Shown here piece after piece: positions 1 through 64,000 of a DNA stretch of 64,000 nt (within the stretch, counting starts at the first letter, position 1; every line of letters starts with the position of its first letter). The notes beneath the pieces were generated by a model. That model had not been told where the DNA came from. It saw only the letters and a program-made list of their open reading frames with translations, and did no database searches. The position numbers and the translations under genes were made by a program. The stretch comes from Candidatus Omnitrophota bacterium (GTDB lineage: Bacteria; Hinthialibacterota; Hinthialibacteria; Hinthialibacterales; JAKPRU01), in contig JAKQSI010000118.1 of assembly GCA_029570205.1 (NCBI GenBank), positions 62,001-126,000 of the forward strand, given 5' to 3'.

Positions 1-642
1 CCGACGCCCCTCACATTGAGGCGTCAGAATAACCAGGGAATTCTCTTCGATTCTCCCTTCCACGAGTTTTCCCGTAACCACGGCTTCCAGCGCTCCGTTT
101 TCGGGCACTTCCGTCATTGGGACTTCCCAAGTCGGATGCGCCGAATGCAATGTTATCGGCAGATTCCCGGAAAAGGTCTGTGGTCCTTCGAGATCGAGAG
201 ACGTTGATACCAGGCTCTTGCTCCGGTCTTCCTGGGGCACATCAGGACAGCCGATTACCCACCCCGGCCCGCTGAAATTGAATGACACCTCCATCCCCAA
301 CCGTTTCGCCTCCGCAACTGTGTGACGGATCATCTCAAAAAACTCATCCGATAGAAACGGGATGTTTCCCTTTGTGTACACGGCCTCCATGGAGATTTGT
401 TCTACTCCGCCGATCCCCTTGGCGTGCATCTCCTCCAGTTCCCAGGTAATTTCCTCTTTCGTCACCGCGTTACCCATCCACCACCACCGTGTGTGCGGCC
501 AACAATCCACCGGCGGATTCTGAAAGTTCTCACGCAGTTTTGGGAGCATCTCTGCGCCCTCTATATTCAGGTTGGGGCACAGCAAAACGGCTGACAGAAA
601 GAAAATACCTGGAATGCTGGAACACGAGAATCTGAAATCCAC
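1..642 (-). CDS. Glycoside hydrolase, GH106-like (N-terminal part; runs off the window's left edge)
   Basis: Not in the ORF track because it is open at the edge. Reverse strand from GTG at 642 reads MDFRFSCSSIPGIFFLSAVLLCPNLNIEGAEMLPKLRENFQNPPVDCWPHTRWWWMGNAVTKEEITWELEEMHAKGIGGVEQ..., a signal peptide plus a PxTRWWWMGNxVTKEEI..ELEEM...GIGGVE block as in GH106-like hydrolases. AGGAGG lies 8 nt upstream. Confidence 0.8.
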   Translation of the reverse strand, partial: MDFRFSCSSIPGIFFLSAVLLCPNLNIEGAEMLPKLRENFQNPPVDCWPHTRWWWMGNAVTKEEITWELEEMHAKGIGGVEQISMEAVYTKGNIPFLSDEFFEMIRHTVAEAKRLGMEVSFNFSGPGWVIGCPDVPQEDRSKSLVSTSLDLEGPQTFSGNLPITLHSAHPTWEVPMTEVPENGALEAVVTGKLVEGRIEENSLVILTPQCEGRR

Positions 643-810
643 GCGAAAAACCTCCTGAATAAGAATGATCTTTGTTGAGAGATGGTCGAGGAATCTTACA
701 CACAAACAACGCAGCCCACTCCTGCCAGGAATGCGAATCGGCTATTCTATCTCTGTGAATGGAATGCCACCGGCGTCATTCCGGCAAATGCCAAAATCCA
801 AATCGGGTAG

Positions 811-829
811 CACAGGTTTTCAGCCTGTG
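811..829. repeat. Solo palindrome CACAGG-TTTTCAG-CCTGTG
   Basis: Between divergent genes; related to copies at 11357 and 53932. Confidence 0.65.
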
Positions 830-888
830 GGATGATATCCATCTCATCATCAAAGAGATAGGGGTTTTTAAACTTGAAGAATCGAAGC

Positions 889-1992
889 ATGTCGCGAATA
901 TCGCTTTGCTTGCTCCTGCTTGGTTGGATATCTTCGCATCTCCCTGTCCCGGCTTGTGATGTGCCGGTGTTTCGCTATGCCCTGGAACGCTGGCCTGCCG
1001 ACCGCTATCAACTCACCGTGTATCACCGTGGACCTCTCACCCCTGAATCCAAAACTCTCGTTGATTCGCTGGACGCGCGATCTTTCAGCCGGGTTCCCTA
1101 CTCGAATTATGAACTCTCCCTGGTCGATCTTGCTGTTCTTCAGCCTTCTCAAGTACCGCAAGAATTCGATCCCGAATTGACTTCCCCCTGGATTGAATTG
1201 AAATATCCCGACTATTCCTTGCCGAATCAAACGGTCTGGTCCGGGGCGCTCACCCCGGAAGTTGTGCGCACTCTTCCTGATTCCCCCGCTCGCCGTGAAA
1301 TCGCCAGGCGGATTCTCAGCGAGGAAACGGCTGTCTGGATTCTGCTGGAGAGTGGCGATACCTCCAAAGATGATCCGGCTTTCTCTCTTCTTGAGGAAAC
1401 TCTGAACGAATTGGAAAAAGAGTTGGAGATTCCGGAACAAACCTATTTTCAGGGATTGCCGGCCGGGGGAACCATGCCGGATCTCAAAATCGACTTCTCG
1501 GTTCTCCGTGTCTCGAGCACAGACCCTGATGAGAGATTTCTTGTTGAAATGCTGATTCGCAGTGAGCCGGATCTTTTGGAGTACGCCTCCGAGCCGATGG
1601 TGTTTCCGGTGTATGGACGTGGCCGGATTCTGTACTCACTGGTCGGGAAGGGAATCACGAAAGAGAATATCGCGGAAGCCTGTCAGTTCCTTGTCGGACC
1701 GTGTTCCTGCCAGGTCAAAGCGCTCAATCCGGGTGTGGATCTGTTGATTGCCGCCGATTGGGAAGCCGGTGTCGGGGAAAGCCTTGTGGCGGAATGGGAA
1801 AGATCCACAATCATGGGTGTTCCGGCCGCGCTGGGCAATGCGACCGGCGAACTCGCAATGGCCGAAAGCGACACAGCCTCAGCCTTCGGGCTGGAAGGTT
1901 GGGCAAATCGAAATATCTTGTGGGTCCTGGTGGCGATTGTGGCGGTCAATGTGGTCTTCATGCTGATTTTGAAACTCCGTCGGTCAAAATGA
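889..1992 (+). CDS. Hypothetical exported protein with C-terminal transmembrane anchor
   Basis: Long ORF; signal peptide MSRISLCLLLLGWISSHLPVPAC and C-terminal TM segment NILWVLVAIVAVNVVFMLILKLRRSK. Start chosen at the second Met of the ORF. Confidence 0.75.
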   Translation: MSRISLCLLLLGWISSHLPVPACDVPVFRYALERWPADRYQLTVYHRGPLTPESKTLVDSLDARSFSRVPYSNYELSLVDLAVLQPSQVPQEFDPELTSPWIELKYPDYSLPNQTVWSGALTPEVVRTLPDSPARREIARRILSEETAVWILLESGDTSKDDPAFSLLEETLNELEKELEIPEQTYFQGLPAGGTMPDLKIDFSVLRVSSTDPDERFLVEMLIRSEPDLLEYASEPMVFPVYGRGRILYSLVGKGITKENIAEACQFLVGPCSCQVKALNPGVDLLIAADWEAGVGESLVAEWERSTIMGVPAALGNATGELAMAESDTASAFGLEGWANRNILWVLVAIVAVNVVFMLILKLRRSK

Positions 1993-2017
1993 ATCCGCCT
2001 GAAAGCGAGGTTGGATG

Positions 2018-2614
2018 TCATGGTGTCTTCCCGCGCTCATCTCTAACCTGCCGGGCGTGGGCTATGCTGCGATTGTCTGTATGTCCCTCCTTGCGGGATT
2101 GCCGTGTATTTCCCGGACAGATCTGCCTCAATGGCTGTCGATCCGCCAATTGTTCCGCCCGCTCCGATACGGTCCATTCAAACCCCGGCGGGATCAGGTC
2201 GGGGGCCAGATTGCTCAGCGGTTGCAGGTAGAATCGCCGGACATGAATCCCCGGATGTGGAATGGTTAAACGGGGCGTAGCGATTTTCCTTTCCCCCCAC
2301 ACCATAATGTCGATATCCATCACTCGATTCTCGTAACGAATCCGTGGACCGGGTTGCCGTCCGAGCCGAACCTCGATTTCCTGCAATCTGTCCAGCAATG
2401 CCTGCGGCTCCATTTCGGTTCGAATCTCCACCGCCGCATTCAGAAACGGCGGTGTGTCATCTGTCATAAACATGGCAGGGGATTCATACATGGAGGAAAT
2501 GCCCAGTACCGTCAAATCGGGGATTTTCCGCAATTCCGCAATCGCAGCGGAGAGAAATGCCTGTCGATTCCCCAAGTTCGACCCTAATGAAAGAAAGACT
2601 CGTTCGCACTCCAT
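2018..2614 (-). CDS. folK: 2-amino-4-hydroxy-6-hydroxymethyldihydropteridine pyrophosphokinase
   Basis: MECERVFLSLGSNLGNRQAFLSAAI...FLNAAVEIRT...LGR...RYENRVMDIDIMVWGERKIATPRLTIPHPGIHVRRFYLQPLSNLAPD, canonical HPPK motifs. Confidence 0.93.
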   Translation of the reverse strand: MECERVFLSLGSNLGNRQAFLSAAIAELRKIPDLTVLGISSMYESPAMFMTDDTPPFLNAAVEIRTEMEPQALLDRLQEIEVRLGRQPGPRIRYENRVMDIDIMVWGERKIATPRLTIPHPGIHVRRFYLQPLSNLAPDLIPPGFEWTVSERAEQLADRQPLRQICPGNTRQSRKEGHTDNRSIAHARQVRDERGKTP

Positions 2615-2710
2615 CTCCGGTTTCCTGTGATCTCGCCGACCGCTTTGGTCTGTTGTCGCTCCACGCCACAGGCTCGAAGCCCGTGCCATCCTCTTCTCCA
2701 ACGCACTCCG

Positions 2711-2762
2711 GGAGTTTCTCTCTTCTCCCTCTCCCTCCGGGAGACGGTTGGGGTGAGGGTTC
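2711..2762. repeat. Intergenic element CCCTCTCCCTCCGGGAGACGGTTGGGGTGAGGG
   Basis: Hairpin CTCCC-TCC-GGGAG followed by GGGGTGAGGG; related to about 15675-15710 (TTTCGGAGAGGATTGGGGTGAGG). Confidence 0.6.
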
Positions 2763-2903
2763 TTCCTATGGCAGAGCTTGCCATTCATGCCTGGTATCGG
2801 TGTAGGGCAGGTTCAACCTGTCTGCAGGCCAGCCCGACCGATTGTAAATAATCCGGGTGGCGCCGGCATCTTGCCGGCGATCCTTTCTTATGCAATCCCA
2901 GCC

Positions 2904-2932
2904 TTGACGCGCAACCGAATGTTGGATAAATT
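2904..2932 (+). promoter_or_regulatory. Predicted sigma70-type promoter upstream of the cimA leader
   Basis: TTGACG (2904-2909), 17-nt spacer, TAAATT (2927-2932). Confidence 0.5.
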
Positions 2933-2961
2933 GTTTATATTCGTCATTGAGTAAAAAAACC

Positions 2962-3027
2962 ATGACACACACCATAGAGATCATCGGCATTATTATCGGC
3001 CAGGGCGGCCCTGGTCCGATGCCGTGA
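2962..3027 (+). CDS. Predicted Ile-rich leader peptide MTHTIEIIGIIIGQGGPGPMP
   Basis: Short ORF upstream of cimA; 6 Ile codons within codons 5-12 (ATA GAG ATC ATC GGC ATT ATT ATC); followed by a rho-independent terminator. Confidence 0.65.
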   Translation: MTHTIEIIGIIIGQGGPGPMP

Positions 3028-3050
3028 TGATCTCCGGCACAGGACAGGTA

Positions 3051-3089
3051 AACCGCCCGAAGCGTGCAAAACCTTCGGGCGGTTTTTTT
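3051..3089 (+). terminator. Rho-independent terminator/attenuator in the cimA leader
   Basis: Perfect 12-bp stem AACCGCCCGAAG / CTTCGGGCGGTT with 10-nt loop; run of seven T at 3083-3089. Confidence 0.88.
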
Positions 3090-3146
3090 GTGTCCGGGGA
3101 TGCCACCGGTTCAAGGTGTCCCATAGATCATACGGAGGTCAGTACC

Positions 3147-4727
3147 ATGGGTCAGCGAATTGAAATCTTCGATACAACATTGCGCGATGGAACACAGGGT
3201 GAGGGGGTCAATCTCTCCGCCGAGGACAAGATTCGGATCGCCGTCCGATTGGATGAGTTCGGTGTCGATTTCATTGAGGGGGGCTGGCCCGGCTCCAACC
3301 CGAAAGATGTCGAGTTCTTCCGAAACATCCACAATATCAAACTGAGTCACGCGAAAATCACCGCATTCGGAAGCACGCGACATGCGAAATACCCCGCCGA
3401 CCAGGACCCCAATCTCCTCAAGATGATCGAATCGGGCACGGAAGTCGTGACAATCTTCGGCAAGACTTGGGACCTTCATGTCACCGCCGCCTTGCAGGTG
3501 GATCTCAATACAAACCTGGAGATGATTCGCGATTCCGTGGCGTTTCTCAAGAAGAATGGGCGGATGGTGATCTACGATGCCGAACATTACTTCGACGGCT
3601 GCAAAGGCCATCTCGAATACGCACTCAAAACCATCCGTGCCGCACAAGAGGCAGGCGCAGACCGCATCGTTTTGTGCGATACCAATGGCGGATCGCTTCC
3701 CCATGAAATCGCTCAATACACCCGCGAAGCCGCACAGGTCTGCTCCGTGCCTCTTGGGATTCACTGCCATAACGATTCAGGGCTGGCCGTCGCCAACAGT
3801 CTGATCGCCGTCCAGAACGGTGTTACCCATGTTCAAGGGACAATAAATGGGTATGGCGAGCGATGCGGCAACGCCGATTTGTGCGTAGTGATTCCCAATC
3901 TGGTACTCAAATTGGGTTATGAAGCCGTTCGAGAAGGAGAATTGCCTAATCTGACCGGCCTCTCGCGGTATATCGAGGAGTTGGCCAACCTTCCACGCCG
4001 GGATGACCGCCCGTTTGTCGGCATGTCCGCCTTTGCCCACAAGGGCGGGATTCATGTCAGCGCGGTCCAGCGGGAAAGCCGCACCTATGAGCATATCGAT
4101 CCCAAACTGGTCGGCAACCGGCAGCGCATTCTCGTTTCGGAACTCTCGGGCCGGTCCAATGTCATCCATCAGGCAAAATTGATGGGAATCGATCTCGAAA
4201 AAAGCCGCGAGGGGTCAAGAATTGTCCAACGAATCAAAGAAATGGAGAACCAGGGCTATTTCTTTGAGGCGGCGGACGGCTCGCTGGAACTGCTGATCCG
4301 GCGGGAACTCGGTCAACACCGCAAGTTCTTCGAAACGATCAGTTACCGTGTCATCGTCGAGGACACCGCGGCGGGCAATCTCTGGACAGAGGCCACAGTT
4401 CGGGTGCGGGTCAATGGCGATGTACTCTACGAGGTGTCGGATGGAGACGGCCCGATAAATGCCCTGGATACCGCGCTTCGCAAAGCCCTCACCCACAAGT
4501 ATCCGCAGCTGTCTCAAGTTCGCCTCCATGATTACAAGGTGCGCATCATCAATTCCCAGGCCGGAACCGCCGCCAAAACCAGGGTCCTGATCGAGTCCGG
4601 CGATGGCGAGCGGGATTGGATCACCATCGGGGTCTCCGAAAACATTATCGAGGCTTCCTGGGAAGCCCTCATGGACAGCATCGATTACCGCCTCCTTCTC
4701 GACGAATTAAAATTAAAAGGCTCCTGA
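3147..4727 (+). CDS. cimA: (R)-citramalate synthase
   Basis: MGQRIEIFDTTLRDGTQGEGVNLSAEDKIRIAVRLDEFGVDFIEGGWPGSNPKD...HCHNDSGLAVANSL...VQGTINGYGERCGNADL...; LeuA-like C-terminal allosteric domain; TIGR00977-type citramalate synthase. Confidence 0.92.
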   Translation: MGQRIEIFDTTLRDGTQGEGVNLSAEDKIRIAVRLDEFGVDFIEGGWPGSNPKDVEFFRNIHNIKLSHAKITAFGSTRHAKYPADQDPNLLKMIESGTEVVTIFGKTWDLHVTAALQVDLNTNLEMIRDSVAFLKKNGRMVIYDAEHYFDGCKGHLEYALKTIRAAQEAGADRIVLCDTNGGSLPHEIAQYTREAAQVCSVPLGIHCHNDSGLAVANSLIAVQNGVTHVQGTINGYGERCGNADLCVVIPNLVLKLGYEAVREGELPNLTGLSRYIEELANLPRRDDRPFVGMSAFAHKGGIHVSAVQRESRTYEHIDPKLVGNRQRILVSELSGRSNVIHQAKLMGIDLEKSREGSRIVQRIKEMENQGYFFEAADGSLELLIRRELGQHRKFFETISYRVIVEDTAAGNLWTEATVRVRVNGDVLYEVSDGDGPINALDTALRKALTHKYPQLSQVRLHDYKVRIINSQAGTAAKTRVLIESGDGERDWITIGVSENIIEASWEALMDSIDYRLLLDELKLKGS

Positions 4728-4751
4728 CCTGTAAATCGGTCCTTTTGCTTG

Positions 4752-4780
4752 TTGACTCCCGGAAACACGCGGACTACACT
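4752..4780 (+). promoter_or_regulatory. Predicted sigma70-type promoter upstream of the PQQ-propeller gene
   Basis: TTGACT (4752-4757), 17-nt spacer, TACACT (4775-4780). Confidence 0.45.
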
Positions 4781-4831
4781 ACCGCGTTGACTTACTCTGT
4801 ATTCATCATACAAAAGCCACAGGAGGTTGCC

Positions 4832-7800
4832 ATGAAACAGAACAGGTCTACCGGATCTCCCGCAAGATGGATTCTGCTTTCCCTACTCGCGCCGGCGCTG
4901 CTTCTTCCGTTCAAAGGATATTCTGCCGTGGCTTCGGGCGATCTTGCGAAGTCGCTTGTCCGGACTTCCGGCAAGAATACGGGAATCTGCTCGATCCTTG
5001 GGTGCGATGACGGCAACCTGGCAGTGGAGATGGCCCATGTCGGCAGCTTCCTTGTCCACGTGCAGGATCCCCGACAATCGGCAGTGGATACCATCCGAAA
5101 GATTGTCGATGCGGAAGGATTCTATGGAACGCAAGTCGTTGTCGAGAAGGGGGCGCTCAAGCCCCTGCCTTATGCCGACAATATGATCGACCTGGTTCTC
5201 GCGATCAATCTCCGTGATGGCGACCTTAAAGAAATTTACCCGAAGGAGATTCTTCGTGTGCTTTGCCCGGGGGGAACCGCTGTCCTGGGGGGGCCTAAGG
5301 ACAGTCTTTCCGCGAAAGTTCTGAAGAATTGGCTGAAGGAAGCGGGGATTGACAAGTCTTCCAACATCAAAGACGAGGATCGCATTCTGGTTATGATCCA
5401 TAAACCGCCTCTGGAGGGTGTGGATGATTGGAGTCACTGGGAACACAGCCCGGATAATAATCCGGCCTCCACGGATGCGGTGATCAAAGCGCCGTATATG
5501 ACCCAGTGGTTCGGCAAACCCTATTACATTGCCATGCCCGCAATCACCACCGCGGCAGGCGGGCGGGTCTTCATTGCCATGGGCCATATCGCCCACCATC
5601 AACGCGAAGAACTCTGGCTCAACACCCTTCTTGCAGAGAACGGATATAACGGCTCACTTCTCTGGAAACGTAAACTGCCGGATGGATATCTTGCCCACCG
5701 GTCGGCGTTCATTGCCACGGATGACAAGTTCTACCTGATCGATCCCATCGGAACCGGTTGCCTCGTGCTCAATGCACAAACCGGCGAGGAAGTGGACCGC
5801 ATCTCCATCGCAGAAGCCAACGGCGAATGGAAATGGATCGCTCTTCAGGACGGCATTCTCTATGCACTGGCGGGAAAACAGAGAGATCCTGCTGAAACCA
5901 CAATTGTTCGTAGTCCGTATACCAGCTGGAGCTGGGGAGAACTGAGCCGGGGCTATTACGAAAAAAGGGTCCCCTGGGGATTCGGCGAAACCCTGGTGGC
6001 GTACGATACCCGTGGAAAGAAACTGCTGTGGACTCACAAGGAAGAGCAGCCGATAGACTCCCGCGCCATGACCATGGGGGGCGGGCATCTGTTCTTCTAT
6101 GGGCCGGATTCTCGGATCGGATGCCTTGATATCAAGCACGGTGAGGTGGTTTGGATAAACGAAGATCCGAAAATCCGTGCCTTGATCGAAGAAGAAGGTC
6201 GTGGGCTGAGCTCCACACCCGGATTTAAAACCACCTGTATGTGTATCTATACCCCCGATGCTCTGTACTATCAGGGCCAGACCTTGATGAATGTGGTGGC
6301 CGTATCGACTAAAGACGGCTCCCTGATGTGGCACAGAAAGAAAACTTCCAGTAATCCGAATATCCTTTATGCGGACGGCAAACTCCTGGTGGGAATCGGG
6401 CCGGAGGGCAGCACCCTGATGGTCGATCCGCTGACCGGCGAAACCATCAAGGATCTCGGTTTCGCCAAACGCTCTTGTGCCCGACTTACAGCGACCCCGG
6501 ATTCGTTCTTTGTCCGCGGGATGCCGGAAGGACTTACCCGGTATGATCGCAACCTCAAAAAGGTTTTCTACAATGGCGCATTTCGACCGTCCTGCAACGA
6601 TGGCGTGATCGGAGCGAACGGCCTGTTGTATTTGGGGCCGTGGGCTTGCGACTGCAATCTGTCTCTCATGGGTCGTGTAGCCTTATGCTCGGCAGGCGAT
6701 TTTCAGTTTGATGTGAAAGCGACGGAATCGGATCGGCTGGAAGTCGGAAACGGGGACTTGTCCCGTGTGGCCCATTTCGAAATGGACGACAACGACTGGA
6801 GTGTCTATCGTGGGAATAATCACCACAGCGCCTCCACAAAAGTGGCTATTGCCGAACAGGCCAGCAATATCTGGGAGTTTGTGCCGGAGAGGCAGTTCAG
6901 TCCATCCGCCGCGACAGCGGCCGGCGGGCTGCTTTTCCTGGGCGGCGATGACGGTAAAGTGCGTGCCTTGGACGCAACCACGGGCACGATGGCGTGGACG
7001 TTTCTGACCGGCGGTCCCGTAACTCAACCGCCGACTCTTTGGAATGGCCGTGCCTATATCGGTTCCGGAGACGGGTACATCTATGCCCTGGAGGCCGCAA
7101 CCGGCCGGTTATTGTGGCGGTTCCGAGCGGCCCCGGTCGAGCGGCGCATCATGGTTTACGGATCGCTCTGCTCCACTTGGCCGGTCAACAGCGGAATCCT
7201 TGTTGAGGACGGTGTTGTGTATGCCGCAGCGGGTATTATCGACTATGACGGCACATATCTCTATGCGCTGGATGCCGTCACCGGGGAGATCATCTGGCAG
7301 AACCATTCCAGCGGCCATCTGGATAAGGAACTCCGTAAAGGCGTTTCCGCCCAGGGAATACTTACCTCGGCAGGCGCACGGCTCTGGATGCCGGGCGGGA
7401 ATATCATCTCACCCGCTGTCTATGACCTGAAAACCGGCGAGTATCTCGGAAAAGGCCCCGGCAACGGTGCGCCGGATATGAATGCCTGTCGCGGCGAGGA
7501 AATCGGGATTTTCCGCGACAAATTCATCATTCTGGGTGGCAGACTTCGGTACTCCGCCTCGGAGAATGTGGTCGATCCCGGCAGATTTGACGGACACGCT
7601 ATCGGCTCCGGTAAAGACTTCGGACCCGCGTCGCTTGTCGCCAAAGGCAAAATCCCGCCCGCCTGGAACGATCAACGGATGGCTTTTGCGGATGGCCTTT
7701 ATACAAAGATGGCCTGCTGTTCCGCGGACACCCTGGAGCGGTATTTGAGTCAGGGAGACGGGAAAATCCCCCCCGAACCGCTGTGGCGGGCGGTCACTCC

Positions 7801-8731
7801 GAAGGAAGCCGATACCATCGCGATCGTCGTGGCGCCCAATGTCGTGCTTTCCATTTATGATTCCCTCCTTCCGCGTCAATTGGTGACGGTTTCCACAGTC
7901 GCCGCATTCAGCCCGGATGACGGAACTGTGGTTTGGCAGAACCAACTGGCCTCACCTGCCATGCCGGGCGGTTTGCTGGTGGACCGTGACGGACGTGTGA
8001 TTGCCGTACATGAGAACGGCGCGGTGACCTGTATCGCCGGTAATGATGCTCTCAAAGCCTACCTGGACTCGGTTGCCGGGATCGCTCAAAAAGGGGACCA
8101 GGGCCGCGAAAAAGCCATCGCATTGCTTAACGAATCGCTCAAGCAGGTCAATACGTTGGATGGGCGCGATCTGCTCATCGCACGTATGGAGGAACTCGGC
8201 GGTAAACCGGGGGAAGTTGCCGAGGCTAAAGGTTGCATAACACGCTGGAAAATCATCGGTCCTGTGCCATGGGATTATGGCCGCAACAATGTCGACAAGG
8301 TCTTTGTGGATGAACCCGACGTCGATATCACCAAAACCTATACCATCGATGGACAGACTCTGAAATGGAGAAACTACTTCACGGTCCATCCCGATGGGAT
8401 GGTGGACCTCGCGCGTGTCTATGGGATGGATGAGAACCTGGCCGCCTATGCGTATGCGGAAGTGGAACTTCCCAACGACCAGAAGTATTTGTTGAAAATC
8501 GGCAGCAACGATGGATGCAAGGTCTGGTTCAACGGGGAGGAGGTGTTTCGTTTCGATGCCGGAAGAGCATGGGGGTCGGACCAGAACACGATCGATGTGA
8601 TGGGCAAGAAAGGTGTCAACAAAATCCTGATGAAAATCACGCAGATGGGGTCGGCTTGGGCGCTGAGCGCTCGCATTACTTATCCGAACAGCAAACCGGT
8701 TGATCTGACACACGCACAAAGCCGCTTCTAG
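4832..8731 (+). CDS. Exported multidomain protein: N-terminal class I methyltransferase-like domain, PQQ-like beta-propeller repeats, C-terminal beta-rich domain
   Basis: AGGAGG at 4821-4826; signal peptide; MTase-like segment GICSILGCDDGNLAVEMAH...LPYADNMIDLVLAINL...EILRVLCPGGTAVLGG; multiple LxALDAxTGxxxWxF PQQ repeats. Confidence 0.85.
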   Translation: MKQNRSTGSPARWILLSLLAPALLLPFKGYSAVASGDLAKSLVRTSGKNTGICSILGCDDGNLAVEMAHVGSFLVHVQDPRQSAVDTIRKIVDAEGFYGTQVVVEKGALKPLPYADNMIDLVLAINLRDGDLKEIYPKEILRVLCPGGTAVLGGPKDSLSAKVLKNWLKEAGIDKSSNIKDEDRILVMIHKPPLEGVDDWSHWEHSPDNNPASTDAVIKAPYMTQWFGKPYYIAMPAITTAAGGRVFIAMGHIAHHQREELWLNTLLAENGYNGSLLWKRKLPDGYLAHRSAFIATDDKFYLIDPIGTGCLVLNAQTGEEVDRISIAEANGEWKWIALQDGILYALAGKQRDPAETTIVRSPYTSWSWGELSRGYYEKRVPWGFGETLVAYDTRGKKLLWTHKEEQPIDSRAMTMGGGHLFFYGPDSRIGCLDIKHGEVVWINEDPKIRALIEEEGRGLSSTPGFKTTCMCIYTPDALYYQGQTLMNVVAVSTKDGSLMWHRKKTSSNPNILYADGKLLVGIGPEGSTLMVDPLTGETIKDLGFAKRSCARLTATPDSFFVRGMPEGLTRYDRNLKKVFYNGAFRPSCNDGVIGANGLLYLGPWACDCNLSLMGRVALCSAGDFQFDVKATESDRLEVGNGDLSRVAHFEMDDNDWSVYRGNNHHSASTKVAIAEQASNIWEFVPERQFSPSAATAAGGLLFLGGDDGKVRALDATTGTMAWTFLTGGPVTQPPTLWNGRAYIGSGDGYIYALEAATGRLLWRFRAAPVERRIMVYGSLCSTWPVNSGILVEDGVVYAAAGIIDYDGTYLYALDAVTGEIIWQNHSSGHLDKELRKGVSAQGILTSAGARLWMPGGNIISPAVYDLKTGEYLGKGPGNGAPDMNACRGEEIGIFRDKFIILGGRLRYSASENVVDPGRFDGHAIGSGKDFGPASLVAKGKIPPAWNDQRMAFADGLYTKMACCSADTLERYLSQGDGKIPPEPLWRAVTPKEADTIAIVVAPNVVLSIYDSLLPRQLVTVSTVAAFSPDDGTVVWQNQLASPAMPGGLLVDRDGRVIAVHENGAVTCIAGNDALKAYLDSVAGIAQKGDQGREKAIALLNESLKQVNTLDGRDLLIARMEELGGKPGEVAEAKGCITRWKIIGPVPWDYGRNNVDKVFVDEPDVDITKTYTIDGQTLKWRNYFTVHPDGMVDLARVYGMDENLAAYAYAEVELPNDQKYLLKIGSNDGCKVWFNGEEVFRFDAGRAWGSDQNTIDVMGKKGVNKILMKITQMGSAWALSARITYPNSKPVDLTHAQSRF

Positions 8732-8948
8732 CTCATCCGGAATCTGATTTCTAGTCAAAATGCGAATCTCCCACCGATCTGATATCGTAGGATGATAGGA
8801 TTATTTGCTCGGCAGCAGAGGCTGCCTCAGAACATAAGGGGATACTCAGAATCCTCTACCGCACATTTCGCATATTTACATTTCCCTTTTATATTTACTT
8901 CGTCTCCCATGTTTTTTCCATTAACTCAAACAACAGGCTTGCGGCCGA

Positions 8949-8977
8949 TTGACTTATCCGCATTGTGGGGATATCAT
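8949..8977 (+). promoter_or_regulatory. Predicted sigma70-type promoter upstream of the pseudopilin gene
   Basis: TTGACT (8949-8954), 17-nt spacer, TATCAT (8972-8977). Confidence 0.55.
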
Positions 8978-9028
8978 ATTATTAGATAGGCAATTGAACA
9001 AGATTTCAATTCGGAGGTATACTGCAAA

Positions 9029-9661
9029 ATGCAGTTGTTGAGACACCGAAACGCGCCCATCGGTTTCACGTTGATTGAGCTCCTTATTGTTGTGGCGATT
9101 ATCGGCATTCTGGCGGCGATTGCCGTGCCGAACTTTATGAATGCCCGGATCCGCGCGATGGTCGCCCAGGCAAAATCCGATATCAAGGGACTGGCAAACT
9201 CTTGTGAGCTATATTTCCTTGACCACAACACATATCCGAATGAATCCGAGCACAACATCTTTCAGCGGACGCGCTCCGAGGCCGGCTTAGTTTGGCTCAC
9301 CACTCCGGTTGCGTATATGAGCGGGCTTCCACGGGATCCGTTCCAGAACAAATTCGAGACGGATGCCAATTATTTCCGGTGCTATGAAACAGGTGCAGCC
9401 GGGACGGGAACTGCCGACAATCGTCGATGGATCACTTATGTCATTTTCACCATCGGCCCGGACAATTCGGAGAACGGAGTGGACTCCAGCGTATTTTCAG
9501 GGCCGTGGTGTACGGGCGATGGAAACACGTATATGCCGTCCAACGGATTGCGGAGTAATGGAGACATTTACTGGTGCCTCGGCGATCCAAGCGTAATGAG
9601 GAATGTGATGATTGACGGGAAAATTTACAACGGTTCCTTTCCGCCGAATTTCCCAGACTGA
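9029..9661 (+). CDS. Type II secretion/type IV pilin-like protein (prepilin-type N-terminal cleavage/methylation)
   Basis: GFTLIELLIVVAIIGILAAIAVPNFMNARIRA prepilin motif; Shine-Dalgarno GGAGG upstream. Confidence 0.92.
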   Translation: MQLLRHRNAPIGFTLIELLIVVAIIGILAAIAVPNFMNARIRAMVAQAKSDIKGLANSCELYFLDHNTYPNESEHNIFQRTRSEAGLVWLTTPVAYMSGLPRDPFQNKFETDANYFRCYETGAAGTGTADNRRWITYVIFTIGPDNSENGVDSSVFSGPWCTGDGNTYMPSNGLRSNGDIYWCLGDPSVMRNVMIDGKIYNGSFPPNFPD

Positions 9662-9720
9662 GTGGGGTTGCAACTTCCCCCTGTTCTCTGTCTGTGTCCA
9701 TCTGTGTCTCTCAACGAGAA

Positions 9721-9756
9721 ATTGGCCCGATCTCTTTTCGAGATCGGGCCGATTTT
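9721..9756. terminator. Hairpin terminator between convergent genes
   Basis: GGCCCGATCTC-TTTTC-GAGATCGGGCC (11-bp stem, 5-nt loop) followed by GATTTTG, between the convergent genes ending at 9661 and 9779. Confidence 0.75.
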
Positions 9757-9778
9757 GTTCCACTCGCAGGGAATCTCC

Positions 9779-11110
9779 CTACAGTGTCCAGCCTTTACGA
9801 TACTTCATATGGACGTACTTGTTGGCTTCGGAATTGTTGGTGAATTTCATTTTTTCACTGTCCCACTCCAGTTTGCCTTCGCAGCGAAGCGCGACATTTC
9901 CGACCACCACGAATTCCGTAAACGGCCCCGCGTAGCTGAAATTGGAGCAGGCCGGAAGACCGCCTTTGCATGCCTGGAGCCAGTCCTCGGTGTGCCCGAG
10001 CGAACGCGGAATGATCGGGTCCGGCATTTTGTAATCTTTGTTCATCTCTTCCGATAGAAAACGGGTATTGTCTCCGTATTCGCCGGTGGTGAGGATGCCT
10101 TTTTCCCCGACGAAGTAGGAACCGTTGTCGCCATCGCCCATTTTAACATCGGGTGCGATTCCCTCCGGGCGCGGAGGCTTATTGCCGCCATCGTACCAGT
10201 AAACCGTAACCGGAATCATCCCGAATCGCTCCGGGAACTCGTAACGAATGATGGATTTGAACGGGCCGGTCTGCTTGTTCGCACCATCCTGGGAGACGCA
10301 TTCAATGGACGTCGGCGCGGTCAGGCGCAGCGCCCAGTTTGCGGGGTCCATGATATGGCAGCCCATGTCGCCCAACGCGCAGCAGCCGAAATCCCACCAG
10401 CCGCGCCAGTCATGTGGCGCATACCCGTGGTTATACGGGCGCATGGGGGCCACCCCGATCCAGAGATCCCAATCCATCGTGTCGGGAATGGGTTCCTCCG
10501 GCAGCGGTTCCGGAATGCCCTGCGGCCAAACGGGACGATTCGTCCAGATATGTGCCTCTCGGATTTGGCCGATGGCGCCGGTCCAGATCATCTCGCACAG
10601 TCGCCGAACGCCTTCCCCGGAATGGCCCTGGTTGCCCATCTGGGTTGCAACGCCGGTTTCCCGCGCAATCTCGGTAAGTTTTCGGGCTTCGTACATCGTA
10701 TGAGTCAGCGGCTTTTGAACATACACGTGCTTGCCCATGCGCATGGCCATGGCGGCGGCCACGGCGTGCATGTGGTCCGGCGTCGAAATGGTGCAGGCGT
10801 CGATGCTCGGCTCTTTCTCCAGCATCAAGCGAAAGTCCTTGTATTTCTTCGCCTTGGGGAAATCATTGAGGGTTTTAGATGCGCGATTCCAATCGACATC
10901 GCACAAGGCAACCACATTCTCGCCCGCTTTTGCGCAATTGCGAATATCGGAACTTCCTTTGCCCCCCGCCCCGATGGCCGCGATATTCAACTTTTCATTG
11001 GGAGAGGCATAGCCCAAACTCTTGAGCTTTGGCGCTCGTCCCGTCGCGCAACCGGCCATTGCCGCTCCGGCGCTCATCAAAAAGATCCGTCTCGATACAT
11101 TCTCTTTCAT
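9779..11110 (-). CDS. Gfo/Idh/MocA family oxidoreductase, Tat-exported
   Basis: MKENVSRRIFLMSAGAAMAGCATG Tat-type signal; LNIAAIGAGGKGSSDI Rossmann motif; CTISTPDHMHAVAAAMAMRMGKHVYVQKPLTHTMYEARKL. Confidence 0.92.
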   Translation of the reverse strand: MKENVSRRIFLMSAGAAMAGCATGRAPKLKSLGYASPNEKLNIAAIGAGGKGSSDIRNCAKAGENVVALCDVDWNRASKTLNDFPKAKKYKDFRLMLEKEPSIDACTISTPDHMHAVAAAMAMRMGKHVYVQKPLTHTMYEARKLTEIARETGVATQMGNQGHSGEGVRRLCEMIWTGAIGQIREAHIWTNRPVWPQGIPEPLPEEPIPDTMDWDLWIGVAPMRPYNHGYAPHDWRGWWDFGCCALGDMGCHIMDPANWALRLTAPTSIECVSQDGANKQTGPFKSIIRYEFPERFGMIPVTVYWYDGGNKPPRPEGIAPDVKMGDGDNGSYFVGEKGILTTGEYGDNTRFLSEEMNKDYKMPDPIIPRSLGHTEDWLQACKGGLPACSNFSYAGPFTEFVVVGNVALRCEGKLEWDSEKMKFTNNSEANKYVHMKYRKGWTL

Positions 11111-11356
11111 CAATCTATATTCTCCTGTTATCGGTTCCGGCAGCATCGGCGCCGAATGGGGACTTTACTTCGGACGTATGCTGTGGGAGTGCAAAAAACC
11201 ACCTGAGTTAAGGTACTCTTTCTTCCCCAGGCGACGCAAGGGAAACCTGGAAATGATGGTGTTCGAGGGTTACGGTACGGGCGAGATCGCAAGGTCGTGA
11301 ACAGGTATGTTTTATTGTGTGGCTATTCTGAATAAATGAGAAGTCAACAAGGGTGC

Positions 11357-11375
11357 CACAGGCTTCCAGCCTGTG
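11357..11375. repeat. Solo palindrome CACAGGC-TTCCA-GCCTGTG
   Basis: Perfect 7-bp stem upstream of the lipoprotein gene; identical 19-mer at 53932-53950. Confidence 0.8.
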
Positions 11376-11411
11376 AGTCAGCGCAACAAGTCCATAAAAG
11401 GAACCAAAAGA

Positions 11412-12824
11412 ATGAAAATCTTCTATCAAATCACTCCGGTTTTCATCCTCCTTTTCTGCCTCTCCTGTGGAGGCGGCCAACTGGCAAAGACCGGAGAACC
11501 GGCTTGCATTGGGGTCAGCGATTGGCAGTCCCATTTCCAATACCAGTACGACTATACGGTCAAAGAAACCTCCGGCCTGGACCGTGACGCCGAGCCGGTG
11601 ACAGTCACATTGAGCGCGAAAGCCCGTGAGGTCTCCGACTGGCAAAAAGAGGTGCGTGTTCTGCGCGTCTGCCCTTGCGGGAAAGAACAGCCGGTCCCGT
11701 TCCAGGTGTACGGTGTAGTCGCGGCTCAGAAACCTCTCACGGAAGACATCCGCTCCGAGAGCGCAAATGTTGTTTTTCTGGCCTCCTGCCCGGCAAACGA
11801 AACAGTGACCTACCGCCTTCTGTGGTGCAAGAAAGACTCGGCCGAGTTGCCGACCGCGGCGCTGGAACGCCCCGTGGAGGTTTACGGCGCTGCTCCGGGG
11901 ATCAACGTAAAGAACCGATACTATTCGATCATGCTGTCTCCGAAGTGCGGGGCCATGATCTCCGCGCGCCGAATGGCCCAGAGTCCCGACAAAATCATCG
12001 ATTTCTATCAGAACATCCCCATCCATTTTGTCGCCGATATCTGGAGTCCGCCGGAGCGATGGGATCACGATTATGACTGGGATACTCCTCCACACCAGGA
12101 ACTGATTCAGGGACCGTTGATGGTCAAGTACACCCGCTGGGGACCGATGAGTTTGTACAAGGACGTGATGGTGTATTTGACATACACGTTTTATGCGGAT
12201 GTGCCGTATGTGGAGGTGACTTCTATGATGGAGTTTACCGAGAACCGCGCCGCGCGCGCGGTGCGCATGGGCGAGATCGTGACCACCCATCTGGAGACAC
12301 CGGACCGCGAGGCAAAACGAAAGCAGCCGTTAGTCCCGGTCTTTACGCATTACGCCTGGCCGGAAGGAGAGAGCATGGCGGTCTGCGATATCGCCGCGCA
12401 CCTGAACGAAAACCACGAGGCGGAAATGCCCGGCCTGGAGAAGGGCGCACTGGCGATTCTGGATCGCGATGTCCCCTGGGTCGCGGCCTATCATGCCGGG
12501 AATGAATACGGAATGGCCTCCCTGCGGAAGTCGCATTTCACCATGAACAAACTCGGCGGACCGGTTCCGTACACCGTGCCATGTACCTATCTCGGCCAAT
12601 ACGGATGGGGATTCACTTACTGGTCCCGGCCCGAAGTGTACCCGTTCGGCGCACGCCAAACCCCACTCGACAGGAATACGGTCGTCGCAACGGGTACGGT
12701 ATTCGGAAATGAGGAAGCATTGCTTCTGTTTGATCCACAGGACGATCTCAACGAAGTCAAGGAGTACTACACACGATTCCTGAATCCCTTGAAACTTCAG
12801 TTCAAAGGCACAGGACCGTGGTGA
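11412..12824 (+). CDS. Hypothetical lipoprotein
   Basis: MKIFYQITPVFILLFCLSCGGGQ signal with lipobox LSCG; long ORF. Confidence 0.75.
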   Translation: MKIFYQITPVFILLFCLSCGGGQLAKTGEPACIGVSDWQSHFQYQYDYTVKETSGLDRDAEPVTVTLSAKAREVSDWQKEVRVLRVCPCGKEQPVPFQVYGVVAAQKPLTEDIRSESANVVFLASCPANETVTYRLLWCKKDSAELPTAALERPVEVYGAAPGINVKNRYYSIMLSPKCGAMISARRMAQSPDKIIDFYQNIPIHFVADIWSPPERWDHDYDWDTPPHQELIQGPLMVKYTRWGPMSLYKDVMVYLTYTFYADVPYVEVTSMMEFTENRAARAVRMGEIVTTHLETPDREAKRKQPLVPVFTHYAWPEGESMAVCDIAAHLNENHEAEMPGLEKGALAILDRDVPWVAAYHAGNEYGMASLRKSHFTMNKLGGPVPYTVPCTYLGQYGWGFTYWSRPEVYPFGARQTPLDRNTVVATGTVFGNEEALLLFDPQDDLNEVKEYYTRFLNPLKLQFKGTGPW

Positions 12825-12876
12825 GAAATTTTTTCTTTACGATCCGTTCTATCTATTCCATCACCGGGGCCGCCCG

Positions 12877-13731
12877 ATGACTCCAAATCCTGACGACACA
12901 CTGAAAACCGAGGCCATGCAGCATCTGCGGGCACAATACGCCGGTATTCTGACCGAGAGCCAGATCGAAAAGCATTACCGCACTTATGTAGAGGCTTTTG
13001 AAGCGGAGAAGATGTTCCGTCATCTCGATTCGGTGCTGGACGGTCGAATGCCGGGGACTCTTCTGGATATCGGGTGCGGATTCGGGTCCTTTGTTCTGCT
13101 CTGTCGGAACAAAGGGATTGAGGCAGTCGGAGTCGAGCTGGCCGAATTCGACGTTGGTTTTGCCCGGAGACGATACGAACTCTCCGGTACTCCCGGAGCA
13201 CCGGAGTCGGTTTATGTCCGGGCGGATGCCTTGAATCTGCCGTTCCCGTCCGGTTCATTCGAGGTCGTGACCCTATGGAACCTGGTGGAGCATGTCCCGG
13301 ACTATCGGCGGCTGATCCGCGAGACCTGGCGTGTTCTCAACCCCGGGGGATTGCTGATCCTGATTGCGCCGAACTACGCCGCGTTCCGGCGTGAGGCACA
13401 TTACCATCTCCCATGGTTCCCGTTGCTCCCGAAACCGGTCGCGCGTTTGTACCTTCGGCTGTGCGGACGAAACCCGCGATTCCTGGACACCTCCATTTTC
13501 TATTGTACCAATCGGGGTGTCCTGAATGCCTGCCGCGAAACCGGGTATCGTATCCTCGTGCCGGGAGTCGATAAGATTCTCCATCCCGAATCCTGTCGTT
13601 CGAACAAGACCCGGCGGATTGCGGAATGGACGAAGCGTCTTCACATTCAGTCGATTGTGAATTTGCTTCTGAGCGCGCGGCATTCCTGTCCGTTCAAACC
13701 GACAATTCTCATCCGTGCGAAAAAGGACTGA
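12877..13731 (+). CDS. Class I SAM-dependent methyltransferase
   Basis: LDIGCGFGSFVLLCRNKGIEAVGVELAE...LPFPSGSFEVVTLWNLVEHVPDYRRLIRETWRVLNPGGLLILIAPN. Confidence 0.92.
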   Translation: MTPNPDDTLKTEAMQHLRAQYAGILTESQIEKHYRTYVEAFEAEKMFRHLDSVLDGRMPGTLLDIGCGFGSFVLLCRNKGIEAVGVELAEFDVGFARRRYELSGTPGAPESVYVRADALNLPFPSGSFEVVTLWNLVEHVPDYRRLIRETWRVLNPGGLLILIAPNYAAFRREAHYHLPWFPLLPKPVARLYLRLCGRNPRFLDTSIFYCTNRGVLNACRETGYRILVPGVDKILHPESCRSNKTRRIAEWTKRLHIQSIVNLLLSARHSCPFKPTILIRAKKD

Positions 13732-13769
13732 TCGCATCACCGGGGAGATTCCGTAAACTGGACTGAAAC

Positions 13770-15650
13770 ATGGCTCATCCGCTTTATGTGTGGCTTCGAA
13801 AAAGAATCCGACTGGATATCTTCAACATCACCTGCGGGGATTCACATCTCGGCCAGCTGCTGAAAGATCTCCTTCGGCAATACAAATACATCGTCGGATT
13901 CATTATCGCATTAAACTGCATTGCGGCGCTGTTCGAGGGCAGCACCATGGGGGCGCTGCTGCTGGCTTTGGATGTGCTGTTGGGGGAAAAGACCGGCCCC
14001 GCGCAAGACTCACTCAGAATCGTGCAGTCTTTCCTGGTAACGATAGAAGAACGATTCGGGCGCGGGGGGATTTTCGCGTTTTATGTCGGATTGGCGGTTC
14101 TCAGTCAATTGCTGCGAAGCGGATTTCAATTCTTTGGTCGCGCGGCCACGGCGTATCTCCAGGCCTGGTGCGAACGGGACCTGCGTTCCCGTGTGTTTCG
14201 CCAGTTCTTCTCAATTCGCTACGATCACGTCGTCAAGTACAAAATCGGCGACATGGCCCTGTACACGCACCAGACCAACGGAATGGTGAACTATCTCGGC
14301 TATTTGAATTCACTGGTTTCGGACTTCCTGATTCTAGTCACTTATATTTGCGTGCTGCTCTGGATTTCCTGGCCGATTACCTTGCTGGCGGTTGTGACAC
14401 TGGGTTTGCTTTCTCTTGGCTTGTCTCGGGTGATTCGGGTGGTGCGAACTGCCGCGACAGAGTTTGTCAAGGCCACGGTTCGGATGAATGAGCAGATCGT
14501 CGAATACCTCCAGGGCATCCGTACCGTCCGGGCTTTCGCCCAAGAGGAACATGTGCAGGGATTGGTGGATGAAACCCTCCGAGAAGCCATGCTCGCAAAT
14601 CGCAAAAGTCTGGTGTGGGAGGCGACCATCCTCCCCCTGGTGGAATGTCTGACCGTGCTTTGTGTGGCCGGGCTGCTGGTTCTTTGTTATGTACTGCTGG
14701 ATGTGAATGGAGAGGCGTGGCTGCCGCGCCTGGCTGTGTATGTATTTGTGGTCTACCGCCTGATGCCGCGAGCAGGAACCATCAACTCGAACTTAGCGGC
14801 CCTGAAAAGACTCTACCCGACTGTGAGCCGGGTCGCGGCGATTCTTCGCCAGGATAACAAACCTTACATGCGGGACGGCGGCAGGGACATTCGGAGTCTT
14901 CAGGATGGAATCGAGTTTCGCAATGTTACATTTCGGTATGACGGAACGGCTACCCCCGCTGTTCGGGACCTTTCCTTTTTTATCCCCAGGGGAACCATGA
15001 CCGCGATTGTGGGCGAGTCGGGGGCAGGCAAATCAACGGTACTGGATCTTATTCTTCGTCTGTATGATCCCACAGCAGGAGTAATCCTGGCGGATGGGAT
15101 TCCGTTACCGGAATACGATCAGAAGGCATGGCGGAATCTCATCGGTATGGTCAATCAGGACATTCATATCTTTAATGCAAGTATTCATCAAAACATTGCG
15201 TTCCGGCGGCCCGATGCGGATCGCGAAGAGGTGGAACGCGCCGCGCGCATTGCGAACGCGCATGAGTTTATTCTGGAATTGCCGAACGGCTATGACACCG
15301 TGGTGGGTGAGCGTGGAATGCGACTTTCCGGCGGCCAGCGTCAGCGCATCGCCATCGCGCGCGCCGTGCTTCACGATGCGCCGATCCTGATTCTCGATGA
15401 GGCCACCAGCGAACTGGACAGCAATATCGAGCGGAAAATCCAGGAATCCATCGCCCGGCTCAGTTTGGACCGCACCATCATTGCTGTTGCCCATCGCCTG
15501 TCCACCATCTCCATGGCCGATCAGATTCTTGTCCTGGAGTCGGGACGGTTGGTGGAGCAGGGAACTCACTCCGAACTTCTTGGCCTGAACGGTATCTACG
15601 CCGGCCTGTGGCGCATTCAGTCCCAATCCGAAGAAAAAGTGCGGAAATAA
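13770..15650 (+). CDS. ABC transporter, fused permease/ATP-binding protein (MsbA-like)
   Basis: TM-rich N-terminus; Walker A GESGAGKSTVLDLI, signature LSGGQRQRIAIARA, Walker B ILILDEATSELD. Confidence 0.95.
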   Translation: MAHPLYVWLRKRIRLDIFNITCGDSHLGQLLKDLLRQYKYIVGFIIALNCIAALFEGSTMGALLLALDVLLGEKTGPAQDSLRIVQSFLVTIEERFGRGGIFAFYVGLAVLSQLLRSGFQFFGRAATAYLQAWCERDLRSRVFRQFFSIRYDHVVKYKIGDMALYTHQTNGMVNYLGYLNSLVSDFLILVTYICVLLWISWPITLLAVVTLGLLSLGLSRVIRVVRTAATEFVKATVRMNEQIVEYLQGIRTVRAFAQEEHVQGLVDETLREAMLANRKSLVWEATILPLVECLTVLCVAGLLVLCYVLLDVNGEAWLPRLAVYVFVVYRLMPRAGTINSNLAALKRLYPTVSRVAAILRQDNKPYMRDGGRDIRSLQDGIEFRNVTFRYDGTATPAVRDLSFFIPRGTMTAIVGESGAGKSTVLDLILRLYDPTAGVILADGIPLPEYDQKAWRNLIGMVNQDIHIFNASIHQNIAFRRPDADREEVERAARIANAHEFILELPNGYDTVVGERGMRLSGGQRQRIAIARAVLHDAPILILDEATSELDSNIERKIQESIARLSLDRTIIAVAHRLSTISMADQILVLESGRLVEQGTHSELLGLNGIYAGLWRIQSQSEEKVRK

Positions 15651-15854
15651 TGTCCCCGGGCGGGATTGTCTCTTCCGTTGTTTCGGAGAGGATTGGGGTG
15701 AGGTTTTCCCTGTGGAACAGGCTTCTCTGCCCGTCAGAGATCCCCTCCCTCCCTCTCTCTTCTTCCTTCACTTCTTAATTCCCTCTTCCTTGTCCGAACG
15801 TTGCCGATTCAATACCATAGACGTATTCCGTGTTCAAACTTCCCTGGAGATGCC

Positions 15855-17810
15855 ATGGTGAGATTTGTTTCTCTTGTTTTTGCATTCCTGATGCTCGTTT
15901 CCGCTGCCGCCGCGCAGAATCTCGCCGATCAGAACGTCGCCGTTCCCGAACAACCGGTTTCTGCTCCACGGGAATATCGAATCACGCACCTGTGGCAGAT
16001 CCAGGGCTTTCCCCCCAGCCAGTTCCTTAAGAAAGACAACTTCATGGCGGCCAAGTACGTGGGGATTACATCGCTGGTTTCGTTTGTGCATTGGAGCGAC
16101 GTGGAACCGCTCGGACCGGATTCGTTCTCGTTCGATCAATACACGGGAATGCGCGCCAATCTGAACAACTATCGACTGAAATGGACCCCCGTTCTCATTA
16201 CGAATCCGTTTTCCTCAACCCCGGACTGGTTCAAGAACTCCGATGAGAGCGTGATGCTTCGATGTCTCGAATGCGACGAGGAAACACCGGTTCAGAGTAT
16301 CTGGAATCCCAACCTGCGCCCCCACATTCGGCGCTTCCTGAGAAAAATGGCGGAGTACTGCCATGAGCGGCCGGATTTGCTTGAAAGCGTCCGACTGGGA
16401 ATCGGCGCCGATTTCGGCGAAACGGTCTTTCCGTCCAAATTCGGATTGAATTGCCCCGATTCGACGCATGTCCATGAGGGATGGTGGGCCGGAGATCGGT
16501 ATGCTCGTGAAGACTTCCGGCGATGGTTGAGAGATCGGTATCGCGGCGTGGAGGGAATCGCGAAAGCCTGGGGTATTCCTGCTGCTTCAGTCGATCAAAT
16601 TGCCGCAGCTACCGGCAACCTGATTTCGCTCCCCGATGAAAAACTCGCCGGAGTGTATATTGCGGACGCTTCCGGACTGGACGAGATTCATGCGAGACGG
16701 TTCGAGGATTTTGTCACCTGGTACCAGGACTCCATGACACAGTATGCGCGGCAGTGGCTGGCAGATGCCCGCGACTTCTTTCCGGACGACCGGTTGGAAC
16801 TGGTCCTTTCCGGAAATGGGGATCCCCGCCTGGGAGCGGACCTGACTGCGCTGGCAAAAGTCGCAGGGGAATACCGGGCGGGCCTGTGCGCGGTTATGGC
16901 AAGCAACGATTACCTTTCCAGCTTTGTGCCCCTGCGCCTGGTCTCTTCGGCAGCACGGGGATACGGCACGTATTACGGAACGGAGGAATACCTGCCGAAC
17001 AGCGAAAAGGGCATATCCTGCCGCTTTTTCGATGCCGTGTCGGGCGGCGCAACTCTGCTCGGTTTTCGAAGTCTTTACGATGTTTTCTCCTCGTATGGTT
17101 CCGCAGAACCGCTCAAGGCCATGGAGGAATACATTCGGCAACTTCCCCGCTTGAAACCTGTGAAGCCGGATGTTTCCATAGCCGTATATTACCCCGCAAG
17201 GCGTATTCGAATGTTTCCATCCTTCTTGCCGACTTATCATTCCTGGCTGAAACGTCTTCGGGACTGTTACGATTTCGACTTGGTGGATGAGAGAATGATT
17301 GAGGATGGATTGCTCAGCCGCTACCGGATGCTGGTCCGTCTGCCGATGAGCGATCTGCCCGAAGAATTGGATGGTATGGTCCGGGAGTTTGTAGAGAAAG
17401 GCGGAATCGAGATTCTTCACGCCGGCCAGGCCGAGCAGGATGAACTCGAGGACCATCTTGGTCGCCTGAAAACCATGGTAATTCAAGACATCGGAACGGG
17501 GCATCGAGCGATTTACGGTATCCCTTCTGAGAATGAATACAGCCAATTCAGCCCCAGGCTGCTCTCGATTCTTAACGGAACGCGAATGCCGTGGAGTGAG
17601 ATATCTTTGCCCGACCGAAAAACGGACGGCGTTTACTTAACCTGTTTCACCGATGGCAGTATAGCGGTGTTTAATTCCCTGGACGCCCCTTGCGAAACAG
17701 CAATCTATCCGCAGGGAAAAGATCCCGTAAGTATTCGCCTGGAGGCGCGCGAGTTTCGGCTGATTTCCGGTCCCAACAGCCCCGATTCGATGAGAGATTC
17801 AAAACCATGA
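15855..17810 (+). CDS. Exported beta-galactosidase-like (GH42/GH14-like) glycoside hydrolase
   Basis: Signal peptide MVRFVSLVFAFLMLVSAAAAQ; HLWQIQGFPPSQFLKKDNFMAAKYVGITSLVSFVHWSDVEPLGPDSFSFDQY...; family call by resemblance. Confidence 0.65.
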   Translation: MVRFVSLVFAFLMLVSAAAAQNLADQNVAVPEQPVSAPREYRITHLWQIQGFPPSQFLKKDNFMAAKYVGITSLVSFVHWSDVEPLGPDSFSFDQYTGMRANLNNYRLKWTPVLITNPFSSTPDWFKNSDESVMLRCLECDEETPVQSIWNPNLRPHIRRFLRKMAEYCHERPDLLESVRLGIGADFGETVFPSKFGLNCPDSTHVHEGWWAGDRYAREDFRRWLRDRYRGVEGIAKAWGIPAASVDQIAAATGNLISLPDEKLAGVYIADASGLDEIHARRFEDFVTWYQDSMTQYARQWLADARDFFPDDRLELVLSGNGDPRLGADLTALAKVAGEYRAGLCAVMASNDYLSSFVPLRLVSSAARGYGTYYGTEEYLPNSEKGISCRFFDAVSGGATLLGFRSLYDVFSSYGSAEPLKAMEEYIRQLPRLKPVKPDVSIAVYYPARRIRMFPSFLPTYHSWLKRLRDCYDFDLVDERMIEDGLLSRYRMLVRLPMSDLPEELDGMVREFVEKGGIEILHAGQAEQDELEDHLGRLKTMVIQDIGTGHRAIYGIPSENEYSQFSPRLLSILNGTRMPWSEISLPDRKTDGVYLTCFTDGSIAVFNSLDAPCETAIYPQGKDPVSIRLEAREFRLISGPNSPDSMRDSKP

Positions 17811-17989
17811 GGAAATCCCTTCAACCGTATCTTCGTAAATAGGTCATCCTGCTCAGTATCGGTTGTGTGTCGGGATTTGCTCTCTCGTTTCTATCGCGCT
17901 CCATCCCGTGGATTAACGGCTACATCAAGGTATGCACAGTCTTGCTCGGAAAAAAAATACCCGCGATACAGTCGCCGCAATCCAAGTAG
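17807..17989 (+). pseudogene. ORF in translational-coupling position interrupted by an in-frame TAG
   Basis: ATG at 17807 overlaps the upstream TGA (ATGA); reads MRKSLQPYLRK-TAG-VILLSIGCVSGFALSFLSRSIPWINGYIKVCTVLLGKKIPAIQSPQSK-TAG. Confidence 0.35.
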
Positions 17990-18153
17990 ACGCACAAAAT
18001 CTGCCCGTCCCGTAGCCGTGCCGCACAGGCATACACGAACCAATGCGACGGGCCTTTTGATCCCACCACCGTCTGTATCTCAAATAACAGTTCGGCCTCT
18101 ACTGAAAAGACAGAAGCCGCGGGTACAACCCGCTTGATAATCGTTCGTTTCAT
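17920..18153 (-). CDS. Small hypothetical protein
   Basis: 77-aa ORF with AAGGA upstream; ...ACAARLRDGQILCVYLDCGDCIAGIFFPS.... No family recognised. Confidence 0.35.
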   Translation of the reverse strand: MKRTIIKRVVPAASVFSVEAELLFEIQTVVGSKGPSHWFVYACAARLRDGQILCVYLDCGDCIAGIFFPSKTVHTLM

Positions 18154-18414
18154 TCTGATTCCTTCGATTCGATTACACGATTATTTCGAAATCACTCTCT
18201 TCTCTCTCCATCCGAGAGTGAATGGCGCCGGGGATTTCTCCGTGTAACGTCAACATGTTACTGACCGGATTATTGACAACTTGTTCTCTGTTATTTCATT
18301 CGTTGCTGAACGTGATCCCATTTTCCCGTTCTCTCTCTTGGGAGGATGATCGATTTATGCTATAAAACCGCCTTGTTTGTTCCTGTCCCGCGAAATAATC
18401 GGATGGAGGCTGGC

Positions 18415-19887
18415 ATGACCGGTGTGTTTACTCTCCTGGACTATGCCGTAATTCTGTTGTATTTGATCGCCACAATCGCTGTCGGTATCTGGTTTACCCG
18501 AGGGCAGAAATCGACATCCGATTATTTTCTCGCCGGTCGTTCGATTGCCTTTCTGCCGGCGGCCATCTCGATTCTCGCCACCGACCTTTCGGCGATCAGC
18601 TATATGGGAGTCCCCGCCTGGGTATTTGAGAAAGACCTGCAATATCCCCTGGGGATCATCCTGATGCCGTTGGGGATGATCCTGGTCGGGATCGTGTTCG
18701 TGCCGTTGTTTTACCGCCTTCGGATTTTCACAGTGTACGAATATCTCGGAATGCGCTACGACAATAAACTGCGGCTGTTCGCTTCGACCATGTTTGTTCT
18801 GACTCGTGCGGGCTGGTTGGCCACAGCGATTTACACCCCCTCTTTGGCCGTCGCGGAAATTACGGGCATCCCGGCTTGGGAATGCATTGTCGGGATGGGG
18901 CTCGTGGCCACGTTTTACACCGTCCTGGGGGGGATGAAAGCCGTCATCTGGACAGATTTTCTGCAATTCTTCGTATTGCTCGGCGCCGCTGTCGGTATGG
19001 CCGTTCTGCTGGGCCTCTCGTTCGATGGCGGTGTAAGTGAAATGTGGAGTATCGCCGCCTTGGGGAACCACACACGGATGTTCAATTTCTCCCTGGATCC
19101 GACTATAGAAGTAACTGTGGCGGCGCTCTTTTTCGGACAGATGTTTCGCTACACAACGGAGTACGGCGCGGATCAGATCATTGCCCAACGGTATTTCGCC
19201 GCAAAATCGTTGCGCGAATCGATCAAGTCGGTGTTGTTCTACGGGATTCTGGTGGTTCCTGTGGTGTTGCTGTTGGCCTATGTCGGTGTCGGTCTGGCGG
19301 CCTATTACGGAACCCATCCCGACTTGGCGGCCACACTCACGGAGCCGAAACGGGTCATGCCGCATTTTATTGCGCACGGTCTTCCGGCGGGATTGTCGGG
19401 TCTGGTGATCGCGGGCATTCTCGCCGCGACTATGTCCACCATCAGCGGCGGCATTCAATCTGTGGCGACCGCGACGATGATCGACTTCCTGCGCCCGTCT
19501 GTGCAGGACAGGGAACTGTTGATGGCGCGAAGTGTCATGGTGTTTTGGGGAATTGTGGCGACTCTGGCCGGGTTTTACGTGCATCGGCTGGGGACATTTC
19601 TGGAGATTATCGGCAAGATATGGAGTCTGTTCAGTGGTCCGTTGGGGGGGCTGTTCCTGCTCGGGGTATTGATCCCACGGAGCAACGCCGCGGGTGCGTT
19701 GACTGGCGCTCTGGTCGGCGCCGCTGTCACATGGGGATTGGCAAGCTGCACCCCGATCTCGTGGCTCTGGTGGGGAGTGACCGGAGGCGCAGTGACCATG
19801 ATCGTCGGCGTCCTGGTCAGCCTTGTAACCGCACCGCCCCGCCCGGAACAGCGCCGACTGACTCTGCTGGAATACTCCAGGGAGTGA
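18415..19887 (+). CDS. Sodium:solute symporter family protein
   Basis: MTGVFTLLDYAVILLYLIATIAVGIWFTRGQKSTSDYFLAGRSIAFLPAAISILATDLSAISYMGVPAW..., typical SSF N-terminus; many TM segments. Confidence 0.93.
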   Translation: MTGVFTLLDYAVILLYLIATIAVGIWFTRGQKSTSDYFLAGRSIAFLPAAISILATDLSAISYMGVPAWVFEKDLQYPLGIILMPLGMILVGIVFVPLFYRLRIFTVYEYLGMRYDNKLRLFASTMFVLTRAGWLATAIYTPSLAVAEITGIPAWECIVGMGLVATFYTVLGGMKAVIWTDFLQFFVLLGAAVGMAVLLGLSFDGGVSEMWSIAALGNHTRMFNFSLDPTIEVTVAALFFGQMFRYTTEYGADQIIAQRYFAAKSLRESIKSVLFYGILVVPVVLLLAYVGVGLAAYYGTHPDLAATLTEPKRVMPHFIAHGLPAGLSGLVIAGILAATMSTISGGIQSVATATMIDFLRPSVQDRELLMARSVMVFWGIVATLAGFYVHRLGTFLEIIGKIWSLFSGPLGGLFLLGVLIPRSNAAGALTGALVGAAVTWGLASCTPISWLWWGVTGGAVTMIVGVLVSLVTAPPRPEQRRLTLLEYSRE

Positions 19888-20006
19888 GGGTGAGAATCCC
19901 GCTCTCTTATGTGCCCGTGCGAACATTGACCCAATGTCTTGTCGCAGATAAGTTCTTCGGTATCGCCGTCCATTTAACGGTGAGAATCCATTCAGAGGAA
20001 ATTGTT

Positions 20007-21314
20007 ATGCCCCACGCAAATCCCCTTCAGTTAACTCAATCCCAGCAACTCCTGAAACGGGCAGAGACGGTAATCCCGTGCCAGACCCAATGTTTCAGCA
20101 AGGGGCCCACCCAATTCGTCAAAGGTGTCTCGCCGCACTACCTGATACGCGGAGCCGGATGCCGGGTAGAAGATGTCGATGGAAACTCGTATATCGACTA
20201 TTTAGGCGCTCTCGGCCCGATCACTCTGGGTTACAACCACCCGAAGGTGAACGAGGCGATTCGGCGTCAACTCGATGATGGTGCCCTCTTATCCCTTCCT
20301 CACCCGCTGGAGGTCGAAGTGGCGGAAAAACTGGTGGAATGTATCCCCTGCGCCGAGATGGTCCGGTTCACCAAAACCGGCTCCGAGGCAACCTCCGCCG
20401 CTGTGCGCATTGCCCGCGCATATACCGGCCGCGACCTTATTGTCCAGAGCGGGTACCACGGCTGGCATGATTGGTATGCGGTCACAAAACCGCTGCGGAA
20501 CCGTGGCATTCCGAAGGCTCTTCTGGACTACATCGTTCCTTTTCCATATAACGATGCGGACTCCTTAAAGTCCATCCTGGAACAGAATCCCGGCAAAGTG
20601 GCCGCAGTAATGCTGGAACCAAGTGTATTGGGACCTCCCAAAATCGGATTCCTGGAACGATGCTGCAAGTTGGCCCGCGATCACCGCGCTTTGCTCATAT
20701 TCGATGAAGTCGTCACAGGATTTCGGATTGCTCTCGGCGGGGCACAGGAGAAATTCGGCATTGTGCCGGACTTGGCTACCTTCGGCAAAGGCATGGCCAA
20801 CGGAATGCCCCTCTCGGCCGTGCTGGGCCGCGCCGAGGTGATGAAATCCTGCGATGATATTTTCTATTCCAGCACATTCGGTGGCGAAATCCTCTCCCTT
20901 GCCGCCGGAAAAGCCGTTATAGAGATTTACCGATCGGAGCCGGTGATCGAACATCTGGCGGAGATCGGCGGCAAACTGATCCGGGGAATCCGCGAGCGGA
21001 TTCAGCAGCACGGCCTGGCACAGCATATTGAGATTGTCGGGTTTGATGCGCGAAGCATGTTTCTCTTTCACGCTCCCCGCCCCGAAGACAATCTCATTCT
21101 TAAAAGTCTTTTCCACCAGGAGGTTGTCCGGCGCGGTATTCTCTGCAACGGATACCACAACATGACCTATGCGCACTCCGACGACGATATACAACAGACT
21201 CTGGATGTATATGATGAAGCGTTCAAGGCGCTGAAAGACGCTCTGGATACCGGCACGTTGAAAGAACGCTTGCAGGGCATCCCCATGCAGGAGGTTTTTC
21301 GCCCCATTCAATAA
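20007..21314 (+). CDS. Class III aminotransferase (glutamate-1-semialdehyde aminomutase-like, PLP-dependent)
   Basis: YIDYLGALGPITLGYNHPKVNEAI...GSEATSAAVRIARAYTGRDLIVQSGYHGWHDW...LLIFDEVVTGFRIALGGAQEKFGIVPDLATFGKGMANGMPLSAVLG. The track ORF begins far upstream; the real start is taken as the ATG at 20007. Confidence 0.9.
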   Translation: MPHANPLQLTQSQQLLKRAETVIPCQTQCFSKGPTQFVKGVSPHYLIRGAGCRVEDVDGNSYIDYLGALGPITLGYNHPKVNEAIRRQLDDGALLSLPHPLEVEVAEKLVECIPCAEMVRFTKTGSEATSAAVRIARAYTGRDLIVQSGYHGWHDWYAVTKPLRNRGIPKALLDYIVPFPYNDADSLKSILEQNPGKVAAVMLEPSVLGPPKIGFLERCCKLARDHRALLIFDEVVTGFRIALGGAQEKFGIVPDLATFGKGMANGMPLSAVLGRAEVMKSCDDIFYSSTFGGEILSLAAGKAVIEIYRSEPVIEHLAEIGGKLIRGIRERIQQHGLAQHIEIVGFDARSMFLFHAPRPEDNLILKSLFHQEVVRRGILCNGYHNMTYAHSDDDIQQTLDVYDEAFKALKDALDTGTLKERLQGIPMQEVFRPIQ

Positions 21315-21386
21315 CAGAAATTATCCGAGCTGTCCACAACATTTACCTTGTCTACTCCGTCCGGATTTTCAATCAAGGAGGCGGCT

Positions 21387-21812
21387 ATGCCTAATGTCCA
21401 CAAAGACTTTCATGGAACACTGAGCCTCGGCCTGGACTTCCTGCAAAAAAACTACGGCGCGGAAGGGACACGGGAGTTTCTCACCGGCCTTGCCGAAACG
21501 GTCTATGCGCCCCTCGTCGAGGAAATCAAGAAGCGCGGTTTGGACGCTCTCAGGGAACATTGGGAGAATATCTTCTCATTGGAAGAAGGCGAGATCGCCC
21601 TGCGAATAGAGGATAATGTATTGATCCTGGAAGTCCACAAATGCCCCGCTCTCCACCATATCAAAGAGCACGGCTATACGACTTCCTCCAACTTCTGCGA
21701 ACATACACGCATCACAAATGAAGGTATCTGCCATGCGGCCGGGTACGAGTGTTCCGTGGAGTACGACCAGGATCGGGGCCGATGTGTCCAGCGATTCTGG
21801 CGCGTGGGATAG
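21387..21812 (+). CDS. Hypothetical protein, possibly L-2-amino-thiazoline-4-carboxylate hydrolase-like
   Basis: MPNVHKDFHGTLSLGLDFLQKNYGAEGTREFLTGLAETVYAPL...ALHHIKEHGYTTSSNFCEHTRITNEGICHAAGYECSVEYDQDRGRCVQRF. Family call tentative. Confidence 0.6.
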   Translation: MPNVHKDFHGTLSLGLDFLQKNYGAEGTREFLTGLAETVYAPLVEEIKKRGLDALREHWENIFSLEEGEIALRIEDNVLILEVHKCPALHHIKEHGYTTSSNFCEHTRITNEGICHAAGYECSVEYDQDRGRCVQRFWRVG

Positions 21813-21862
21813 GCAAGACAGTCAAAACAAACATACATGGAAAACGAAAGAAAGTCGGAACC

Positions 21863-22024
21863 GTGACGGAATCCTCAGGCTTTACACGCAGGGATTTTCT
21901 GGGCATTGGGACGGCGACGGCAGTCTTGCCGGTCCTCGGTACAGCGGAGGTTCAGGCAACCGGACCTTCCGGCAATCCCCTGTCTCTCGCCGGATCAGTG
22001 GTATCAGGAATATGGATAGAATAA
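21863..22024 (+). pseudogene. Orphan Tat signal-peptide ORF (possible truncated gene)
   Basis: GTG-start ORF VTESSGFTRRDFLGIGTATAVLPVLGTAEVQATGPSGNPLSLAGSVVSGIWIE then stop. Confidence 0.4.
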
Positions 22025-22063
22025 CAGATCGAATCAATCGCACAAATTGAGCGGAGGAACAAA

Positions 22064-22978
22064 ATGCTCTCAGCCCGGAATCAGTGTCAATTTTCACGTC
22101 GAACCTTATTATTGCAGGCCACCTTGCTGGGTGCGGCATCCGCTGCCGCGGCATCTGAAATCAGTGTTGTTCGACAGCCGAAACCCCAAGGGAACAAGGA
22201 ATATTACTCCCATGCAAAAGGAGTTCGGATTTTCCCCGGTGCATGGCGTCCCCACTATCCCTGGGAACATATCGCCTGGGTGAGTCCCAGCTGGCCTTCC
22301 CAGGATTATATCTGGCTCGATTTCCCGGAGGCGATCTTCACCAGTCAGGGACTGATTTACTTGAGTCATGTCAATCCGCCCATCCACACCGTGTATACGG
22401 ACCTCCCGCCGGTTCCCTGGAAAAAGAGAGGGCAGGGAATTGAGTTCGAGCGCGTTCTTCCAAACGGCATCTCATTCGGCGGAAACGTCGAACCGGCGGA
22501 AAAGGCCGCCGATCTGGAGCTGTGGATTCGGAACGGAAGCGAGCAGCCGCTGAAAGAAATCGCGCTGCAAACCTGCGCCTTTCTGCGTGCCATTCGTGAA
22601 TTCAACGCTTTCACGGGCGACAATAAACTTGTGCATGTCCCTGACAGGGGTTGGGTTCCGTTCATGGACGCGCTCGGTATCGAAGAGAAAAAAGGAAAGT
22701 ACGGGATCGGATTTCACGGCGGGAAGAAAATAGCGGACTGGCCCGTGATGGTGACATTGTCCCTGGAGGATGAACGGTTGATCGCTTTCACTTGGGGAAA
22801 GAGCACTATTTCCCTGGTCGGTAACCCGGATCACCCCTGTATGCACGCAGATCCGTTCTTCCCGGACCTGGAACCCGGTCAATCCGCGCGCATTCACGGT
22901 CAACTGATTTTCTTCGAAGGATCACTGGAACATTTCACAAAAGCCTGGCAAAACGGGCAATTCGAGATAGAGGGGTGA
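22064..22978 (+). CDS. Hypothetical exported protein (Tat-like signal)
   Basis: MLSARNQCQFSRRTLLLQATLLGAASAAAASE signal; 304-aa ORF. Confidence 0.75.
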   Translation: MLSARNQCQFSRRTLLLQATLLGAASAAAASEISVVRQPKPQGNKEYYSHAKGVRIFPGAWRPHYPWEHIAWVSPSWPSQDYIWLDFPEAIFTSQGLIYLSHVNPPIHTVYTDLPPVPWKKRGQGIEFERVLPNGISFGGNVEPAEKAADLELWIRNGSEQPLKEIALQTCAFLRAIREFNAFTGDNKLVHVPDRGWVPFMDALGIEEKKGKYGIGFHGGKKIADWPVMVTLSLEDERLIAFTWGKSTISLVGNPDHPCMHADPFFPDLEPGQSARIHGQLIFFEGSLEHFTKAWQNGQFEIEG

Positions 22979-22992
22979 AATTCCGCCGACAA

Positions 22993-23988
22993 TTATTTTT
23001 TCTGCCCAATTACCATACAGGAATGGTTGCCGATTTCGATATCTTCTACGAAGTCCATATCCGCGTCACGAAACCACTGTTGAATCTCTTCCAGTGTGTA
23101 GCAATCCCCATATTCCGTGTTGACCAGCATATTGACCGCAAAAAGAGCCTGCCATTTCGGCCCGGATCGGTCGGGATTCAACAGGAAATCCTTGATACAG
23201 ATCCGTCCACAGGACTTTAGAGAGGCGGCACATTTGCGGACCATAGCGGCATTCTGGTCGAATGAAAAACTATGAATGAGATTGGAGATGAAAACAAAAT
23301 CAAATTTCCCCCGGATTTCATCGGTCAGAATATCGCCGACCTGGTAATGGATCCGTTCTTCGAGACCGGCCTGTTCGACATTATGCCTGGCTATTTCGAG
23401 TGTTTTCTCGTTATCGAACAGGGTGGCATGAAGCGGCGGATTTCGGCGGGCGAATTCAATAGAATAGAGTCCCGGCCCGCAGCCGATATCGATCAGGCTT
23501 TTTACATCCGTGAGATCCAAATGTTCTGCGGTTTCCTGTGCGCTGGTTCGGCCGACATCGGCCATGGCCAGTGCGTGTTCCCGCTCGTCTTCACGGAGTT
23601 CCGGGGATATCCACGTTTCGGGAACCGGCTGTCCTGTTTTGACAGCGTGGGGGAGTCCGGCCCATCGTTCGTATAGCCGTGCGGAGTGACGCAAAATAGC
23701 CGATCTCGGACTGGGGGCGTCATCCGTTAAATATTGCAATGCCACGGCGCTGTTGCGATAGGCGGTTCCGTTTTTCTCCAACAGTTCAAGGGAAACGAGC
23801 GCGTCGCACAAGATTCGTGTGCCGCGCGGACTGGCCTGAATAGCGACGGCCAGTTCGTCGGCGGTCATCGTCTTGTGCGCAAGGGTAGAGAATACACCGA
23901 GCCGGTTGCCTGTAAACAGCACTTGGGCGTCGCGATATCGGTCGTAAATCGCATCAATCGGATCGGCGGATGGGGGACAATGGGTCAT
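22993..23988 (-). CDS. O-methyltransferase family 2 (dimerisation domain plus class I SAM methyltransferase)
   Basis: MTHCPPSADPIDAIYDRYRDAQVLFTGNRLGVFSTLAHKTMTADELAVAIQASPRGTRILCDALVSLELL...LIDIGCGPGLYSIEFARRNPPL...FVFISNLIHSF. Confidence 0.9.
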   Translation of the reverse strand: MTHCPPSADPIDAIYDRYRDAQVLFTGNRLGVFSTLAHKTMTADELAVAIQASPRGTRILCDALVSLELLEKNGTAYRNSAVALQYLTDDAPSPRSAILRHSARLYERWAGLPHAVKTGQPVPETWISPELREDEREHALAMADVGRTSAQETAEHLDLTDVKSLIDIGCGPGLYSIEFARRNPPLHATLFDNEKTLEIARHNVEQAGLEERIHYQVGDILTDEIRGKFDFVFISNLIHSFSFDQNAAMVRKCAASLKSCGRICIKDFLLNPDRSGPKWQALFAVNMLVNTEYGDCYTLEEIQQWFRDADMDFVEDIEIGNHSCMVIGQKK

Positions 23989-24189
23989 TCGGGAACCTCC
24001 GGAGATTTTTAGTGTCCTGTAACCGAAATGTGTTTGCAAAGATCCCCACGCGTTCCATTTCCTGTTGATCCACAGAATATTCGTCGCATATTTTTTCCCC
24101 TCTACCTGCGGGAGAGAGAAGAAAACAGGGATATGACCGCAGGGACACGCCATGCCGTGTCCCTGCTACTGTGGATCATACAATACCGC

Positions 24190-25437
24190 TCAATTGGCAG
24201 ACGGCGGCTCCAGCACGTAATGGTGATAGGTCTGATCGCAGGCCGGTGCGCCGTCGCTCGCCGCATGAGCCACCCAGGCCTCGGCTGTCGCGGGGTGGAA
24301 AATGGCGCAGTGCAAGTTGCTTTTCATAGACACCGGTCGCTTGATCATTTCCATCAGTCTGGTCTCATCAACCTTCCCGTATTCGGTGTCCAGACGCTCC
24401 AGGAAGAACCGATACCGATCCTCCCCGGAGATCACCACAGTATTCTCCGGAAGCATTCCCATGAATCCCATCGATCCGTTGGGACCCTGGAACAGGATTT
24501 GATGTTTGGACTGTTCCATCTTCAGGCCGGTCAACAAAACTTTCCCATCCCCGGCGTCTTTTTCCGGGGCAGGCAGGACCTTGAAGAAACCGAACATGGA
24601 ACCCGGCTCGATGAATGCAATTTGCGCAGGCGTGGCATACACACCCCGCGCATCGGGGATCTTGGCATCGGAAATAACATAATAATACTCGCAGGTCCGG
24701 GGAGTTTCCTGGAAGATTTTCATGGCTTCCTCAAGTGTTCCGGCCCGTTCGAGAGCATCCCGGAGCAGAAGGGGCATCGGCATTCCGTCATAGAATCCCT
24801 GGCCTTTCCCGCCCATTTCTCCAATCGTGATCTGGGCATCGTTCATCCCTGTGACTGAGCCGAGCGATCCGGCATAGCTGACATTCATAAACCCGTGCGC
24901 CCCTTTGGGATGCACGATCATAATAACGGCCAGGTCCTGCAATCCCGCTTTTGTCATATAGTCCAGGATGCGGACATGATAGAGGGACCCATCCCTCGTG
25001 GCCTTGCCGAACAGCGCAATCCCGCTGCAATGGAACGCTTCCGGCATCAGGTTGCCGCACAGGACATCCTCGAAATTCAAGCCTGCGCCATCTGCCAGAC
25101 CTTTCAATTCGTCCATATACTTCTGCGGGATAAACGGCTTAAGGCGGGCGTGCATGGCTCCACGCAGCGTCTTGTACATCTTGTATTCCGGCGTATTACC
25201 CATTTCCGTCTGGTTGTCCACGATATTCATCAGGTTCTGTTTCACCTGATCCTTAAGCAAAACCCCGTGCTGATACCCGATTTCGTAGTAGTCCCCGGAA
25301 AGATGCAATACATATCGACCGTCGATCTTCTCCAGGTATCCGGCTCCTTCCCGTGCCACGATTTCCGTCCACGCCGGAGACACAAACAACAGGATGACTG
25401 GAAGCGCGGAGAAAAGAATGCGGAATAGCCTTCTCAT
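24190..25437 (-). CDS. C45-like Ntn-hydrolase/acyltransferase family protein, exported
   Basis: Signal peptide; GDYYEIGYQHGVLLKDQV; candidate nucleophile region HCSGIALFGKATRDGSLYHVRILDYM typical of C45/acyl-CoA:6-APA acyltransferase-like proteins. Confidence 0.75.
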   Translation of the reverse strand: MRRLFRILFSALPVILLFVSPAWTEIVAREGAGYLEKIDGRYVLHLSGDYYEIGYQHGVLLKDQVKQNLMNIVDNQTEMGNTPEYKMYKTLRGAMHARLKPFIPQKYMDELKGLADGAGLNFEDVLCGNLMPEAFHCSGIALFGKATRDGSLYHVRILDYMTKAGLQDLAVIMIVHPKGAHGFMNVSYAGSLGSVTGMNDAQITIGEMGGKGQGFYDGMPMPLLLRDALERAGTLEEAMKIFQETPRTCEYYYVISDAKIPDARGVYATPAQIAFIEPGSMFGFFKVLPAPEKDAGDGKVLLTGLKMEQSKHQILFQGPNGSMGFMGMLPENTVVISGEDRYRFFLERLDTEYGKVDETRLMEMIKRPVSMKSNLHCAIFHPATAEAWVAHAASDGAPACDQTYHHYVLEPPSAN

Positions 25438-25634
25438 CGAACGATTCCTTTCCGTTAAGGTGATGGGATATGCTCGTCATTATCGGGATGTCAGGCCTTT
25501 TCCGCAAGGATGCCGGTTTCCGGCGGGCAAGGCATCGGGGACTTGCCTGAACGCGCGATTCTGCCTTATGATTGCTTACTCTTGCCGCCGGGAACCCGTC
25601 AGGGAATCTCGTGGAACAACATGGAGGCTGCACG

Positions 25635-25970
25635 ATGCCGATCGTCAAATCATGGTTGCCGTTGACCCGCGCGGAAACCAACAAGGTACCTGAGCGGGGT
25701 GGAGTCTATGAGCTGGCAGACAACAGCCAGAACGTCATTTATATAGGCAAAGCCGAAGCGGGGCAGTTGCGCAAACAACTGAGCGGACACACCATGGACC
25801 GCAACAATCCGGTAATCAAAGCAAAGGCCAAATTCTTCCGGTTCAGCGCCACGGCCAACGCGGGCAGTGAATATAAGGCCCTTCTGGAAAGTTTCAAGAA
25901 AGCTCACGGGAATCGTCTGCCGGAAGCCAACCAGGCGGAAATGGGGGAAGCGCCACCGGCCTTCGAGTGA
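25635..25970 (+). CDS. Small GIY-YIG-like domain protein
   Basis: RGGVYELADNSQNVIYIGKAEAGQLRKQLSGHTMDRNNPVIKAKAKFFRFSATANAGSEYKALLESFKKAHGNRLPEANQ; GVYEL...VIYIGKA matches GIY-YIG. Confidence 0.65.
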   Translation: MPIVKSWLPLTRAETNKVPERGGVYELADNSQNVIYIGKAEAGQLRKQLSGHTMDRNNPVIKAKAKFFRFSATANAGSEYKALLESFKKAHGNRLPEANQAEMGEAPPAFE

Positions 25971-26050
25971 TCCGTTTCGCACACAAAACCTTCTGTCCCC
26001 TTGTCCGGTTCCGACCCGGCCGACCACCACAAAACAGGTAAATGTCTCTA

Positions 26051-26078
26051 TTGTCACCCTCTGGAAAGAGGCTATAAT
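26051..26078 (+). promoter_or_regulatory. Predicted sigma70-type promoter
   Basis: TTGTCA (26051-26056), 16-nt spacer, consensus TATAAT (26073-26078); about 90 bp upstream of the zinc-ribbon gene. Confidence 0.55.
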
Positions 26079-26171
26079 GTTTTTAAGGGACCCGCGGTAC
26101 TTTTGTGACAGAAAGTGATGTTGACAACTTGACTTCTGGGAACTCTCACTATCCCAATCAAGGAGGAAACT

Positions 26172-26642
26172 ATGACACTGGCCGGTGACCTGGATATCAG
26201 ATGCCCGATCTGCAAAGGTGAACTCCCCAAGGGGCGAGAAATCTGCTGTTATGACGAGGATCGGTACCTTCTAACCGAACTTCGAAAATTCATCCGTGTC
26301 CGCCCGAAACACGCTGTGTCCGTCGGCGAGATCGTCGAATACCTGTATGAACGGCTTCAGCCTTACGCCACGGAAAAAGGTATCCCCCTGGATGAGATTA
26401 ATCCCGACGACGTGTTCACTGAGATCGAAAAGCGAATTCTTCGTTGGATAGCCCGCAAGGATATTTCCGTCAGTGCCGTCGCCGGATTGGGTATCTGTGA
26501 ATCCTGCGGAGCCATGATTATGCGCGGACGGACTCTGTGCAACAGTTGTGCTCGTACCAAAGAAATTGCCTCAAATCAGCCGACCTCAATCTCGCCCGCA
26601 AGCGGATCCGTATCGCGCGGAATGCACTTCAAAGTCAAGTAA
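26172..26642 (+). CDS. Double zinc-ribbon protein, YvyF-like
   Basis: RCPICKGELPKGREICC at N-terminus and CESCGAMIMRGRTLCNSCAR at C-terminus with a helical middle; architecture resembles YvyF/TIGR03826-type proteins. Confidence 0.65.
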   Translation: MTLAGDLDIRCPICKGELPKGREICCYDEDRYLLTELRKFIRVRPKHAVSVGEIVEYLYERLQPYATEKGIPLDEINPDDVFTEIEKRILRWIARKDISVSAVAGLGICESCGAMIMRGRTLCNSCARTKEIASNQPTSISPASGSVSRGMHFKVK

Positions 26643-26916
26643 ACACACCCTTCTCGAGGTCGAGCAGGTCTACGGTGTCCGACCGGGACGAGGAAGCGTG
26701 GTTTCGGCGCTCACCAAGAAAATCCGACAGGGTTAGCGTTTTGTGCAAACGGGCAGGAATCGATTCTTTGCCATTCGCGGGGAGGAGCATGATACTTTTG
26801 GAACGATTCCGCGAAAGAGGACGCCACGTTCGATCCGGATCCGAGGTCTGCGGGTCTGTGCAGGGGCGACGGTCGTGCGCCCCTGCGTTCATTCGTGCTT
26901 AATGGTCTATTCGTCC

Positions 26917-28361
26917 TCAATACAACATGAAGTTCTCGATGCCGGTTCCAGTCGGCGCCTGGAACACCCGCAACGCAACGATACGGACATCGAAATTCGG
27001 ATTGTTCATGTCTTCCCACACAACGGCGATCGTGTTTCCACGCCAGGCCGCACGCGGACGACGAGCCTCCCCGATGTAATTCTCCGGCGTGGCTCGCTCG
27101 CTGATATAGAACGTGCCGGTCAACGGAGTTCCGTCCGGGTTGAAGATTCGACCGAAAACGATCGGATTGGCGAGGGTCAGTTGTTCCTGATCGGACCAGA
27201 CAGCAATCACATACCCGGCCTCATTGATCGCCGCATCCACGCGATCGCCGCTGGAGTACGGAACATCGTCGCTTGCCACGGTTTTCCACTTGAGTGCCCC
27301 GTCCGCATTCAGACAAGCCAGAAAGGTTCCGTTCGTATAGAGATCATTTGTTCCGACGTTGCAGACAATATAGGCATCCTTGCCGTTCCCATGAAAGCCC
27401 GTTCCATCCCCACGCCCGCCTCCTCCATAACCGGGGTCGCCTGTCAGGGTCGACATCACAATGTTGCCGGTTATCGGATTGCCCTGGTTGTCGAACATGC
27501 GGACTTTCGCCCCACCGGAATCCCATCGGACTGCGAAACCGTTCTGGGTTGAACCGATACCGTGCCACTGCGATCCGGCCACCTTGTCGGCATCCACCAG
27601 GGTCTCGCTCTTTGCAAATGTCCCATCTCTCCGAACAATCGAGAAGATCGGGTGATCTCCCGCTGCCGCGCCGCCGTATACATTCACTAAATCATCTTTC
27701 TGACGGCTTTCCCCGCCGATGACGATATGCCCATTGGAGAGATAGTCCCAGTCGGAGATGCGGATGTGCCCGGGCCTCTCGGCATAGGCGTCGGAAACCC
27801 CAGTCAGCACAGGCCCTTCTGGTGTCCCATCCTCATTGAACGGCTGGGCCACGGGGAATATCTCCACCGCGTTCGCATCCCCCCCAATCGTATTCACATC
27901 ATACAATTCCGGAATCTCCTCGGCCAATAATCCTTCCACCCATGATCCCAAGCCGAATTCCGCGCCGAAAAGGTTCGCCTTGATCTTGGGAACGCAGGTG
28001 TATTGCGGGCCGGTCGGCTCGCCCGTCCGCGTGAAATACGCCCTCGGATACGCCGACACCGGCGTCCCATCCTGCTTGTAAATCACCCAGACCGCGCCCA
28101 GGAACGAAGGAGATGTCGAATCATCCGAATCATCTTCCCACCCAATGATAATATTGCCACCCGATCCGATGCCGATTCCCAAACTTTCTACACCCCATTA
28201 TTGGGCGGGTCCGCATCGGGCTCCCATGCGTTGATATCCACCGTTCCGGTCTTCGGAACGAGGCCTGCTGCTTCGGGCGCAACTGGAACATACTCTTCCT
28301 GCGCCCATACCGGGGCGGTCAGAACCACTGCCAACACTGCGATAAGATCGATTCTTCTCAT
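26917..28361 (-). pseudogene. Exported hypothetical protein disrupted by one frameshift
   Basis: Start MRRIDLIAVLAVVLTAPVWAQEEYVPVAPEAAGLV...WEPDADPPNNG ends at TAG near 28188; the -1 frame continues GVESLGIGIGSGGNIIIGWEDDSDDST... to 26917. One extra base in the C4 run at 28193-28196 would join them. Confidence 0.7.
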
Positions 28362-28651
28362 GCTGTGCCTCCTGGTGTAAGTTTGGAATCGCAGGATTGG
28401 GGCACACCACAATCCCGGTCTGCTGTACATTATAACACCATGGCACCAGGCGTCAATTTTTTTTGTAATACTTTTTCGCCACCAGCCGGGTGGGACAGGC
28501 CTCTCTGCCTCCGATCCCGATTTTTGGGCGGCACGTACAATAAGATTCACCTCTACACCGTTTTACTTGGCAAGAGAACAAAACTCATTGTTCCACTCGC
28601 GAGAACAGGAACTCAGTTTTGAACCGGAATCCATACAAAGGAGCAAGGATC

Positions 28652-29284
28652 ATGAGAATGTATCACAAGGCATTGTTGGGTATTATGTGTCTTTTGGGAA
28701 TTGGGCTGTTGGCTGGAGTAGCAGTTTCGCAGGATGCATCCACCACGGAAAAACCGGACAAGATCACTCTGCAAATTGAGCGGTTGACCAAAGATCTGGA
28801 GTTGACCGAGACGCAACAGAACATGGTGCGTGTGATCCTGGAAGAGAAACAGCCCAAGATCGACGCGCTCGAGGAACAGATCAAGCAGCTTCGGAAAGAA
28901 ATGGATAACTCGATCACCAATGTTCTGACCGACGAGCAGAAAGCCAGGAAAGAGAAGCTCGACGCGGCTCGACGTGCCCGTGGTGACAGAGCCGGATTTC
29001 GGGGTGCCGGACGTGGTGAGGGACCCGGTCCCCAGGAAGGCGCTCCCATGAGAGCGCTTGAACAGCTCAATTTGACCGACGAGCAGAAGGCGAAAATCGA
29101 CGAGATCGTTAAGAATCGGCCCCAGAACATGCGGGAAGAGATTATGAAGGTCCTCACCCCGGAACAACAGGAGAAGTGGAAAGAACTCCGGGCGCAGGCC
29201 GCTGAGCGCAGAGCCGGCGCCGGCCCGCAGGGCGAAGGCAGAGGACGTGGCGGCCGTGGTGGAGGACGCGCCGCCCAGGAATAG
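28652..29284 (+). CDS. Periplasmic Spy/LTXXQ-like protein
   Basis: MRMYHKALLGIMCLLGIGLLAGVAVSQ signal; charged helical body with LTETQQNMVRVI, LTDEQKAR, LTDEQKAKI, LTPEQQEKW; Gly/Arg-rich tail. Confidence 0.75.
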   Translation: MRMYHKALLGIMCLLGIGLLAGVAVSQDASTTEKPDKITLQIERLTKDLELTETQQNMVRVILEEKQPKIDALEEQIKQLRKEMDNSITNVLTDEQKARKEKLDAARRARGDRAGFRGAGRGEGPGPQEGAPMRALEQLNLTDEQKAKIDEIVKNRPQNMREEIMKVLTPEQQEKWKELRAQAAERRAGAGPQGEGRGRGGRGGGRAAQE

Positions 29285-29305
29285 AGGCTGAGCGACTGAT
29301 TTGAG

Positions 29306-29389
29306 GGCGGGTCCCGAACCCGCCGAGGATAAGAAGCGACGAAATGGATATGGGGCGAGTCCAGGGGCGGGTCACAGACCCGCCCCTGG
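29306..29389. repeat. Two GC-rich palindromes downstream of the LTXXQ gene
   Basis: GGCGGGT-CCCGA-ACCCGCC (29306-29324) and CCAGGGGCGGGTC-ACA-GACCCGCCCCTGG (29361-29389, perfect 13-bp stem). Confidence 0.75.
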
Positions 29390-29450
29390 TTGCTGTGGCA
29401 CGGAGTTAGCGTATGAAGATTCCGAGCCTCGCGACGGCGGCGCCCAATCC

Positions 29451-29506
29451 GTCATCGCGAGGAGCAGCCCGGAGTCTGCGAAGGGCTGCGACGTGGCGAT
29501 CTCAGT
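29451..29506. repeat. Interspersed repeat of the GTCATxGCGAGGAGC...GCGACGTGGCGATCTC type
   Basis: CGTCATCGCGAGGAGCAGCCCGGAGTCTGCGAAGGGCTGCGACGTGGCGATCTCAGTC; resembles an intergenic element recurrent in diverse bacterial genomes (from memory). Confidence 0.6.
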
Positions 29507-29525
29507 CTCGGTTCCTTGTTAAGAC

Positions 29526-31463
29526 CTACCCCTGTTCCCGCTTGGTGTGCGGAAGCAGACCACCCGAGCGGATCAATTCCACCTCGCGGGGTGTCAGGTC
29601 CAATCGCACCGGAAATGTCTTCCCCTTCGTTTTATTCTCAACCGAAAGAACCACGCCTCCCGGAACAACCTTCGAATGCAAACCTCGCAGTACAAGCACA
29701 TCGTTCACATCCACAGCATCGTAATCCGCCGGATTTTCAAATGTCAGGGGCAGAATGCCGAAATTGATCAGGTTTGCCCGGTGAATTCGTGCCAGGCTTT
29801 TCACAATCACAGCCTCAAGTCCGAGATACATCGGCGCAATGACCGCGTGTTCGCGTGACGATCCCTGGCCGTAATTCTCCCCACCTGTAATAAAGCATTT
29901 GCCCGCCTGCCTGGCGCGGTCCGAGAAGGTTTCATCATAACGCGAATACACAAATTTCGAGAGTTCGGGAATGTTCGACCGGAACGGCAGCGCTTGTGCT
30001 CCGCCGGGCATGATATCGTCCGTTGTGATATTATCGCCGGTCTTCAGCAGCACCGGGGCCTCAATCGAATCTTGTAAAGGTTTCTTAACCGGCACTGTTT
30101 TGATATTCGGCCCACGGACGACGTCCACCGTATCGGGATTTTCCGCTGGCGGAAGCAGCAGGTTGTCATTGATGATATATGCCTTCGGCTCGGCGGGCGG
30201 ATCGAAGGTGATCTCGGTGTCACGCGGATCGCAGATCTCCCCTTTTATCGCAATTACCGCACAGGCTAATGGGTTACAGAGATAAACCCTGGCGCTTTTT
30301 GTGCCGCTCCGCCCGGGGAAATTCCGATTGTAAGACCTTACCGAGATGGAGTCGGAGGCGGGTGCGTAGCCCATTCCAATGCAGGGGCCGCAGCCGGACT
30401 CCAGAAGGCGAGCGCCTGCGGCAATCATGGAACCGATGTCCCCATTTCGAGCCAGCATCTCATACACCTGCTTCGAGCCGGGATTGATCCCCAAACTGAC
30501 AGAAGGCGCAACGCTTCGACCCTCAAGAATCCGCGCCACCGATTGCATCATCGGATACGAGGAATTCGTGCAACTCCCGATACAAACCTGCGAAGGCTTC
30601 AGACCGGTGAGTTCACGAATCGGCACAACCGCATCGGGGCTGTGGGGTTGCGCGACCAGCACCTCCAGGCGGCCGAGGTCGATCTCTACAACCTCGTCAT
30701 ATTCCGCATCGGGATCAGCGTGAAACTCTTCCCAGACCGATTCGCGTTTTTGTGCTTTCAAATAGGCCAGGGTGTTCTCATCGCTGGGGAAAATCGAGGT
30801 GGTCGCGCCCAGCTCGGCTCCCATGTTCGTAATTGTGGCGCGTTCTGTCACACTGAGGGTTTTTACACCCGGCCCGCCGTATTCCATAATCTTGCCTGCG
30901 TTGCCTTTCACAGTGAAACGTCGCAGGACTTCCAGGATCACATCCATGGCGGTTACCCAGGGGCGACGCAGCTCCCCTGTTAAGTAAATATTCACAACTT
31001 TCGGCATGGTGATCTCAAAGGGAGCGCCGGCCAGCACGGTTGCCGCGTCCAGCCCACCCACTCCAATAGCAATCGCCCCCATTCCGCCCGCTGTCGGTGT
31101 GTGGCTGTCGGTTCCAATCTGAAATGCACCCGGCGCGGCAAATCGCTCCAGATGAACCTGGTGGCAGATGCCGTTCCCCGGCTTGGAGAAATAGGCTCCG
31201 TATTTCGCCGCCGCTGTCTGAAGGTAAATGTGGTCGTCGGGGTTCCTGTAATCCTGCTGAAGCAGGTTGTGGTCCACATAAGACACCGCAATCGGAACCT
31301 TGATTCGTGGAACCCCAATCGCCTCAAACTCCAGGTAGGTCATCGTGCCGGTGGCGTCTTGTGTAATAACCTGATCTACCTTGACTTGAATCTGTTCTCC
31401 CGGTACCAGGCTACCACCCACCCGGTGAGCCTCGAAAATCTTCTGAGCCAGGGTCTTCCCCAT
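29526..31463 (-). CDS. Aconitate hydratase
   Basis: MGKTLAQKIFEAHR...GIGVGGLDAATVLAGAPFEI...CIGSCTNSSYPMMQSVARIL...GCGPCIGMG...TKSARVYLCNPLACAVIAIKGEICDPRD...ENYGQGSSREHA. Confidence 0.95.
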   Translation of the reverse strand: MGKTLAQKIFEAHRVGGSLVPGEQIQVKVDQVITQDATGTMTYLEFEAIGVPRIKVPIAVSYVDHNLLQQDYRNPDDHIYLQTAAAKYGAYFSKPGNGICHQVHLERFAAPGAFQIGTDSHTPTAGGMGAIAIGVGGLDAATVLAGAPFEITMPKVVNIYLTGELRRPWVTAMDVILEVLRRFTVKGNAGKIMEYGGPGVKTLSVTERATITNMGAELGATTSIFPSDENTLAYLKAQKRESVWEEFHADPDAEYDEVVEIDLGRLEVLVAQPHSPDAVVPIRELTGLKPSQVCIGSCTNSSYPMMQSVARILEGRSVAPSVSLGINPGSKQVYEMLARNGDIGSMIAAGARLLESGCGPCIGMGYAPASDSISVRSYNRNFPGRSGTKSARVYLCNPLACAVIAIKGEICDPRDTEITFDPPAEPKAYIINDNLLLPPAENPDTVDVVRGPNIKTVPVKKPLQDSIEAPVLLKTGDNITTDDIMPGGAQALPFRSNIPELSKFVYSRYDETFSDRARQAGKCFITGGENYGQGSSREHAVIAPMYLGLEAVIVKSLARIHRANLINFGILPLTFENPADYDAVDVNDVLVLRGLHSKVVPGGVVLSVENKTKGKTFPVRLDLTPREVELIRSGGLLPHTKREQG

Positions 31464-31544
31464 AATCTAATCTCCTGCTTGGTCATACATTCTTTTGTCA
31501 GTATAGGGAGTGACCGGAAGCGCGTCCAGAATATCTCCAGAAAG

Positions 31545-31856
31545 TAGGACAGGCCTCTGTGCCTGTCAGATCGTGGCGGTAGGACAGGCCTCTGTGCCTG
31601 TCAGATCGTGGCAGTAGGACAGGCCTCTGCGCCTGTCAGATCGTGGCAGTAGGACAGGCCTCTGTGCCTGTCAGATCGTGGCGAGTAGGACAGGCCTCTG
31701 TGCCTGTCAGATCGTGGCAGTAGGACAGGCCTCTGTGCCTGTCAGATCGTGGCAGCAGGACAGGCCTCTGTGCCTGTCGCGCTGCTCCTTGCCAGGCAGA
31801 GACGCCTGGCCTACTGGGAATTGGAACTGCCAGGCAGAGACGCCTGGCCTACTGGG
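31545..31856. repeat. Palindromic repeat array 1: seven 35/36-bp B units plus two inverted A units
   Basis: B units (GGACAGGCCTCTGTGCCTGTCAGATCGTGGCAGTA) start at 31547, 31582, 31617, 31652, 31688, 31723, 31758; A units (CCAGGCAGAGACGCCTGGCCTAC) at 31792 and 31830. Confidence 0.95.
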
Positions 31857-31952
31857 ATGGTCATGATCCGCCTGCTGTGACAAAAACACTCCTCTTTGCT
31901 ATATTTGAAATGGTTTCTTTATTCTGTCCACAGCTTTGCGAGAGAGGTTTTC

Positions 31953-34505
31953 ATGTTCGCTTATTCCCGGTTTGTTCTGTTGGGTTTACTCGTTTCTGTT
32001 TTTACCGCTTTTGTGTCGCCCGTGTTCTCCGTACTCCCGCCCTCTGTCTGTGACATTTACAAAGATAAATCCTCTTCGGTCAATTTCTATGACCTGCTGT
32101 TCGTTGCAAGCCAGTGGAACACGCCCGGCGCGGAAGGGGCCACGGCCGACTGGAGTTCCAACGGTGTGGTGGATAGCGGGGATCTCAGGTTGTTCATCGA
32201 GATGTATCGAATGAGACTGGATTACCCGACTCCCACCATGACACCTGCACCCGCGTCCTCAGAGACTCCAGGTCCCACTGAGACTTTCACCCCAACCGAA
32301 ACACCGACTGAGACAGAGGCACCAACTCCTACTCCATCCGACACCCCTTCGATTACCGAAATACCGACGCCATTCATCCCTGTCGATACGCCGACACCGA
32401 CGGTTCCGCAAATCCCGACCTACACCCCGACTCCCTCTCCGACACCGACACCGACAAGCATTCCGCCGACATCCACCCCCACACCGTATGTCGGAAAATT
32501 CAAAGAGTATCTCTTTGATTTTGAAGATGTTACAGCGCCGGCTCTTCCGGCTCTTCTGAAAACGGAGACCGATCCCCGCGCGGTCGATGAGGAACGACTC
32601 CTGATGCAGGGCGATCCGATTCCCAATACCCTGTTCTCATGGTTTACCCGAAATGCCGGCACGGATAATCACGGTCTCGCATACAGCGGCACACGAAGCG
32701 CGGCGCTCAACGCGCGAAGCGGCTGGTATAACCTCAAACAAACTTCCATCCTGACTCTTGTTCCAGTGTTTGACACGACCACAGCAAAAGATCCCCGGCT
32801 GGAATTCCGGGTTGCTTATGATATCGAACCCGTTGTCGGGCAGGTGTTCGATTTCCTGGCCTTGGAACTGTCCACCGATGGCGGCACAACCTACAAGTTT
32901 ATGGATATCAATCAGGATGGCCAGATTGTTTCCAATCCTCAACTGCTGGGATTCGATGCTCTTTACGGGAGCAGCGATACAGATGAGGACGGGCTGGACA
33001 AGGGCGATTTTCAGTTCTACAGCTTGAAATTGCCCTCTTCGACACAGATCGTGATTGCATTCCGGTTTATGTCGGATCAGTTTGATTCCAGCTACCGTGG
33101 TGTCTTTCTGGATGATATTCATGTCTATGATGCGGGAGCCGTGGTTTCCGATCAGCCGGTGATCACCAAGATCAGTGTGTTGGGCGGCGGCTTGCTGTAC
33201 GCGGATGATGAAAGCACCATCGTGATCAACGGGTCGCATCTCAGCCCGCCACAGTCGGTTCTTCTTTCTTACGATGTAATTACCGAAATCGGCGGCGAGC
33301 AATTGACCGATCATTTGACCTTCCCCCTCAGTTTCCAGATTGTCAGCGATCAGGAAATCCGTGCCGTGATTCCACGTCAGGAGATGTTCGAATCGAATAT
33401 CTCAGCGGAATTGACCCTGACGAGGACGGATGGCCGGTCTGGGGTCTATACCGATCTTCCGATCCTCGCCGCTCCAAGGCCGCAGATTGCGACGCTCAAT
33501 CCCAATCCGATTTTCATGGAGGCGGAGAATACATCGTTTACGTTGACCGGGGAGCACTTCAGAACCCCGGACAATTCCGGGAACTGGGGTTCGATTGTCG
33601 GTATCGGTCAGCAGCAGGGGGATGAATATATCTACGAAGAATTCACCACGCTTTCCGGAATTGAGTCGATCAGCAGGCAGCAGATCGTGATCGATCCGTT
33701 CCGCATTGTGGGTCGTTTGGCAGCCGGGGAAGCCATTTTACAGGTGACCAATCCGTATTCTGGGCTGGCTTCCTCGCCGTTCCTCGTTGAGGTTAAAGGG
33801 GGCGCAGGGGAGGCGAGAATCGAGCAAGTCTTGATCGACTATTGGGATCGTCCCTATATCGAGATTGATGAGGAACAGACTCTCATTCTGCGCGGCTCGA
33901 ATTTCTCCCAGAGCCGTATGAACCTGACTATCGGCGGTGTGACGATTGTTGCGGATGGTGCCGTGGTCAACGAGGCCAGCACGCAGATTCAGATACAAGC
34001 CGATGAAATCTCATTGATCGCCAGTCCGGGCCTCCTGAGCGCCACCGGCAGTGTACCGATTGTTCTGGATATTGCGGGCTGGGTTTCCATGGCAACCTAC
34101 GAGGCCCGCGATGCCTCTCCGCCGGTCCTGAAACGGATTGATCCGACTACGCTGGACAATACGCAGATCGGGTATTTGACCATCTATGGCGACAACTTCC
34201 GTGGCCGTGGCAGCGAGGACCCCACCCAGGTCGATCTTTTGCCCTGCAACGCGGCCGGAGAACTTCTGCCCGGCGGTCAGCCGATCTCCCTGGAGGTTAC
34301 CTCGCTGGACCTCTGGATCGATCCCACCGAAGGAGCCGAGGATAGTATCTATAACCTGGTAATTGACGAATACAGCCTTGAAGTTCCGGCAGGTGAAACC
34401 CGTTACTTCCGTGTCCGGGTCACCAATCCGTTTTCGGGCCTCAGTACCATGGAACCCGCGCCCGGTTCGGTCTTGGAGGATGTCCTTTTTATTGTGACAG
34501 GTTGA
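31953..34505 (+). CDS. Large secreted protein: dockerin-like region, Thr/Pro-rich linker, repeated IPT/TIG-like domains
   Basis: Signal MFAYSRFVLLGLLVSVFTAFVSPVFS; DIYKDKSSSVNFYDLLFVASQWN...DWSSNGVVDSGDLRLFIEMY; TPTPSDTPSITEIPTPFIP...TPTPSPTPTPTSIPPTSTPTP linker; repeated IxSVLGGGLLYADDESTIVINGSHL-like segments. Confidence 0.8.
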   Translation: MFAYSRFVLLGLLVSVFTAFVSPVFSVLPPSVCDIYKDKSSSVNFYDLLFVASQWNTPGAEGATADWSSNGVVDSGDLRLFIEMYRMRLDYPTPTMTPAPASSETPGPTETFTPTETPTETEAPTPTPSDTPSITEIPTPFIPVDTPTPTVPQIPTYTPTPSPTPTPTSIPPTSTPTPYVGKFKEYLFDFEDVTAPALPALLKTETDPRAVDEERLLMQGDPIPNTLFSWFTRNAGTDNHGLAYSGTRSAALNARSGWYNLKQTSILTLVPVFDTTTAKDPRLEFRVAYDIEPVVGQVFDFLALELSTDGGTTYKFMDINQDGQIVSNPQLLGFDALYGSSDTDEDGLDKGDFQFYSLKLPSSTQIVIAFRFMSDQFDSSYRGVFLDDIHVYDAGAVVSDQPVITKISVLGGGLLYADDESTIVINGSHLSPPQSVLLSYDVITEIGGEQLTDHLTFPLSFQIVSDQEIRAVIPRQEMFESNISAELTLTRTDGRSGVYTDLPILAAPRPQIATLNPNPIFMEAENTSFTLTGEHFRTPDNSGNWGSIVGIGQQQGDEYIYEEFTTLSGIESISRQQIVIDPFRIVGRLAAGEAILQVTNPYSGLASSPFLVEVKGGAGEARIEQVLIDYWDRPYIEIDEEQTLILRGSNFSQSRMNLTIGGVTIVADGAVVNEASTQIQIQADEISLIASPGLLSATGSVPIVLDIAGWVSMATYEARDASPPVLKRIDPTTLDNTQIGYLTIYGDNFRGRGSEDPTQVDLLPCNAAGELLPGGQPISLEVTSLDLWIDPTEGAEDSIYNLVIDEYSLEVPAGETRYFRVRVTNPFSGLSTMEPAPGSVLEDVLFIVTG

Positions 34506-34584
34506 CAAAAGGGAAGGGAAGACGGTTGTGAGGCTTGGCCCTGTCCCGATCCCGAAGGGATCGAATGTGCGTAGCCCCAGGTAC

Positions 34585-35592
34585 TCACATCGGCCTCAAA
34601 TCCACCTTTCCCGCAATCTCTCCCTCCACGGTCAGTGTCTCTGTCTCCCCCTTCGGTCGGATGACACTGATTCTTACGCTCTGGTCCGGCGGAACATGCG
34701 CATAACGGCACGTTAATGCGGCTGCCTGCATAATGCCGTCATTGTCAATCTGCCCGCGCAGAATCGTTGTCGGGCCGTTCAGAGTCTCCAGTTCAACAAG
34801 TCGGTCTTCCGGCCCGGCCAGCGCGGTGATTCGCAGATTCTCCCTCTCGTCTCGGCCCACCACGACTTTTGTCTTATCAGACAACCGGAAATGCCGACCT
34901 ACCTTCGCCAGAAGGATATTCGGTACATTCAATTCGTCATGCGCGAGGAGATCGTACATCCGTGCTCCGAAGTTCCGGTCGGTGAGAATGCACCCGCCAC
35001 CCACCGGCGGAATCTCCTCAATCCCCCATTCTTTAGCCAGGGCCAATTGCTCCTGCCTGGACCGACCATTTATGCTGAGCAGCCTGTTCCGGTCGATCCG
35101 ACCTGCCCGCTCCGGGATGGTCGGCTCCATCAATCGCGCACAGAGCGGACGCAGCAGCAGGCTCTCCAGTCCTGATTCCCGCTCGACTACTCTCATTGAG
35201 TCCCGATTCTGCGACATCGGACGCTGCCCGATCACCTCACCGGTAAAGACGAACTCCGCCCCGAACCCCGGCATCATCTCTTTTGCCTTGCGAAGCATGA
35301 AAATCTTGCAGTCGATACACGGGTTGAATGCGGCCCCCCGGCCGTGGCGGGGATATCGAAGAATCTCCAGGTATTCTTCCGTGATATCCGGCTCGTGCAG
35401 CGCTAATCCGAGACGATGTAACTCCTTCGACAATATATCCGGCGTTTCGTTTTTCTCCCGGCCATAGCGCCAGCAGGCTGCCTTGAACCTCACGAGACAC
35501 ATACGAACTCCGAGGTTGTGCATAAGGTGGACCGCCAGAATACTGTCCAGCCCGCCTGATACCAATCCGATTGCCGACACCGAGTCGCTCAT
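34585..35592 (-). CDS. PP-loop ATPase, ThiI/MnmA-like tRNA thiolation-type protein
   Basis: AIGLVSGGLDSILAVHLMHNLG PP-loop motif; FNPCIDCKIFMLRKAKEMM...FVFTGEVIGQRPMSQ; PPVGGGCILTD. Confidence 0.75.
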   Translation of the reverse strand: MSDSVSAIGLVSGGLDSILAVHLMHNLGVRMCLVRFKAACWRYGREKNETPDILSKELHRLGLALHEPDITEEYLEILRYPRHGRGAAFNPCIDCKIFMLRKAKEMMPGFGAEFVFTGEVIGQRPMSQNRDSMRVVERESGLESLLLRPLCARLMEPTIPERAGRIDRNRLLSINGRSRQEQLALAKEWGIEEIPPVGGGCILTDRNFGARMYDLLAHDELNVPNILLAKVGRHFRLSDKTKVVVGRDERENLRITALAGPEDRLVELETLNGPTTILRGQIDNDGIMQAAALTCRYAHVPPDQSVRISVIRPKGETETLTVEGEIAGKVDLRPM

Positions 35593-36006
35593 CGCAAATC
35601 CTCCGGAGTGGCTATCCTATGCGTCTTCCGAGACTTCTCCAATACCTATCTGGATAGTACCCGGGAACGAAATAACATCATGCCTGTGTGGGCAGTGCGG
35701 TTGGGTGTTTCCGTGAGAGTCGAAAAGGAAGCTTCCGGCAGGCCATGACCCTAGGCGAAATGCTCCTCCAAGAGGTCTTTTCGCCCGGCGCTTACTTCCG
35801 ATTCAATCTGACCTTGTGTGAGGGCGGGTACTTCGGACATCGCTGGTTCTGGACAGCGGATTTCTTTTCATGGGATACCCCCTATGCCTGGGGCCTGGTC
35901 CACGTGGAAGACAGTTCGGGGATTCGAGAATATATGCTCTACTGATCCCGCTTAAATCGGCGATCTGTAAGCCCACGTTTCCATCGGCATCATATCGGCG
36001 CAACAT

Positions 36007-36729
36007 CTATGTCGAAGATTTCGTAAAATGCTCCTCACCGTATTTCGAATAATAGTACAGCACGGAACGTTCCGCGATTTCATTCATAATCTTGACCATT
36101 TCATCCACCGACCATTTTGTCTCCCGAAAGTAAAAACTACCCCTGTTCAACTTTCCGCCGGCCTCATTGTGCAAATAGATTTTGTTCAATTTACCGAACA
36201 TTGCCATTGTGGAAACCCGGTCAAGAATAGAGGAATTATCGGCGAAGTCGCAGCCATAGCCAAAACAGATAAATGGGAAAATGCTCTCGCGCATCAGGGC
36301 GGTTCTTAGACAAATAAGGTTTTTCCCCAGCCTTTCAATAACGTTTCCCCGTGCTTGTCTGGGAAGCCCCTCCTTCTCACGCAGGTCATTTGTTCCTTGG
36401 TTTTTCACTTCACCGATGAGAATGGGGTATGATATTGCATCATCGGGTCTTCCTTGCATATAGAGTATTCCTCCATCCGGCCGAATGGAACTACTATTAA
36501 AATGATAGTGGAACTCGATATCGGGATAAGTGTACCGCAACTCTGCCACGATGTCCTTTAGGAACCACTGTTTTACATGAACAAGTGAAATCTTCTTATT
36601 GAATCTTTCTGTCAAGTGATCTTCAACGCGAAGCAAGGCCTGTATAATATCAGATTCCTGCTTTTTTGACGTCACATTGATAACCGTACCCGTGCGTTGC
36701 TGTCTGAGTTGTTCTTTCCGTGCCATCAC
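36007..36729 (-). CDS. EcoRI-family Type II restriction endonuclease
   Basis: NSSSIRPDGGILYMQG...YPILIGEVKNQGTND...ARGNVIERLGKNLICLRTALMRESIFPFICFGYGCDF...SILDRVSTMAMFGKLNKIYLHNE corresponds in order to remembered EcoRI segments SNSSIKPDGGIVEV, VAEAKHQGKD, AAGNAIERSHKNISEIANFMLSESHFPYVLFLEGSNF, ILNRLDRLTAANYGMPINSNLCINKF. Confidence 0.85.
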   Translation of the reverse strand: MMARKEQLRQQRTGTVINVTSKKQESDIIQALLRVEDHLTERFNKKISLVHVKQWFLKDIVAELRYTYPDIEFHYHFNSSSIRPDGGILYMQGRPDDAISYPILIGEVKNQGTNDLREKEGLPRQARGNVIERLGKNLICLRTALMRESIFPFICFGYGCDFADNSSILDRVSTMAMFGKLNKIYLHNEAGGKLNRGSFYFRETKWSVDEMVKIMNEIAERSVLYYYSKYGEEHFTKSST

Positions 36730-36739
36730 TATGATCCTT

Positions 36740-37915
36740 CTACTTGCGTTCTACCAAGAACATTTGCTCGGTTACGTGAACTGACCGGTTTCGGATATTT
36801 CGGCAGCCACGAAATGTGTTGTATTTGATTTCAATTACCTCAACTGAACCTAGACGATTGAGTATACACATCATTTCTCCCGGGGATATGAATCCTTCAT
36901 CATTGAATGAAACAAGAACGAATCGAGTATCCAAAGACTCGATTAGATCCCGAAAGGACGTCAATGAGTTAGACCTGACATTGAATCTGGACCGCTTCCA
37001 ATTCACGGGGATGCCGGAAACATTGCTGACGTCCGTCGGACGTTCGTAAGTGACAATAAGATTAAGCATGAAGTAGTTCGATCCGTACGGATGTTGATTA
37101 TATGGGGGATCTAGGTAGGTAAGGTCTAGGTCACGAATCTGCGGAGCAATACCATTCGCGTCGCCGTGAAACACGTCTACTTCACACTCGAATCTACTCA
37201 ATATCGGAGGTTGCAGCCGGATTTCACCCAGTATTCGTTTCAATGCATCTGCATTTGTTCCACCATACTTCCCGATTCTCGTTCGACGATCCTTGTGAAA
37301 TCCCTTAAACACGCCGGAAGTATTCGCATGAACTGAGGCCTCGCTGAGAAGCGGACCGAGAATCAGGTCACGGTACTCGCAAGAAACTTCGTTAATCATT
37401 CTGCGGTAGTTGTCGATACGACGCGCATTTTGTTTTGTGTAGAAAACACGGTCATCCTTTGTTATATTGTGTTCAGAACGAGGGGCATATAGTTCTTCGA
37501 TGAATCCGGGTGCAAATTCTTCAGAATCGACCCGGCTGTTCAGATCGGCGATAATCAGTGCCAATTCCCGCTGATTGACGGCGTTCTTGTTTTTCAAATA
37601 ACATCTCGAAACGACAGCTGCGTAATCCTCAAGATCAATCGTTGCGAGGTATTGTGCGTGCCGCTTAAAGTAGCGAGCAACGACCCCTGATCCTGAGAAG
37701 GCATCCAAAATGCGAATTCGGTCCTTCCCCAATTTCTCTTTGATACGGAACACCACCGCCTCAATCTCGGGAATCAGAGAACGCTTGTTACCGATATAAG
37801 TTATCAGTTGATCGGTAAGATATCCGGGAACCTCTTCGAGGACCGTCTCTCCAAAGAGATTGGTTTGATAGGAACTCTTCAGGTTCTTGGTAATATGTGC
37901 CGGATATTGACTCAT
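36740..37915 (-). CDS. D12-class (alpha) DNA N6-adenine methyltransferase of a Type II R-M system
   Basis: TDQLITYIGNKRSLIPEIEAVV; motif I LDAFSGSGVVARYFKRHA; motif IV DLTYLDPPYNQHPYGSNYFMLN; 10 bp upstream of the EcoRI-like gene on the same strand. Confidence 0.92.
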   Translation of the reverse strand: MSQYPAHITKNLKSSYQTNLFGETVLEEVPGYLTDQLITYIGNKRSLIPEIEAVVFRIKEKLGKDRIRILDAFSGSGVVARYFKRHAQYLATIDLEDYAAVVSRCYLKNKNAVNQRELALIIADLNSRVDSEEFAPGFIEELYAPRSEHNITKDDRVFYTKQNARRIDNYRRMINEVSCEYRDLILGPLLSEASVHANTSGVFKGFHKDRRTRIGKYGGTNADALKRILGEIRLQPPILSRFECEVDVFHGDANGIAPQIRDLDLTYLDPPYNQHPYGSNYFMLNLIVTYERPTDVSNVSGIPVNWKRSRFNVRSNSLTSFRDLIESLDTRFVLVSFNDEGFISPGEMMCILNRLGSVEVIEIKYNTFRGCRNIRNRSVHVTEQMFLVERK

Positions 37916-37936
37916 CTACTACATTTCCTTTCCCGC

Positions 37937-39415
37937 TCACCTCCGCCGCAGCGGATCTTCGACTTTCAGCGAGACGTATCGGGGAAATCCGTCCTTTGCG
38001 CCGGCGCGGTCGATCTGAAGGATTGCCGTGATTCCTCTGCGCTGGGCGGCGCGATTTGCCAGCAAGCCGATCTGTTCCATATAGGATGCCAAGTCGGGAG
38101 TCGGCCGGCTCATTTCCAGAATCAAATCGCCGGGTTGCAAACCGGCTTTCTCGGCATGACTGCCCGGAAGAATCTCGGTAATCACCACGCCGCGCGATTC
38201 CGGCGGGTAGCCATATTTGCCACGATTTGCATCGGTCAGCTCTTCAACAGCGAAGCCCATCAGAATTTCTTCCCATTCCGCTGTCCCGGTCAAGAGATAC
38301 CGGGGCAGTTCCTCTATAGTTATCCGCAAGTCCAGTTTCTTTTTGTCTCGGAAGACAGAAACGGGCACGGTGGACCCGACAGGTGTCTGTGTTACCAGGT
38401 TCTGTAGTTGGGGTCCGCCACTGACTTTATGATTGTTGAACGCCACAATCACATCCCCGGTTTCCAGACCCGCTCGCGATGCCGGTGTGCCGGGACGCAC
38501 ATCCGTAATCAAGGCGCCCTGAAGTGTCCCCCAGTCCTCCAGGCGTGCATTCTTCAATGAGTCGATCTGCACTCCCAGCCAGCCTCGAACCACATGCCCA
38601 TTTGCCAACAGGCTCTCGACCACAAATCGCGCCATGTTGCTCGGAATGGCAAACCCGATACCCAGATTGGCCTGAGTTCCCGCCGTCTGAATGGAATTGT
38701 TGATTCCGATGACCTCTCCGTTGAGATTGACAAGAGGCCCCCCGCTGTTGCCGATATTGATCGCGGCAGTGGTTTGAATGAAATCCTTGTACATGAACAG
38801 GCGATTCTCGTTGTCCAGTGGGACATCCTCGCCTGTACGATTCTTCGCGCTGACAATACCCTCGCTCGCACTTCCAAACAGCCGAAACGGACTCCCGATC
38901 GCCAGTACCCATTCTCCTACCCGCAATGCGTCAGAGTTGCCGAGCGTCACCGTCGGCAGGTCGCCCGGGCAGTTCTCTAGTTGCAGAAGAGCTATGTCCG
39001 TATACGGATCGTACCCCGCAATTTCCCCGTTAAATTCCCGCCCGTCGGCAAGCTGCGCGCTCAGCTTTTCGGCTCCCTCCAACACATGATAATTCGTCAG
39101 AATCAGCCCATCGGCGCGAATAATCATCCCGGAACCCTGCCAGCTCTGCCGGTCCGGGATGATGTCCAGCATATCCCGGAATCTCTCCGGCAGTTCCTGA
39201 ATAATCTCGTTGATTCTCTCACGGTCTGCCCAATTGAATTTCCGCTCTCCGTTGATACTCACAACCGCCGGAGATACCTTCTCAATTGCGATCACAAATG
39301 AGTCGGACAGCAGACGGGCGTCGAACATCCGAATATCCGGCTGCGGTTCGGACCACGCAGACAGGACCGGAATCAAGAACAAGACGGTTGCGCCAAAAAC
39401 AAGTCTTCGCATCAT
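37937..39415 (-). CDS. HtrA/DegP-like trypsin-like serine protease with PDZ domains, exported
   Basis: Signal MMRRLVFGATVLFLIPVLSAWS; catalytic blocks LTNYHVLEGA, YTDIALLQLE, GNSGGPLVNLNGEVIGINNSIQT; PDZ-like repeats. Confidence 0.92.
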   Translation of the reverse strand: MMRRLVFGATVLFLIPVLSAWSEPQPDIRMFDARLLSDSFVIAIEKVSPAVVSINGERKFNWADRERINEIIQELPERFRDMLDIIPDRQSWQGSGMIIRADGLILTNYHVLEGAEKLSAQLADGREFNGEIAGYDPYTDIALLQLENCPGDLPTVTLGNSDALRVGEWVLAIGSPFRLFGSASEGIVSAKNRTGEDVPLDNENRLFMYKDFIQTTAAINIGNSGGPLVNLNGEVIGINNSIQTAGTQANLGIGFAIPSNMARFVVESLLANGHVVRGWLGVQIDSLKNARLEDWGTLQGALITDVRPGTPASRAGLETGDVIVAFNNHKVSGGPQLQNLVTQTPVGSTVPVSVFRDKKKLDLRITIEELPRYLLTGTAEWEEILMGFAVEELTDANRGKYGYPPESRGVVITEILPGSHAEKAGLQPGDLILEMSRPTPDLASYMEQIGLLANRAAQRRGITAILQIDRAGAKDGFPRYVSLKVEDPLRRR

Positions 39416-39527
39416 GGCTATTCGAGTCTCGGAGGTACGGAAGTACGATATCTCAACCACGCCCCGCAAGCCACCCAATTCTCCCCTTATCTCTCCGGGT
39501 AGAGTGAATTCTTATATCGGACAAGTC

Positions 39528-41390
39528 TCAATCCGAATTGTCTTTCCCCAGTCCATGAAGGGAATCCAGCTGCCGTAAATGCTCGCGGGTTTTTTCATCC
39601 AGTTCACCCGACTGGCCGGGTTTCAGCTGTTCACGCAAGGCCTGAGCAAGCCGCTGGTGATCGAGCTTCCTTTTTCGATTCTCCAGGTCGGAGATAACTT
39701 GCGTGAGCAGTTGATCACGTTCTCCGCACACGGGAGCAATATCCGGCGCGGCTATCAGAACGGCTTGGGCAAGTTTGTCTTCGGCAAATAGGCCTTCCAG
39801 CAGAGCAGCCAGGTTCTTATACACACGGGGCTTGATCGGCATAAGGTTTTTGAGAATCGCCGAAAGGGGCAAATGCTCCCGGTCGGGAATCAGGTCCACC
39901 ACACGGTTGATCTGCTCCCGTTCCTCTGCGCGAAGCGGATTGACAGGCAAAGCGAGGTCTTCGTTCTCAACTCGCACCAACCCGAGGCCGTTCAGCGCCA
40001 GGGTAATCAGGTGCATCTTGTCCATTTCGACCGGTGTCAGATTATCCAATCTGACCTCATCTTTCATTTCGATGCTCCCCAATTCCTCGCGTTCGGGGCG
40101 CGTGTCGCGCATTCGTGAGAGGTCCTGACGGATGGCGGTTTCGCTCACTCCCATTTTCCCGGCGAGAAATGTGATGTATTCCGACCGGACAACGGCCTCG
40201 GGAATCCGCCGCAGGATCGGCAGAAGGTCCCGAACGACCGCACGTTGAGCAGCAACTCCCTCCAGCCCATACTGAACCACACTTCGGTTAAAACAATATT
40301 CAAAACCATCCAGCGCATTATCCAGCAAAGCTTTCATCGCATCGGTTCCCTCTTTGGCAAGAAAGGAATCCGGGTCTTCGCCGGACGGCAACACCACAAC
40401 CCGAACAGGAAGTCCGATGGTTAAGAAAACCTCTGCTCCTCGCCGTGCCGCCATCAGGCCCGGCTCATCGCCATCATAAATCAGGTAGATATTTTCTCCA
40501 TATCGTCGAAGGACTCGCGCGTGACTCTCGGTCAATGCCGTTCCAAGCGTTGCGACACTGTTTTCAAAACCGAAACGGTGAAGGGCAATGGCGTCCATGT
40601 ACCCTTCGACCACCAGGGTCCTTCCCATGCGGCGAATCGGCTCTCTTGCCTTCTCAAGCAGATAAAGCGTACGGCTCTTGTTGAACAGAGGGCTTTCGGG
40701 CGAATTGAGATATTTCGGCTCGCCATCGCCAAGAATGCGTCCCCCGAATGCCACCGTTTTGCCCAATGGATTGGCGATAGGGAACATGATCCGGTTGCGG
40801 AACCGGTCGTAGTATCCGCTTCCATCCTGCCGAGGGATAATCAAACCCAGTTCCTGCTGGACCGATTCAGGAATACCCATTCGAGACAATGGGCTCTTGA
40901 GCGCCTCCCAGGAATCGGGCGCATACCCCAGGCGGAATCGCTTGATATCGTTCTGGGAAAGGCCCCTTCGCGCGAGATATTCCTGAGGCGGTTTGGAATT
41001 GGCCAGCATTTTTGAGAACAGATTGGCCGCCGTTTCCATCACCTGTGTCCGGTCGAGATCGGGCCGTTCCCGATTCGCTTTACGATCGTCCTCTTCCAAG
41101 TTCAGGCGCACACCGGCACGGTCCGCCAGGAATCGCAATGCCTCAAAAAACGACAGGTTTTCGATGGACTGAATAAACGTCAGCGCTGTGCCCCCCTTGC
41201 CACAGCCGAAACACTTGAAGATTTGCCGTTCGGGATGGACACTGAATGAGCCTGTTTTCTCCTTGTGAAATGGGCACACGCCAAAGAAATACTGCCCGCG
41301 CCGTTTGAGAGAGACATAGTTCGAGACAATATCGACAATATCCGTCCGTTCAAGAACCTGATCGATGACTGTCTGGGGGATTTTTGCCAT
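39528..41390 (-). CDS. dnaG: DNA primase
   Basis: IPQTVIDQVLERTDIVDIVSNYVSLKRRGQYFFGVCPFHKEKTGSFSVHPERQIFKCFGCGKGGTALTFI zinc-binding domain; VVEGYMDAIALHRFGFENSVATLGTALTESHARVLRR toprim. Confidence 0.97.
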   Translation of the reverse strand: MAKIPQTVIDQVLERTDIVDIVSNYVSLKRRGQYFFGVCPFHKEKTGSFSVHPERQIFKCFGCGKGGTALTFIQSIENLSFFEALRFLADRAGVRLNLEEDDRKANRERPDLDRTQVMETAANLFSKMLANSKPPQEYLARRGLSQNDIKRFRLGYAPDSWEALKSPLSRMGIPESVQQELGLIIPRQDGSGYYDRFRNRIMFPIANPLGKTVAFGGRILGDGEPKYLNSPESPLFNKSRTLYLLEKAREPIRRMGRTLVVEGYMDAIALHRFGFENSVATLGTALTESHARVLRRYGENIYLIYDGDEPGLMAARRGAEVFLTIGLPVRVVVLPSGEDPDSFLAKEGTDAMKALLDNALDGFEYCFNRSVVQYGLEGVAAQRAVVRDLLPILRRIPEAVVRSEYITFLAGKMGVSETAIRQDLSRMRDTRPEREELGSIEMKDEVRLDNLTPVEMDKMHLITLALNGLGLVRVENEDLALPVNPLRAEEREQINRVVDLIPDREHLPLSAILKNLMPIKPRVYKNLAALLEGLFAEDKLAQAVLIAAPDIAPVCGERDQLLTQVISDLENRKRKLDHQRLAQALREQLKPGQSGELDEKTREHLRQLDSLHGLGKDNSD

Positions 41391-41457
41391 GTTCTCAACC
41401 GGGGGTTATTGGATGGAGATACTGTAGCATTGAGGGGATGAGGAGCGGAGAGCCATA

Positions 41458-41977
41458 GTAGGCCAGGCGTCCCTGCCTGGCAATCGGCGGACCAGTAGGC
41501 CGGGCGTCTCTGCCTGGCAATTGGCGGACCAGTAGGCCAGGCGTCTCTGCCTGGCAATCGGCGGACCAGTAGGCCAGGCGTCTCTGCCTGGAGTAGGCCA
41601 GGCGTCTCTGCCTGGCAATCGGCGGAGTAGGCCGGGCGTCTCTGCCTGGCAATCGGCGGAGTAGGCCAGGCGTCCCTGCCTGGCAATCGGCGGAGTAGGC
41701 CAGGCGTCTCTGCCTGGAGTAGGCCGGGCGTCTCTGCCTGGCAATCGGCGGAGTAGGCCAGGCGTCTCTGCCTGGCAATCGGCGGAGTAGGCCAGGCGTC
41801 TCTGCCTGGCAATCGGCGGACCAGTAGGCCAGGCGTCCCTGCCTGGCAATCGGCGGAGTAGGCCAGGCGTCTCTGCCTGGCAATCGGCGGAGTAGGCCAG
41901 GCGTCTCTGCCTGGAGTAGGCCAGGCGTCTCTGCCTGGCAATCGGCGGACCAGTAGGCCAGGCGTCTCTGCCTGGCA
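41458..41977. repeat. Palindromic repeat array 2: 16 copies of the A unit with modular linkers
   Basis: GTAGGCCAGGCGTCTCTGCCTGG units starting at 41458, 41495, 41532, 41569, 41593, 41627, 41661, 41695, 41719, 41753, 41787, 41824, 41858, 41892, 41916, 41953; spacing 24, 34 or 37 bp. Confidence 0.96.
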
Positions 41978-41978
41978 G

Positions 41979-43172
41979 TCAGCCAGCCCCACCTAAAGCA
42001 TTCGCATAGATCGCATTCAGCCGCGAAACAATTGTCTTCCAGGACAAATCCCCTTCAGCAAGTTCTCTTGCGCGGTGGCCCATGGCGTGCCTCTCGTCCG
42101 ACGGCAGTTGTAATACCTCCAGGATGGCGTTCGCGAAGGATTCCGGCGATGGGTCCGAAACACGACCGATCTGTTTTTCCCGAACAATTACCGCAGAATC
42201 GCCGATGTCATTTGTGACAATGGGCCGACCCGATGCCAGATAATCGCCGAACTTGATCGGCCCGCGCGCACGGTTTGCCAAGGTATCCGCCAGCGGCAAC
42301 AGGTGCATACTCGCCGCACCGAGGAACTTCGGCAGCAGGCTGTACGGAACATCACCCGGCAAATAAACCTGCTCGCCCACACGGAACCGTTCCCTTAATC
42401 CATCCAACGCAGGCGACTCCACGCCACCCCCCACAACCAGTAGCTGACATGATGGAAATTCCTTTAGAACGTGTGTAAAAGCATCTGCGATAAGTTCAAT
42501 ATCCCAAAGGGAATATCCCACAAAGCATAACACCGGATCTTGCGGGCGAAGGCCGATAATCTCCCGGCAAATCTGCTGGTCCAGTTTGGGTATTCCCTCG
42601 ATATCCGCACCCGATGGGATGAACTCCACCCGCTTGGGGTCGATCCCCAGAGAAAGCGCGCGACTGTTCAAAACCGTACTCGTGACAATAACAATATCGG
42701 CAGATCGCTTGGATCCTTCTTCGAGAAATTGCTCCATCCGGTCGATCATAGAGAACGGACGTTTGCCGGTAGTGATCCCACCCGCTGTCCACCAGTCGCA
42801 CCAGTCTGCACAGAAAAGCGCGTCGCTATCGAGGAGCCGTTTGAAATACCATGGGAACGACACGTTGGGGCGATGGTCGAACGCATGAATTACATCCCAC
42901 TTGCTGAATGCGATTCGCCCGGTCCTGAGCAGAATATCGACAGGAGCATAGCCGCCGTCATGCTGACCTACTTGCCGGAAACGCGGTGTCTCCCAGATAC
43001 GCACACCATCCCGCATGTATTGATTGCCCAGGGGACTGCATCGCCGGGAGACAGTCCACAGATCCACCTCATGGCCCAGTCTGACCAGTTCGCGGGCGAA
43101 ATGAAAAGCGCGAAAAAACGTTCCCCGCCAAGCCAGGTTATGATTAAGAAACAGCAATCGCATGATATTCAT
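41979..43172 (-). CDS. Glycosyltransferase (GT4-like)
   Basis: MNIMRLLFLNHNLAWRGTFFRAFHFARELVRLGHEVDLWTVSRR...VLCFVGYSLWDIELIADAFTHVLKEFPSCQLLVVGGG...LANRARGPIKFGDYLASGRPIV. The upstream part of the track ORF is repeat array translation. Confidence 0.88.
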   Translation of the reverse strand: MNIMRLLFLNHNLAWRGTFFRAFHFARELVRLGHEVDLWTVSRRCSPLGNQYMRDGVRIWETPRFRQVGQHDGGYAPVDILLRTGRIAFSKWDVIHAFDHRPNVSFPWYFKRLLDSDALFCADWCDWWTAGGITTGKRPFSMIDRMEQFLEEGSKRSADIVIVTSTVLNSRALSLGIDPKRVEFIPSGADIEGIPKLDQQICREIIGLRPQDPVLCFVGYSLWDIELIADAFTHVLKEFPSCQLLVVGGGVESPALDGLRERFRVGEQVYLPGDVPYSLLPKFLGAASMHLLPLADTLANRARGPIKFGDYLASGRPIVTNDIGDSAVIVREKQIGRVSDPSPESFANAILEVLQLPSDERHAMGHRARELAEGDLSWKTIVSRLNAIYANALGGAG

Positions 43173-43173
43173 C

Positions 43174-43498
43174 CGACAGGCACGGAGGCCTGTCCTACTA
43201 TTTTTGCAGTAGGCCAGGCGTCTCTGCCTGGAGTAGGCCAGGCGTCTCTGCCTGGCAATCGGCGGACCAGTAGGCCAGGCGTCTCTGCCTGGCAATCGGC
43301 GGACCAGTAGGCCAGGCGTCTCTGCCTGGCAGTTCCAATTCCCAGTAGGCCAGGCGTCTCTGCCTGGCAATCGGCGGACGACAGGCACGGAGGCCTGTCC
43401 TACTATTTTTGCAGTAGGCCGGGCGTCTCTGCCTGGAGTAGGCCAGGCGTCTCTGCCTGGCAAGGAGCAGCGCGACAGGCACGGAGGCCTGTCCTACT
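43174..43498. repeat. Palindromic repeat array 3: seven A units and three inverted B units
   Basis: A at 43209, 43233, 43270, 43307, 43345, 43414, 43438; B (GACAGGCACGGAGGCCTGTCCTACTA) at 43175, 43380, 43474. Confidence 0.95.
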
Positions 43499-43504
43499 AT
43501 GAAT

Positions 43505-46351
43505 TCATCCCGCCTTGATTTCCAACCGTGCATCCAGCGCGCGGGCGATGCCGGCCGCTGTCTCTTTGAGGTGGACCAGGGAATACTGGTCCAGCCCGGC
43601 GGCCAGTGTCTTGTTCGCCAGCAGCTTGTCGATATCCTCTTTCATCCCGTTCAGGGCATTCCAGGCATGGGTCCGCGCATCCTCCGGGGTCTCGCCCCGT
43701 TTGGTCAGCATCAGATCCGCCAGTCTGCGAACATACTCCCGTTGCAGCGCCCGACGGTGGCTCGAAAGCAGCGGGGCGGTGTTGGACAGGGTCCGTTGCG
43801 GCGGTGTGCCGGATAGCGCGATGGTGTGAACATCGCCCCAGACCGCATCGGTCAGATCGGCGAACAAGTCCGGGATCGTGAAGGCGGTTTCACCCGCCGG
43901 GACCCGCTGCTCAGCTTCCCGAATTCGCGAGAGAACAAGGGGATCGAACAGGGTGTTCAGAACATTCTGCCGCATCATCAGGATATAATCGTGCAGCGGG
44001 AAATCGGTCCGCCCCGCGCTCCCCCACTCCACCCCCCAATGAAGCCAGCGTTCGTTCACCATCATGTTGAGCATGGAGGGATCAAACTGGAACGGTTCAT
44101 CCGAGAACACCTTGTCGCGCAGAACCTGCAAGGCATGATATTGTTGAGAGGCTGGAATGGGAATAATGGGGGTCCTGCCGTCTTTCTCGCCGACCCGTGA
44201 CCGTACCACATACGCGCCGCCGATATATCGGGAGACCGCAACTGCATACCGGGTATAATACCCTAAGAACATCCCCACGGCGCTTCGAAGGTCATAATAT
44301 CCTTCCCCCTCCTCCAGAATGGTCGCCGCATGGGTCCAGGCATCCCGCATGACATCCATCTGCTGTTCGTTCCATGCAAGCGGATCGGAGGACAGATCGA
44401 ACCAGGCATTCGTGGGGTCTAACCCCAAGGGCCGTTCCGGATTCGCGACCCAAAGGTCCTCATCCGTGAGGTAGGCCAATTCGGTGTCCCTCGCGCGAGA
44501 GGCAACCTTATCCAGTTCTTTTGCCCGATCCGTCTGGGTGGTCGCCGAAAGAGGCAAGTATGCGTATTGAATCGCCCAGCAGTCATACGGGCCTACCGAA
44601 GGATTCCAATAAAAGCCTTGTGTAGCGCCTCTTGGAGCCAGGTTCACCGGAAGGTAATCCATTACAGAAGATGAAAGTCCCTTCTCAGCAGTTAAATCTT
44701 TGTTGTGCAGCTGATCGAGCGGAAGCAGCGTACTGGCTTTGAAATTGTGTCGGAGTCCCAGAACATGGCCGACCTCATGGCACACCAGCTGTTTCACATA
44801 TTGATTGATGAACTCCTCGATGGTGTCGGTGCTGTTGCCGATTTCGCCCCGCGCCGCGAGGACCGCCAGTGCGCACTGGGTCTCCTGGGCCAGCATCAGT
44901 CCGTACTGACAGCCATCCGGGGAGCTGTGTTCCGGCAAACCACGAAGGGGTTCATAAAACTGCCGTATCCGCCGCAGCCAGCGCACAATATCCCCGTCAA
45001 TGATGACATCACAGTCGAGAATCTCGCCGGTTAATGGGTTGGCAACCCATTGTCCGAGTCCGGCAAACGGAAGTTCCTCCATGGTGTTCCAATGAACAGT
45101 ATGGTAGCGGGAATCCTCCGGGTCCCAGTCGGCATCATCGGGCATCTGTTTGGCAACCACGGCGTTCTCATACCCGGCGGCTCGGAATGCCTTGTTCCAC
45201 ATTTCCACGCCTTCTTTTGCTGCCTCGCGGTATTGATAAGGAACCGTGTTTTCAATCCAGAACACCAGCGGTTCTTTCGGAGGAGAGACCTCGAGTTCCG
45301 GGCTGGCCTTCTCGATGTTCCAGGCGGTGATATGACGCACAAAAGCATCCCGCGACTCCAGGTCCGAAAGGTCCTGGTAAGCCTCGATGAAATGGCCTAC
45401 TCGGTCATCGGCGGGACGCGGCACAAAGTTCGATTTCGGCAGCGAGCGAAAGCTGAACCGAAGAAGAACCAGGGCGCTGGAAGGGTCTGCCAGAACTTTG
45501 GTTTCGGGCTTGCCGGAGGATTTAAAATGCTGCCGGGCATAGACCTCGATATTCTCCGGGAAAACCTTGACCTGCTCGATGCGGCTTTCGTCTTTGTCCA
45601 GGTTGTAGCCCTCCAATGCCTTGCCGACATCAGAGAAGTCCGACAGGAAAAACGGCTGCACATCAATCACACAGGAATCCGATGCCGGATTCGTGGCGGA
45701 GATAGGAAACGAGGCGATGATGGATTCGCCATAAGCCCGCTCAACACCCTTTTTAATCGGGGAATCGGGGGCCGCCTGGTAGCGGGGATGGGGTTCGATC
45801 AACTGGACCTTGTCATCCATACGGCAGAACTGAAGCACCTTCGATTCCAGCACCTTGCCGGGGAACAGCATTCCAACACCATGTCCCACCTTGGCGCTCA
45901 GAAGAAAGTCTGTGGAGAACTGGTCCGGTCGGATCTCCCAATACGTTTTGTCTTCTTTCTTGTCCTTCTTGATAAACACCGTGAAAAGGCCCACCTGTTT
46001 GGTGGCATCCTTGATGATCTCCTCGTAGGGTTTCTTCTCCTCCTCCGGTTTGGCGGGTGTGGGGCGGGCGCCGACGGCCTGCTGCCGGGCCGCTTCCTCG
46101 GAGATAGTCTGGGTGGTTGTCATCTCGCTTTCGGTGAGAGTCACATTGGAGTTGATGATGATCGTCGCGGCTCCCTGTGTGCTGATGGTCAGATTCTCAA
46201 TCGGCCCGCCGGGAAGAACCGCCTTCCGGCAGCAGGGCGTAACCGTGGATACGCAGGCAGTCGCGGAAATGGTCTCTGTGGCCGAGATCGGCTGCGTAGA
46301 GACGTTGTTCGCAATCAAGAGGAATGGAAATAAAACCCACAGGATCTTCAT
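43505..46351 (-). CDS. Exported zinc-dependent metalloprotease, DUF5117-type
   Basis: Signal MKILWVLFPFLLIANNVSTQ; metzincin-like motif VCHEVGHVLGLRHNFKAS; EDSRYHTVHW...DVIIDGDIVRWLRRI...; SSVMDYLPVNLAP. Confidence 0.9.
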   Translation of the reverse strand: MKILWVLFPFLLIANNVSTQPISATETISATACVSTVTPCCRKAVLPGGPIENLTISTQGAATIIINSNVTLTESEMTTTQTISEEAARQQAVGARPTPAKPEEEKKPYEEIIKDATKQVGLFTVFIKKDKKEDKTYWEIRPDQFSTDFLLSAKVGHGVGMLFPGKVLESKVLQFCRMDDKVQLIEPHPRYQAAPDSPIKKGVERAYGESIIASFPISATNPASDSCVIDVQPFFLSDFSDVGKALEGYNLDKDESRIEQVKVFPENIEVYARQHFKSSGKPETKVLADPSSALVLLRFSFRSLPKSNFVPRPADDRVGHFIEAYQDLSDLESRDAFVRHITAWNIEKASPELEVSPPKEPLVFWIENTVPYQYREAAKEGVEMWNKAFRAAGYENAVVAKQMPDDADWDPEDSRYHTVHWNTMEELPFAGLGQWVANPLTGEILDCDVIIDGDIVRWLRRIRQFYEPLRGLPEHSSPDGCQYGLMLAQETQCALAVLAARGEIGNSTDTIEEFINQYVKQLVCHEVGHVLGLRHNFKASTLLPLDQLHNKDLTAEKGLSSSVMDYLPVNLAPRGATQGFYWNPSVGPYDCWAIQYAYLPLSATTQTDRAKELDKVASRARDTELAYLTDEDLWVANPERPLGLDPTNAWFDLSSDPLAWNEQQMDVMRDAWTHAATILEEGEGYYDLRSAVGMFLGYYTRYAVAVSRYIGGAYVVRSRVGEKDGRTPIIPIPASQQYHALQVLRDKVFSDEPFQFDPSMLNMMVNERWLHWGVEWGSAGRTDFPLHDYILMMRQNVLNTLFDPLVLSRIREAEQRVPAGETAFTIPDLFADLTDAVWGDVHTIALSGTPPQRTLSNTAPLLSSHRRALQREYVRRLADLMLTKRGETPEDARTHAWNALNGMKEDIDKLLANKTLAAGLDQYSLVHLKETAAGIARALDARLEIKAG

Positions 46352-46548
46352 GTTCAGCCTCCAGTGCAGAGTTGGAATATCATAATATGTCATTTAAGGG
46401 ACAAGAAGGAGAATCGATTGCGGATTAAAGAGAGGAGGAATGGGACGGATGAGACCGATGGGAAGGATGAAGAGGGTTTGGTGTAGGATCGGATGGGGGG
46501 AAATGTTAGGATTTGCGGGAGGTTCAAATATGAAGAATCGCGTTTCTT

Positions 46549-47697
46549 ATGATTCCTATGACCCTGTTTCTTGTGTCTCTGGCGCTTGTTGTTTACACCT
46601 ACCTGGGATATCCCCTTATCCTGAAACTGTTGGGGAAACTGCGGAAGCCGAGGTTGGCGTGGACATCGATAGAACCGCCGAGTGTTTCGGTGATTATCGC
46701 GGCGTACAATGAGGAAGAGGCTGTTCAGAGCCGGATCGCAAACATTCTCGCCAGCGATTACCCATCGGAGAAAATCGAGGTCCTGATTGCTTCGGACGGT
46801 TCGACAGACCGAACGGTGGAACGAGCGCAGGCAGTAAATGATCCGCGTGTGCGGGCGCTGGACTTTCAGGAGAACCGGGGTCGTGCGGCAGTCCACAACG
46901 ACGCGGCAGCCGCCGCACAGAACGAGATTCTTGTTTTCAGCGACGCCGAAAGCCGATTCACACGCGATTTTCTTCGGAATATCACAGCGCCTTTCGCGGA
47001 CCCGGACGTCGGCTGCACAACAGGTGAACTTTTCTTCTTGAATCGGGAATCGACCTCGCTGGGTCGATCTCGCGGGTTCTACTGGACATTTGAATATCTG
47101 CTTCGGCAATACTCAAGCGATGCCGGGATGCTTGCGGTGGCAAGCGGGGCCTGTATGGCTGTGCGGCGGGAACTCTACCGCCCGTTGCCGTCGCCCACGG
47201 ATGATGTCGATTTCATTACGCCGATTGATGTGGTCACACAGGGCAAGCGCGTTGCGCATTGTAAAGATGCGATCGTAGAGGAATTCATGTTCATTCACCC
47301 GCGTGCGGAGTTCCGCTCCCGTGTGCGCATGACCGCCCGGAACTGGATCGGCATATCGCGTCGTCTGCGCGAATGTCCTTTGCGGGAATATGCCTGGCTG
47401 TGGTGGTGCCTGATCTCGCACAAGTTCCTGCGCTGGCTGACACCCTTTTTCCTGATGGGGGCCTTACTCGGCTCTGTTCTCGGTTGGGAGAATGTTCTGC
47501 TGCGTTCGGCCTGTTTGGTCCAGGTGGCGCTGTATATGTGGGCGCTGGTGGGGTTATGTTTTCCGGCTGTCACGCCCGGTGTCCTGGGAGCGCCCACCGG
47601 GTTTTGCGTGGCGAATGCGGGATTTGCAGTCGGGGTTTTGTCGGCTTTTTTGGGCCGTGCGCGGGCAACCTACAGCCGAAGGGAAGAACAAACCTGA
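46549..47697 (+). CDS. Glycosyltransferase family 2, membrane-associated
   Basis: PPSVSVIIAAYNEEEAVQSRIANILASDYPSEKIEVLIASDGSTDRT...; C-terminal TM segments. Confidence 0.9.
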   Translation: MIPMTLFLVSLALVVYTYLGYPLILKLLGKLRKPRLAWTSIEPPSVSVIIAAYNEEEAVQSRIANILASDYPSEKIEVLIASDGSTDRTVERAQAVNDPRVRALDFQENRGRAAVHNDAAAAAQNEILVFSDAESRFTRDFLRNITAPFADPDVGCTTGELFFLNRESTSLGRSRGFYWTFEYLLRQYSSDAGMLAVASGACMAVRRELYRPLPSPTDDVDFITPIDVVTQGKRVAHCKDAIVEEFMFIHPRAEFRSRVRMTARNWIGISRRLRECPLREYAWLWWCLISHKFLRWLTPFFLMGALLGSVLGWENVLLRSACLVQVALYMWALVGLCFPAVTPGVLGAPTGFCVANAGFAVGVLSAFLGRARATYSRREEQT

Positions 47698-49595
47698 TGG
47701 CACAATTCTCCAGAGACCCGGAACGTATCCGGTTCGCATATCGGGAATACGATGAAGATCCATCCCGGCAGCGTTCCAGGGGTGGATCGCGGCCCTCGAA
47801 TCGGTGGGTTTTCGAGGAACGCGCAAAGTATCTTGAGGAATTGCTGACCGATCACGGGTACTGGCCGCTGAAGGGTCTGCGGGTGCTGGATATCGGCTGC
47901 GGGTCCGGGCATATCCTGGAATGGCTGATTGAGAATGCAGATTTGCAGCCGGAGCAGGCTTTCGGAGTGGATCTTCTGCCGGACCGTGCGGCACATGCTC
48001 AGGGTCATCTGCCGGACTCGCAGATTTCGGTTGCGTCGGCGGATTCCCTTCCCTTCCCGGACGGATCGTTCGATCTCGCCCTGGCGTTTACCCTGTTCAG
48101 CTCCCTGCCGACGGAGGCGTTGCGAACCGCTGTCGCGCGGGAGATTCAGCGGATTCTCAAGCCGGAAGGCGGAATTCTTATCTACGATTTCCGCTATCCA
48201 AATCCGCGTAATCGCAACACGCATCCGATCATTAAGAGCGAATTGAGAAATCTGTTTCCCGGATGGGAGATGAGATCGCACACATTGACGCTCCTGCCGC
48301 CGGTCGGGGCAATACTGGAGAAAATCCCGTCAGGCAAAATCATCGGAAAATGTCTGGGTATTGTCCCCATTCTCAGGAGCCACCGAATTACATTCCTGCG
48401 CCGTCCCGTCTGTCCGGAGCCGGGCCGATTACAACTTGCCTGGTTCTGTTCACAGGAGAAGATCGAGCGGAACCGCGCGGCGGTGCAACGGTTGTTGTAT
48501 GCCTCAAAACATTACTGTGTCGATCTGTACGGTCGTGGCGGGCAGGCCATAGACCCGGAGATCCTTCGCCGTGTGCGCTATCACCGCAGTCTGACCATTC
48601 GGCAGATCTATCTTAGCCATGCCTGTTTTTATCTCCGGTCGCTTGCGGGGATATTTCCGAAAGCATGGCGGAGACAGCTCCAAGCCGTGTACACCACGGT
48701 CGATTACAGCGCCGTGGCGGGATTCCTTTTGCACACTCTCTGCGGAACGAAGTGGATTGTGGACGTGCTGGATGATCCGGCTCTGGAACTCCAAACCATG
48801 GTAAACCGTCGCCCCCGGATCAAGTACTTTTTGTACAGCCTTTATTGCAAGCTGTTGAAGTCGATCCTGCGTTATGCCGATGCGCTTCCGGCGATTGGAA
48901 CCTCCCTGGAAGAAGGGCTGCCCGAAACCTTGCAGCAGATCTATCACGTTCCTGATGATCGCATTATTCCGGTGTCCAACGGAGTGGACCTTTCGCGCAC
49001 AGTGGGCGTTCCGAAATACCGGGAGGCGGATCGGTTCATGGTCGTGTACGTGGGCGGCATTACCCGCGTGCGTGGGCTGGAAATACTGATCCGCGCGGCC
49101 TCCATTGCGAAACCAAAACTCCCCTCCCTGCTGGTCTGTCTCGTCGGACCGCATCGACGAGAAGAAGAATTGCACGAACTGCTGGAACCGGTCAAAGAGC
49201 TGGATTTATTATCCACAGTGCGACACATCGGAAAGGTTCCTCACGAGGAGGCGCTGAATTGGATGGCCTCGGCGGATGTGTGCGCTCTGGTCCTGACCGC
49301 GAATATCAAGAACTTTCAATTTACATTTTCGGTCAAATTGTTTGAGTATCTTGCGCTCAATCGCGCCGTGGTCGCCCCGGACATCCCCGGCGTTCGGCTG
49401 GTTCTGCGCCATGGGGAAAATGGCCTGCTGTATGAGCCGGGGAATCCCGAAAGCCTTGCGGAAGCGATTCTCCGGCTGCATGAAGAACCGGAACGGCGAA
49501 AACGATTGGAACAAACGGCGCGCGCCAGTATCGCAATGTATGACTGGAATACGATCAATATCCGCCTGTTTCGCGAGATTGAAAAACGTCTATGA
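47697..49595 (+). CDS. Fusion: class I SAM methyltransferase plus GT4-like glycosyltransferase
   Basis: MAQFSRDPERIRFAYREYDEDPSRQRSRGG...LRVLDIGCGSGHILEWLIEN then a C-terminal half with VPVSNGVDLSRT...MVVYVGGITRVRGLEILIRAASIA...FSVKLFEYLALNRAVVAPDIPGVRLVLRHGENGLLYEPGNPESLAEAIL. ATG overlaps the TGA of the upstream GT2 gene. Confidence 0.88.
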   Translation: MAQFSRDPERIRFAYREYDEDPSRQRSRGGSRPSNRWVFEERAKYLEELLTDHGYWPLKGLRVLDIGCGSGHILEWLIENADLQPEQAFGVDLLPDRAAHAQGHLPDSQISVASADSLPFPDGSFDLALAFTLFSSLPTEALRTAVAREIQRILKPEGGILIYDFRYPNPRNRNTHPIIKSELRNLFPGWEMRSHTLTLLPPVGAILEKIPSGKIIGKCLGIVPILRSHRITFLRRPVCPEPGRLQLAWFCSQEKIERNRAAVQRLLYASKHYCVDLYGRGGQAIDPEILRRVRYHRSLTIRQIYLSHACFYLRSLAGIFPKAWRRQLQAVYTTVDYSAVAGFLLHTLCGTKWIVDVLDDPALELQTMVNRRPRIKYFLYSLYCKLLKSILRYADALPAIGTSLEEGLPETLQQIYHVPDDRIIPVSNGVDLSRTVGVPKYREADRFMVVYVGGITRVRGLEILIRAASIAKPKLPSLLVCLVGPHRREEELHELLEPVKELDLLSTVRHIGKVPHEEALNWMASADVCALVLTANIKNFQFTFSVKLFEYLALNRAVVAPDIPGVRLVLRHGENGLLYEPGNPESLAEAILRLHEEPERRKRLEQTARASIAMYDWNTINIRLFREIEKRL

Positions 49596-49661
49596 ATTGC
49601 GATCTGCGCAGTCCGCCGTTCTCCATCCCCTGCTTTTCTCCCTTTCATCTTTCATCTCGGC

Positions 49662-50054
49662 TTAGACATTTCGCTCCGCCACCGCAATGGCGTCCACCTC
49701 AATCGAAACACCTTTGGGAAGGCGGGCGGCCTGGATGCAGGCCCGCGCGGGTTTGCCGGCAGCAAAGTATTTCTCGTAAATGGCGTTCATCTCCCCGAAC
49801 TGCTCCAAGTCCGTCAGATAGACGGTCACCTTGACCACGGAGTCCAGCGAGGCTCCGGCCTCCTCCAGAATAATCTTGAGATTCTCGAATACCCTTGTGC
49901 ATTGCGCCGGGAACGAGTCGATCACCATTTCACCCGTGATCGGCATCTGCGGAATTTGCCCCGAAACAAAAACAAAACCGTTCGCCGTCACGGCGGGCGA
50001 ATACGGCCCAGCCGCCGGGGGACCTTGCTTGGAGACGATGCAGCATTTTTTCAT
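49662..50054 (-). CDS. ridA: RidA family reactive intermediate/imine deaminase
   Basis: GPPAAGPYSPAVTANGFVFVSGQIPQMPITGEMV...VFENLKIILEEAGASLDSVVKVTVYLTDLEQFGEMNAIYEKYF...PARACIQAARLPKGVSIEVDAIAV. Confidence 0.93.
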   Translation of the reverse strand: MKKCCIVSKQGPPAAGPYSPAVTANGFVFVSGQIPQMPITGEMVIDSFPAQCTRVFENLKIILEEAGASLDSVVKVTVYLTDLEQFGEMNAIYEKYFAAGKPARACIQAARLPKGVSIEVDAIAVAERNV

Positions 50055-50220
50055 ATTTTTAACCTCGTGGAAGGAGTATATAGGCACATTTCGGGTAGAT
50101 GAATGGGACAAATGAGACAGATACTGTGCGGGGAGAGTTCGGAGAGATTGGGGCTTGGAGGGAACATGATGGTGTGCTACGTTTCTCCATAAATGGACCC
50201 AGATGAAAGGAGAATCGCCG

Positions 50221-51786
50221 ATGTCCGGTATCGTCAGAAAATCCCTCTTTGCGGCCCTGTTTGTTGCAGGAACGCTCCTTGTCCTGTGTGCGCAGGAATC
50301 GCCGGTTTATGGCGCGGCGGCGGGCCAATTCGAGGTTCGACGATATGGCGCGACAGGCGATGGCCAAACCAAGGATACCGCGGCCATCCAGAAAGCCATC
50401 GATGCCTGCTCGGAGTCGGGTGGCGGCACAGTCTATTTCGCGCCCGGCAATTATATCTCCGGCAGCCTTCATATCCGCAGCAATGTAACCCTGTACCTGG
50501 ATACTGGGGCCACTCTTCTGGAGAGTCCCGATAATGAGGATTTCGATCCGTACGAAGAACTGAATTACAAGACCGATTCTGACGAGGAAACAACCTATTT
50601 CCATTACAGCCTGATCTGGGGAGAAAATGTGGAGAAAATCGCCATTCTCGGCCAGGGAACCATCGACGGCAACCGGAAAAAACGTCACGGCCCCAAGCCG
50701 ATTGCGTTCAAACGCTGCCGGGACATCGCCATCCGCGATATCACCATCCGAAATTCGCCGAACTACTGCATCAGCCTGCTCGGATGCGATTATGTGAACA
50801 TCGACGGTGTAACCGCCTTGAACAACTACTGCGACGGTATCGACCCGGACAGCTGCCGGAATGTCCGTATCTCGAACTGCCACATCGAGTCCTGGGATGA
50901 CGCCATTGTACCGAAGTGCAGTTTCGCCCTCGGAGAACATCGCAGCACGGAAAACCTCACGGTCACCAACTGCATCCTGGTCTCGAGCTGTAACTCATTC
51001 AAACTGGGAACGGAATCCGGTGGTGGATTCAAACGAATCGCTGTCAGCAATTGTGTCATGATCAGCCCGGATACACGTCCCACCATATCGGGAATCGCTT
51101 TGGAGAGTGTAGACGGCGCCGAAATCGAGGGCGTTGTCATCAGCAATATCACCATGCTCGGTGTCCGAACTCCGATCTTTCTTCGTTTGGGTAATCGTGG
51201 CCGCGATATGGAAACACCCGTGCCGGGGTATCTGCGAAATGTCAGTATCAGTAATGTGGAAGCGATCGGTGGAACGATGGCGTCCTCGATTACCGGTATT
51301 CCCGGGCATCCCGTGGAACATGTCACCATCTCGAATGTCCGGTTATGGTACAAAGGGGGAGGACCCGCCGATTTGATCGACAGAGTGGTTCCGGAAGTAG
51401 AGGAAAAATACCCGGAAGCGACCATGTTCGGCGAACTGCCGGTGTATGGACTGTATTGCCGCCATGCGAAGAATATCCTGTTGCGGGATTTCCAGGTCGG
51501 ATGTGTCGAGCCGGATCAACGTCCCCCCTTCCTGTTCGATGATCTGGAACAGCTGCATCTGAGCGGCCTTAGTGCAGAGAACCCCGTTTCGACGCCTTTT
51601 ATTTGGATGAAGAATGTCCGGAAAGCGTTCCTGAATGGGATCTTCGCCCCGGAGAATGTGAACCCATTCCTGAAAGTTCAGGGAGAAAACTCGTCGCAGA
51701 TCTCCGTGATCGCCAACAGTCCTGGAAAGAAGTTTGAGATCGGTTCGGAGGTCCCGAAAGGGGCGGTGATAAAGGAGGGAGAATGA
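50221..51786 (+). CDS. Glycoside hydrolase family 28-like (polygalacturonase-type) exported protein
   Basis: Signal peptide; FEVRRYGATGDGQTKDTAAIQKAIDACSESGGGTVYFAPGNYISGSLHIRSNVTLYLDTGATLL...; NYCDGIDPDSCRNVRISNCHIESWDDAIVPKC. Confidence 0.9.
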   Translation: MSGIVRKSLFAALFVAGTLLVLCAQESPVYGAAAGQFEVRRYGATGDGQTKDTAAIQKAIDACSESGGGTVYFAPGNYISGSLHIRSNVTLYLDTGATLLESPDNEDFDPYEELNYKTDSDEETTYFHYSLIWGENVEKIAILGQGTIDGNRKKRHGPKPIAFKRCRDIAIRDITIRNSPNYCISLLGCDYVNIDGVTALNNYCDGIDPDSCRNVRISNCHIESWDDAIVPKCSFALGEHRSTENLTVTNCILVSSCNSFKLGTESGGGFKRIAVSNCVMISPDTRPTISGIALESVDGAEIEGVVISNITMLGVRTPIFLRLGNRGRDMETPVPGYLRNVSISNVEAIGGTMASSITGIPGHPVEHVTISNVRLWYKGGGPADLIDRVVPEVEEKYPEATMFGELPVYGLYCRHAKNILLRDFQVGCVEPDQRPPFLFDDLEQLHLSGLSAENPVSTPFIWMKNVRKAFLNGIFAPENVNPFLKVQGENSSQISVIANSPGKKFEIGSEVPKGAVIKEGE

Positions 51787-51823
51787 AAACGGACGGACAA
51801 GAGAAAGAAGATCAATAGAAAGA

Positions 51824-52486
51824 ATGGGACATGTGGAAGATAAGTCATTGATTGTTCCGGGGATTCCGGTAGTGGTTTCCGGGCCGTCAGGGGTCGGCAA
51901 AGGGAGTATCATTGCCGAAGCGCTGAAACGACGGCAGGAGATTTTCCTGTCGGTTTCCATGACATCGCGTGCCCCCCGTCCGGGTGAGCGGAATGGAGTA
52001 GATTACATTTTTGTGGATCGCTCTACTCTGTTGCGACATATCGAAGACGGCGCGCTTCTCGAATGGGCGGAGGTCTATGGCGAGATATACGGAACACCCC
52101 GGGAGCCGGTGGCCCGTAACCTGGACGAGGGGCGCGATGTAATTATGGAAATCGACGTGCAGGGCGGGCTGAGTGTCCGAAAACACTACCCGTCCGCGTG
52201 TCTGGTTTTCATTCTGCCGCCGAGCCGGGAGGAACTGATCCGACGTCTCTGCAAACGGGGTACGGAAACCGAAGAGCAAATCCGAAAACGCTTCTCTTTC
52301 GTGGAATATGAATACGAACAGACGAAGCGCTACAATTACTTGATTGTCAACCGGGTAATCGAACAGGCGGCGGAACAGCTGTGCAATATCATTCTAGCCG
52401 AGCGATGCAAACGGGAACACCTGGAGCCGGTGCTGCGCAAAGCCGGGATTCTTCCTCCTCTGCAACAAACCGAACAACAGACGTAG
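51824..52486 (+). CDS. gmk: Guanylate kinase
   Basis: VVVSGPSGVGKGSIIAEALKR...FLSVSMTSRAPRPGERNGVDYIFVDRSTL...LLEWAEVYGEIYGTPREPVARNLDEGRDVIMEIDVQGG. Confidence 0.96.
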   Translation: MGHVEDKSLIVPGIPVVVSGPSGVGKGSIIAEALKRRQEIFLSVSMTSRAPRPGERNGVDYIFVDRSTLLRHIEDGALLEWAEVYGEIYGTPREPVARNLDEGRDVIMEIDVQGGLSVRKHYPSACLVFILPPSREELIRRLCKRGTETEEQIRKRFSFVEYEYEQTKRYNYLIVNRVIEQAAEQLCNIILAERCKREHLEPVLRKAGILPPLQQTEQQT

Positions 52487-52550
52487 GTAGACCCGGTGTG
52501 TCGGAGCAGACAAACCCGGATGAGCATGAATAGCCGCGAACAGGCGACGA

Positions 52551-53843
52551 TCAGCGGGAGTGCGGTTCGCGTAAAAACCACCTCCATTGCACCGTCGCGA
52601 TCATCGGGATCCACACACAGACCTCCGCAACAATCTTGAACCGGGTGTCGGGAAAGGTCAGCGCGACAATCGGCCAGAGCGCGAGATACGGCAGATAAAA
52701 CAGCCACAGGCGAACGTCGATTTTCTTTTGGAACAAAACAATAATCGACCGGACAAACAGCGGAAGATAAAGGAATTTGTAGATTATGTAGGTCAGGCCG
52801 GTAAGCAAACCGATCCGGCTTTCAATAACAATACGGTTTGCCTCACCCTCGAGATACGCCTGCGATGTGTAATTCGGAATGGTCTCGAAATTGAACCCGT
52901 GCCGGACCGTTTTAACAAGAATGCGGTAGAGAAACGCGGGGATGTTCGAGCGGATCGACTCATAGGCTTTCCCTCTGAAATAGGCGTCCGATTGTGCCTC
53001 CGAGAGACCCTGCGCATTGTCTTCGCTCATTTCTTTCTTTATTCTTTCCGTTTCCAGAAACGCATCGATGTCGTAATGGGGATGCCCGTGTAGATAGAAC
53101 GGGTGATTTCCGAGGTAGAGATTTGTGCCCGCATTTGTAGCAAGAGTAAACGAGCCGACCATTCGGTAGTTATGGAGCATAAACAGCAGGGTAAATACAA
53201 TCCATAACGCAAGAAGAACGCCGAAAGCGCGGCGAAACGATTTCTCCAGAAGAAAACATGCGGCAAATAATAGGAAAATGGTGAAGAATTCGGTCACACG
53301 CACAAGCGCCGGCACAACGGCTGTTAAAAACAGCAGGACCAAAAACAGAACACGGACCCGCCGATTCTGAGAAGCATTTCGCAATAAGCCGAAAAGAAAC
53401 AGGAAAAACAGGCCGGTGAAAAGAAACTCGGCGGCAGTATCCCGGCTGAGGAGTGAGGTAGAGACAAAACAGGGATTAAGAATCATCAGCAGAACTGCCG
53501 CTGATGCCCAACGCGCGCTCCCAAGCAGCCGCCGGGCAAGCGCATAGAAAAGAACAATACCCATGTTCAACAGGACGGCATTAAAAGTAAAGGGATTGAT
53601 TTCTCTCCAGCCGAGAGATTGCGCTAAGGCAAGCAATAATGGAATACCCGGCGGGTAGAAAGCGGTCTGTGGAAGTTGATGATTCTCGACAATAAAGTTA
53701 GCAAGTTGAAGCGACTCTTCCAGCGGCGAATGAAGATTTCGTACCGCAAAATGGCGGATATCCATGAAAATAATTGCGTTCAGCAGGCAGAGCAGCAACG
53801 CGCAGGCAATAAAATCCGAACGGTCGATTCGGGGGGGATTCAT
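52551..53843 (-). CDS. Multi-TM protein, GT39/PMT-like glycosyltransferase family
   Basis: FIACALLLCLLNAIIFMDIRHFAVRNLHSPLEESLQLANFIVENHQLPQTAFYPPGIPLLLALAQSLGW; numerous TM segments. Confidence 0.7.
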   Translation of the reverse strand: MNPPRIDRSDFIACALLLCLLNAIIFMDIRHFAVRNLHSPLEESLQLANFIVENHQLPQTAFYPPGIPLLLALAQSLGWREINPFTFNAVLLNMGIVLFYALARRLLGSARWASAAVLLMILNPCFVSTSLLSRDTAAEFLFTGLFFLFLFGLLRNASQNRRVRVLFLVLLFLTAVVPALVRVTEFFTIFLLFAACFLLEKSFRRAFGVLLALWIVFTLLFMLHNYRMVGSFTLATNAGTNLYLGNHPFYLHGHPHYDIDAFLETERIKKEMSEDNAQGLSEAQSDAYFRGKAYESIRSNIPAFLYRILVKTVRHGFNFETIPNYTSQAYLEGEANRIVIESRIGLLTGLTYIIYKFLYLPLFVRSIIVLFQKKIDVRLWLFYLPYLALWPIVALTFPDTRFKIVAEVCVWIPMIATVQWRWFLREPHSR

Positions 53844-53931
53844 GAGGGGCATCCTTGATGGATACTGTGCGAATAGGGCGAACGGGGGAAATGGGTCGGA
53901 CGAGGATTGTGGGAGAAGGAAAACCGGATGG

Positions 53932-53950
53932 CACAGGCTTCCAGCCTGTG
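53932..53950. repeat. Solo palindrome CACAGGC-TTCCA-GCCTGTG
   Basis: Identical to 11357-11375. Confidence 0.8.
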
Positions 53951-54198
53951 ATGGTGCGGCATCGGAACATCGGGATTTTCCTTGTTATACTCTGCTGCGA
54001 GGTTTCTTTTACGTCGGTCGCACGCAAGTCGAAATGCATCGGTCATGGTTGCCGGCCCCAAGGTAAATTACATGGTCTGTAACGCTGTCAGGATACTCCG
54101 GTCGGCTCGAGGGGTCAATCGCACATTCTCCTGCGTAGTCTGTATTCAGAGCGCTGCAATGTTAGACTCTGCAAAAGCGAAGATTTAAGGCGTAAACC

Positions 54199-55608
54199 AT
54201 GTCGATTCGATTTGATCTGTCGCAATTGTGCCCGTTTGTGAAGGAAATCCGGAACCTCCTGGCGCCGGAACCGGTGTACCTGGTGGGCGGGATGGTCCGC
54301 GACAGTATCCTGGAGGGCTATCGTCGAGGCGAGGATATCCCGGATCTGATTCATGGCGAGGACTGGGACCTGGCCACCCGATGCCGCCCGCGAACCGTGC
54401 TGGCGACACTGCGGTCTGCCGGGATTACCACCATTCCGGTCGGAATTGAGCACGGCACAGTGATGGCCGTGCGCGAACGACTGAATGTCGAGATCACCAC
54501 ATTCCGTTCGGATGGAGTCTATGAGGATGGAAGGCATTGTCAGGTCACGTTTGCCGATTCCATTGAAGAGGACCTGGAACGTCGCGATTTCACCATCAAC
54601 GCGCTCGCGGTGGATTTGTCCTCCGGGGAGATTGTGGACCTGTTCAATGGCCTGGAAGATCTGCGGAAAAATGTCATCCGAGCGGTCGGCGATCCTGACC
54701 GGCGATTCGCCGAGGATTACCTGCGGATGCTTCGCGCAACACGCCTCGCCGCGAAAACAGAAGCCACTGTGGAGGCAAACACACTGGAGGCTATCCGCCG
54801 TCACGCCCCAAAAATTCAGAACATTTCGGCAGAACGGATTCGTGACGAACTCCTGAAATTGATGACCTACCCGCGACCATCCTACGGGCTTCTTCTGATG
54901 AAAGAAACCGGCCTGATGCACGAGATTCTCCCGGAGTTGGAGGCTTGTTTCGGTGTGGAACAAAATCAGTTCCATTCCGATGATGTGGGAATGCACTCTC
55001 TCAAAACAGCGGATGCTATTCACCCCCGATACCCCTTATTACGACTGATTGCCTTGTTTCATGACTTGGGGAAACCGGAGCGCAAACGGTGGATGAAAGA
55101 CCAGGAGGATTATGTCTTTTACGGCCACCAGTTTTCAAGTGCAGACAAAGCGGCGGCAATTCTGAACCGATTGCGATCCCCCACCCGCGACATCGATCTG
55201 GCGCGACAAATGATCGAGAACCACATGGTTCCCTTGGGACCGCATGCTTCGGCGGGTTCAATTCGTCGCCTGATGCGCCGCGTGGGCCGGGAGAATATCC
55301 GCTCGTTCCTGCGAATTCGCATCGCCGACCGGAAAGCCAACACACTCAAAGGCCCCGGACTGGAACCGGGCCTGTATCAGGTCATCCGAACCATCCGACG
55401 GATCGAGCGGGATATGGATGCGCTCAAGATCACGGACCTCGCCATCGGCGGAAAAGACCTCATTGAGATGGGCTTGAGTCCCGGTCCGATCTTTTCCGAC
55501 ATATTGCATACCCTATTGGAGAGAGTTCTCGATGATCCGTCCCTCAACACACGCGAGTTCCTGTTGCCCTTGGCCGAGGAACTGGCGAGAGCGGAAGGGA
55601 AGAAATAG
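54199..55608 (+). CDS. cca: CCA tRNA nucleotidyltransferase/poly(A) polymerase family with HD domain
   Basis: PVYLVGGMVRDSILEG...DWDLATRC...RRDFTINALAVDLSSGEIVDLFNGLEDLRKNVIRAVGDPDRRFAEDYLRMLRATRLAAK; LRLIALFHDLGKPERK HD motif. Confidence 0.93.
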   Translation: MSIRFDLSQLCPFVKEIRNLLAPEPVYLVGGMVRDSILEGYRRGEDIPDLIHGEDWDLATRCRPRTVLATLRSAGITTIPVGIEHGTVMAVRERLNVEITTFRSDGVYEDGRHCQVTFADSIEEDLERRDFTINALAVDLSSGEIVDLFNGLEDLRKNVIRAVGDPDRRFAEDYLRMLRATRLAAKTEATVEANTLEAIRRHAPKIQNISAERIRDELLKLMTYPRPSYGLLLMKETGLMHEILPELEACFGVEQNQFHSDDVGMHSLKTADAIHPRYPLLRLIALFHDLGKPERKRWMKDQEDYVFYGHQFSSADKAAAILNRLRSPTRDIDLARQMIENHMVPLGPHASAGSIRRLMRRVGRENIRSFLRIRIADRKANTLKGPGLEPGLYQVIRTIRRIERDMDALKITDLAIGGKDLIEMGLSPGPIFSDILHTLLERVLDDPSLNTREFLLPLAEELARAEGKK

Positions 55609-55890
55609 CCGCAATGGGACGAGTCGGACCGATGAGGATTATCGGAGGAAGGAAACGCCGTGGCGTATCCGGCCCGTCCCCCCAACCGTCCCAGTATTTG
55701 GACCGGAAACATAGGAACAGTGGATTAGGCGAATACGAACCGGGCAGAAATCCGCCTCGAATACCTCCGCGTTCCATGGAGACTCATTGTCCGCCAAAAT
55801 CCGCGCCGGTATTCACAAGAGGGCGCCACAGGTTTCCATGTTATATTGCACAAATACATCTCATCCAAATCCTTGTAAGGAGAAACAGAT

Positions 55891-57564
55891 ATGAAGGTTG
55901 TTGTCGTTGGTGCAGTCGCGGCGGGTCCGAAAACCGCATCCAAAATCATCCGTTTGCGCCCGGATACGGAGGTAACGGTTCTGGATAAAGGTCAATTCAT
56001 CTCCTTCGCCGGTTGCGGATTGCCTTATTATCTCTCCGATGTGGTCACGGACCGGAAAGAACTTTTTTCGACGCCCATCGGAGTGCCGCGTGATCCGGCT
56101 TTCTTCGACAAGGTCAAGGGTGTCAGGGTTTTGACACGTACCGAGGCGCTCCGAATTGATCGGAAATCCAGGCAAGTTGAGGCGAAGAATCTTCAAACCG
56201 GCGAGTCTCTCTCTCTGCCTTATGACAAGCTGGTTCTGGCAACCGGCGCGAAACCCATTATTCCGCCCATCCCCGGTATCGACCATAAAAAAGTTTTCAC
56301 CCTGCACAGCATCGAGGACTGCGAGGCGATTCGCTCCGTGTTGGCCAATGGCAGTAAGAAAGCCGTGATTATCGGTGGCGGGCTGATCGGTGTGGAGACG
56401 GCGGAGGCCCTCGTCCAAAAAAACTCCTCCGTCACAATTGTGGAAATGCTCCCGCAGATTCTGCCCGTGTTGGATTGGGAAATGGCCAAACTGGTTGAAC
56501 TCCACATCCGATCGCAGGGCGTCGATGTGCGAACCGAAACCAGAGCATTGGAAATCGCAGGAACAGGGGATGAAATCCGTTGCGTGAGAACAAACAATGG
56601 TGAAATCCCAGCGGAATTCGTGATTCTGTGTGTGGGAGTCCGCCCGAATGTATCTCTGGCAAAAGAGGCCGGGCTTGAAATCGGGGGGACCGGAGCGATT
56701 CGGGTAAACAGACGAATGCAGACTTCCGACTTGGACATTTACGCCGTCGGCGACTGTGCGGAGTCCAGGAACCTGGTTACCGGTCAGCCCTGCTATGTTC
56801 CGCTCGGATCGACTGCCAACAAACAGGGACGAGTGGCCGCACTGAATATCGCCGGGCTGGAGGATATGTTTCCGGGTGTGTTGGGCAGCACAGTCTGCCG
56901 GGCATTCGATTTCACTGTTGCGCGGACTGGCCTGAGTGAAACACAGGCGCGAGACGCCGGGTATGATGTTGTGACATGCCTTGTTCCCGGCCCCGACCGG
57001 GCGCATTACATGCCCACCGCGAAACTTCTTATGCTGAAACTGGTCGTGGACCGCGCTACCGGACGATTGCTCGGCGCACAGGCCACCGGGCCGGGAGAGG
57101 CCGCCAAGCGCATTGATGTGGCCGCCACCGCCATTACCGCCGGAATGACTGTCGATCAGGTCTCCAAACTGGACCTGAGTTACGCCCCGCCGTACGCTCC
57201 GGCGATGGATAATCTAATTACGGCGTCCGATGTGATTCGCAACAAGATTTCCGGCACAATGGTCGGCATCACGCCCATGGAATTGAGAAACAAACCGGCA
57301 TATTCTTATTTCTTCCTGGACGTTCGCAGTCCGGGGGAGGTCGCGAAGGTCGCGCTGCCGGGGGCCGTCAATATCCCGCTCGGAATGTTGCGTGACAGGG
57401 TAAATGAAATCCCCCGCGACAAGGAAATTGTTGCGTTCTGCCAGGCCTCCACGCGAGCCTATGAGGCAGCCCTGATTCTGAGAGCGAACGGATTCGATAG
57501 AGTGAAGGTCCTCGACGGTGGCGTGGCAATGTGGCCCTACGAGAAAATTGGCGGAAAACGATAA
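55891..57564 (+). CDS. CoA-disulfide reductase-like FAD-dependent oxidoreductase with C-terminal rhodanese domain
   Basis: FAGCGLPYYLSDVV active-site Cys; IGGGLIGVETAEAL; DIYAVGDCAES; C-terminal SYFFLDVRSPGEVAKVALPGAVNIPLGMLRDR...EIVAFCQASTRAYEAALILRANGFDRVKVLDGG. Confidence 0.92.
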   Translation: MKVVVVGAVAAGPKTASKIIRLRPDTEVTVLDKGQFISFAGCGLPYYLSDVVTDRKELFSTPIGVPRDPAFFDKVKGVRVLTRTEALRIDRKSRQVEAKNLQTGESLSLPYDKLVLATGAKPIIPPIPGIDHKKVFTLHSIEDCEAIRSVLANGSKKAVIIGGGLIGVETAEALVQKNSSVTIVEMLPQILPVLDWEMAKLVELHIRSQGVDVRTETRALEIAGTGDEIRCVRTNNGEIPAEFVILCVGVRPNVSLAKEAGLEIGGTGAIRVNRRMQTSDLDIYAVGDCAESRNLVTGQPCYVPLGSTANKQGRVAALNIAGLEDMFPGVLGSTVCRAFDFTVARTGLSETQARDAGYDVVTCLVPGPDRAHYMPTAKLLMLKLVVDRATGRLLGAQATGPGEAAKRIDVAATAITAGMTVDQVSKLDLSYAPPYAPAMDNLITASDVIRNKISGTMVGITPMELRNKPAYSYFFLDVRSPGEVAKVALPGAVNIPLGMLRDRVNEIPRDKEIVAFCQASTRAYEAALILRANGFDRVKVLDGGVAMWPYEKIGGKR

Positions 57565-57602
57565 GCCATACCCATAATTCGGCTTACAAGGAGAAATGAT
57601 TC

Positions 57603-58541
57603 ATGAGTCAAGAAGAAATCCGGGAAACCGGCTCGGAATGCCCATCGAATTGCGCAGCGGAACATGAACCACACACGCATTCTTTCCCTCATGAGGAATC
57701 CCCCGAAATGCAGCGGGTAGCCCAACGGATGCGGCGGGTGAAACATCGGATTCTGGTCCTGTCGGGGAAAGGCGGTGTCGGCAAAAGCACGGTTGCAGTG
57801 AATCTTGCTGTCGGGTTGGCTCGGTCCAAAAAACAAGTCGGCCTGATGGATATTGATATTCACGGTCCCAGCGTTCCGAAATTACTTCATTTGGAACGTC
57901 GCGCGCTCAATGTGCAAGGCGATACCATTATCCCGGTCACTGTCGGAGACCGGATCAAGGTCATGTCTATCGGCTTCTTTTTGCCGAGCGAGGATGTGGC
58001 GGTAATCTGGCGCGGCCCGCGCAAGTACGGGCTGATTCAACAGTTCCTTGCCGATGTGGAATGGGGGGACCTGGATGTCCTTGTTGTGGACTCGCCTCCG
58101 GGAACCGGCGATGAACCGTTGGGAGTCGCCCAAATGATCGGAAAAGTGGACGGGGCCGTAATTGTCACCACGCCCCAGCAGGTCGCCGTGTTGGATGTCC
58201 GAAAATGTGTCACATTCTGCGAACAGTTAGGCGTTCCGATTCTCGGCATTGTGGAGAATATGAGCGGATTTGTCTGCCCCAAGTGCGGAGAGCGCTTCGA
58301 TATTTTCAAGAGTCGCGGCGGTGAAAATCTGGCAAAAGAAGTCGGCGTCCCCCTGCTGGGAACGATTCCCATCGAGCCGGAAATCGTCGCGGCCTGCGAC
58401 AACGGCGAACCGTACCTGGAAAAGTTTTCGTACACCGATGCCGGGCGGGCATTTGACCGCATTGCTCAATCCGTTCTGAAAGCGCTGGCAAACGGCCATC
58501 GGGACATGGATGATATCCACAAGAAGGAAGGTCGGCTATGA
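57603..58541 (+). CDS. apbC: Mrp/NBP35-family Fe-S carrier ATPase
   Basis: RILVLSGKGGVGKSTVAVNLAVGLARSKKQVGLMDIDIHGPSVPKLL...VVDSPPGTGDEPLGVAQM...IVENMSGFVCPKCGERFDIF. Confidence 0.95.
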   Translation: MSQEEIRETGSECPSNCAAEHEPHTHSFPHEESPEMQRVAQRMRRVKHRILVLSGKGGVGKSTVAVNLAVGLARSKKQVGLMDIDIHGPSVPKLLHLERRALNVQGDTIIPVTVGDRIKVMSIGFFLPSEDVAVIWRGPRKYGLIQQFLADVEWGDLDVLVVDSPPGTGDEPLGVAQMIGKVDGAVIVTTPQQVAVLDVRKCVTFCEQLGVPILGIVENMSGFVCPKCGERFDIFKSRGGENLAKEVGVPLLGTIPIEPEIVAACDNGEPYLEKFSYTDAGRAFDRIAQSVLKALANGHRDMDDIHKKEGRL

Positions 58542-59488
58542 GTCAATATGTGTTCGGTCCGGTGCCGTCGCGCCGTCTGGGGCGGTCTCTCGGTATTGAT
58601 TTACTGCCGCTGAAAACGTGCAGCTTCAACTGTGTCTACTGTCAGGTAGGCCGGACGACCTGTCTGGCCATTGAGCGGAAGGAATGGGTTCCAACAGCTC
58701 CGGTCTTGGAACAGGTTAAACAGAGAATCGCCGGGCCGGTCAGTCCCGATGTGATTACCTTCTCCGGTTCCGGCGAACCGACTCTCCATTCGGGAATCGG
58801 CGAAATCATCCGTGGGATCAAGTCATTTACCCAAATCCCCGTGGTAGTTCTCACGAACGGATCTCTCCTGTGGATGCCGGAAGTTCGTCGGGATCTGCTG
58901 GAGGCCGATATCGTGGTTCCTTCGCTGGACGCCGGTTCGGAAAGTCTCTTTCAATATGTCAATCGTCCACATCCGGATATCTCCCTGGAAAAACTTATCG
59001 AGGGAACGATCCGATTCCGAGAGGAATACAAGGGGCAAATCTGGCTGGAGGTTTTCCTGATGTGGGGCGTCACGGCGATGGATCGCGAAGTGGAGAAAAT
59101 GGCCGCCATTGCCGAACGAATTCGCCCGGATCGCATTCAACTGAATACCGTCGCCCGTCCCCCCGCTGAGGAGTACGCGTACTCCGTACCCGAAGAACGA
59201 ATGCGCTATTTTGCCACAATGTTCGAGCCGAAAGCGGAGGTGATCGGCGGGCACTCGTCTACGTTGGAAATGACCGGACTTGTGGGTAGCAGCGAGGAGA
59301 TCCTGGCTCTCGTGCGACGTCGCCCGTGTACATTGGACGACATCGCCGATGGGCTGGCAATGAATCGGAATGTTGTCATTAAGTACGTGGATCGGTTGAT
59401 CTCTGAGGGACATCTGCGCCACAAGGTGCAGGACTCACTGGTTTACTATTGGGCCACCGAAGAATCCCCATCGAAAAATGAGACATGA
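58538..59488 (+). CDS. Radical SAM protein
   Basis: MSQYVFGPVPSRRLGRSLGIDLLPLKTCSFNCVYCQVGRTT (CxxxCxxC); 4-bp overlap with apbC. Confidence 0.92.
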   Translation: MSQYVFGPVPSRRLGRSLGIDLLPLKTCSFNCVYCQVGRTTCLAIERKEWVPTAPVLEQVKQRIAGPVSPDVITFSGSGEPTLHSGIGEIIRGIKSFTQIPVVVLTNGSLLWMPEVRRDLLEADIVVPSLDAGSESLFQYVNRPHPDISLEKLIEGTIRFREEYKGQIWLEVFLMWGVTAMDREVEKMAAIAERIRPDRIQLNTVARPPAEEYAYSVPEERMRYFATMFEPKAEVIGGHSSTLEMTGLVGSSEEILALVRRRPCTLDDIADGLAMNRNVVIKYVDRLISEGHLRHKVQDSLVYYWATEESPSKNET

Positions 59489-59531
59489 ACATCCCCAAGC
59501 CTCTACGCAATCCATGTGAGAGAATGTAAGT

Positions 59532-60560
59532 ATGACGGAAATTACTCAACCGCATGACCACTTTTTTCGATTGACATTCTCCGACCCGGAAATCGTCGAG
59601 GACATCCTTTTCAACAACCTCCCCCAAATTGCCTGTCACCTGGTCCCGGGCAGCCTGGACAACACCGGGGAATCCTTCGTGAGTCCCCAATTGCGCGAGT
59701 ACATATCCGATATGCTTTATCGTGCTCAGCTCAAAAGGGGAAAAGGGGCCTACCTCTACTTATTGTTCGAGCATAAGAGCCATCCCGAACCCGAGGTGGC
59801 GTTCGATCTGCTGCGCTACATGGTGCGGATTTGGGAACGGTTTCGCGATCAAGGATCCCCCGAAGGTTTCCCGCATATCATTCCGATCGTATTCTATCAT
59901 GGAAAAGAGTTCTGGAACGGCAATACAAATTTCGCCGGTCTTTTTGAGCAGATCGAGGAACTGCAAGCATACGTACCGACCTTTGAATATTGTCTTTATG
60001 ATCTGTCGCGGTATAGTGAAAAGGAGATTCGAGGGCAGGTATTCTCGCGGGTCGCTTTGCTGTCGATGAAATATATTTACAGCGCCGATTTGGGGGAGGA
60101 GTTTGTGCGGATTTGCGAATCGTTATCCAGTGCCCGGGCAAACCCGCGTTTTCTTGATTTCCTGCGGAGCCTGCTGGAATATATCGGGGCCGCATCGGAC
60201 CGGGTCAGCGAGGAGCAGATACAAGCGGGTGTGAAGAAGATTCTACCGGATTCAGGAGATGAAATCGTGCAGACGTTATTTGACAGACTCCGTGAACAAG
60301 GTTTGGAACAAGGTTTGGAACAAGGTCTGGAACGAGGTCTGGAACAGGGTCTCATGCGAGGCCGCGAGGAAGGACGCGAGGAAGGGCGTCGAACCGGATT
60401 ACAGGAAGCTATTGAGCTGGCTTTGGAATTGAAATTCGGAGATGAGGGATTATTGTTGGCTCCCAAGATTCAAGAGATTTCCTCTGTTGAGAAGCTCGAG
60501 CAGATCAAGAACGCGATCCGAAAATCAGAGAAACTGATCGAAATAGCCTTGTTGCTTTGA
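59532..60560 (+). CDS. Rpn family recombination-promoting nuclease/putative transposase (PD-(D/E)XK)
   Basis: MTEITQPHDHFFRLTFSDPEIVEDILFNNLPQIACHLV...YISDMLYRAQLKRGKGAYLYLLFEHKSHPEPEVAFDLLRYMVRIWE; C-terminal EQGL repeats. Confidence 0.92.
   Translation: MTEITQPHDHFFRLTFSDPEIVEDILFNNLPQIACHLVPGSLDNTGESFVSPQLREYISDMLYRAQLKRGKGAYLYLLFEHKSHPEPEVAFDLLRYMVRIWERFRDQGSPEGFPHIIPIVFYHGKEFWNGNTNFAGLFEQIEELQAYVPTFEYCLYDLSRYSEKEIRGQVFSRVALLSMKYIYSADLGEEFVRICESLSSARANPRFLDFLRSLLEYIGAASDRVSEEQIQAGVKKILPDSGDEIVQTLFDRLREQGLEQGLEQGLERGLEQGLMRGREEGREEGRRTGLQEAIELALELKFGDEGLLLAPKIQEISSVEKLEQIKNAIRKSEKLIEIALLL
60294..60353 (+). repeat. 12-bp tandem repeat (five copies) inside the Rpn gene
   Basis: GAACAAGGTTTG GAACAAGGTTTG GAACAAGGTCTG GAACGAGGTCTG GAACAGGGTCTC, encoding EQGL/ERGL units. 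Confidence 0.95.
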
Positions 60561-60629
60561 TGTCTCTTGGCGCTTTGTTGCATCCCGTTATCCGACAAGA
60601 CGTCAAGTATGATAGGGAGAGGTATTCAC

Positions 60630-62450
60630 TCAATCCAGCTGAAACGTGCTTCGCCAGTCCTCGGTTTCTTTCCAGGCCGGCTGGTCTTCCTTCTTCAGAA
60701 TGAAACCGCCGATCACCAGGTCATCGATATGTGTCCGCATGAAACATCGGTACGCATCTTCCGGTGTGCAGACGATCGGCTCCCCGCGCACATTGAAACT
60801 GGTGTTGACAATCACCGCGCAGCCGGTTTTTCTTTCAAACGCCGCAATCGTGTCGTAGTAAAGCGGGTGATCCTCCCGCGCGATGGTCTGAATCCGCGCA
60901 GAATAGTCCACATGAGTCACTGCCGGTATGTCCGACCGAACAACATAAAGTTTATCCAGGCCAAACAAAGCCTCCTGTTCGGTTGACATAGGGATTCGCC
61001 TGTGAGATCGGACCGGCGCGACCAGCAGCATATAGGGCGACTCCCGGTCCAGTTCAAAATAATCCGACACACGTTCCCGCAAAACCGCCGGCGCAAACGG
61101 TCGAAACGATTCCCGGAACTTGATTTTCAGGTTCATGGTTTCCTGCATTCGGGGCGACCGTGCATCTCCCAGAATACTTCGGGAGCCTAACGCCCGTGGC
61201 CCGAATTCCATCCTTCCCTGGAACCATCCCACCACTCGTTCCTGCATCAGCAAATCCGCCACCCGTTCGGGAATCTGCTCCATCGGAACGGGGATCACGG
61301 TCGCTCCCATTGCCTTCAGCCGACGCTCGATTTCCTCATTGGAGTATTCCGGCCCCAGCAGGGAGGCTTTCATTCGATCTCTGCCGTCCGGCGTTGCAAA
61401 CCGGTCGTTCTTGAGGTAACGATGATACACCGCCAGCGCCGCCCCCAGTGCGCCACCCGCATCCCCTGCCGCGGGCTGGATCCACAAATCCCTGAATGGG
61501 CCATCACGCAAAATCCGCCCGTTGCCGACACAATTCAGCGCCACACCGCCTGCCAGGCAAAGGTTCTGCTCACCCGTGAGACGGTGAACGTATCGACTCA
61601 TTCGAAGCATCACTTCTTCCGTTATATCCTGCACAGAGCGGGCTAAATCCATTTCCCGTTGGGTCAGCGGCGATTCCGGCTTTCGCGGCGGTCCGCCGAA
61701 CAAGCGATCAAATGCGCCGTTGGTCATGGTCAAGCCACAATGGTAGTTGAAAAAGTCCAGGTTGACTTTGAACGACCCGTCTTCTTTGACATCCAGAAGG
61801 TTGTCAAGAATCGTCTGCACATAAGTTGGCCTGCCGTATGGGGCCAGACCCATTACCTTGTATTCTCCGGAATTTACTCTGAAACCCGTATAATAGGTAA
61901 ATGCGGAATACAGCATCCCCAGCGAATGCGGAAACTTCGTTTCCGCCAGGATGTCTATATCGTTTCCGTGTCCATGTCCGCAGGTGGTGGTGGCCCATTC
62001 ACCCACACCGTCAATGGTCAGAATGGCTGCACTGTCGAACGGCGACGGGTAGAACGCACTGGCCGCGTGGCTTTCATGATGATCCCCGAACAACACCTTC
62101 CCGTCGTAATCGAGCTCCTTCTTGATGGTATCCACCATCCAGAGCTTCTCTTTCAACCAAAGCGGCATGGCGGCCAGGAAAGACTGAATCCCCTTGGGAA
62201 CCGATCCCAGGTAGGTTTCCAGTAGACGGTCGAATTTCAGAATGGGCTTATCGTAAAACACGACGTAATCCACATCGCCGACAGAAATCCCGGCGGTTTC
62301 CAGGCAAGCTCGCGCCGCGTTGCCCGGGAACGATTGATCATGCTTCTTGCGGGTGAACCGCTCTTCCTGCGCGGCGGCGACAATCTCACCATCCCCCACC
62401 AATGCCGCCGCACTGTCATGATAGAATGCTGATATACCAAGAATCCACAT
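60630..62450 (-). CDS. Carbamoyltransferase, NodU family
   Basis: MWILGISAFYHDSAAALVGDGEIVAAAQEERFTRKKHDQSFPGNAARACLE...LCLAGGVALNCVGNGRIL...VGWFQGRMEFGPRALGSRSILGDAR...NTSFNVRGEPIVCTPEDAYRCF. Confidence 0.96.
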   Translation of the reverse strand: MWILGISAFYHDSAAALVGDGEIVAAAQEERFTRKKHDQSFPGNAARACLETAGISVGDVDYVVFYDKPILKFDRLLETYLGSVPKGIQSFLAAMPLWLKEKLWMVDTIKKELDYDGKVLFGDHHESHAASAFYPSPFDSAAILTIDGVGEWATTTCGHGHGNDIDILAETKFPHSLGMLYSAFTYYTGFRVNSGEYKVMGLAPYGRPTYVQTILDNLLDVKEDGSFKVNLDFFNYHCGLTMTNGAFDRLFGGPPRKPESPLTQREMDLARSVQDITEEVMLRMSRYVHRLTGEQNLCLAGGVALNCVGNGRILRDGPFRDLWIQPAAGDAGGALGAALAVYHRYLKNDRFATPDGRDRMKASLLGPEYSNEEIERRLKAMGATVIPVPMEQIPERVADLLMQERVVGWFQGRMEFGPRALGSRSILGDARSPRMQETMNLKIKFRESFRPFAPAVLRERVSDYFELDRESPYMLLVAPVRSHRRIPMSTEQEALFGLDKLYVVRSDIPAVTHVDYSARIQTIAREDHPLYYDTIAAFERKTGCAVIVNTSFNVRGEPIVCTPEDAYRCFMRTHIDDLVIGGFILKKEDQPAWKETEDWRSTFQLD

Positions 62451-62500
62451 ACCCTTTGACCGTCCCTATGCAGAGATAGGATGGGCGGAATTACCGCCGC

Positions 62501-63310
62501 TCACTGTCTTTTCATCTTACCTTTGGGGGACCAATGCCCGAAGTGAATCCGCCACCACATGCGAAATACCGTGTTCAGAGTCCGGGGGACATGGCTGGGA
62601 CGCAGCGAACTCTCCCCGGCCTGGCGCGGGTAATGCTTGACCCCCTTTTCGAAAATTCGAAAATTCCACCGTCGCGCGCGGGCCACCAGTTCGGTATCGA
62701 TGAAGAAATCGTTGGTTTCCAGGTCGATACTCTCCAGGACCTCCCGGCGCATCAACTTGAACGAGCAATCCACGTCGCGCACACGCACCCGAAACAGCAG
62801 GCGCACCAGGCGGTTGTATCCCCATGACAGAAACAGCCGCAAAAGCGGATCATACCGATAGACCCGAAAACCCACCACAAGATCGTTCTCGATAATGTGC
62901 GGCAGGAAATAGCGCAGATCTCCGATACTGAACTGCCGGTCCGAATCCGTGTAAAACACCAGGGGATATCGCGCCGCATCGAATCCCCTTCGCAGCGCAG
63001 CCCCGTATCCCAGGTTGGTTTCATGCGACAGGCACCGGATGAGTTCGGGATGTTTCTGTGCCATCTCGTCGGCTCTTTTGCCCGTGTCGTCGCGGCTGCC
63101 ATCGTTCACCACGATGATCTCATACAAGACAGCGGATTTTTCCTGGGCGTTGTCTTGGGCGAGGTTGGCAGGCTCCAGTGCCCGGCACACCTGCTGCAAA
63201 TGCGGTCGGAGTTTCTCCAGCTCGGCCAATGCCTCTTCCAGAAGGGGGACAATGTTGTCCTCTTCGTTGTATGCGGGAAGAACCACCGTTAGCCCCATGG
63301 ATTCCGACAT
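62501..63310 (-). CDS. Glycosyltransferase family 2 (dolichyl-phosphate mannosyltransferase-like)
   Basis: LTVVLPAYNEEDNIVPLLEEAL...YEIIVVNDGSRDDTGKRADEMAQ...NLGYGAALRRGFDAARYPLVFYTDSDRQFSIGDLRYFL. Confidence 0.93.
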   Translation of the reverse strand: MSESMGLTVVLPAYNEEDNIVPLLEEALAELEKLRPHLQQVCRALEPANLAQDNAQEKSAVLYEIIVVNDGSRDDTGKRADEMAQKHPELIRCLSHETNLGYGAALRRGFDAARYPLVFYTDSDRQFSIGDLRYFLPHIIENDLVVGFRVYRYDPLLRLFLSWGYNRLVRLLFRVRVRDVDCSFKLMRREVLESIDLETNDFFIDTELVARARRWNFRIFEKGVKHYPRQAGESSLRPSHVPRTLNTVFRMWWRIHFGHWSPKGKMKRQ

Positions 63311-63410
63311 ATCGGGATCGCTCCGATTAAATAGTTGTCGCTCCAATAAAACGCCATTCTAATGTACGATGATGAAATTGTCTCGACAAACGCCAACTTA
63401 AAGCGGGCAG

Positions 63411-63430
63411 GACGGGCCTCCGCGCCTGTC
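63411..63430. repeat. Solo B-type palindromic repeat at the stop codon of the SBP gene
   Basis: GACGGGC-CTCCGC-GCCTGTC, matching the array B unit. Confidence 0.7.
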
Positions 63431-64000
63431 AATGGCCCAATTCTAACCACACCTCTTTCAGCGGCCTTCGGTCCATGGCGTTCAGCTCCAATCCTCGGAC
63501 GTACGGCTGAACTAGACGGGTTGTGTGCTGATAATTGATCAGCAGCCAGGGGCAAACCTCCATAACAATTTCCTCGGCCTGACGGTACAGGTCAAATCGC
63601 TTTTCGGTATCCAGCGTCCGCAACGCTTCCCGGAACAGCGCATCGAATCGCGGATCGGAAAACCGTGTAGCATTCGGCCCGGCCGGGCTGAAATTTCGCG
63701 AGTCGAACAAGGCCAGAAAGTTCTCCGGGTCCACATAATCGGCATTCCATCCCAATCGAAAAAACGCGACATCACCTCGCTCCACCGTATCCAGATGCTG
63801 TGACCATTCCACAACCTTCAACCGGATCTTGAATCCGACATCTTCCAGTTGTTGCTGGATCACCTCGGCGAGCAGCTCGTTGAGACGACCGGCGGAGTTC
63901 AGTTGCAGAGTGATTTCCGGCAGGTTTTTTCCACCCGGATATCCCGCCTCGGCGAGAAGGCTTCGCGCCTTCTCCGGATCGTAGGTAAATCCCCACACCC
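63429..64000 (-). CDS. ABC transporter family 5 substrate-binding protein (C-terminal part; runs off the right edge)
   Basis: YDPEKARSLLAEAGYPGGKNLPEITLQLNS...AEVIQQQLEDVGFKIRLKVVEWSQHLDTVERGDVAFFRLGWNADYVDPENFLALFDSRNF. Confidence 0.9.
   Translation of the reverse strand, partial: VWGFTYDPEKARSLLAEAGYPGGKNLPEITLQLNSAGRLNELLAEVIQQQLEDVGFKIRLKVVEWSQHLDTVERGDVAFFRLGWNADYVDPENFLALFDSRNFSPAGPNATRFSDPRFDALFREALRTLDTEKRFDLYRQAEEIVMEVCPWLLINYQHTTRLVQPYVRGLELNAMDRRPLKEVWLELGH

Follow-up and report, generated by a model that had tools for sequence, protein, structure and literature searches.

How is cimA, the gene for citramalate synthase, controlled when a short isoleucine-rich open reading frame and an intrinsic terminator stand between its promoter and its start codon? 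The locus lies near the beginning of the window, by which we mean the whole 64,000-nt stretch of DNA analysed (G000:C120:62001-126000), taken from a 4.39-Mb draft genome (G000) that is 93 % complete. A sequence-only reading had proposed that the isoleucine codons of the short frame operate an attenuator, and conservation of the frame and its promoter, together with RNA folding, now supports that proposal. From sequence and modelled folds we consider it highly probable that a ribosome-mediated transcription attenuator ties cimA expression to the availability of charged tRNA-Ile. The response to isoleucine in particular we infer from the six isoleucine codons of the leader and from the place of CimA at the first step of the threonine-independent isoleucine route.

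Parts and alternative folds of the cimA leader

Because the preceding gene, folK, is on the opposite strand, cimA needs a promoter of its own. A promoter-like sequence and a 21-codon frame with six isoleucine codons among codons 5 to 12 are present where the sequence-only reading had placed them, and three hairpins can form within and after the frame:

2904..2932, forward strand: promoter-like TTGACG-N17-TAAATT, kept in a same-genus relative with TAGATT as the -10 element
2962..3027, forward strand: leader peptide frame MTHTIEIIGIIIGQGGPGPMP of 21 codons, ATG 2962-2964, TGA 3025-3027, Ile codons 5, 7, 8, 10, 11 and 12
2977..3034, forward strand: protector hairpin, pairing 2977-2985 with 3026-3034, 2986-2989 with 3020-3023 and 2996-3005 with 3009-3019, from folding
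3003..3058, forward strand: antiterminator, pairing 3003-3008 with 3053-3058, 3010-3013 with 3045-3048, 3015-3017 with 3042-3044 and 3020-3024 with 3035-3039, from folding
3050..3089, forward strand: intrinsic terminator with a 13-bp stem (3050-3062 with 3073-3085) and seven T at 3083-3089, from folding
3134..3138, forward strand: GGAGG ribosome-binding site of cimA
3147..4727, forward strand: cimA, citramalate synthase, the regulated gene (TIGR00977, 750.6 bits, cut-off 450)

No clear Shine-Dalgarno sequence was seen ahead of the leader ATG at 2962. Across both strands and all six frames of the 64 kb, no run of 12 open codons other than the cimA leader contains six or more isoleucines; among 3000 dinucleotide shuffles of the region 2797-3136, 4 reach six.

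All three structures are more stable than every one of 200 shuffles: the protector at -34 kcal/mol (2976-3035, z -5.2), the antiterminator at -30.4 kcal/mol (3003-3058, z -3.7) and the terminator with z -5.8. The pairing of GAGATCATC (2977-2985) with 3026-3034 that had been proposed for the leader is confirmed, and so is the complementarity of GGGCGG (3003-3008) to CCGCCC (3053-3058). This 6-bp helix turns out to be the lower helix of a more extensive antiterminator, an 18-pair, 56-nt fold to which two further helices contribute (3010-3017 with 3042-3048 and 3020-3024 with 3035-3039). The terminator does carry the seven T described earlier, its stem being 13 bp rather than a perfect 12 bp. Computation yields three mutually exclusive folds, the antiterminator being incompatible with both the protector and the terminator. 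Pairing of the end of the frame with the terminator arm is weak by itself (-14.1 kcal/mol, z -1.6), and the modelled case for antitermination is carried by the whole 56-nt fold. A simple terminator scan, limited to loops of at most 8, missed the cimA attenuator with its loop of 10.

In simulations of ribosome stalling, the RNA was masked as far as 12 nt counted from the first nucleotide of the A-site codon and folded at successive transcript ends. Without a ribosome the protector of the window leader has a probability of 0.99. For a transcript that ends at 3062, placing the ribosome at codon 5, 7, 8, 10 or 11 gives the antiterminator a probability of 0.99-1.0, whereas a ribosome at codon 12 destroys the lower helix of that fold. 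A ribosome at the stop codon leaves no fold other than the terminator (1.0). These results largely settle the concern that GGGCGG might be hidden by a stalled ribosome: it holds for codon 12 only, and the antiterminator remains for the other five codons. As the transcript grows, the antiterminator keeps the advantage until the end reaches 3078; from 3082 the terminator prevails. Since the completed terminator always wins at equilibrium, antitermination must be kinetic. Kinetic trapping of the antiterminator is likewise assumed for known attenuators.

These folds suggest a course of events. Transcription would start at about 2940 and a ribosome would begin the 21-codon leader. When isoleucine is ample, the ribosome would get to the stop codon, cover about 3010-3037 and disrupt both protector and antiterminator, leaving the terminator at 3050-3089 to stop transcription ahead of cimA. 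When isoleucine is scarce, the ribosome would stall at the isoleucine codons between 5 and 11 and cover the 5′ arm of the protector; 3003-3058 could then form the antiterminator before the 3′ arm of the terminator is made, and the polymerase would continue into cimA. If the leader is not translated, the protector should form, with termination as the default.

Conservation, and candidate branched-chain controls in the same order

The arrangement recurs in a same-genus relative (G001) whose CimA is 94 % identical and whose leader, MTHIIEIIGIIIGQGGPGPMP, has seven isoleucines. Compared with the window, the relative shows 2 substitutions in the 66 nt of the leader frame and 3 in the 22 nt that follow it. 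In the terminator all 3 substitutions fall in the 10-nt loop; the 13-nt 5′ arm and the 17 nt that make up the 3′ arm and T run are unchanged. Substitutions fall outside the paired arms save for one antiterminator pair, changed from G-C to G-U, and one broken protector pair; no antiterminator pair is broken in this comparison of two sequences. The promoter keeps its -35 element and the 17-nt length of its spacer, with TAGATT as the -10 element and a diverged spacer sequence. Loss of the isoleucine-rich frame in relatives, or a transcription start downstream of 2962, had been named as arguments against an attenuator; the frame is conserved in this relative, and so is a promoter that lies upstream of it. 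Simulated stalling on the leader of the relative agrees with that on the window leader in all but one respect: when no ribosome is present and the transcript is at the 3062 stage, the antiterminator has a probability of 0.69 against 0.31 for the protector. The locus accordingly combines an isoleucine-codon-rich frame, an intrinsic terminator, an exclusive antiterminator that stalling favours in folding, and a layout kept in a second species.

Beyond these two genomes, each with one copy of the leader pattern, none was found in 12 other genomes of the class. A third genome of the genus (G002, a draft in 1270 contigs) gave a weak cimA match and no full cimA, and no isoleucine leader precedes any of six cimA genes from the sister family. 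As far as can be seen, the element thus appears to be specific to the genus. With the exact leader in only two genomes, covariation statistics are not possible. Downstream of cimA, at about 4820-8731 on the forward strand, is a gene for a protein of about 1300 residues, which from its translation we take to combine a methyltransferase-like domain with a beta-propeller; G001 has a similar gene after cimA.

The same genome carries other candidate controls of branched-chain synthesis. Upstream of ilvB (G000:C1:104827; L284:1225-1400) is a leader, MNAITLLPNGMVLGVALVVVVATHTPMAVGR, with a terminator, and related Val/Leu leaders precede ilvB in G001, G002 and the sister family (L286, L302, L287-L292), so that a Val/Leu attenuator of ilvB is predicted to be conserved across the order of the window. 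Its frame segment CGCCCATGGCC pairs with the terminator 5′ arm GGCCGTGGGCG, as CGCCCACAGCTTT does with AAAGCCGTGGGCG in a sister-family example. Across these ilvB leaders the 3′ part of the frame binds the terminator 5′ arm at energies between -14 and -25 kcal/mol, and some of the pairs are compensated. When six sequences are aligned, 90.6 % of cells are paired, a share that does not exceed 53 % in slid registers, and two pairs are changed on both sides; the covariation score was reached by 13 of 500 shuffles, modest support from six sequences. As at cimA, the antiterminator strand lies inside the frame between regulatory codons and stop. The two differ in codons, in sequence and in range, order-wide for ilvB and genus-wide for cimA.

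Upstream of leuA-like genes, T-boxes (RF00230) were detected in G000 (119.6 bits, L305:633-875) and G001 (117.2 bits, L306:685-927). For threonine deaminase, ilvA, the best match in the 93 % complete G000 draft scored 33.7 bits against a cut-off of 378.75. In this incomplete draft CimA is therefore probably the only route into isoleucine and the sole source of 2-oxobutyrate. If our reading is correct, the threonine-independent isoleucine route would be under a control that responds to charged tRNA-Ile, in a genome where no threonine deaminase can be recognised. One pathway in one genome would then use an isoleucine leader at cimA, a Val/Leu leader at ilvB and a T-box at leuA, separate end products controlling separate steps.

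Isoleucine leaders at cimA in Planctomycetia and Sumerlaeota

We collected 93 upstream regions of cimA, mostly from the class of Planctomyces record L104 (Planctomycetia; L135-L164, L224-L283), and scored as an isoleucine leader any stop codon preceded by at least 4 isoleucines in 15 codons with a terminator within 75 nt. Such a leader was found in 44 of the 93 regions, in 0 of 93 reverse strands and in 0 of 279 shuffles. Applied to other residues, the same criterion counted 18 regions with Arg, 14 with Val and no more than 5 with any other residue tested, and the mean best isoleucine density is 23 standard deviations above shuffles. Intrinsic terminators stand on the coding strand in 75 of the 93 regions, against 8 on the reverse strand.

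Many of these loci have, at the leader stop codon or immediately behind it, a strand that pairs with the 5′ arm of the terminator, for example CTTGAGG with CCTCAGG (L163) and GGGGTCG with CGACCCC (L271). The strand CCTGAGG includes the UGA stop of the leader in L227 and L240, as is often so in Planctomycetia with a conserved CCTCAGG terminator. In an alignment, covariation of this antiterminator is not significant against column shuffles; the helix still outscores every slid register. A duplex test independent of register gave -16.0 kcal/mol for a strand with its own arm, -13.2 with foreign dissimilar arms and -9.0 for shuffled strands. Where the arms are divergent (L258, L266, L271, L275, L277), the own strand pairs much better than foreign strands. 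The Planctomycetia set is large enough for genetic tests and includes lineages that are likely to be culturable.

Six Sumerlaeota cimA genes (L165-L170) also have isoleucine leaders, such as MASKIFITPSCIIAIAIIGPSRVQ, in which the isoleucine codons make up the 5′ side of a small hairpin. These leaders are without a U-run terminator and have a C-rich stretch downstream; control there is perhaps Rho-dependent or translational. Recurrent isoleucine-containing matches of the type ISTSEIKISCVI in other phyla were considered as leaders and rejected, being one shared motif just before cimA that we read as the C terminus of a protein encoded upstream, perhaps an ACT-type domain.

Isoleucine-codon attenuation of cimA may, we are inclined to think, be a widespread and unrecorded class with at least three origins: the genus of the window, with the antiterminator strand inside the frame; Planctomycetia, with that strand at or just after the stop and often a UGA within a CCUGAGG-like strand opposite CCUCAGG; and Sumerlaeota, with a hairpin, no U run and possibly Rho-dependent termination. 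We lean towards independent origin of the three forms because their sequence and geometry differ.

Other readings and relation to known systems

The terminator might be constitutive and insensitive to isoleucine, with the isoleucine-rich frame incidental, and the sister family does manage without a leader. We regard this as unlikely: the isoleucine content is above chance (4/3000 shuffles), the frame is conserved in G001 with a seventh isoleucine codon, analogous leaders precede cimA in 44/93 Planctomycetia regions and in six Sumerlaeota, and the ilvB leader of the same genome is rich in Val/Leu rather than Ile. It is also quite improbable that the terminator answers to another sensor, whether an RNA (T-box or riboswitch) or a protein bound to the 3003-3058 hairpin. 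The T-box before leuA (RF00230, 119.6 bits) does make a tRNA-sensing RNA available in this genome; at cimA, however, the RF00230 covariance model finds no match, whereas it does at leuA. The cimA leader consists mostly of frame and hairpins and matches nothing in Rfam at gathering level or E ≤ 1, nor any of the known amino-acid leader families at the curated threshold (Rfam 15).

That the stretch after the short frame might code for an N-terminally extended CimA, starting from GTG 3024 or ATG 3027, is a reading we reject as very improbable. The cimA frame is indeed open from 3024 in the window and also in G001 (an open frame of 589 aa). Yet the stretch contains a terminator, ATG 3027 is ACG in G001, GGAGG precedes 3147, and the 40 residues encoded are far more diverged than CimA, at 94 % identity. 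Attenuation in response to charged tRNA-Ile remains the reading that we favour.

The enterobacterial ilv, thr, trp and his operons are controlled by ribosome-mediated attenuators. The cimA leader shares with them a frame with regulatory codons, a protector, an antiterminator and a terminator, in that order, and departs from them in its gene, in the enrichment of isoleucine codons only and in its lineage. The mechanism of ribosome-mediated attenuation has been modelled (PMC1183508). The three-hairpin model of the Corynebacterium glutamicum ilvBNC attenuator (PMC11857589) is alike in its branched-chain leader and alternative hairpins, but that attenuator governs synthesis of all three branched-chain amino acids rather than an isoleucine-specific entry step. 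Actinobacterial ilvB leader peptides (PMC1262725) resemble the cimA leader in having runs of Ile, Val and Leu codons near a terminator; there the runs overlap candidate terminator hairpins, whereas the cimA run lies about 50 nt upstream of its terminator.

According to a survey that itself added Firmicutes, the leader-peptide systems demonstrated by 2010 were confined to Proteobacteria and Actinobacteria (PMC2965389). Citramalate is absent from two attenuator surveys (PMC2965389, PMC1262725) and cimA from a leader-gene paper (PMC4833913); the part of PMC8632094 that gives uORF motifs together with ilvB and ilvD motifs holds nothing on cimA. No description of a cimA attenuator was found in the open-access literature, and Rfam 15 has no family for the cimA leader. 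Thus the principle of attenuation is known, and the gene cimA and the lineages appear to be new. If the proposed control is real, it extends classical leader-peptide attenuation to bacterial groups for which we found no report of it.
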